Shown here piece after piece: positions 1-28,838 of a stretch of DNA of 28,838 nt; position 1 is the stretch's first letter; the number at the start of each line of letters is the position of its first letter. The notes below the pieces were generated by a model, which ran no database searches, was not told where the DNA came from, and was given only the letters and a program-made list of their open reading frames with translations. This DNA is from Candidatus Altarchaeales archaeon WOR_SM1_86-2 (GTDB taxonomy: Archaea; Altiarchaeota; Altiarchaeia; IMC4; MCBC01): assembly GCA_001723855.1 (NCBI GenBank), contig MCBC01000152.1:1-28838 (forward strand). The letters run 5' to 3'. A program made the translations under genes and the position numbers.

Positions 1-17
1 ATAAATCCTTATGTTGA

Positions 18-1382
18 CTAAGGGATGGTATCTCTACCAAACTGGTTCAGTTTTGTTTGAATTTCCCCACTGCTTGTGAATGTGGAAAGTACTGACATGT
101 ATGTTGGTTGAATGTCTGGGTTCTGTATCATCTCGAATATACTCCCCACTTCTTCAAGCATTCTTATTAGCTTATCTAATGCATGTTTGCCTATTGCAGG
201 CACATGCCAGAATAATGTTTTCTTTGTGATGCCTTTAACGATCTTCTCAACCCTTGATACAAGCCAGCTGAATTTACGGTCTATTCTGTGATATATTTGA
301 TGTCTGCTCAATTTCGTCATGTCCTGCAGGTCTTTATTCTTAAAGTTTGTTCCGACTCTCTTGTATATGGCCCTTAATAGGTCCGTATCCTTCTCGCTTC
401 TAAAGAAATTCTTTATGTGTTTGATAAAGTCCCTGGGTATGTAACCTCGCAACTTTACCGGTCTGGTTAGCTTTGCTAATGATTGGTAAATTTCTTGTGC
501 ATGCTCCATAAGGGGTTTTATTGTTCTTCTGTCGAATCCATTGTTTTTCATCCAGTTGAGTTTTAGTCTCAATCCATCAAGCATCTTTGCATGGAAGATC
601 GGTATGCCGTCTTTTTCTTCTATCCTCCATTCCTTGAATAATCTTGCGTTAGCTATCATCCACGTAAATACCGTTTCTTCGGCTTCCCATGGAGTCTTCA
701 TTTTGATTTCATGCGGGATCTCAACCTGATTAAAGCTTATGCTTGCGTTCTTATATGATTCATGAAAGTCAGGTAGTAGTTCATGGATGACTGGATCGAC
801 AACATCCCGCATCAATCGATCCTGGTCAAAGATATGGTATGCTATGGTTGGGATTGCACCCTCCGGCACATCCAATTCTTCAAAGACGTTGTCTTGCCCC
901 TCCGGGATTTTATAATGTATGCCGTGTCTGTCACAATGCCTCCTTAGCATGCGATTAAAGTTCATATAGATCAAAATCGAGAAGGGATACCATTCGATGA
1001 CCCTCGCGGTGATAGGGCCGCAGGATAGATGGTCCAACTGTACAAGATGTCCTGGAACGGAATGATCAGAATCCATGAAGCGTTCCCTTTTCTGTTCAAC
1101 GTCATAGCCCTGCTTCATTAAATCATCCAATCGGTTTCTCATTGATCTTGTTATGTTGCGGGGATGCATGTCGGTAACTTCATCCGTGCCAAGATACCGG
1201 GCAGAAGACAGCAACTCACGGGATGTTACTGTTATTCCCACCCGATCAAGACTAATATTTATATTTGGAAAGTCTAATAATTTTATGTCGGGGGGACTAG
1301 CTATTGGAGAGTAGGACCAATATCCAACTCTCATTCGTTTCCTGGGTTGGTTCTCCCCGGCATTCGCATTCATCTTAATCAC
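18..1382 (-). CDS. Unrecognised 454-aa protein
   Basis: I do not recognise this family. The frame is open for 454 codons from a GTG at 1382; an in-frame ATG at 1373 (residue 4) is an equally good start. The protein looks soluble, with no signal peptide or membrane segment. It is rich in Arg, Lys, His and aromatic residues, and the C-terminal half (about residues 280-450) is strongly basic and helical in character, which would suit nucleic-acid binding; that is inference only. It is divergently oriented to a small split gene at 1452 and to an unrecognised 180-aa gene, and a 70-bp AT-rich gap separates it from the former. None of the three resembles the housekeeping genes in the rest of the window, so they may be accessory or element-derived, for example a replication or maintenance protein. 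No catalytic motif (HUH, Walker, DDE, Tyr recombinase) could be picked out. Confidence 0.65.
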   Translation of the reverse strand: MIKMNANAGENQPRKRMRVGYWSYSPIASPPDIKLLDFPNINISLDRVGITVTSRELLSSARYLGTDEVTDMHPRNITRSMRNRLDDLMKQGYDVEQKRERFMDSDHSVPGHLVQLDHLSCGPITARVIEWYPFSILIYMNFNRMLRRHCDRHGIHYKIPEGQDNVFEELDVPEGAIPTIAYHIFDQDRLMRDVVDPVIHELLPDFHESYKNASISFNQVEIPHEIKMKTPWEAEETVFTWMIANARLFKEWRIEEKDGIPIFHAKMLDGLRLKLNWMKNNGFDRRTIKPLMEHAQEIYQSLAKLTRPVKLRGYIPRDFIKHIKNFFRSEKDTDLLRAIYKRVGTNFKNKDLQDMTKLSRHQIYHRIDRKFSWLVSRVEKIVKGITKKTLFWHVPAIGKHALDKLIRMLEEVGSIFEMIQNPDIQPTYMSVLSTFTSSGEIQTKLNQFGRDTIP

Positions 1383-1423
1383 ATCATATTTTTATTGTTA
1401 GGAATCTGGGGGGATAGAAATAA

Positions 1424-1433
1424 ATATTTAAAA
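1424..1433 (+). promoter_or_regulatory. TATA box for a leaderless transcript starting at 1452
   Basis: The AT-only string atatttaaaa is centred about 24 bp before the ATG at 1452 and is followed by a GC-containing spacer. This is the usual distance from an archaeal TATA box to the transcription start, so the mRNA would begin at or very near that ATG. It supports 1452 as a real translation start even though the frame breaks soon afterwards. Confidence 0.5.
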
Positions 1434-1451
1434 AGTGCGCCTATATTCCCA

Positions 1452-1638
1452 ATGTATGTAGCAAACTTTGGATATGCGGGTAAAATATTGACAAATTCAT
1501 TCGTTTGATCTGGTTAAAGAAGAATTAGAGGAAGTTGATAAGGAGCATGGGGGCGGTCCCGAAACTGACAGGGAAAAAGAGCGACGAGAAAAGTATGCAA
1601 AATTGCATGGAAGTGACAGGGACGAACAGGATGAATGA
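1452..1638 (+). pseudogene. Small acidic/charged gene split by a +1 frameshift
   Basis: From the ATG at 1452 there are 18 codons (MYVANFGYAG...) ending at TGA 1506-1508. Skipping one T at 1506 moves into a frame open to TGA 1636-1638, which encodes a very charged peptide (DLVKEELEEVDKEHGGG then Lys/Arg/Glu-rich). The joined product would be 62 aa. Two signs say the second part is real coding sequence: it has no ATG start of its own, and its stop overlaps the next gene's start as ATGA (1635-1638), the classic translational-coupling arrangement. The break lies in a TTT run, so a one-base insertion or sequencing error is the simplest reading; a programmed +1 shift at GTT TGA is possible but has no clear stimulatory element. 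Function unknown. Confidence 0.45.
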
Positions 1639-2177
1639 TAAGGGAAATGGATCCAATATTTCGTGCAGGACGCGCACTTGGGCAATCTGAAATCCTTCGC
1701 TTAGAGGGAAAAAACGGAGTTGCGTATGTAAATAAGGCGGCAGCTGAATTGAAGCGTTCTAGAATTCGTGGTCTTGATGGGGTGTCCACCCACCTCCAAG
1801 GAATCGCCAGCAACTGGAAAGGGCGATCAAGCGAACTGCCTGGTATCACCCCCGCTATTCAGGCACACGGGGGGAGAACTTATCAAGCCGTGAGTTGTGG
1901 ACTACTACTGGGCTTGGCTATGGAGGCTTGCCGCCAAGCAGGGAAAGATACCGTGACATCAAGGGCTAAGAATCAAATCGTGACCTGGCTAAAATCCGCA
2001 AGCGACCATGCATATGCCTTAAAAGCTCAAGGTTTGGTCAAACATATGGGGGATTACAGACCTAATTTCAATCGCGTAATCGCACCAATCCAGGTAGTAA
2101 AAAGAAGTTCTGAGCTACGTAATCACTACCGGTTCGTAGAAAATCTTTCCAATACAATCGGGAACGCAATACGTTAG
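1635..2177 (+). CDS. Unrecognised 180-aa basic protein
   Basis: This is an open frame from ATG 1635 to TAG 2175-2177. The start overlaps the stop of the preceding small frame (ATGA), so the two were probably translated together. The protein is basic and soluble apart from a moderately hydrophobic stretch near residues 87-96 (SCGLLLGLAM), too short and weak to call a membrane helix with confidence. It carries no motif I can name. An overlapping 111-aa frame on the opposite strand has a low-complexity, Pro/Ser-rich composition and is treated as a shadow. It belongs with the unrecognised 18-1382 gene to a possible accessory patch at the left end of the window. Confidence 0.6.
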   Translation: MIREMDPIFRAGRALGQSEILRLEGKNGVAYVNKAAAELKRSRIRGLDGVSTHLQGIASNWKGRSSELPGITPAIQAHGGRTYQAVSCGLLLGLAMEACRQAGKDTVTSRAKNQIVTWLKSASDHAYALKAQGLVKHMGDYRPNFNRVIAPIQVVKRSSELRNHYRFVENLSNTIGNAIR

Positions 2178-2266
2178 TCCCGGCATTGGAGCTAAAATTA
2201 GATCCTGCATAGAGGGGCATAGTTTACTTTACACATTCATAATAAAAAATATAACTCCAAAAACCC

Positions 2267-2686
2267 TTACTCCTCGGCTTTTGGATACTTGCTGGATTTT
2301 TTAGCGCTGAATCTCGGCAAACTCAGGGGCACGGGCAGGCGCAGTTTCTTTGCCACACCAATCGCCTCGACCATCGTGTTTTGAAACACAAAGTTCATTA
2401 TATCTTCAACCGCTTCCGGCTCCAATTCGATCTCCTTCTTTTCCTCGTGGACCAGTTCATCAATGTTGGGGCTGTAATAAATCAGATTGCCCTCCAGTTT
2501 TATATTCCCGACCTCGGGCTTATATGCCCCCTCAAATTCAAAATTCGCTATTATGTGGTCACCTATTGTCTCATTGGTCGCCTTCTTTAAGGACACTATC
2601 CTGAAATTCGGCGTCAAATTAACCTTTCCAACATCCCCAGCGGTCCTTTCCCCAACTATCTTGTTTATTCTAAAATTTGCAATCAT
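2267..2686 (-). CDS. Conserved-looking 139-aa protein, possibly SecB-like
   Basis: The small soluble protein starts at ATG 2686. It has alternating beta-type segments (residues about 20-75), including FEFEGAYKPEVGNIKLEGNL, an acidic stretch (HEEKKEIELEPEAVED), then a long helix ending in LRLPVPLSLPRF and a basic tail. The order (beta sheet, an 'I.G.L.Y' strand, helix, Pro-rich end) resembles SecB-type export chaperones and their archaeal relatives, but I cannot confirm homology by eye, so the name is only a suggestion. It faces the broken lysA gene across a 40-bp AT-rich gap that must hold both promoters. Confidence 0.6.
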   Translation of the reverse strand: MIANFRINKIVGERTAGDVGKVNLTPNFRIVSLKKATNETIGDHIIANFEFEGAYKPEVGNIKLEGNLIYYSPNIDELVHEEKKEIELEPEAVEDIMNFVFQNTMVEAIGVAKKLRLPVPLSLPRFSAKKSSKYPKAEE

Positions 2687-2726
2687 TTTTTTGTTATTAG
2701 TTTAATTATTTAAAAATAAAAAGCAA
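2687..2726. promoter_or_regulatory. 40-bp divergent promoter region (SecB-like? / lysA relic)
   Basis: The gap between two divergent starts is almost pure A/T and contains ttatttaaaaataaa just before the lysA ATG at 2727 and its complement toward the ATG at 2686. It must contain both basal promoters if both genes are transcribed separately. Confidence 0.35.
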
Positions 2727-3972
2727 ATGAATCAAAAAAAATTAATGTCCTTGGCGGAGAAATTTGGAACCCCACTGTATGTTTATGACGAGAACGGGAT
2801 AAGGGAGAATTACAGGAAATTTTATTCTGCATTTAAATCAAGGCACGGCAAGGTGAAGGTGTGTTATGCATACAAGGCAAACTCGAACCTTGCGATATGC
2901 CACATTTTAAGGCATGAAGGGGCGGAAGCAGATGGTTTTGTCCGCCGGTGAACTCCTCACCGCTTTAGAGGTCGGAATCAAGCCGGAGGATATGATCCTG
3001 ACTTCTACATCCAAAACCGAAGATGAGGTGAAGCTCGCCGTTGATAAGGATGTTACGGTAAATATCGATTCCATGAATGAATTAAAAACCGTAAATGAGA
3101 TCGCAAAAAAGAGGGGTAGGAAGGCGAAAATATCCATAAGGGTAAACCCCTGGGTTGATCCAAAAACCCACCCGAAGATCGCCACCGCTCTGAAAGAATC
3201 AAAATTTGGTTTGCATATGGAGAATAATTTAGCATTCAATGCCTATAAAATGGCAGGCAAAATGGATAACGTCAAAATAGAAGGCATTCACATGCTATAG
3301 GCTCGCAGATACTGGAGGTTAAGCCTTATAGAGGCCATGGAAAAGATGATCTTTTTTATTTCGGACCTGTAGAAAACCCCGGGAATAAAACTAAGGTTTA
3401 TAGATGTTGGCGAGGGGCTTGGAATTTCCTATACCAGGGAAAAGATTATCGGCCCTGATGATCTCGCTGAAGTTGTTGTAACGGAAATTAAAAGGATTGG
3501 TTATGGGATTGAAATCTGGTGCGAGCCCGACAGATATATCGTGGGGGATGCGGGGGTTTTACTTGCGGGGGTCCAGAGCGTTAAGGAAACGCCCTACAGG
3601 AAATTCATCAATGTTGACTGTGGTTTTGCCGCCCTGCTGAGACCCGCGATGTATGACGCATACCACAGGGTGCATATCGTAAACAAGATTGATAAGGAAG
3701 CAGGGGAAATTTATGACATCGCAGGCAATTTATGCGAATCCGGGGATATTTTAGCAAAAGGGAGAAAATTGCCGAAAGCTGAGAAAGGGGATCTGATCGC
3801 GATCCTTGACACCGGAGCATACGGCTTCGCGATGTCGAGCAACTATAACCTGCGTCCGAGGCCGGCAGAAATTCTAATAAGGCAGGATGGTTCGACAGAG
3901 ATCATAAGGGAAAGGGAGGATTATGAGAATATGCACAGTCACCAGAGGGTGCCGGAAAATTTACTAAAGTAA
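2727..3972 (+). pseudogene. lysA: Diaminopimelate decarboxylase, disrupted
   Basis: LysA is the PLP-dependent enzyme that decarboxylates meso-diaminopimelate to lysine. The pieces read in order as a full-length homologue: N-terminus FGTPLYVYDENGI, the PLP lysine in YAYKANSN, SAGELLTALEVGI, RVNPWVDPKTHPKI, FIDVGEGLGISYTREKI, CEPDRYIVGDAG, the substrate-site signature LLRPAMYDAYH, and the end GAYGFAMSSNYNLRPRPAE. Four lesions break it: one extra base near 2934-2935, one lost base near 3295-3296 (HMHIGSQ becomes HML-stop), two lost bases near 3330-3333, and an in-frame TAG at 3370-3372. Undoing the indels gives 416 codons, the normal length. No intact copy is in the window. Clustered indels could also be assembly errors, but four in 440 bp is many. 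Confidence 0.85.
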
Positions 3973-4012
3973 CTTTTTTAAGTTTAAAAAAAAACAATGG
4001 AAAAAAAATTAA

Positions 4013-6049
4013 TTACTCGGACATCTCCATGCCTTCATCCCAGTTAACTCTTGCAGGGGGCAATATCTCCGCTCCTGTGATGCCGTACTCTATTACCCTC
4101 TCCCCTCCGCTCTCCAGCAATCCAATCTCCCAGGTGATTTTATTCTTCTTTTTCTTGGCCTCCACACCCGGAGCCTCTTCAACTTTCACTTCAGCATCTT
4201 CGGGAATAACATCCTCAACGGTAACGCCTTCCAGATCCTTCTTTGTTCCATTCTTAACCGTGATCATCACCCTGTCATCAACCCTTTCCTTTGTTATTGT
4301 CACTTTTCCTCCTCTGCGAAGGAGTAAGAACAGAATCAACAGTATTATCAATATCAATAGGATCAGGAGGATCCACATCCACGGCAGCCCTGGAGGCTTT
4401 TCTACACACTTGCCGTCCTCGCAAATCTCTCCAGCTCCGCAGTCTGCATCCGATACACACTCCGGTGGTTTGGGTGTTGCCAATGCACTCATTTGAGCGT
4501 CCTTATATCCGTCTTTATTTGCACCTATGGTTATGCTGCCGGAAGCAGGTGGTTTAAACCTGACCATACCGTTTTCATCCGTTGTATGGGTTTCTTTTGT
4601 TCCATCCCCGTGTGTTGCCGTTACCGTGGCATCCGGGACGGTATCTCCGTTCTCATCCAACACAGTATACTCAACTTCCTCACCGACCTCTACCTCGGAT
4701 GGTCCGATGATGTTAAGCCCCAATATCTTTGGGACACATTCATGGTCCTCGCACACCTCATTTGCCTCACAATCCGCATCAACACAGCACTCATATGCTG
4801 TACATTCATGGTCGGATATCTCCCCGCATGGACATTCCACTGGAACGCAGTTGAATTCATCCGAGCAGTATTCATCGTCCGCGCATTCCGTATCATTCGT
4901 GCATTCCTTCTCAATAATATAGAGTGTATCGGTTGCGTCATTGTAGGTGCCCATCGATGCAGTTATATCATGCCTCCCGTCCACCTCCGGCGTGAACTCC
5001 ACTTCTCCATTCTCATCTGTGACATAGTGTACAGACATCTGCATAGGTACGGAATAAACCGCTACGGTTGCGCCAACCAGAGCTGAGCCGGTATCTGCAT
5101 CCGTGACCGTTATAATAACGCTTTCACCAATATACTGGCCCTCGACATCAATGTTCATGTCCTTCTTTTCTGCTATAACGCCGCCGGGGAGGCCTCCGCC
5201 TCCGCCCCCGCCGCCACCATATGTATAATAGGCTATATAACAATCACAATTTTCATCTATTCGATTGTTGGGCTGCTCAACCGCTCCTGGATTGATACGT
5301 GCGTCATCATCATCACAGTCCGCATTACCACCATACTCAACAATGCAGGATTCAGTATCCTTATCCCAGCATCTTGACGGACATTCATCATATATCTCCA
5401 CCAGACTGCCGTCAGTTGTGCTAGTTCCACATGTCGTATAAGTATCCTTATCTTTATCAAAATCCTCATCAATTTCGCCATCGCCATCGTTATCACAGCC
5501 GTCACATTCTTCACTGCAACCGCTGTAGTTTACGGTTGTGTTAAATGTTTTTGTAGCAGTATAAGAGATGTTATTGAACTTAGTTTGTATTGTTAGGTTG
5601 TAGGTTCCGTTAACCTCGCATGGAGCGCCCCCCTCTATTATGTAGGTGTAATTATTATTGCCGCCATATCCCGTGCAGTCATTATCATTCGTTTTGGTCA
5701 TATTCACCGTAAATTTTGGCGGTGCGCGGCACCAGTCTTTCTGAACACAACTATGCCCCCAATCTGAAGAGCACTTACAACAGTAAGATCCTGCATATAT
5801 GTTACCTGGAACCGAACAATTACTAACACTGCTGCCGTTATCCAGCCATAAAAACGTAGTGTCCTCGTCCGTGTTACATGTCGTCTCACCCGTAATATTC
5901 ACATACACAGTAATCACCATGTCTTCTCCGGGACAATACTCGTCCTTGTCGGTATCTATAGAAACCGTAACAGCAGCAGAACCAATACTTGAGAGCATAA
6001 CCATACTCATAATCCATATCAATACCCATTTACCAATTTTTTTGTTCAT
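4013..6049 (-). CDS. Cys-rich cell-surface protein with MopE-like and Ig-like domains
   Basis: I chose ATG 6049 because it gives a clean signal peptide (MNKKIGKWVLIWIMSMVML...SIGSA); the frame is open 13 codons further to a TTG. The 678-aa product reads: signal peptide 1-26; Cys-rich beta region to about 175; an Asp-rich segment 178-270 with the CDGCDNDGDGEIDED and DCDDDDARINPGA motifs typical of MopE-type metal-binding repeats; nine consecutive glycines near 278-286; a carboxypeptidase-regulatory-like Ig fold 295-378; Cys-rich knots 382-440 and 530-552 with the C..D.DC...E.C......CV pattern; a second Ig-like domain 443-520; one hydrophobic helix about 557-577 with an RR stop; and a 97-residue DUF11-like tail. 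It is very probably exported, membrane-anchored and disulfide-rich. The partner and role are unknown; adhesion or metal binding are guesses. Confidence 0.85.
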   Translation of the reverse strand: MNKKIGKWVLIWIMSMVMLSSIGSAAVTVSIDTDKDEYCPGEDMVITVYVNITGETTCNTDEDTTFLWLDNGSSVSNCSVPGNIYAGSYCCKCSSDWGHSCVQKDWCRAPPKFTVNMTKTNDNDCTGYGGNNNYTYIIEGGAPCEVNGTYNLTIQTKFNNISYTATKTFNTTVNYSGCSEECDGCDNDGDGEIDEDFDKDKDTYTTCGTSTTDGSLVEIYDECPSRCWDKDTESCIVEYGGNADCDDDDARINPGAVEQPNNRIDENCDCYIAYYTYGGGGGGGGGLPGGVIAEKKDMNIDVEGQYIGESVIITVTDADTGSALVGATVAVYSVPMQMSVHYVTDENGEVEFTPEVDGRHDITASMGTYNDATDTLYIIEKECTNDTECADDEYCSDEFNCVPVECPCGEISDHECTAYECCVDADCEANEVCEDHECVPKILGLNIIGPSEVEVGEEVEYTVLDENGDTVPDATVTATHGDGTKETHTTDENGMVRFKPPASGSITIGANKDGYKDAQMSALATPKPPECVSDADCGAGEICEDGKCVEKPPGLPWMWILLILLILIILLILFLLLRRGGKVTITKERVDDRVMITVKNGTKKDLEGVTVEDVIPEDAEVKVEEAPGVEAKKKKNKITWEIGLLESGGERVIEYGITGAEILPPARVNWDEGMEMSE

Positions 6050-6093
6050 TTTTATTTTAATTTTTTGATAAAACTTTTTTTCCAACACGTTTT

Positions 6094-6354
6094 TTAGGCT
6101 AGATTAAAACATATCGTATATGCAACAATAGCCATAAACGTACATAATAAAGGAATAATGACGGTGGACGACGTGCTGACAAATGATCTGGATATACGGT
6201 TTCTCATGTCTGCTCCAAGAATTTCTCTCAGCGCCAACAGGACAATCAGAGTTAAAACTATCACAAGTCCCATATCCAGCACAGAACTCCCGGTAACAAC
6301 AACGGTTGTGGTTGTGGTTGTTGTGGTTGTAACTGCCGTTGTAGTGGTTATCAT
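6094..6354 (-). CDS. Small two-helix membrane protein with poly-Thr N-terminus
   Basis: The start is taken as ATG 6354, giving 86 aa; the frame is open upstream to 6435 but that part translates promoter DNA. The N-terminus is almost entirely threonine (MITTTTAV, then nine Thr and three Val) and is encoded by an irregular ACC/ACA run. Two hydrophobic helices follow (GLVIVLTLIVLLALREIL and VIIPLLCTFMAIVAYTICF) separated by a short basic loop (MRNRISR). The stop lies 45 bp before the start of the large surface-protein gene, on the same strand, so the two may be co-transcribed. I do not recognise the family. A Thr-rich segment is a plausible O-glycosylation site if it faces outside, but that is inference. 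Confidence 0.6.
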   Translation of the reverse strand: MITTTTAVTTTTTTTTTVVVTGSSVLDMGLVIVLTLIVLLALREILGADMRNRISRSFVSTSSTVIIPLLCTFMAIVAYTICFNLA

Positions 6355-6375
6355 TTTTTTATTTTTATATATATA

Positions 6376-6470
6376 TGCATTTGAAATATATAAAATGAAT
6401 ATATAAATACTTTTGTGATTTTTAATAATTTGCATTTGAAATATATAAATACTTTTGTGATTTTTAATAA
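6376..6470 (-). repeat. Direct repeat duplicating a TATA-containing promoter
   Basis: The segment tgcatttgaaatatataaa...tacttttgtgatttttaata occurs twice, at 6376-6427 and 6431-6470; the first copy has 13 extra bases in the middle. Read on the minus strand, each copy carries an archaeal-style promoter core (aaaag followed by tatttatata) pointing to the poly-Thr gene. The nearer copy's TATA lies about 45-50 bp before ATG 6354. The repeat looks like a tandem duplication of the promoter. Confidence 0.7.
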
Positions 6471-6483
6471 GAATTCTAGAGAA

Positions 6484-7131
6484 CTAATTCCGTTTTTTCT
6501 TATTCATCCAACACAAAACCTTCTCTATTTCCCTTATGTCCAGTGAGAGTTTATATTCTTCCTCCAAGCCCTTCCTTATCTCATCCGCATCTTTTTGATA
6601 AAACTTTTTTATAAAAAGTTTTTTACCTAACCTTTCGATCAGATTGCTCACATCCTCGACAAAATTCCATGGGTATATAACCCACACCCATTGTTTGCTC
6701 CTATCAACAACTTCCGTGTAAAAATCCGGTTTGACTTTAGAGGTGTTTACATAATGCAGGGCTGCGATTTTTATTTCACATGGATTGAGGTCATCCAGAT
6801 AATCCCTGGAAACCCTCAAACTATCCCCGGTATCTGCAATATCATCCACCATCAAAACTTTCCTTCCTTCTAACCCTGCATTGATCCCGTGCTTTATTTT
6901 CGCCCTCTTATCCCTGGTCGCTGTGATCCCCCAGTGCTCAACCCGGATGCTGACTAAATCCTTGATCCCTAAAAAATCGCTCAAATTCATCGCAGGAACC
7001 AGACCGCCTCTTGCTAACGCGACTATAATGTCCGGCCCAAACCCCTGGTCGGCAATCATTTCTGCCAGCTGCTCGCTTAACTGTCTTGCATGTTCCCATG
7101 TAACAAGATCGCACCTGAATTTTTTTGGCAT
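6484..7131 (-). CDS. Purine-type phosphoribosyltransferase
   Basis: This is a type I phosphoribosyltransferase of 215 aa, the group that joins a nucleobase to PRPP. Residues about 33-47 (DIIVALARGGLVPAM) form the first-strand/loop I region. The PRPP-binding signature VLMVDDIADTGDSL is near residues 92-105. A conserved YPWNF motif near 152-156 is typical of the archaeal xanthine/hypoxanthine-guanine salvage enzymes of about 150 aa. The C-terminal 55 residues (Lys/Glu-rich helix) extend beyond that core. The substrate base cannot be read from the sequence with certainty. It lies 47 bp downstream of the macro-domain gene on the same strand, so the two may form an operon for nucleotide salvage. 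Confidence 0.85.
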   Translation of the reverse strand: MPKKFRCDLVTWEHARQLSEQLAEMIADQGFGPDIIVALARGGLVPAMNLSDFLGIKDLVSIRVEHWGITATRDKRAKIKHGINAGLEGRKVLMVDDIADTGDSLRVSRDYLDDLNPCEIKIAALHYVNTSKVKPDFYTEVVDRSKQWVWVIYPWNFVEDVSNLIERLGKKLFIKKFYQKDADEIRKGLEEEYKLSLDIREIEKVLCWMNKKKRN

Positions 7132-7178
7132 GTTTTATGATTTTATTTACCATTTACATTAAAGAATAACAAAAAATA

Positions 7179-7715
7179 TTAAAACATTAACTCCAGTGCA
7201 TTAGCAAACTGTTTGCATAATTCATCAGAGCCGACCAAAAAGATCTCCTTTACCCCCCTGTTTTCGGAGTCAATGAATTTCTTTATCGTATCGACCATAA
7301 ATTTGGCAGCCGCGTCCTTGGGCATTCTCCCGACCCCGGTGCCCATCCCAGGGAAAGCGACCCTTTCCACCCCGTTTTCCGCCGCACACTCCAGAGCTGC
7401 AAGAGTCGCTTTTCTAATCCTTTCCCCTGTACTCGGTTCCACGGCATTTTTCATTGTCGGGGAATGAATGATAAAATCAACCCCTAATTTCCCGGCGGTT
7501 GTCGGGACTGCTTTCCCAATTGGTATCGGTGCCTTTTCAATCGCCTCATCCTCAATCTCTTTACCTCCCGCGCTCATTATAGCCAACGCCACTCCCCCGC
7601 CCATCGTCCCCATGGAGTTGGCGGGATTTACTATCGCGCTTATCCCATCAATACCTAATCTGGTTATGTCCCCGCGTTTTACGGCGATCCTTACCCCCCC
7701 GTACTTCACAAACAT
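7179..7715 (-). CDS. Macro-domain protein (ADP-ribose binding/hydrolysing)
   Basis: The single 178-aa macro domain starts at ATG 7715. Visible signatures are the N-terminal VKRGDITRLGIDGISAIVNPAN, the glycine-rich MGGGVALAI ligand loop, HSPTM, and AFPGMGTGVGRMPKDAA, which lines the ADP-ribose pocket. Family members bind ADP-ribose and related metabolites; several hydrolyse ADP-ribose-1''-phosphate (a product of tRNA splicing) or remove protein/nucleic-acid ADP-ribosylation. It is divergent to the DUF504 gene across 44 bp and is followed by a phosphoribosyltransferase on the same strand. This context favours RNA-end or nucleotide metabolism over a viral or toxin role, as inference. Confidence 0.9.
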   Translation of the reverse strand: MFVKYGGVRIAVKRGDITRLGIDGISAIVNPANSMGTMGGGVALAIMSAGGKEIEDEAIEKAPIPIGKAVPTTAGKLGVDFIIHSPTMKNAVEPSTGERIRKATLAALECAAENGVERVAFPGMGTGVGRMPKDAAAKFMVDTIKKFIDSENRGVKEIFLVGSDELCKQFANALELMF

Positions 7716-7759
7716 TGTCTTTTTAATAGATTAATAGATTAACGGTAAAAAATTATAAA
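7716..7759. promoter_or_regulatory. 44-bp divergent promoter between macro and DUF504 genes
   Basis: The gap contains a short direct repeat (taatagat, near 7729-7742) and AT-rich TATA-like sequence on both strands. It is just long enough to hold one archaeal basal promoter per direction for short-leader mRNAs, so the two genes are likely controlled together. Confidence 0.4.
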
Positions 7760-8011
7760 ATGGGTAAAATTGATTTTGAAAAGGAGGTTATGGAGAAAGA
7801 TGCATTGAACAGGATAATGTGGGACCCGAAATTGAATCCCGATGATTTTGAGATCTGTTATGCGGACAGATCCGAGCTTAAAAGGGTTAATTTCAGCGAT
7901 ATCCGGGTGGACGGGGATTTTATGGTTATGGGGGACAAGATAATACCGGTACATAGGATAAGGAAAATTATCCGTAAAGGCAGAGTTGTCTGGGATAAAA
8001 GGAGGGTTTAA
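7760..8011 (+). CDS. DUF504 / MJ1316-type RNA-end recognition protein
   Basis: This 83-aa protein matches the DUF504 (UPF0248, MJ1316) family along its length: LNRIMWDPKLNPDDFEICYADR, then FSDIRVDG, IIPVHRIRKII and the closing RVVWDKR. The family has been predicted by comparative genomics to recognise cyclic-phosphate-type RNA ends; that function is from family knowledge and not proven here. The start ATG follows an AT-rich gap shared with the macro-domain gene. The frame ends 33 bp before the convergent asd gene. Confidence 0.88.
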   Translation: MGKIDFEKEVMEKDALNRIMWDPKLNPDDFEICYADRSELKRVNFSDIRVDGDFMVMGDKIIPVHRIRKIIRKGRVVWDKRRV

Positions 8012-8043
8012 ATTTTATTCAAAATTAAAAAAGAATAAGAATT

Positions 8044-9078
8044 CTAAAATAACCCCTTCTTATGAGCCAACTCGGCGTTCAGAACACTTGCTCCGGCAGC
8101 ACCTCTTATCGTGTTGTGCGATAAGCAGGTGAACTTCAACAGTTTTCCTTTCTTCTTTAACCTCCCAACTGAAACGCTCATCCCATTGCCCAGCATACGG
8201 TCCTTCCTCGGCTGCGGTCTGTCCTCCTGATCAAAAACAATTATCGGCTTCTTCGGGGCAGTTGGAAGTTTCATTTCCTGCGGCAGACCCTTGAAATTTC
8301 CCATTGCCCTCTTTACTTCATCGAGCTCAAAGTCCTTTTCTGTCTTAACGAAAACCGACTCGGTATGCCCATCCATAACATTCACCCTGTTGCAGGAAGC
8401 GCAGATGTCAAACTCCGCTCCAAGAATCTTTAACGCCTCCTCCTCTACCTTTTCCTCCTCATTTTTGATAAACGGGATAACATTGTCGATTATTGCCATG
8501 CTCGGCACCCCATCATACCCTGCCCCGGATAATGCCTGCATTGAAGCCATATGCACCGCTTTAATACCAAAATTATCAAGTATCGGTTTCAGGGGGATGG
8601 TAAAGCCAATGGTCGTGCAGTTTGGATTTGTCACTATGAACCCATTCCAGCTGCGGTTTTTCTTTTGTTTTTCTATTAAATCAAGCTGCTTCGGATTTAT
8701 CTCCGGGATGATCAGCGGTACATCCTCTTTCATCCTGTAAGTCGATGTGTTTGAAAATACCGGTATGTGATGAGCGAATGCTGCTTCAACCTCCAGTGCT
8801 ATATCCGACGGAATGGCAGAGAATGCCAGATCAAGGTCACAGGAGGAAAAGATTTCATCTCTTCCCTCTTCATCCATCCCCGACACTTCCATCTCTGCAA
8901 TATCCCGCGGCATCTCCCCGGACAGGTACCATTTCGCAACTTCCTTATACATCTTACCTTTACTTTTCTCTGAAGCCGCAAGCATCTCAATCTCAAACCA
9001 TGGATGCTCTTCCAATGATTCGATAAATCGCTGCCCAACCATTCCAGTGGCGCCCAAAACCCCTACCCTAAGTTTCAT
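8044..9078 (-). CDS. asd: Aspartate-semialdehyde dehydrogenase
   Basis: The enzyme reduces aspartyl-phosphate to aspartate semialdehyde with NADPH, the branch point to lysine, threonine and methionine. The archaeal/fungal-type protein starts MKLRVGVLGATGMVGQRF (nucleotide-binding glycine loop). It carries the catalytic cysteine in TNPNCTTIG, the SGAGYDG loop, and the HTESV substrate region; the end has RMLGNGMSVSVGR and HNTIRGAAG. I prefer ATG 9078 (344 aa): a tatttaaattt box lies about 30 bp upstream, so the in-frame ATG at 9099 and the track to 9141 are probably promoter. Intact asd next to a ruined lysA in the same window suggests it now feeds threonine/methionine, or that lysine is made another way. 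Confidence 0.93.
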   Translation of the reverse strand: MKLRVGVLGATGMVGQRFIESLEEHPWFEIEMLAASEKSKGKMYKEVAKWYLSGEMPRDIAEMEVSGMDEEGRDEIFSSCDLDLAFSAIPSDIALEVEAAFAHHIPVFSNTSTYRMKEDVPLIIPEINPKQLDLIEKQKKNRSWNGFIVTNPNCTTIGFTIPLKPILDNFGIKAVHMASMQALSGAGYDGVPSMAIIDNVIPFIKNEEEKVEEEALKILGAEFDICASCNRVNVMDGHTESVFVKTEKDFELDEVKRAMGNFKGLPQEMKLPTAPKKPIIVFDQEDRPQPRKDRMLGNGMSVSVGRLKKKGKLLKFTCLSHNTIRGAAGASVLNAELAHKKGLF

Positions 9079-9159
9079 TTTCTTGTTCTTGATATTCATT
9101 AAATTTAAATACAAAAAAATAAAAGAAGAAAGTGTGTACAATGTTTTGATAACTTCCGT

Positions 9160-9879
9160 TTATTCCTTTCTCTTTATAACATAAGATCCTGTTAATTTAT
9201 CCCATAAACTTTGTTTTTTTGAATCAACGAGCATCATCAAGTAACTTATGAGTACGGATACAAACGCTAAAAACGCTAAAAACTCGACCAGTTCTATTAA
9301 AAATAGTGTGATTAAAATCAGAAAGAATGCTGCTATCTTTCCGGATTCGCGGATAATTGCATTTTCTAACCCAATGTTTCTTTCTTCACCGTCCACCACC
9401 ATTAAGTGAAAAATACTCTTTCCGGGCGTTGCTCCCTTCACCACTGTAAAATAAACAAAATAGACACTTGCAAAGATAAAAAGAAATACGGAACGTGTTA
9501 AATCTAACCCTAATAGATACATAGGGCTCATATACAATCCCACTGCCATATATAATAACATAAGGACCGGAATGGTGATTAGAGATACAATTATACTCAG
9601 TATTATCCAATCAGTAATGAAAGCCATAAATCTTGCGAAAAACCCGGCATATTTTTCTTCCTTTACCTCCTCGTTAGCGATTTTTTTCAGGTCCCTGATT
9701 ATCGCCGCATCCGTCTCATCCTCTTCTCTTTCTTCGGCGTCTATAATTAACGCCCCTGTATACCCGCAGTCCTTGCAGGAATACCTCTGGTCATGGCTGC
9801 CGTAACCGCCGCTGTCTGCCGTGGTCATTCCCGAAAATACAATCCTGTGGCTCTTGCACATCGGGCATATAAGACGCAT
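9160..9879 (-). CDS. RDD-family membrane protein with N-terminal zinc ribbon
   Basis: The 239-aa protein begins with a zinc-ribbon pair (CPMC near residue 5, CKDC near residue 35). An acidic linker (EEREEDETD) follows, then an RDD domain: GFFARFMAFITDWIIL, a long hydrophobic hairpin, the GATPGKSIFHLMVVD motif, further helices and the closing DSKKQSLWDKLTGSYV. RDD proteins are small integral membrane proteins of mostly unknown role, sometimes linked to transport. The gene is upstream of asd on the same strand (81 bp to its ATG) and divergent to mevalonate kinase over 40 bp. Confidence 0.85.
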   Translation of the reverse strand: MRLICPMCKSHRIVFSGMTTADSGGYGSHDQRYSCKDCGYTGALIIDAEEREEDETDAAIIRDLKKIANEEVKEEKYAGFFARFMAFITDWIILSIIVSLITIPVLMLLYMAVGLYMSPMYLLGLDLTRSVFLFIFASVYFVYFTVVKGATPGKSIFHLMVVDGEERNIGLENAIIRESGKIAAFFLILITLFLIELVEFLAFLAFVSVLISYLMMLVDSKKQSLWDKLTGSYVIKRKE

Positions 9880-9919
9880 ATTTAATTTATAATTTTGTTT
9901 ATATTAAATAAAGAATAAG
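9880..9919. promoter_or_regulatory. 40-bp divergent promoter, RDD gene / mevalonate kinase
   Basis: The nearly pure A/T gap (ttaatttataattttg and tatattaaataaag) lies between two divergent ATGs. TATA-like strings sit about 22-28 bp from each start, which fits overlapping leaderless promoters. Confidence 0.4.
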
Positions 9920-10852
9920 ATGACAAAGGCATCGGCACCTGCGAAAATAATATTGTTGGGGGAGCATGCAGCGGTCTATGGAAACCCTGTTTTAGTCGCA
10001 GCCGTTGATTTAAGAACGGTGGCTGATGTAAAAAAAAGAGGTGCCGATAACTTCATATTAAATGCCCCTGACATCGGCATAAAGAATTTTAAGTTTGGTT
10101 TTGGTTTTAAAAAAATTAATAAGAAGATAGCGCCCATAATTGATGCAGTACACAAAACCGAGGATTACTTGAATGAAAGGATGGGCTTAGAAATCACGAT
10201 AAACTCTAAAATCCCTGTTGCCTCCGGATTGGGAAGTTCTGCGTCCCTGGCTGCAGCGCTGGTTCTTGCAATATCCGGGGAATTGGGGCACCAATTGGAT
10301 AAAGAAGAGATTGCAAAACTTGCATGGGATATAGAAAATGTGGTGCATGGAAAATCCTCTGGTGTCGACCCGTATGCTGTAACCTATGGGGGGGTGTTGA
10401 GATACATGAGAGGTAAGGTAAATAGGTTAAAGATAGATGAGTATCCTCAAATAACGATAGGCAACACAAAAATTACTTCCGATACGGGCGAAGTAGTGGG
10501 GGATGTTATGCGCTTGAAAGAAAAATTTCCGGAAATTTTCGCAAAGTTGTTGAGAATTTTCGAGGAATTAGTTGATGATGGGCAAAATGCATTGGAGCAC
10601 GGGGATATTGCTCGTCTTGGTGAATTGATGAATCTCAACCACGGTTTATTATCTGCCATAGGGGTTTCTTCTGCAGAATTAGATCGCCTGGTGTGGGCTG
10701 CTCGCAGTCGATCTCCCGGAGCAAAGTTGTGCGGAGCGGGGAGGGGGGGGATAATGATCGCCATGGGGGATGTTGGTGAAGAAATAAGAAGGGCTGGCGG
10801 GGATGTTATTAGTGTGGGGATCTGTGATGAGGGTGTTAGGATTGAATATTAA
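9920..10852 (+). CDS. mvk: Mevalonate kinase
   Basis: This GHMP-family kinase phosphorylates mevalonate with ATP in isoprenoid synthesis, which in archaea feeds the ether-lipid chains. The 310-aa sequence opens with SAPAKIILLGEHAAVYG (substrate-site motif). It has the ATP loop PVASGLGSSASLAAAL near residues 97-112, the HGKSSGVDPYAVTYGG segment with the catalytic aspartate, and the C-terminal GAKLCGAGRGGIMI motif. The length is normal. A 34-bp T-rich gap separates it from the uL18 gene downstream, so read-through is possible. Confidence 0.95.
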   Translation: MTKASAPAKIILLGEHAAVYGNPVLVAAVDLRTVADVKKRGADNFILNAPDIGIKNFKFGFGFKKINKKIAPIIDAVHKTEDYLNERMGLEITINSKIPVASGLGSSASLAAALVLAISGELGHQLDKEEIAKLAWDIENVVHGKSSGVDPYAVTYGGVLRYMRGKVNRLKIDEYPQITIGNTKITSDTGEVVGDVMRLKEKFPEIFAKLLRIFEELVDDGQNALEHGDIARLGELMNLNHGLLSAIGVSSAELDRLVWAARSRSPGAKLCGAGRGGIMIAMGDVGEEIRRAGGDVISVGICDEGVRIEY

Positions 10853-10865
10853 TCATTTTTATTTA

Positions 10866-10874
10866 TTTTTTTTT
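10866..10874 (+). terminator. T-run after mevalonate kinase
   Basis: Nine consecutive T residues lie 14 bp after the mvk stop, within a longer T-rich stretch. Archaeal RNA polymerase terminates at such U-tracts without needing a hairpin. The run also lies just before the uL18 start, so it may only weaken read-through. Confidence 0.35.
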
Positions 10875-10886
10875 ATTGTATTAAAA

Positions 10887-11630
10887 ATGGCAAGTAAAGC
10901 GACATATGTTGTGCCGTATCGGAGGAAGAGGCAGAAGAAGACAGATTACCACAAAAGGCTGGATCTATTGAAATCTAGGGGAGGCAGAGTAGTTATAAGG
11001 CCCTCCAATAAGCATATTTGTGTTCAGGTAATCAGGTATAACGCGGACGGCGACCGTGTGATAGCGTCCGCCCACTCGAGCGAATTAAAAGATTTTGGAT
11101 GGAAATTCAACACAGGAAATACTCCTGCAGCATATCTGACCGGTTTGTTGTGCGGCAAGAGAACCCTAAAGGAGGGCGTTAAAGAGGGGGTGCTGGATTT
11201 AGGTTTATACGGGCCGATCAAGGGCTCAAGGATTTACGGGGCATTTAAAGGATTGATTGACTCCGGTTTAGATGTCCCTCACGATGACACCATATTTCCC
11301 GATGAATCACGAGTCAAAGGAGAGCATATCGAAAATTTTATAAAAGTTAAAATAACGAAAAATTTCGACGATGCCAGGGGGGGGATTATAAAGGGAGACG
11401 TAAAGGTGAAAAAAAAGGCGGCTAAGCCCGAGGAAAAACCAAAAAAAGAGGTGAAAGCAGGGGCTGAAAAAGAGGTGAAAGTTAAAGCGAAAGCGAAACC
11501 CAGGACCAAAAAGGAAGTGAAACCTGAAGCCGCACCTAAGACCAAAGCGAAACCCAGGACCAAAAAGGAAGTGAAACCTGAAGCCGCACCTAAGACCAAA
11601 GCGAAACCCAGGACCAAAAAATCCAAATAA
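10887..11630 (+). CDS. rpl18: Ribosomal protein uL18 with long basic repeat tail
   Basis: This large-subunit protein binds 5S rRNA. The start is ATG 10887, giving the typical opening MASKATYVVPYRRKRQKKTDY; the open frame further upstream only translates the end of mvk and the spacer. Conserved segments are YHKRLDLLKSRGGRVVIRPSNK, ASAHSSELKDFGW, NTPAAYLTGLLCG, GSRIYGAFKGLIDSGL and DVPHDD. The core ends near residue 168 and is followed by about 80 residues of Lys/Ala/Pro/Glu that include an exact 54-nt repeat. At 247 aa it is clearly longer than a usual archaeal uL18. The gene normally sits right after eL19; here eL19 is 17 kb away and this copy lies between mvk and an Lrp gene. Confidence 0.93.
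   Translation: MASKATYVVPYRRKRQKKTDYHKRLDLLKSRGGRVVIRPSNKHICVQVIRYNADGDRVIASAHSSELKDFGWKFNTGNTPAAYLTGLLCGKRTLKEGVKEGVLDLGLYGPIKGSRIYGAFKGLIDSGLDVPHDDTIFPDESRVKGEHIENFIKVKITKNFDDARGGIIKGDVKVKKKAAKPEEKPKKEVKAGAEKEVKVKAKAKPRTKKEVKPEAAPKTKAKPRTKKEVKPEAAPKTKAKPRTKKSK
11490..11624 (+). repeat. Exact 54-nt tandem repeat in the uL18 tail (2.5 copies)
   Basis: Units at 11490-11543 and 11544-11597 are identical base for base; a third partial unit runs 11598-11624. Each unit encodes KAKPRTKKEVKPEAAPKT. Identity at silent positions indicates recent duplication or gene conversion. Confidence 0.9.
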
Positions 11631-11649
11631 CTTTGATCAATAAATAAAA

Positions 11650-12141
11650 ATGATCTCTAACAAAGATACAGAACTTTTAAAGTTGCTGGAAAATGACGCC
11701 CGCATCCCGGAAAAGGATATCGCCACAATGCTTGATATCACCGATGAGGATGCAAAAAACAGGATTAAGGATTTAAAGGATAAGGGGATTATAAAGGGGT
11801 TTAAAACGGTTATAGACTGGAAAAAGGCCGGGAAAAGGAGAGTTTATGCCATAATACAGGTGAAGGTTACCCCCCAGGAAAGGGCGGGCTTTGCAAGAGC
11901 GGCAAAGGAGATATCAAAGGACGCAAGAGTTAACGGGGTTTATGTCGCTACCGGGGAGTATGACCTGATGGTTTTTTTGCAGGGTGGCAGCATAGATGAT
12001 ATCTCGGATTTTGTTACTGAAAAACTTGCCCCAAAGAAGGAGGTTATCGGAACCAACACCCACATAATATTGAATGTCTTCAAAAAGGACGGCTTGGAAT
12101 TCTTCGGGGAAGATGCAAAGAGGCTTTTAGTCAGCCCGTAA
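11650..12141 (+). CDS. Lrp/AsnC-family transcriptional regulator
   Basis: The 163-aa protein has the two-part layout of this family. Residues about 5-60 form the winged helix-turn-helix (DTELLKLLENDARIPEKDIA...MLDITDEDAKNRIKDLKDKGIIKGF). Residues about 65-150 form the ligand-sensing RAM domain, with VYAIIQVKV, VNGVYVATGEYDLMVFLQ and the later VIGTNTHIILNVFKK. Members bind DNA as dimers or octamers and sense amino acids. It starts 20 bp after the uL18 stop on the same strand. The regulated genes cannot be deduced from the sequence. Confidence 0.92.
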   Translation: MISNKDTELLKLLENDARIPEKDIATMLDITDEDAKNRIKDLKDKGIIKGFKTVIDWKKAGKRRVYAIIQVKVTPQERAGFARAAKEISKDARVNGVYVATGEYDLMVFLQGGSIDDISDFVTEKLAPKKEVIGTNTHIILNVFKKDGLEFFGEDAKRLLVSP

Positions 12142-12282
12142 TAGCCGAACCTCCGGCACCTTCAGGATCCATGTAAATTTTTGAACCAGAAAAAAAAGGT
12201 TAAATTTTTCAAAAAATGCGATTTTTATTTTTATTTAAAAAAAAAGTATATTAAGTAAATAATTGTTTTAATTCGTATAGTT

Positions 12283-13626
12283 ATGGAGAAAGTACCCACG
12301 TATATTAAAGGCTTGGATGATATTCTTCTGGGGGGAATCCCGAAAGAGAGGATGGTTCTTTTAGAGGGAACATCCGGCGCGGGAAAAACCATCTTTGGAA
12401 TCGAATTCCTGTGCAAAGGTGCGGAAAAGGGCGAACCGGGCGTTTTTGTTGCCTGCGAAGAAAGCCCCATTGATCTAATTGAAAATGTAAAAGCGTTCTG
12501 TGACATAGAAAAGTTAATCAAAGAGGATAAAATCAGGGTTGTTGACGTAAGCAGAAGATGGATTACAGATGTTTCCGATAAAACAACAGAATTCGGGTTG
12601 GGCAAGGTTATGGAGGATATAAAAAAGGCGGTAGATAGTATTGGCGCAAAGAGGGTAGTGATAGATCCCGGATCGATTTTGCTTTTACAGTTTGAAAATG
12701 TTGTTGCGATAAGAAAAGGTCTGCACAACATAAGGGACGCCGTTAGAAAGATGGGCTGCACAAGCATATTCACGACAGAGCGTCTGGAGAAACTGAGCAT
12801 GACCTTCTGTAAGGATGTTGAAGATTTTGTGCTTGACGGGGTTATCACTTTGAACTATGATATGGAGAAGGGCAAAAGAACTTTGAAAGTTGTGAAGATG
12901 CGAGGGAGTTCGTTTTTGGGTGGAAAACACGAGTTCAGATTCAATTACAACGGCTCAGGAATAACCATTTTCCCGGAAGTATCGCCTGAGTTAAAGGTTA
13001 CAAGCAGTGAAGAAAAATTAAGCATCGGAGTTAGAGGAATCGACGATATGCTGAATGGTGGGGCTTATATTGGAGACACAACACTGGTTGCGGGCCCTAC
13101 AGGATCAGGAAAAACCATTTTAGGGCTGCATTTTGTCCATGAGGGCGCAAAGAACGGCGAGAAATGTTTGATTGCCGGCTTTGAAGAATCCAAGGAGGTT
13201 TTATTTAGAACAGCTAATGGGATTGGTTTTGATTTCGATAAATTTGAAGAGAGGGGTTTAATAAAATATGTTTCATTCACGATCCATGACTTTATTCCGG
13301 CAAGGTATAAGGCAATGATCAAGAAAGAAGTTGAAGAGGGGGGCATTAAGAGGATTTTGATTGACTCCCTGTCATCCTACATTTTAGCATTTGAAACAGA
13401 TGCCGAAGAGAGGGATCATCTTCTCACCCTGCTTTCAATATTCAGGGCTAACGCTGCAACAGCCCTTATGACATACGAGACACATGACATGCTCGGGGCG
13501 GTTAGGATAACGGAGGCGGGTCTTTCCTTCATAGTTGATAATGTCATTCTTTTGAGATACGTGGAAATTTCATCAGGGATGGAAAAAGCCGTTTCCATAC
13601 TGAAACATTGTTGGAAGTGTATTTAG
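12283..13626 (+). CDS. KaiC-like ATPase with two RecA domains, C-terminus frameshifted
   Basis: Two KaiC/RecA-like domains are present. The first has the Walker A motif GTSGAGKT at residues 29-36, the catalytic pair in ACEESP, and a complete end VVKMRGSSFLGGKHEFRF. The second has GPTGSGKT at 271-278, GFEESKE, the Walker B region RILIDSLSSYI, and VDNVILLRYVE. Domain 2 should then continue as a 'MRGS..H....REF.I' segment, but the frame instead ends SILKHCWKCI. The expected final strand of the family (IVGSVFRGLSGIMTGAP) is found in another frame at 13604-13696. A net deletion or indel near 13600 therefore removed about 18 residues and shifted the end. The ATPase cores look intact. The next gene is a 7-TM protein on the same strand, a likely signalling partner. 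Confidence 0.9.
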   Translation: MEKVPTYIKGLDDILLGGIPKERMVLLEGTSGAGKTIFGIEFLCKGAEKGEPGVFVACEESPIDLIENVKAFCDIEKLIKEDKIRVVDVSRRWITDVSDKTTEFGLGKVMEDIKKAVDSIGAKRVVIDPGSILLLQFENVVAIRKGLHNIRDAVRKMGCTSIFTTERLEKLSMTFCKDVEDFVLDGVITLNYDMEKGKRTLKVVKMRGSSFLGGKHEFRFNYNGSGITIFPEVSPELKVTSSEEKLSIGVRGIDDMLNGGAYIGDTTLVAGPTGSGKTILGLHFVHEGAKNGEKCLIAGFEESKEVLFRTANGIGFDFDKFEERGLIKYVSFTIHDFIPARYKAMIKKEVEEGGIKRILIDSLSSYILAFETDAEERDHLLTLLSIFRANAATALMTYETHDMLGAVRITEAGLSFIVDNVILLRYVEISSGMEKAVSILKHCWKCI

Positions 13627-13696
13627 AGGTTTGAGCGGGATTATGACGGGAGCTCCAAGCATGGTGGCACAAAAAATAGAGAAATTTTTTGATTGA
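13604..13696 (+). pseudogene. Out-of-frame remnant of the KaiC-like C-terminus
   Basis: Reading from aac at 13604 gives NIVGSVFRGLSGIMTGAP and then SMVAQKIEKFFD before TGA 13694-13696. The first part is the usual closing strand of KaiC-type domains (GI.VG..F.G..GI.TG.P). It overlaps the present end of the KaiC frame in a different phase. Confidence 0.7.
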
Positions 13697-13729
13697 TTTT
13701 TATGGTTTTAAGTCCAATTATTAAATAAA

Positions 13730-14428
13730 ATGTTCCACTTATGGATGAGCATTTATGTAGTGGGTGCATTAATCTGTTTTGCAGTAGCATACAGAACGTT
13801 CTTTGTAAAAAAGAAACCCACACAGAGCAGGAAGTTATTCGGGCTGCTCTCTTTCTTGTTTGGATTGATATGCGTTCTGGATTTTCTGGCGCAAGTTGCG
13901 GGTACAACGAAACTCTCAATGTATCTGCAAGACCTAATGGGTGTGGTCTATCCGTTCCCGATGTTCTTGTTCATGCTGATTCCACTAACCATTTACAAGG
14001 ACATCAGGGGCAAAACGATATTGAAGATCATGGTTTTGCCTCTTCTGGTAGGATTATTCTCATTTATTGGGGGTGGAGGGGGATGCACCATGGATGTTGA
14101 AGCAGGGAATTTTGAAGGCATGATATTTGTCAAATTCATATACAATGAAGATATTTATTCAATATGGCTTCTACTGAATTTCATACCTGTTGTGGTGATG
14201 TACTACCTTTTCTATAAAATCTTCAAGACACCTGATGTGAGAGCAAACAAGGATTCTATGAAGCGTCTGAAGGTTTTCGTGACGGCATTCACCATACTTA
14301 TCATTGCAGGTTACGCTTTTGCAATAGCAGAGATGATATTTGGAACGCCGCCGCTGTCAAGCGTGGGTGCAGCGGTTGGTGTATCGCTCGCGATGATCGC
14401 ATTTAAATTAAGAAAGGAGACTATGTAA
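13730..14428 (+). CDS. Seven-helix integral membrane protein
   Basis: The 232-aa protein starts at ATG 13730 after an attaaataaa spacer. Seven hydrophobic helices can be drawn at about 3-25, 37-57, 69-89, 97-116, 142-165, 183-205 and 212-228, with basic loops at residues 27-34 and 168-181. A glycine run (GGGGGC) follows helix 4. No soluble catalytic domain is attached. It starts 33 bp after the end of the KaiC remnant, so it probably forms an operon with the KaiC-like ATPase, and may be a membrane sensor or input component for it. The family is not recognised beyond this. Confidence 0.75.
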   Translation: MFHLWMSIYVVGALICFAVAYRTFFVKKKPTQSRKLFGLLSFLFGLICVLDFLAQVAGTTKLSMYLQDLMGVVYPFPMFLFMLIPLTIYKDIRGKTILKIMVLPLLVGLFSFIGGGGGCTMDVEAGNFEGMIFVKFIYNEDIYSIWLLLNFIPVVVMYYLFYKIFKTPDVRANKDSMKRLKVFVTAFTILIIAGYAFAIAEMIFGTPPLSSVGAAVGVSLAMIAFKLRKETM

Positions 14429-14745
14429 TAACGATAGAGAAATTTTTTTATTGCGCCCGACAAAACGAAGGGTTGATTCGCTCCTCCCTTGTATTTTTTG
14501 AATCAGAAAGGAAATTTCTGATTTTTCGCAGAAAATGCTGAAAATCTTTCTGGATCAGAAGGGTAAATCTAATCACTGTGACTGTATTTTCATTTTAGTC
14601 TTGTCATAAATGTTAATATAGCAAAATCAAAATAAAGACTTATTGAATCAGGAAATAGAGCTGCAATTGGTCAGGCTCTTGGATTTCTTGGTAACCCTGA
14701 CTTTTAATTCTATTGATTTATGCTATTTCTTTTGATTAAAACAAG

Positions 14746-14768
14746 AAAAATTTCCTTTGGAAATTTTT
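14746..14768. promoter_or_regulatory. Perfect 10-bp hairpin upstream of tgtA
   Basis: aaaaatttcc, a loop of ttt, then ggaaattttt form a perfect 10-bp stem. The 3' arm ends in a T-run, so on the + strand it could terminate a short upstream RNA. It also overlaps the likely TATA region (tttttatgtatt) of tgtA. Confidence 0.5.
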
Positions 14769-14774
14769 ATGTAT

Positions 14775-14800
14775 TATTAGAAAGTATGTACTTTCTAATA
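14775..14800. promoter_or_regulatory. Inverted repeat at the likely tgtA transcription start
   Basis: tattagaaag and ctttctaata form perfect 10-bp arms around tatgta. The repeat lies 20-45 bp before the ATG of tgtA, just downstream of a TATA-like stretch; that is where an archaeal repressor would block transcription start. The binding factor is unknown. Confidence 0.45.
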
Positions 14801-14819
14801 CATATAAAAATTTAAAATA

Positions 14820-16523
14820 ATGAACTTTGAAATCAAGGCAAAGGATATAGCGGCAAGGATCGGGAAATTCGGGGTAAGCGGCAAGGTCATAGAAACCCCT
14901 GCGATTATGCCGGTGTATAACCCGAACAAACCCCTTATCGGTATTGAAGAACTGAAGAACGAATTCGGGGTAGGGATTTTGATGACCAACGCCTATGTGA
15001 TTTTAAAGAATGACGCCCTGAGAGAGGAGGTTGTGGATAAAGGCATTCACCACTTCCTCAACTTTGATGGAATAATCGCAACCGATTCCGGCTCGTATCA
15101 ACTAATGAGGTACGGGTCTGTTCTTACAACCAATCCTGAAATCATCGAATTTCAAGGAAGGATTGGTTCGGATATCGGCTCGTTCCTGGATATACCCTCG
15201 CTTCCGGATGCCTATAAGCCGAGAGCGGAAGAGCAGCTGGAAGTAACCCTTAAGCGGGCAAAACAAGCAAAATCAATAAATCCCCGGTTCACGGTAAATG
15301 CAGGGATTCAGGGGGCAAAATACATAGATTTAAGGGAAAAGGCAGCAAAGGAGATGGGAGGGGATTTTAAGTTAATTGCGATTGGGGGCATCGTTAAATT
15401 AATGGAGGATTACCGATTTTCTGAATTGGTCGATATAATCGCCGCGGTAAAGAAAAATATTCCTGCAAACAGAGCGGTGCATGCTTTCGGGCTGGGGCAC
15501 CCGATGATCTTCTCTCTGGCTGCCGGGCTCGGATGCGATCTGTTTGATTCTGCCGCTTACGCTCTATATGCCAGGCAGGGAAGATATCTGACGGCACACG
15601 GAACAAAAAAGGTTTCCGAGTTATCCTATCTGCCATGCAGCTGCCCGGTTTGCTCTAATCATGATGTTTCCGATCTAACTGCCGAAGAACTTCTGGCAAG
15701 GCATAATCTCTATGCCACATTCGAGGAATTAAATCGCGTAAAGGAAGCGATAAAGGAGGGGAATTTATGGGAGTTGATCCAGATGAGAGCAAGAGCACAT
15801 CCCCATTTACTTTCTGCCCTTGAGAGGATGGTCAAACACAAAGGGTGGCTTGCGGAATTTGATCCAGTTACAAAGAACTCTGCATTCTTTTACGGCGGCA
15901 GCGAGTCACTACACCGAAGTGAGGTTGTGAACGCAGATAACAGATTAAAGAGGGTTAGTTCGGATAACCTCATCCAGGTATATCCTTTCGGTGCGATTCC
16001 TGCAGAAATAGCAGATATTTATCCTTTTGGCTCTGCCATGGTCCCGGAAAGATTTGCGGGGCAGACGTATGAGATGAAAATCCGGGATTTGCAGAAGATC
16101 AGGAGGATTATGGATTATCAATTCGGCGCCGGAGCCGGGGGATTAATAGATGACGATGTAAAAATAAAAAGATCAAGGAAGACCCGCCGCATAAGGTGGG
16201 TGTATAAGGGAAGGGATTTAATCGCATCCGTCAGGGCGAAAGATCACTTCATACTCCCGAAAATGCCTCTTGCGGAGAAACTGCATGACCTGTTCGAATA
16301 TCCAAAATTAAGAGTTGTTGTCGATGACGAAGCAGTCCAGTTCATAAAAGAGGGGAAGAGCGTTTTTGCAAAGTTTGTCAAAGAAATTGACCCCGGATTG
16401 AGAGCGGGGGATGAAGTTCTGGTTGTGGATGAAAACGATTCTTTACTCCGGGTCGGGACATTATTTCTATCCCCCCGGGAGGTCATGGATTTTGACAGGG
16501 GGATGGCGGCGAGGGTCAGGTAG
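14820..16523 (+). CDS. tgtA: Archaeal tRNA-guanine(15) transglycosylase
   Basis: TgtA swaps guanine-15 in the tRNA D-loop for preQ0, the first step to archaeosine. The 567-aa sequence has the TIM-barrel core (ETPAIMPVYNPN), the catalytic-Asp motif ATDSGSYQLM, GIQGAKYIDLREKAA, the zinc site PCSCPVCSNHD, and a C-terminal region ending in a PUA RNA-binding domain (about 490-567: LRVVVDDEAVQFI...AGDEVLVVDENDSLLRVG). Length and order match the full archaeal enzyme, not the shorter bacterial one. ATG 14820 follows atttaaaata. dnaJ follows on the same strand after 49 bp. Confidence 0.95.
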   Translation: MNFEIKAKDIAARIGKFGVSGKVIETPAIMPVYNPNKPLIGIEELKNEFGVGILMTNAYVILKNDALREEVVDKGIHHFLNFDGIIATDSGSYQLMRYGSVLTTNPEIIEFQGRIGSDIGSFLDIPSLPDAYKPRAEEQLEVTLKRAKQAKSINPRFTVNAGIQGAKYIDLREKAAKEMGGDFKLIAIGGIVKLMEDYRFSELVDIIAAVKKNIPANRAVHAFGLGHPMIFSLAAGLGCDLFDSAAYALYARQGRYLTAHGTKKVSELSYLPCSCPVCSNHDVSDLTAEELLARHNLYATFEELNRVKEAIKEGNLWELIQMRARAHPHLLSALERMVKHKGWLAEFDPVTKNSAFFYGGSESLHRSEVVNADNRLKRVSSDNLIQVYPFGAIPAEIADIYPFGSAMVPERFAGQTYEMKIRDLQKIRRIMDYQFGAGAGGLIDDDVKIKRSRKTRRIRWVYKGRDLIASVRAKDHFILPKMPLAEKLHDLFEYPKLRVVVDDEAVQFIKEGKSVFAKFVKEIDPGLRAGDEVLVVDENDSLLRVGTLFLSPREVMDFDRGMAARVR

Positions 16524-16572
16524 ATTTTGTTTTTAATCTTTTAAAAGAATAAATAATGAGATCACTAAAATA

Positions 16573-17724
16573 ATGGCCACCACAAAAGATTATTACGAAC
16601 TGCTGGGGGTTGATAGAAACGCCGCCAGGGATGAGATTAAAAAAGCTTACAGGAAATTGGCTCTGAAGTATCACCCCGACAGGAACAAGGACGCGGGTGC
16701 GGAGGAAAAGTTCAAGGAGATCTCGGAAGCATATGCAGTACTCTCGGATGATACCAAAAGAGCGCAGTATGACAGGTTCGGGCACGCCGGGATAGACCAG
16801 AGATACACTTATGAGGATATCTTCAGGGGGGCGAATTTTGATGATATTCTCAGGGATTTAGGGCTCAAGGTCGGCAACAGGGTATTTGAACACATTTTTG
16901 GCGGAGGATTTGGTTTTGAAGATTTTGGTTTTGGGAGGCGGGAAAGGGGCCCGCGGAGAGGGGCGGACATACAATATAACCTGGGAATTACCCTTGAGGA
17001 TGCGGCATCTGGTGCAGAAAAGAAAATTTCCGTGCAGCATACAATAATCTGTCCCGTATGCGGCGGCACAAGAGCAAAACCCGGCACCGAATCTAAGAAT
17101 TGCGGCAGCTGCGGCGGTACGGGGAATGTTCAATCTCAACGCAGAACGCCGTTTGGACAATTTGTTTCAATCACCACGTGCAGTAAGTGCAGGGGTGAGG
17201 GCAGGATCATCGAACATCCCTGCGAGAGGTGCAGGGGAACCGGGAATGTAAAGGAAACCGCAAAAATCTCTGTAAAAATACCTGCCGGAGTTGACAGCGG
17301 CTCGCATTTAAGACTTGCCGGGAAAGGAGAGGCCGGGGAGAAAGGGGGCCCGCCAGGGGATTTGTATGTTGCTATTTACCTCAAGCGCCATAAAATCTTC
17401 GAGCGCCATGGAAATGACATCTTGTATGAAACAAAAATTTCATTCCCGCAGGCCGCATTGGGCGACAGCATAGAGGTGCCGACTCTTGATGGAAAAGCAA
17501 AACTTAAGATCCCGCAGGGCACGCAAAGCGGTACAATCTTCAGGTTAAAAGGGAAAGGGGTACCTTATCTCAATCGCTCAGGAAGAGGGGATGAGCACGT
17601 GAAAGTCAGGGTAGAGGTTCCAGAGACGCTGAGCAAAAGGCAAAAGGAATTACTGGAGGAATTTGCAGCAGAAAGCAACGGAAGGGAAAAGGGGTTCTTT
17701 GAGAAGATGAGGGACAGGATTTAA
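16573..17724 (+). CDS. dnaJ: Chaperone DnaJ
   Basis: DnaJ is the co-chaperone that stimulates the ATPase of DnaK. The J domain (about residues 5-70) has [15 protein letters not shown] with the essential HPD. A Gly/Phe-rich linker follows ([13 protein letters not shown]). The zinc domain near 155-225 has [22 protein letters not shown] and CERCRGTG, the first being slightly altered from CxxCxGxG. Two C-terminal substrate-binding domains follow, including [19 protein letters not shown]. At 383 aa it is a standard full-length type I DnaJ. Neither dnaK nor grpE lies beside it in this window. Confidence 0.95.
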
Positions 17725-17734
17725 TTTTTTTTTT
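17725..17734 (+). terminator. T-run after dnaJ
   Basis: Ten T residues directly follow the dnaJ stop codon. This is a good candidate for an archaeal U-tract terminator, and the cupin gene 30 bp further on has its own AT-rich promoter-like sequence. Confidence 0.5.
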
Positions 17735-17763
17735 AATAAAGTGATATAATAAAAACAATCAAA

Positions 17764-18117
17764 ATGGAAATCAAAAAACCGAAAATAGTGGAAAAGCCGT
17801 GGGGAAGGGAGATATGGCTTGCTCATGAGGGTGAGTATGCGGGAAAGATACTTGAGATAAAGAAAGATGAGCAAAGCAGCCTGCAGTACCATGAGATAAA
17901 GAAAGAATCCATGTACGTTCTGGAAGGCACGATGAAGATTATAACAGAGGACGGAAGTGAGCACATTTTGAATGCCGGCGATTCAATTACAATCCTTCCG
18001 GGGGAGGTTCACAGACTTTATGCAATCGAAGATCTAAGAATCATAGAAGTTTCAACTCCCGAGCTGGACGACGTTGTCAGGTTGGAGGATAAGTACGGCA
18101 GGGCACAAAATCAATAG
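17764..18117 (+). CDS. Small cupin, mannose-6-phosphate isomerase-like
   Basis: This 117-aa protein is a single cupin barrel. The opening VEKPWGREIWLA and the closing DDVVRLEDKYGR are characteristic of the C-terminal domain of type II phosphomannose isomerase / GDP-mannose pyrophosphorylase. The metal-site motifs are read as SLQYHEIKKESMYVLEG (the HxxxxxE part) and ILPGEVHRLYAIED. It stands alone without the nucleotidyltransferase domain, so it may be a sugar-phosphate isomerase or a binding protein. It ends 19 bp before the convergent egsA gene. Confidence 0.85.
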   Translation: MEIKKPKIVEKPWGREIWLAHEGEYAGKILEIKKDEQSSLQYHEIKKESMYVLEGTMKIITEDGSEHILNAGDSITILPGEVHRLYAIEDLRIIEVSTPELDDVVRLEDKYGRAQNQ

Positions 18118-18136
18118 GCGTGTTGAAACCAAAAAA

Positions 18137-19129
18137 TCAGATCACTTCCGTACTCTTTGCCAATTCATAGGCATCATCATAACACAGTCCATCCCTGAGT
18201 ATGGTATACCTGTCCCTTATTTTATGAGCAGTGGTCAGCGCTTCGATTATGTAATCCTCATCAATCCCCAGCTCTTTTGCGTTAACAGGGGTGCCAACCT
18301 CTTTCAGGGAATCCCGCACCCTCTCCCAGTCCGCATCGTGCAGGTAAGCCATCATTATCGTCCCCACCCCGCACTGTTCCCCATGTAGCGCAGGTTTGGG
18401 ACATATCACGTCCAGGACATGGCTGAATAAATGCTCCGACCCGGAACACGGGCGGGAAGAGCCTGCAATTCCAATTGCCACCCCGGAACTTATAGACGCT
18501 TCAACAACTATACTGACATCATCCCTTATCTTCAGGGCATTTTCCATAACTATTTGAGCGCTCATATCCGAGAGGGCAGACGCATAGTCCCCGAAGTATT
18601 CTCCCTTCTCTTTATGCGCAAGTTTCCAATCCAGAACAGCAGTGTAATTTGATATGGCATCCCCGCACCCTGCTGCAAGCAGTCTGTGAGGGGCTCTTCT
18701 GATTATCCTTGTATCCGCAATCACCCCCACGGGACTTCTCGCCTCAACCGACACACGCTCCCCTTTATTCAAAGAAACTAAAGGCGATGCGATACCATCG
18801 TGCGATACCGCAGTGGGTACACTCAAAAACGGGACCCTGGACTTGAAAGCCAAGAGTTTTGCAGCGTCAATCACCCTGCCCCCTCCAACACCAAGTACGA
18901 AGCCGACATTATCACTTATTGTAATCTCCTCTATATTTTCAGAATCCTTTAATACCCTGATCCCCGAGTTCAGGGAATCTGCGACTTCGCTGCCCGCGAT
19001 CTCTTTGGTCTTAACATCGGAAATAACCAGCGGATTCCCCACAAGACCCAGATCATCACACACGTCCTTGATTTTATTTATCACCCCCTCTCCAATGATT
19101 ACCTTCCTTGGAAGTTCAATATTTTTCAT
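18137..19129 (-). CDS. egsA: sn-glycerol-1-phosphate dehydrogenase
   Basis: This enzyme reduces dihydroxyacetone phosphate to sn-glycerol-1-phosphate, the backbone that sets the stereochemistry of archaeal lipids. The 330-aa sequence has the NAD(P) loop VLGVGGGRVIDAAK, the PTAVSHDGIASP segment, and the zinc ligands expected in AAGCGDAISN (Asp), GSEHLFSH (His) and LHGEQCGVG (His). The length is slightly under the usual 340-350. It is 24 bp downstream of a dolichol-kinase-like gene on the same strand, so the two are very probably an operon for membrane-lipid or polyprenol metabolism. Confidence 0.95.
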   Translation of the reverse strand: MKNIELPRKVIIGEGVINKIKDVCDDLGLVGNPLVISDVKTKEIAGSEVADSLNSGIRVLKDSENIEEITISDNVGFVLGVGGGRVIDAAKLLAFKSRVPFLSVPTAVSHDGIASPLVSLNKGERVSVEARSPVGVIADTRIIRRAPHRLLAAGCGDAISNYTAVLDWKLAHKEKGEYFGDYASALSDMSAQIVMENALKIRDDVSIVVEASISSGVAIGIAGSSRPCSGSEHLFSHVLDVICPKPALHGEQCGVGTIMMAYLHDADWERVRDSLKEVGTPVNAKELGIDEDYIIEALTTAHKIRDRYTILRDGLCYDDAYELAKSTEVI

Positions 19130-19153
19130 GAAAACTTATTTCTTAAGTTTTTT

Positions 19154-19744
19154 TTATATAAGATTAAAAAATAAATAAAGAATCGTAAGGAAAAGAGGGA
19201 TTAACAGGTTGTCATCAATGATAGGAATCAATTCTACTGCAGCTCCAACAAATGCGAATGTTAACGCCAGCATGGAATCCACAAAAACTAATGCCCCGAT
19301 AAACCCCGAGATTATAAATGCCGTGGTTCCTTCAACACTCTTGCTCCCTATCGGGTGTTTTCCGTAAACCCTACCAACAAGTGTGGAGAGAGAATCGCCC
19401 ACAGAGAGTACCATAATTATCGCGCATACGACATTAACATCCCCGGGAGGTATAAACAGAACCGGGATAGTTACGCCGACCGCAAACCATATCGCGCCCT
19501 TGAATGGAAATCTCTCTATGTCCTTTTTTCTTTCAAATTTATAAAAAATATTTGAGATTATTTCCTGGACTGCCTTAATTTTAATGCCCGGCAAGATCAG
19601 CATAACAACAGACGCGACAATAAACGGGATCGCGGTCATCCAATCAAATAACGGCTTGGAAAGGCATACGCTAATTGCTATACCCACTCCCAGGAATAAA
19701 TGGAATAAATTTCGCTTAATCTCCAGTTCCAAATCTTTATCCAT
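19154..19744 (-). CDS. Dolichol/phytol-kinase-like membrane protein
   Basis: The 196-aa integral membrane protein has roughly six hydrophobic segments. The key family motif is GDSLSTLVGRVYGKHPIG followed by KSVEGTTAF; the acidic GD and the KS.EG pair form the active-site region of CTP-dependent dolichol kinase, phytol kinase and phosphatidate-cytidylyltransferase relatives. The N-terminus (ELEIKRNLFHLFLG) has the R...H..... start typical of this group. The likely role is phosphorylation of a polyprenol or geranylgeraniol-type alcohol; the exact substrate is not readable. It is the first gene of the pair with egsA. Confidence 0.82.
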   Translation of the reverse strand: MDKDLELEIKRNLFHLFLGVGIAISVCLSKPLFDWMTAIPFIVASVVMLILPGIKIKAVQEIISNIFYKFERKKDIERFPFKGAIWFAVGVTIPVLFIPPGDVNVVCAIIMVLSVGDSLSTLVGRVYGKHPIGSKSVEGTTAFIISGFIGALVFVDSMLALTFAFVGAAVELIPIIDDNLLIPLFLTILYLFFNLI

Positions 19745-19775
19745 TTTTATATTTTCTAATTAATTAACTTTAAAA
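19745..19775. promoter_or_regulatory. 31-bp divergent promoter, lipid operon / PHP gene
   Basis: Only 31 bp separate the two divergent ATGs. atatttt lies about 25 bp before the plus-strand start and tttaaagtt on the other strand lies about 25 bp before the minus-strand start, so two interleaved leaderless promoters fit exactly. Confidence 0.45.
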
Positions 19776-20447
19776 ATGAAATTAAGCCGCAGATGTGAAT
19801 TCCATACGCATACCCTGTTCAGCGATGGGGAATTGCTGCCTGTGGAGTTGATAAGAATGGCATGCATATCGGGACATGAGGTAATCGCAATAACGGATCA
19901 CGTTGACTTCTCAAACCTGGAATTTGTGCTTAAGAACCAGAAAAGGATAGCGGATTCCCGCGTATCAGGGGACTGGGATATTAAGGTGATCAGGGGGGTG
20001 GAGTTAACTCACATACCAAAAAATAAGATTTCAAAACTTGCAAAAAAGGCAAAAGAACTCGGGGCCGAGATTGTACTTGCCCATGGAGAAACCCTGGTTG
20101 AGCCGGTGGAGCCAGGAACAAACTCGGCGTCGGTGAAATGCGAATATGTTGACATACTTGCGCATCCTGGTTTAATAACGGCTGAAGAGGCGGATGCCGC
20201 AAAGGAAAATAACATTTACCTGGAAATTTCCGCCAGGAGGGGACATTCACTGGGAAACGGATTGGTGGCAAAAACCGCAAAGGAAACAGGTGCGGGGTTA
20301 TTGGTTAATACAGATGCCCACTCCCCTGGTGACCTGATAAACAGCGAGATGGCATTTAATATAGCGGTGGGTGCGGGGTTAAGTAAAGATGATGCATACG
20401 GTGTGGTTACAAAAAACCCCGAAGAGTTTATGAAACGGCTGGGGTGA
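19776..20447 (+). CDS. PHP-domain metal-dependent hydrolase
   Basis: This 223-aa PHP-family protein has the four metal-site motifs in order: FHTHTLFSDG, ITDHVDF, a glutamate in RGVELTH, an AHG segment and the later LAHPG, and NTDAHSPGD near the C-terminus. PHP proteins are phosphoesterases (histidinol phosphatase, nucleotide 3'-5' phosphatases, polymerase-linked domains). The histidinol-phosphatase subgroup is nearest in appearance, but the substrate cannot be assigned. No histidine-pathway gene is close by. Confidence 0.88.
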   Translation: MKLSRRCEFHTHTLFSDGELLPVELIRMACISGHEVIAITDHVDFSNLEFVLKNQKRIADSRVSGDWDIKVIRGVELTHIPKNKISKLAKKAKELGAEIVLAHGETLVEPVEPGTNSASVKCEYVDILAHPGLITAEEADAAKENNIYLEISARRGHSLGNGLVAKTAKETGAGLLVNTDAHSPGDLINSEMAFNIAVGAGLSKDDAYGVVTKNPEEFMKRLG

Positions 20448-20492
20448 CTCGACTTCTGTGGAATTTTTCTTTTAAATAAGAACCAAAGAAGG

Positions 20493-20624
20493 ATGGAAGA
20501 GGCAAAAAGCTACGAAAAATTTCCCCTGCTGCAGCCTGTTTATCATGTATTGCCGGGGCATGGATGTACGTTATTATTGGATGCGGAATGTTTTCTTTTA
20601 TATATTTATACTGTTTTTATTTAA
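20493..20624 (+). pseudogene. Truncated duplicate of the start of the 20963 membrane-protein gene
   Basis: The 40 bases at 20489-20528 are identical to 20959-20998, covering the ATG and the first 12 codons (MEEAKSYEKFPL) of the downstream gene. After that, similarity continues but with changes and indels (cctgtttatcatgtattgccggggcat versus tctgtttatcaaatcttgtcggggtat), and the frame closes at TAA after 43 codons. It is best explained as a decayed partial copy. Confidence 0.75.
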
Positions 20625-20646
20625 ATAAAAAAACGAGGTGTTAAAA

Positions 20647-20880
20647 ATGAAAGCAGAGGTAATAGAAAAAATAGCTGCTTTGCTTACTGCCGCATTTGGT
20701 CTTGTTGCAGCGCTCGCATGGAACGATGCAATAAAGACGATTTTTAAAGAATTTTTTGGAGAGCAGGTCGGTATACCTCCAATGCTGACTTATGCAGTTG
20801 TTGTGACAATAATTGCCGTGATTGTCACAATCTGGATCGGCAAGGTTGCAGATAAAGCAAAAGCGGAGGAAAAGGGATAG
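20647..20880 (+). CDS. DUF5654-like small membrane protein
   Basis: The 77-aa protein starts at ATG 20647. It is preceded by gaggtg at 20635-20640, a Shine-Dalgarno sequence 6 bp away, which decides against the GTG at 20638 and stands out because most starts in this window lack one. Helix 1 is LLTAAFGLVAALAWNDAI and helix 2 is MLTYAVVVTIIAVIVTIWIG, followed by a Lys/Glu tail. The LLTAAFGLVAALAWN motif is characteristic of DUF5654 proteins as I remember them. Function unknown. The gene is flanked on both sides by copies of the start of another membrane-protein gene. Confidence 0.78.
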   Translation: MKAEVIEKIAALLTAAFGLVAALAWNDAIKTIFKEFFGEQVGIPPMLTYAVVVTIIAVIVTIWIGKVADKAKAEEKG

Positions 20881-20962
20881 GTAATGTAGTTGATTTTATA
20901 AAAGAACGGGGAACTTAGATGCGTCTTTTTATTTTTAAAAAACAATCTAAGAAAAAGAAAGG

Positions 20963-21472
20963 ATGGAAGAGGCAAAAAGCTACGAAAAATTTCCCCTGTG
21001 GATAGTCTGTTTATCAAATCTTGTCGGGGTATCGATATACATTATCGGGGCATTCATCCTGTCAGGATTTGGGATCTTATTAGCGGTTACCTACCTGCTT
21101 TATTGTCTCTGGGTTGAAATCTGCGTACTCAGGGGAAGCTGCGTGGATTGTTATTACTACGGCAGGGTCTGCGGGCTTGGTAAAGGCAGGTTGTGTTCTT
21201 TGCTGTTCAGAAAGGGCGACCCTCAAAGATTCGTTGAAAAAGAAACATCCTGGACTAAAATGCTGCCCGATTTCATGGTCTTTATCCTCCCCCTCGCCGG
21301 CGGGATTGTACTTCTGTCAGGGGATTTTAACTGGGTTCTTGCGGCGATGCTGGCGATTTTAGTCATTCTCTCCTTCGGCGGCAATGCGCTCATAAGGGGG
21401 TCGTTTGCCTGCAAATACTGCAAGCAGAGAGAAATTGGGTGTCCGGCGGAGAAGTTATTCAGGGGGAAATAA
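20963..21472 (+). CDS. Cys-rich membrane protein, unrecognised
   Basis: The 169-aa protein has hydrophobic segments near 12-32, 33-52, 102-119 and 122-142. A cysteine-rich loop lies between helices 2 and 3 (CVLRGSCVDCYYYGRVCGLGKGRLC), and a second cluster at the C-terminus reads CKYCKQREIGCPA. The two clusters resemble metal or disulfide sites and would face the same side if there are four helices. I cannot name the family. The stop is 4 bp from the convergent thiolase stop. The first 40 bp of the gene are repeated upstream at 20489. Confidence 0.75.
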   Translation: MEEAKSYEKFPLWIVCLSNLVGVSIYIIGAFILSGFGILLAVTYLLYCLWVEICVLRGSCVDCYYYGRVCGLGKGRLCSLLFRKGDPQRFVEKETSWTKMLPDFMVFILPLAGGIVLLSGDFNWVLAAMLAILVILSFGGNALIRGSFACKYCKQREIGCPAEKLFRGK

Positions 21473-21476
21473 AAAC

Positions 21477-22643
21477 TCAGCTTCCCTGGAATACGTGCAC
21501 AACGCATGTTGCGCCCGAGCCGCCGACATTATGGCTTAATCCGATTTCGGCATCATTGACCTGTCTTTTGCCTGCCTCGCCTCTTAACTGCAGGGTCGCT
21601 TCTACTGCCTGCGCGATTCCGGTTGCGCCAACAGGATGCCCCTTTGCCTTTAACCCCCCGGATGTATTTATTGGGATTCTTCCTCCAATCTGCGTTTCTC
21701 CGTTCTCCGTGATCTTTCCGCCCTCCCCAAAGTCACAAAAGCCGAGGGCTTCGATCGCCATTATCTCTGCGATAGTGAAGCAATCATGAACTTCCGCAAA
21801 GTCTATGTCCTTCGCTTTAACTCCCGCCCGCTTGTATGCCTGCTCGGATGCCAGTACTGCAGATCTTGTCTTGCATAGACTTTCGCGGTCGTGCAGTGCC
21901 AATGTATCGGTCGCAAGACCAGTGCCTAAAATCCAGACAACTTCCTTTCCGGTTTCTTTTGCCAGTTGTTTTGCCTTATCCTCGCTTGCAAGGATAACCG
22001 CTGCCGCACCATCAGTGATCGGGGAGCAATCAAGCAGCTTCAGCGGCTCTGCTATCGGCGCAGAATTCAGAACCTGCTCCACAGAAACTTCAAATTGAAA
22101 TTGAGCGTAAGGGTTCATAGAAGCATTATGGTGGTTCTTCACCGCGACACTTGCCAATTGCTCCTCGGTTGTGCCATACTCCAGCATGTGCCTCCTTGCC
22201 ATCAAGGCATATAATGCCGGAAATGTCGCTCCCTGAAACGCCTCCCATTCTTCATCCCCCGCCCCCGCCAATGCCACCGAAGCAGAAGCGGTTGGAACAT
22301 CGGTCATTTTCTCCGCACCTGCAGCTACCACTATATCATTCCTGCCGGATCTTACGGAAAAATATGCCTGCCTGAGTGCCAAGCCGCCAGAAGCACATGC
22401 TCCTTCAACTCTTGTCGCAGCCACCCCCGGCAATCCCGCATAATCTGCAACTAACGCTCCAATATGCTCCTGTCCCGTAAAAAGCCCCGGCGACATTGAT
22501 CCAACATAAATCTCATCCACGTCTTCCCCAACAATCCCTGCATCTCCGATTGCTCCGATTCCCGCCTTATATAAGTCCCTGTAACCTTGCTCCCAAAGCT
22601 CCCCGAATTTTACCATTCCCACCCCCACGATTCCTACCTTCAT
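21477..22643 (-). CDS. Acetyl-CoA C-acetyltransferase (archaeal thiolase)
   Basis: This 388-aa thiolase of the archaeal SCP-x-like type makes acetoacetyl-CoA from two acetyl-CoA, the first step of the mevalonate pathway. The nucleophile cysteine is in VEGACASGG near residue 85, HDCFT is near 288, and the GHPVGATG loop and the closing SHNVGGSGATCVVHV follow. In many archaea this gene sits with HMG-CoA synthase and a DUF35 acyl-carrier protein, forming one complex; neither partner is adjacent here. It is divergent to ABCE1 over 125 bp. Confidence 0.92.
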   Translation of the reverse strand: MKVGIVGVGMVKFGELWEQGYRDLYKAGIGAIGDAGIVGEDVDEIYVGSMSPGLFTGQEHIGALVADYAGLPGVAATRVEGACASGGLALRQAYFSVRSGRNDIVVAAGAEKMTDVPTASASVALAGAGDEEWEAFQGATFPALYALMARRHMLEYGTTEEQLASVAVKNHHNASMNPYAQFQFEVSVEQVLNSAPIAEPLKLLDCSPITDGAAAVILASEDKAKQLAKETGKEVVWILGTGLATDTLALHDRESLCKTRSAVLASEQAYKRAGVKAKDIDFAEVHDCFTIAEIMAIEALGFCDFGEGGKITENGETQIGGRIPINTSGGLKAKGHPVGATGIAQAVEATLQLRGEAGKRQVNDAEIGLSHNVGGSGATCVVHVFQGS

Positions 22644-22740
22644 GTTTTTTTCTGTTTATTATTTCAAAAGATTCTATAAATAAAACTATTTCTTGTTTGT
22701 AGATATTTTGTTATTATATTTTTAACTTTTATTGTAATAA

Positions 22741-22750
22741 TTTTAAAACA
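22741..22750 (+). promoter_or_regulatory. TATA box for ABCE1
   Basis: ttttaaaaca is centred about 24 bp before ATG 22769, which again predicts a leaderless mRNA. Confidence 0.45.
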
Positions 22751-22768
22751 TTAAATAAACCGGGTAAA

Positions 22769-24484
22769 ATGAGAATTGCAGTGCTGAACAAGGACAAGTG
22801 CAGGCCAAAGGACTGCGGTCACCTCTGCATAAAAATGTGTCCCAAGGTGAGGACAGGGGATGAAACAATCAGCATGGACGGGGGAACAAAAAAACCCGTT
22901 ATTTCTGAAAAACTGTGCACAGGATGCGGAATTTGCGTGAAAAAATGTCCATTCGGGGCGATACATATAATAAATTTACCTGATGAGCTGGGCGAGCCCG
23001 TACACCAGTACGGAGCGAACGGTTTCAGGATTTACAATCTGCCGACCCCGAAGAAGGGGGTTGTTGGGGTTATCGGCTCAAACGGCATAGGAAAAACAAC
23101 CCTGCTCAAAATCCTGGCAGGCGAACTAAAACCAAACCTCGGTGAAGACGCTGCATGGGATGACGTAATAGAGAGATTCAAGGGCAGGGAAGTCCAGGCC
23201 TACCTTGAGAAACTATCCCTGGGCGAGATAAAGGCGGTTTATAAACCGCAATCCTTTGAATCAATCCCGAAATTCGTCAAGGGAAGGGTTCAGGACATCC
23301 TGGAGAGGGGGAATGAATTAAGGGCTGATGATCTAAACAACCTGATCGAAAATCTGAATCTCGGGAATTCGCTGGATAAGGATATGGGGGGCCTGAGCGG
23401 GGGGGAAATGCAGAGGGTGGCTATAGCGGCGTGCTTAAGTAAAGATGCGGACATTTATCTTTTGGACGAGCCCTCGTCCTATCTTGACGTAAAGGAAAGA
23501 TTGAATGTGGCAAAAGTAGTTCAGAGTATAAAGGATAAATATATTTTTGTTGTTGAGCACGATTTAGTGGTTCTTGACTACCTTTCGGACTATATTCATG
23601 TAATTTTTGGAAAGCCCGCTGCTTATGGAATAATTTCCGGGATAAAGGGTGTCAGGGTTGGAATCAACGAATACCTGGGGGGATTTTTGCGGGCAGAGAA
23701 TATGCGGTTTAGAGATGAGATTAGATTTGAGGTTATTGCCCCGGGAGAAAAATCCGAGAGAAAAGAACTGGTTTCTTACCCGCAGTTAATGAAAACTTTC
23801 AGCGATTTTAAACTAGAAACCGCCGAGGGCGCCTTACACAAATCAGAAATTTTAGGCGTCCTGGGACCGAACGCCACCGGAAAAACAACCTTTGTAAAAA
23901 TGCTTGCCGGTGTTGTTAAAGCAGATAATGCGGAAATTGATTTAGATCTGAGGGTTTCTTATAAGCCGCAGTACATCAAAGTTTCAGAAAACCTTGTTTA
24001 TTCCTTAAATGTCCGTAACAATTTTAAAAAATTATTTGGCATTTATGATTTATTGAACAACAGGATCAGCGAGCTGTCAGGAGGAGAATTGCAGAGGGTT
24101 GCTATTGCGAACTGCTTATCCCGGGACGCGGATATCTACCTCCTGGATGAACCTTCAGCCCACCTTGATGTTGAAGAAAGATTGAAACTGGTGAAGGTGC
24201 TGAAGGATTTTGCTTTAGAGCAGGAGGTTTCTGTAATCGTTGTTGATCACGATATTCTCCTGGTGGATTACTTAAGCGATGAATTGATGGTTTTTGAAGG
24301 AGAAGGCGGAAAGTCCGGGGCTGCGAGCGAGCCCTTAAATCTCAGGGAAGGAATGAACAAATTCCTTGAAGAAATGGATGTGACATTCCGCAGGGATCAT
24401 GAAACAGGAAGGCCAAGGGCCAATAAAAAGGATTCTTTAAAGGACAGGCAGCAGAGAAAGATAGGGGAGTATTATTATGCCTGA
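22769..24484 (+). CDS. ABCE1 / RNase L inhibitor, ribosome recycling ATPase
   Basis: ABCE1 splits ribosomes after termination. The N-terminus carries the two iron-sulfur clusters (CRPKDCGHLCIKMCPKVRTG and LCTGCGICVKKCPFGAI). Two ATPase cassettes follow: GSNGIGKTTLLKIL with LSGGEMQRVAIA and DIYLLDEPSSYLD, then GPNATGKTTFVKML with LSGGELQRVAIA and DIYLLDEPSAHLD. The 571 aa agree with archaeal homologues. It is monocistronic by context: divergent to the thiolase and convergent with a 5-TM protein. Confidence 0.97.
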   Translation: MRIAVLNKDKCRPKDCGHLCIKMCPKVRTGDETISMDGGTKKPVISEKLCTGCGICVKKCPFGAIHIINLPDELGEPVHQYGANGFRIYNLPTPKKGVVGVIGSNGIGKTTLLKILAGELKPNLGEDAAWDDVIERFKGREVQAYLEKLSLGEIKAVYKPQSFESIPKFVKGRVQDILERGNELRADDLNNLIENLNLGNSLDKDMGGLSGGEMQRVAIAACLSKDADIYLLDEPSSYLDVKERLNVAKVVQSIKDKYIFVVEHDLVVLDYLSDYIHVIFGKPAAYGIISGIKGVRVGINEYLGGFLRAENMRFRDEIRFEVIAPGEKSERKELVSYPQLMKTFSDFKLETAEGALHKSEILGVLGPNATGKTTFVKMLAGVVKADNAEIDLDLRVSYKPQYIKVSENLVYSLNVRNNFKKLFGIYDLLNNRISELSGGELQRVAIANCLSRDADIYLLDEPSAHLDVEERLKLVKVLKDFALEQEVSVIVVDHDILLVDYLSDELMVFEGEGGKSGAASEPLNLREGMNKFLEEMDVTFRRDHETGRPRANKKDSLKDRQQRKIGEYYYA

Positions 24485-24490
24485 TTTTTT

Positions 24491-25015
24491 CTAAACAAAG
24501 ATGCCAATAGAGGTGACTATAAAAAATCCGACAAGAACCGTGGACAGTATAATATAAAAAATACCCGCCTCTGCATATGTTTCAATTTTGTTTATGTAAA
24601 ACGGCAAAAAAATAGTAATAAGCATTAGTATCTGGAGAGCCGCCCATCCGAGTAAAGGCATCGGCAATGAGTGCACTGCGATGTATCTTAAAATATATAA
24701 CAGGCAGAGTATAACGATTATGGATATTAACACGTATATAATCCACCGCCATTTTATCCCAAAGAACCCCAAAAGTTTATTATGTATCATCATCCCAAAC
24801 ATAATAATCACTATTATCTCGGCCTCGAGCATTGTTAATATTATGCCCGCACTATTTGGGGTTACATTTTCGAAACCGCCCAGATCACTGATTATAAATG
24901 AAATCCCGATGATGGTTAAACCAAACAGTACAATTGATGCACTTAATAGGCTTGTTCCAAGATTTAGCCAATCTATCTCCTTCCTTTCCCCATTATTCAA
25001 ATTTGACGGACTCAT
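24491..25015 (-). CDS. Five-helix membrane protein, unrecognised
   Basis: The 174-aa protein starts at ATG 25015. A short hydrophilic start (SNLNNGERKEIDWLN) precedes five hydrophobic helices at about 20-45, 55-78, 91-112, 121-141 and 150-174. No charged catalytic motif is visible inside the helices. The upstream gap contains the repeated words ttatattgca and tatatattgca near 25016-25040. The next gene in the other direction is uL6, 119 bp away. I do not recognise the family. Confidence 0.7.
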   Translation of the reverse strand: MSPSNLNNGERKEIDWLNLGTSLLSASIVLFGLTIIGISFIISDLGGFENVTPNSAGIILTMLEAEIIVIIMFGMMIHNKLLGFFGIKWRWIIYVLISIIVILCLLYILRYIAVHSLPMPLLGWAALQILMLITIFLPFYINKIETYAEAGIFYIILSTVLVGFFIVTSIGIFV

Positions 25016-25134
25016 TATATTGCAATTATATATATTGCATTATAAAAACAAAAATAATTAATATATTTTTATTTTAAAAATCAAAATAATTAACATAAAC
25101 CTTTAGAAAAAGTTTATGTTAAAAAATAAATGAC

Positions 25135-25662
25135 ATGGAATTGAGAGTTGGTATATTGGATGGTGTGGATGCCAGTGTTGAAGATAATCTGGTCAAGGTT
25201 AAGGGGGAAAAAGGGGAATTGAGAAGAAAGTTCCCCCCCCAGGTGGGTATAAGCAAAATTGATAACAGCGTGGTTATATCCTCGGATGGTGAAAAAAGAA
25301 AGCAAAAGGCTTTGATGGGCACAATAAAAGCGCATATAATGAATATGGCGTATGGTGTTAAAAATGGTTATGGTTACAGAATGAGGATAGTCTATTCCCA
25401 TTTCCCGATGAATGTTAAAGTCCAAGGCAATGAAGTTGTTATTGACAACTTCCTGGGGGAAAGGCATCCAAGAAAGGCGAAGATATTGGAGGGAGTGGAT
25501 GTCGATATAAAAGGTCAGGAGGTGAGCATAACGGGGATAGATATAGAAAATGTATCTCAGACAGCTGCGAATATAGAACTTTCAACAAGAATAAAAAGAA
25601 GAGATTCGAGGGTTTTTCAGGATGGCATATACATAACTTATAAGGACAAGGCGAAAGTTTAA
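25135..25662 (+). CDS. rpl6: Ribosomal protein uL6
   Basis: This large-subunit protein sits near the factor-binding centre. The 175-aa sequence carries the two-fold repeated alpha/beta structure with VKVKGEKGELRRKF, HIMNMAYGVKNGYGYRMRIVYSHFP, and the conserved FLGERHPRKAKILEGV. The end has RIKRRDSRVFQDGIY. It begins a plus-strand ribosomal cluster, but the next frame is a lipoprotein rather than eL32. Confidence 0.96.
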   Translation: MELRVGILDGVDASVEDNLVKVKGEKGELRRKFPPQVGISKIDNSVVISSDGEKRKQKALMGTIKAHIMNMAYGVKNGYGYRMRIVYSHFPMNVKVQGNEVVIDNFLGERHPRKAKILEGVDVDIKGQEVSITGIDIENVSQTAANIELSTRIKRRDSRVFQDGIYITYKDKAKV

Positions 25663-25678
25663 TGATTGAAAGAAAATA

Positions 25679-26110
25679 ATGGAATTAAAGACTAAAAAGT
25701 CAGGGCTTTTAATCCTTATGGTGCTGTTGTTAGTTGGAGTTGTGGCATTGAGTGGGTGTATTGGTGGGCAAAAAACCGAGGATTTGCAAACAATAGGTGA
25801 AGCCGTCAAAACAAAACAGGGCATCACCCTGTGCGGTTCACTGTCCAGGGACGATAGATATGCCTGTAAGAATGCCATAACGAATGAGGATGTCTCGCTC
25901 TGCAATGAAATGTCTGCATCTGGAAAAGAGGTTTGTATTGCGGCGGTTGCTGAAGCAAAAGAGGATGTCTCGCTCTGCAATGAAATATCCGCTACATCTA
26001 AGAAAGACTGGTGCATTGCGTTGGTTGCCAGAGCAAAACAGAATGCCACCCTCTGCAAGAAAATAGCGTATGGATATATAAAAGAAGAGTGTATTGAAGG
26101 AGCATCATAA
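25679..26110 (+). CDS. Cys-repeat lipoprotein between ribosomal genes
   Basis: The 143-aa protein has a bacterial-type lipoprotein signal: KTKKSGLLILMVLLLVGVV followed by the lipobox LSGC at residue about 25, so it should be anchored outside the membrane by its cysteine. The mature part is built from about 25-residue units of the form LC..I....K..CI..VA.AK.D; two adjacent units share an exact 26-bp DNA stretch (25886-25911 and 25961-25986). Evenly spaced cysteines suggest disulfide-linked helical hairpins. The gene starts 16 bp after uL6 and ends 37 bp before eL32, so it probably shares their transcript. Function unknown; similar Cys-repeat lipoproteins occur in other archaea. Confidence 0.82.
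   Translation: MELKTKKSGLLILMVLLLVGVVALSGCIGGQKTEDLQTIGEAVKTKQGITLCGSLSRDDRYACKNAITNEDVSLCNEMSASGKEVCIAAVAEAKEDVSLCNEISATSKKDWCIALVARAKQNATLCKKIAYGYIKEECIEGAS
25886..25986 (+). repeat. Tandem repeat unit in the Cys-repeat lipoprotein
   Basis: The 26-bp sequence gaggatgtctcgctctgcaa plus tgaaat occurs exactly at 25886-25911 and 25961-25986, offset by 75 bp, that is 25 codons. A weaker third unit follows (AKQNATLCKKI). Confidence 0.85.
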
Positions 26111-26147
26111 TGGTTTTATATTTAATTAAATGTAATTTAGAGGAATA

Positions 26148-27521
26148 ATGGCTGAAAAGGAGATAGGGAAGGAAAAGGCGAAGAGATCGGAAAAGTTGAA
26201 GGAGTCCGCTAAAAAGAGGGTTAAAAAGACCGGGGAGAAATTTAAAAAGAAGATGAAAGCAAAGGGGGGGGCATTGAGGGTTAAAAAAGCAGATGAGGAG
26301 GGGGAGGGGGAGGCAAAAAAGGTCGTTGAGAAGAGAGTTAAGAAAGTTGTAAAGCCTAAAAAAGAGGAAAAGGCTGAGAAGGCGGAACCAAAGAAAAAGG
26401 TTGGGGAGGTAAAGCCGAAAAAAGAGGAAAAGGCGGTTAAACCGGAGGAAGTTGAAGAAGAATTGGCAGAAGAGGGGTTTGGGGAGGAGGAGATTGAAGA
26501 AAAGGTAGAGGAGGAAAAGCCGGTTGTCAGGGGAAAAAAAATTGAAAAAATAGAGCACTTCGGCAAAAAAGAATTAACCGGTGAGGAAAGGAGATTGTTC
26601 AGGGAAGCGTACCGTCAAAAAAAGAAAAAGCCAAGATTTGCGAGAGATTCGATGAGCAAGGCAAAAAGGCTTAATGACGTATGGAGGCGCCCGAGAGGAA
26701 TTGACAGCAAGCAGCACTTAGAGAAAAGAGGGAAACTCAAGGGGCCCAAGATTGGATATAAGAAGCCCCTGCCTGTTTCTGGAAAACACCCGTCCGGGTA
26801 TCATGGAATTTTAGTGCACAATGCCCGTGAATTAGAAGGGTTGAACCCAAAAGATGAGGCTGCAGTGATCTCTAAATCGGTTGGAAGAAAAAAGAGAAAT
26901 GATCTCATAAAGATAGCAAATGAACACGGGATCGTTATACTGAACCCGAGAAAGGGGGAATTTGGGGAGAAGGAAGTTAGGGTTGAAAAAAAAGTATTGG
27001 CGAACAAGAAAATTTTAATGGTAATCGCTCCAAAAGACTTCAGAGACGAGGAATTCTTTGACCCAAAGAAAATATTTGAAGATAACGGTGCAGATGTTAC
27101 TGCAGCAAGTTTATCAACCCAACCCGCTGAAGGGATGATGGGTGCAAAGGTAAAACCCGATATTGCAGTAGATGATGTCGATACAAAGGACTATGATGCA
27201 GTTGTCCTTGTCGGGGGGACGGGAGCGCAGAAGCATTTATGGGATAACGAGAAAGTCCGGGACATCTGTAAAACGGCATATGACGCTAAAAAGATCGTGG
27301 GGGCAATCTGTCTTGCTCCGGTAGTGCTTGCAAGGGCAGGGCTCTTAAAGAAAAAAGACGCGACGGTTTTTGACTCAAAGGATGCAATAAAGGAACTTAA
27401 AGCAAATAATGCCAATTACATCAAAAAAAGAACCGTGATTTCAGAAAATATTATCACAGGTAACGGTCCTGCTGCAGCAAAGGATTTTGGAGCAAAAATC
27501 GTAAAAATGCTCGGTAAATAA
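26148..27521 (+). CDS. rpl32e: Fusion of ribosomal protein eL32 and a DJ-1/PfpI domain
   Basis: A single 457-codon frame contains three parts. Residues 1-140 are a Lys/Glu low-complexity arm. Residues about 143-268 are a complete eL32 domain: RFARDSMSKAKRLNDVWRRP, GIDSKQHLEKRGK, GYKKPLPVSGKHPSGYHGILVHN, LEGLNPKDEAAVISKSVGRKKR. Residues about 286-457 are a DJ-1/PfpI domain: ILMVIAPKDFRDEEFFDP with the partner Glu302, VVLVGGTGA, the nucleophile elbow IVGAICLAPVVLARAGLL with Cys388, and ENIITGNGPAAAKDFG. No stop or start-like break lies at the junction (26952-27003). agagg at 26139-26143 is a Shine-Dalgarno 4 bp from the ATG, and tttatatttaatta near 26114 could be a promoter. eL32 is normally a lone ribosomal protein; the DJ-1 family includes proteases, chaperones and deglycases. 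Confidence 0.88.
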   Translation: MAEKEIGKEKAKRSEKLKESAKKRVKKTGEKFKKKMKAKGGALRVKKADEEGEGEAKKVVEKRVKKVVKPKKEEKAEKAEPKKKVGEVKPKKEEKAVKPEEVEEELAEEGFGEEEIEEKVEEEKPVVRGKKIEKIEHFGKKELTGEERRLFREAYRQKKKKPRFARDSMSKAKRLNDVWRRPRGIDSKQHLEKRGKLKGPKIGYKKPLPVSGKHPSGYHGILVHNARELEGLNPKDEAAVISKSVGRKKRNDLIKIANEHGIVILNPRKGEFGEKEVRVEKKVLANKKILMVIAPKDFRDEEFFDPKKIFEDNGADVTAASLSTQPAEGMMGAKVKPDIAVDDVDTKDYDAVVLVGGTGAQKHLWDNEKVRDICKTAYDAKKIVGAICLAPVVLARAGLLKKKDATVFDSKDAIKELKANNANYIKKRTVISENIITGNGPAAAKDFGAKIVKMLGK

Positions 27522-27568
27522 TTTTTATTGTCTAGCCCTTATTTTTAAAATAACTAAAAAATAAAACA

Positions 27569-28009
27569 ATGAATGTAAAATCAAAAAAACAACTTGCATC
27601 CAGAGTATTGGGCGTTGGAATTCATCGTGTGAGGATAGATTCGGAAAGCCTGGATGACGTATCAAAAGCATTAACTAGGGATGACATTCGCCATCATATC
27701 TCAACGGGTGCCATTTTCGTTGAGCCTGAAAAGCCAAAGAGCAGAGGCAGGCTGAAGGAGGCGAAAAAGCAGAAGAAAAAAGGCAGAAGAAGGGGGCATG
27801 GAAGCAGAAAGGGGACAAAGAATGCTCGTGACCCGAAGAAGAAAAGATGGATGCGGAAAATAAGGGCTATTAGAGGCGAACTTAAACAGATGAGGGAAGA
27901 TGAGGAAGTGGACGCCCACACCTACAGGACACTGTACAGGCAGGCTAAAGGCAACCTGTTTCACAGCAGGCGGCATTTGAGGGAGCATATAGAAAGAGCA
28001 AAGACCTGA
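27569..28009 (+). CDS. rpl19e: Ribosomal protein eL19
   Basis: The 146-aa protein has the typical N-terminus (KSKKQLASRVLGVGIHRVRID), the SRGRLKEAKKQKKKGRRRGHGSRKGTKNAR basic segment, WMRKIRAIRGELK, and YRTLYRQAKGNLFHSRRHLREHI. It follows the eL32 fusion after 47 bp. In most archaea the next genes would be uL18, uS5, uL30 and uL15; here the cluster stops and a TraB gene faces it 4 bp after the stop. Confidence 0.96.
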   Translation: MNVKSKKQLASRVLGVGIHRVRIDSESLDDVSKALTRDDIRHHISTGAIFVEPEKPKSRGRLKEAKKQKKKGRRRGHGSRKGTKNARDPKKKRWMRKIRAIRGELKQMREDEEVDAHTYRTLYRQAKGNLFHSRRHLREHIERAKT

Positions 28010-28013
28010 TTCT

Positions 28014-28838
28014 CTAAGACCCCCACAAACCTATTAAAATCGGGAATATAACCAATGTGCCTATGGAGCTGCCTGCATTGGCAAAAACAACAACCAGAAA
28101 TATCCTGGTTACCCTGTTTCCCCAGAGGTCTCTTATTCTTTTTAGATTATTTAAATTTTCAAAATCCAAAACCAATGGTTTTCGTATCAACGCTTCAACA
28201 AATCCTGCAACCAATCCTGCTGCCAGCAGGGGATTCAATGAAGTAAATGGTGCCGCAAGCACCGCAGACATTATCGCTACGGGGTGCGCCCGGGCCAAAG
28301 CCGCACCGATTCCTGCGGGGATGCCGTTTGCTATAAACCAGATCACGATGTATTTCAGTAAAAGGTCCCCCCCGCCGGTGAAATACGCCCACGCAAACAC
28401 GCAAATCACAATTATCGGAACTGCCCACTTTATATAAGACAATATATTTCTTCTTTTTGGCATTTCTTCTAAATTCCTGGTTTCCTTTTTTATGTCCACT
28501 ATACGCCTGCTCATGTTCTTTTCAATTTCTTTTTTTACTCCTGTGACATGGCCTGCTCCCAGGACCGCAACCAGCTTTTTATTGTTTTCATTCCCGAGCG
28601 CGTCTATAATCTTATGCGCTATATACGCATCCCGCTCATCGATTAATGATCTTTTCATTGAAGGCGCCAATCTGGATAATTCTTTTAGCATCTCGGATAC
28701 CGCATCCTTATCTTTTAAACGTTCAATTTGCTTATCCAGGGATTCCTCAACCTCATCGCTTAAAAAAATCCCGAAAATTATATCGTATAGGGACAAAAAA
28801 CCCAGCTTAAATTTCTCCAATATGCCCATGGAACTCCA
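28014..28838 (-). CDS. TraB-family membrane protein, cut by window edge
   Basis: The frame stays open through the right end of the window (a Trp-Ser-Ser stretch precedes the first ATG at 28829), so the N-terminus is missing here. Features of the TraB/PrgY family in the remaining part are LVDER-like SLIDERDAYIAHKIIDAL, LVAVLGAGHVTGVKKEIEK, and the C-terminal membrane region with IANGIPAGIGAALARAHPVAIMSAVLAAPFTSLNPLLAAG. Four hydrophobic segments can be drawn in the last 140 residues. Family members are linked to pheromone shutdown in enterococci; the archaeal role is unknown. Confidence 0.88.
   Translation of the reverse strand, partial: WSSMGILEKFKLGFLSLYDIIFGIFLSDEVEESLDKQIERLKDKDAVSEMLKELSRLAPSMKRSLIDERDAYIAHKIIDALGNENNKKLVAVLGAGHVTGVKKEIEKNMSRRIVDIKKETRNLEEMPKRRNILSYIKWAVPIIVICVFAWAYFTGGGDLLLKYIVIWFIANGIPAGIGAALARAHPVAIMSAVLAAPFTSLNPLLAAGLVAGFVEALIRKPLVLDFENLNNLKRIRDLWGNRVTRIFLVVVFANAGSSIGTLVIFPILIGLWGS

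Follow-up and report, generated by a model that had tools for sequence, protein, structure and literature searches.

The stretch of DNA analyzed here (28,838 nt; hereafter the window) carries on its forward strand one uninterrupted reading frame that encodes a Lys/Glu-rich N-terminal arm, the whole ribosomal protein eL32 and a complete DJ-1/PfpI domain. A first-pass annotation, made from the letters alone, had proposed this arrangement, and its coordinates, start and stop were recovered as claimed by ORF analysis and Pfam. The features of the locus are as follows.

25135..25662, + strand: uL6, the usual upstream neighbor; a small ORF (25679-26110) lies between uL6 and the fusion
26148..27521, + strand: eL32-DJ-1/PfpI fusion gene, ATG to stop, 457 aa, without internal stop
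26148..26534, + strand: Lys/Glu-rich N-terminal arm; arm-to-arm identity with 8 fused sequences 24-38% (at least 75 aligned residues)
26574..26954, + strand: complete eL32 domain, residues 143-269 (Pfam, NCBIfam)
26961..27011, + strand: linker, residues 272-288, 17 aa, beginning past the normal eL32 end LNPRKGE
27006..27506, + strand: complete DJ-1/PfpI domain, residues 287-453 (Pfam, AlphaFold2, Foldseek)
27018..27020, + strand: internal ATG, Met291, where the publicly annotated protein P0085 (167 aa) starts
27051..27053, + strand: Glu302 codon, equivalent to Glu15 of PH1704 and Glu18 of DJ-1
27309..27311, + strand: Cys388 codon, nucleophile elbow, equivalent to Cys100 of PH1704 and Cys106 of DJ-1
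27569..28009, + strand: eL19, the usual downstream neighbor of eL32, 47 nt past the fusion stop

Both curated models identify a full-length eL32 in the chain: Ribosomal_L32e of Pfam matches residues 161-266 (E 1.3e-28; 99.8 bits against a cut-off of 25; profile positions 1-108 of 108), and the NCBIfam model PRK08562 clears its cut-off (130 versus 120 bits). The DJ-1_PfpI profile matches residues 287-453 (Pfam, E 1.8e-42, positions 1-164 of 165), and the predicted structure and Foldseek likewise identify a full-length DJ-1/PfpI fold. The Lys/Glu arm is not specific to the fusion, because unfused eL32 proteins carry arms of a similar kind.

When residues 280-457 were modeled alone with AlphaFold2, the mean pLDDT was 97.9. 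In the full model the DJ-1 domain has a pLDDT of about 98, residues 273-278 of the linker fall below 50, and the eL32 part shows block means of 83-96 at residues 211-270 and 43-58 at residues 161-210; the low values of the latter block are perhaps to be expected in a region whose folding takes place on rRNA. The Foldseek comparison recommended by the first-pass annotation returned the DJ-1/PfpI fold, with a TMt of 0.93 to 4hcj and 1g2i and about 0.82 to human DJ-1 for the full predicted model. By sequence, 4hcj is the closest solved structure, followed by Drosophila DJ-1beta and PH1704.

Scans over the gene gave one promoter-like signal (2.2 expected from shuffled sequences; the models describe bacterial promoters only) and two terminator-like signals (1.3 expected, not clearly above shuffles). 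Five short families of direct repeats were also found, three of which lie wholly within the arm, as well as a single imperfect inverted pair. As side observations on the surroundings, the small ORF between uL6 and the fusion looks lipoprotein-like (VVALSGCIGG, then repeats around DVSLCNE) and has no Pfam match at E <= 1e-5; uL18 lies away from the cluster (10884-11630) and has a Lys/Ala/Pro-rich C-tail of repeats (KAKPRTKKEVKPEAAPKT); at 28014-28829 on the minus strand, an ORF that looks like a membrane protein contains the C-terminal portion of a TraB/PrgY/gumN domain; and a stand-alone macro domain protein is encoded at 7179-7715, also on the minus strand.

Distribution, conservation and origin of the fusion

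To place the window frame among its relatives, about 5.8 billion proteins were searched with residues 130-457 as the query (E <= 0.001); 49 matches were obtained, six of which contain both Pfam domains (P0004-P0009). In a second search, with an alignment of trimmed fusions as the query (E <= 1e-10), seven proteins with both domains were present among the best 120 of 1248 matches, P0052 being the new one. The protein-set search finds relatives that share exact words, and fusions whose gene call starts inside the frame would escape it. P0005 is annotated as 50S ribosomal protein L32e of Candidatus Altiarchaeales archaeon HGW-Altiarchaeales-3. In a sample of 29 genomes of one phylum, apparently Altiarchaeota, two carry the fusion (G031, 58% identical to the window, and G010, 49%), eL32 ends at its normal place in 26, and one (G012) gave no match to the query. 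The search for the same fusion in related genomes, which the first-pass annotation had called for, thus yielded seven proteins and two genomes; including the window there are ten fused sequences, or about nine distinct ones, since P0004 and the G031 sequence are near-identical. The G010 fusion sits on a contig of 1,390,915 bp and is therefore not the product of an assembly break.

Outside the phylum, no match over both domains was found at E <= 1e-56 in 148, 151 and 147 genomes (the phyla of G004, G003 and G002, respectively), the single match among the 148 being a free DJ-1; with the same query the control fusions of G010 and G031 scored 4.9e-93 and 1.3e-125, and a distant fusion could fall below 1e-56. 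Among plasmids, 161 records matched, none of them covering 80% of the query, and the five listed match the DJ-1 part only. A scan of genome contigs with the single protein gave 26 loci, in all of which the matches lie within residues 255-457. Some uncultured archaea, apparently Altiarchaeota, thus encode eL32 and a DJ-1 domain as a single chain, and the frame in the window is a genuine eL32-DJ-1 fusion, far beyond chance, because nine further sequences have both domains in the same order with linkers in frame.

The fused gene occupies the usual place of eL32 in the operon. In G010 it lies between uL6 and eL19, as it does in the window apart from the one small ORF before it; in G031 it follows uL6, and eL19 is absent from that locus. 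Ribosomal-protein genes surround the fusion in all three loci. The first-pass annotation had pointed to relatives with two separate genes at this locus as a finding that would speak against it; in the 26 genomes with unfused eL32, the eL32 loci, which span 2.8 to 5.8 kb, contain no DJ-1 frame beside eL32 that might represent a precursor of the fusion. The gap between eL32 and eL19 in unfused loci ranges from -4 to 221 nt.

Across the fused sequences, identity to the window is 55-67% for eL32 and 52-61% for DJ-1, while that of the linker is only 0-42%. The linkers measure 8, 9, 14, 17 or 21 aa, all in frame, and the alignment reveals no linker motif common to the ten sequences. In the close trio P0006-P0008, the DJ-1 halves are 89-97% identical and the eL32 halves 94-95%. 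The DJ-1 half therefore appears to be constrained nearly as strongly as the ribosomal protein, since its identity nears that of eL32 while arm and linker vary; had the DJ-1 half been no more than read-through sequence, drift would presumably have introduced stops.

In a DJ-1 tree of 119 rows, a single fork of 11 rows (SH-aLRT 87) contains all ten fused domains together with one free row, the membrane-anchored-looking P0144. In a smaller tree of 65 rows, seven of the eight fused domains form a clade (98/93) with P0009 nearby, and all eight as one clade are not rejected by the AU test (p 0.455). At the key forks, neither the eL32 tree, which as drawn needs four changes, nor a concatenated tree of six ribosomal proteins (986 columns; rows missing genes kept with gaps, G031 filled to 44%) resolves the fused genomes into a single group. 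One clade of the three fused genomes is not rejected by the AU test (p 0.625; the tree constrained to this clade 4.4 log units better). By path in the eL32 tree, the row nearest to the window is the unfused G009, although by identity the fused G031 comes first; G009 may therefore have lost the fusion, or the fusion may have been gained more than once. G010 and G031 each have one further DJ-1, of a distant subfamily also present in G005-G008, and a free twin of the fused subfamily was found in neither. Since the DJ-1 domains of the fusions come close to forming a single clade, one old fusion event is likely.

As for the composition of these trees, loci fetched twice were dropped (L031, L032 and L033 for eL32; L031, L032, L034 and L002 for DJ-1), and neither the eL32 tree nor the 65-row DJ-1 tree contains P0004, near-identical to G031, or P0052. 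To the 119-row tree, P0004, P0052 and P0087-P0151 were added from the second search; the multi-domain proteins P0051 and P0053-P0084 were left out, as were P0152-P0162. Also excluded were 12 DJ-1 rows that were partial, distant or on long branches (L024, L025 and L076-L085) and one row removed by the length filter.

Active-site residues of the DJ-1/PfpI domain

The two hallmark residues named by the first-pass annotation, Glu302 and Cys388, are where it had placed them; they align with Glu15 and Cys100 of PH1704 (1g2i) and are kept, together with Gly356 and Gly357, in all ten fused domains. The nucleophilic Cys elbow and conserved Glu that define the DJ-1/PfpI superfamily are thus found in 10/10 fused rows, and Pro441 is kept in the nine ungapped ones. 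Among the 109 free relatives, Glu occurs at the Glu302 position in 108/108 ungapped rows and Cys at the Cys388 position in 109/109.

The protease triad of PfpI is Cys100-His101-Glu74', and some DJ-1/PfpI relatives are described as proteases (both from parts of PMC4156298). The His101 position of PH1704 is Leu389 in all ten fused domains, which makes a PfpI-type protease unlikely. The position of PH1704 Glu74 corresponds to residue 362 or 361 depending on the alignment, with Glu in 9/10 or 1/10 fused rows accordingly, and the window has Lys362 and Gln361 there. Tyr120 of PH1704 is replaced by Phe408.

For the hydrolysis of cPGA by human DJ-1, the relevant sections of PMC12135873 list as essential Glu15, Glu18, Arg28 of the partner subunit, Gly74, Gly75, Cys106, the Ala107 backbone and Pro158, and report that changing Glu15 to Ala abolishes the activity whereas changing His126 to Ala has no effect, YajL having Phe there. 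Glu18, Gly74, Gly75, Cys106 and Pro158 of this set have their equivalents in the window (E302, G356, G357, C388 and P441). The Glu15 position, however, is Arg299 in 10/10 fused domains, and the position of Arg28 (312) holds Asp, Asn, Ser or Ala, so that a hydrolase of the human DJ-1 type is uncertain. The fused domains also have Leu, not Pro, at DJ-1 position 107, and Phe408 at the His126 position.

The Arg of an Arg-Asp-Glu-Glu motif is shared by 108/108 ungapped free relatives, so the domain belongs to a separate subfamily that likely has a substrate of its own, as Arg299 in place of Glu15 also suggests. Residue 363 is His in 9/10 fused domains and Tyr in 78 of the 97 ungapped free rows. Taken together, the retention of Cys388, Glu302, the Gly356-Gly357 oxyanion hole and Pro441 suggests a working Cys-dependent hydrolase or hydratase. 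The interpretation in the first-pass annotation is partly supported: the Cys/Glu hallmarks stand, but of the activities that it listed for DJ-1 relatives a protease of the PfpI type is unlikely, and a human DJ-1-type hydrolase is uncertain.

Gene calls and alternatives to a single tethered chain

The fusion is hidden in public annotation, because the gene call for the window contig (P0085) starts at the internal ATG; P0086, on the 1,390,915-bp contig, also begins at the internal ATG, and by eye its sequence is that of the G010 fusion end. A ribosomal-protein fusion can thus be hidden by a gene call that starts internally, and eL32 may look absent from genomes annotated in this way. Both calls make the DJ-1 part a protein of its own, and Met is found at position 291 in all ten fused sequences, as would be expected if DJ-1 were also, or only, made from this start. 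However, Met291 lies inside strand 1 of the model (residues 288-292), so that initiation there would drop three of the five strand residues. The same Met is invariant in a 36-row alignment (A4) and, apart from the window and P0086, stands 6 to 55 residues into the chain in the other 34 rows, which argues that it is structural. Moreover, no Shine-Dalgarno-like word was found in the 16 bases upstream of this ATG in the three DNAs scanned, and the G031 linker has no ATG, GTG or TTG. On these grounds the two public calls are read as start-site errors, and internal initiation at Met291 was judged unlikely; we give it very little weight.

Ubiquitin-eL40 and ubiquitin-eS31 are ribosomal-protein fusions in eukaryotes, and in the same style the eL32-DJ-1 chain could be made whole and then cut at the linker, in which case the fusion would fix an equal supply of both halves and DJ-1 would be free in the cell. 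We regard this as unlikely, though deserving of attention: the linker is a low-confidence region of the model and some DJ-1/PfpI relatives are described as proteases in parts of PMC4156298, but the linkers have no motif common to all ten sequences and vary from 8 to 21 aa with 0 to 42% identity, and self-cleavage by the PfpI triad is itself unlikely because the triad His is Leu in the fused domains. It is also conceivable, although in our view improbable, that the chain stays fused and the tether serves no purpose, being a cheap accident of the operon with an enzyme that works at the ribosome surface just as it would elsewhere. The fusion lies among ribosomal-protein genes in three loci, and its presence in only 2/29 genomes of the phylum indicates that the group can dispense with it; on the other hand, it has persisted while the sequences diverged deeply (eL32 identity as low as 55%), both halves are constrained, and G010 and G031 show no free copy of the same subfamily beside their one distant DJ-1 each. 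An assembly error or a decaying read-through has a negligible probability, given that the ten sequences come from several sources, that one of them lies on a 1.39-Mb contig, that the active site is intact and that the linkers stay in frame. The conserved fused relatives rule out assembly artefact, chance and read-through decay, and the argument of the first-pass annotation against the last of these has gained nine further fused sequences with the residues kept.

Proposed role and comparison with known systems

The reading that we favor, and consider reasonably probable, is that a DJ-1 domain was joined in frame to eL32 in one Altiarchaeota lineage, so that the chain sits on the 50S subunit with a tethered Cys/Glu hydrolase-like domain. 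We infer this single chain on the ribosome, together with its activity, substrate and role, as follows. Within the ribosomal-protein operon, and most likely on one occasion, a DJ-1/PfpI gene would have been joined to the 3' end of eL32. The eL32 half would be built into the large subunit as usual and anchor the chain, and the DJ-1 half would hang from the normal eL32 C-terminus on a flexible linker of 8-21 aa, displayed in the region of the 50S that binds eL32, close to helix H25; in a crenarchaeal 50S, eL32 lies near H25 with aL7 (described in part of PMC10516650). With a single eL32 gene, each ribosome would hold one copy of the domain: the expectation of the first-pass annotation that every ribosome would display it is supported for G010 and G031, each with exactly one eL32 gene by Pfam search (genome completeness not given). 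A small-molecule or adduct-clearing activity would thereby be placed at the ribosome in a fixed 1:1 dose. By analogy with DJ-1, as treated in part of PMC10915168, the most likely role would be the clearance of adducts or reactive metabolites at the ribosome. If this is true, the ribosome itself is a place where a DJ-1-type activity is of use, and the fusion offers a natural way to test what it is that DJ-1 proteins protect. Since DJ-1/PfpI proteins function as dimers or larger rings, it is conceivable that the DJ-1-fold domains attached to every ribosome also pair two ribosomes, as a chemically sensitive device for pairing or protection; we consider this speculative and quite doubtful.

In line with the first-pass annotation, which knew of none, no described eL32-DJ-1 protein came to light in the open literature searched (5.39 million papers). 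No paper there contains both 'L32e' and 'DJ-1' (most subscription papers lie outside it), and none on archaeal ribosomal-protein fusions, PfpI or Altiarchaeota has such a fusion as its subject by title or start of abstract; those on fusion to ribosomal proteins in archaea deal with ubiquitin. Neither 'ribosomal protein' nor 'DJ-1' nor 'PfpI' occurs in the main text of the comparative paper on Altiarchaeales that covers IMC4 (PMC4975002).

Among solved structures, the nearest in both sequence and fold is 4hcj, a ThiJ/PfpI domain protein of Brachyspira murdochii. It has Gly at the position of the Cys nucleophile, whereas the fused domains keep Cys; relatives without the nucleophile thus exist. 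The PH1704/PfpI protease (1g2i) has the fold and the Glu15 and Cys100 positions in common with the fused domain, but its His101 and Tyr120 correspond to Leu389 and Phe408. Human DJ-1 and YajL share the positions of Glu18, Gly74, Gly75, Cys106 and Pro158, and YajL, like the fused domain, has Phe at the His126 position (from the sections of PMC12135873 noted above); human DJ-1 differs in Glu15 (Arg299 in the fused domain), in Arg28, which is not kept, and in its weaker fold match. The same subfamily includes free DJ-1/PfpI proteins with the pattern RDEE ... GG ... C(L/I) ... GP and no eL32 attached. By eye, the close free relatives P0087, P0094 and P0144 look lipoprotein-like or membrane-anchored, and the subfamily may therefore be prone to tethering. 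In addition, some proteins carry several DJ-1/PfpI domains in tandem (by eye, four copies in P0002 and P0003 and two in P0010; P0051 also has several), and the N-termini of P0002, P0003 and P0010 resemble export signals by eye.

Halobacterial eL32 proteins (P0045-P0047) also have an extra folded Pfam domain, which is not an enzyme and which, going by the accessions, we take to be N-terminal and of the helix-hairpin-helix type. RPS1 is a protein of the small subunit, and aconitase-bL21 is a fungal mitochondrial protein. According to parts of PMC4746011, IspH-RPS1 fusions occur in 447 species of anaerobic bacteria, with a ribosome role that is there proposed and not shown, and aconitase-bL21 is named among enzyme-ribosomal protein fusions. 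IspH-RPS1 resembles eL32-DJ-1 in joining a metabolic enzyme domain to a ribosomal protein in multiple species; it differs in its enzyme, in its ribosomal protein, in being bacterial and in its spread (447 species versus about nine distinct sequences). Aconitase-bL21, like eL32-DJ-1, joins an enzyme to a large-subunit ribosomal protein, although the partners differ. It is rare for an enzyme domain to be fused to a ribosomal protein; as a kind such fusions were already known from IspH-RPS1 and aconitase-bL21, and the eL32-DJ-1 combination, conserved in an archaeal lineage, joins a core protein of the large subunit to a domain whose catalytic residues are kept.
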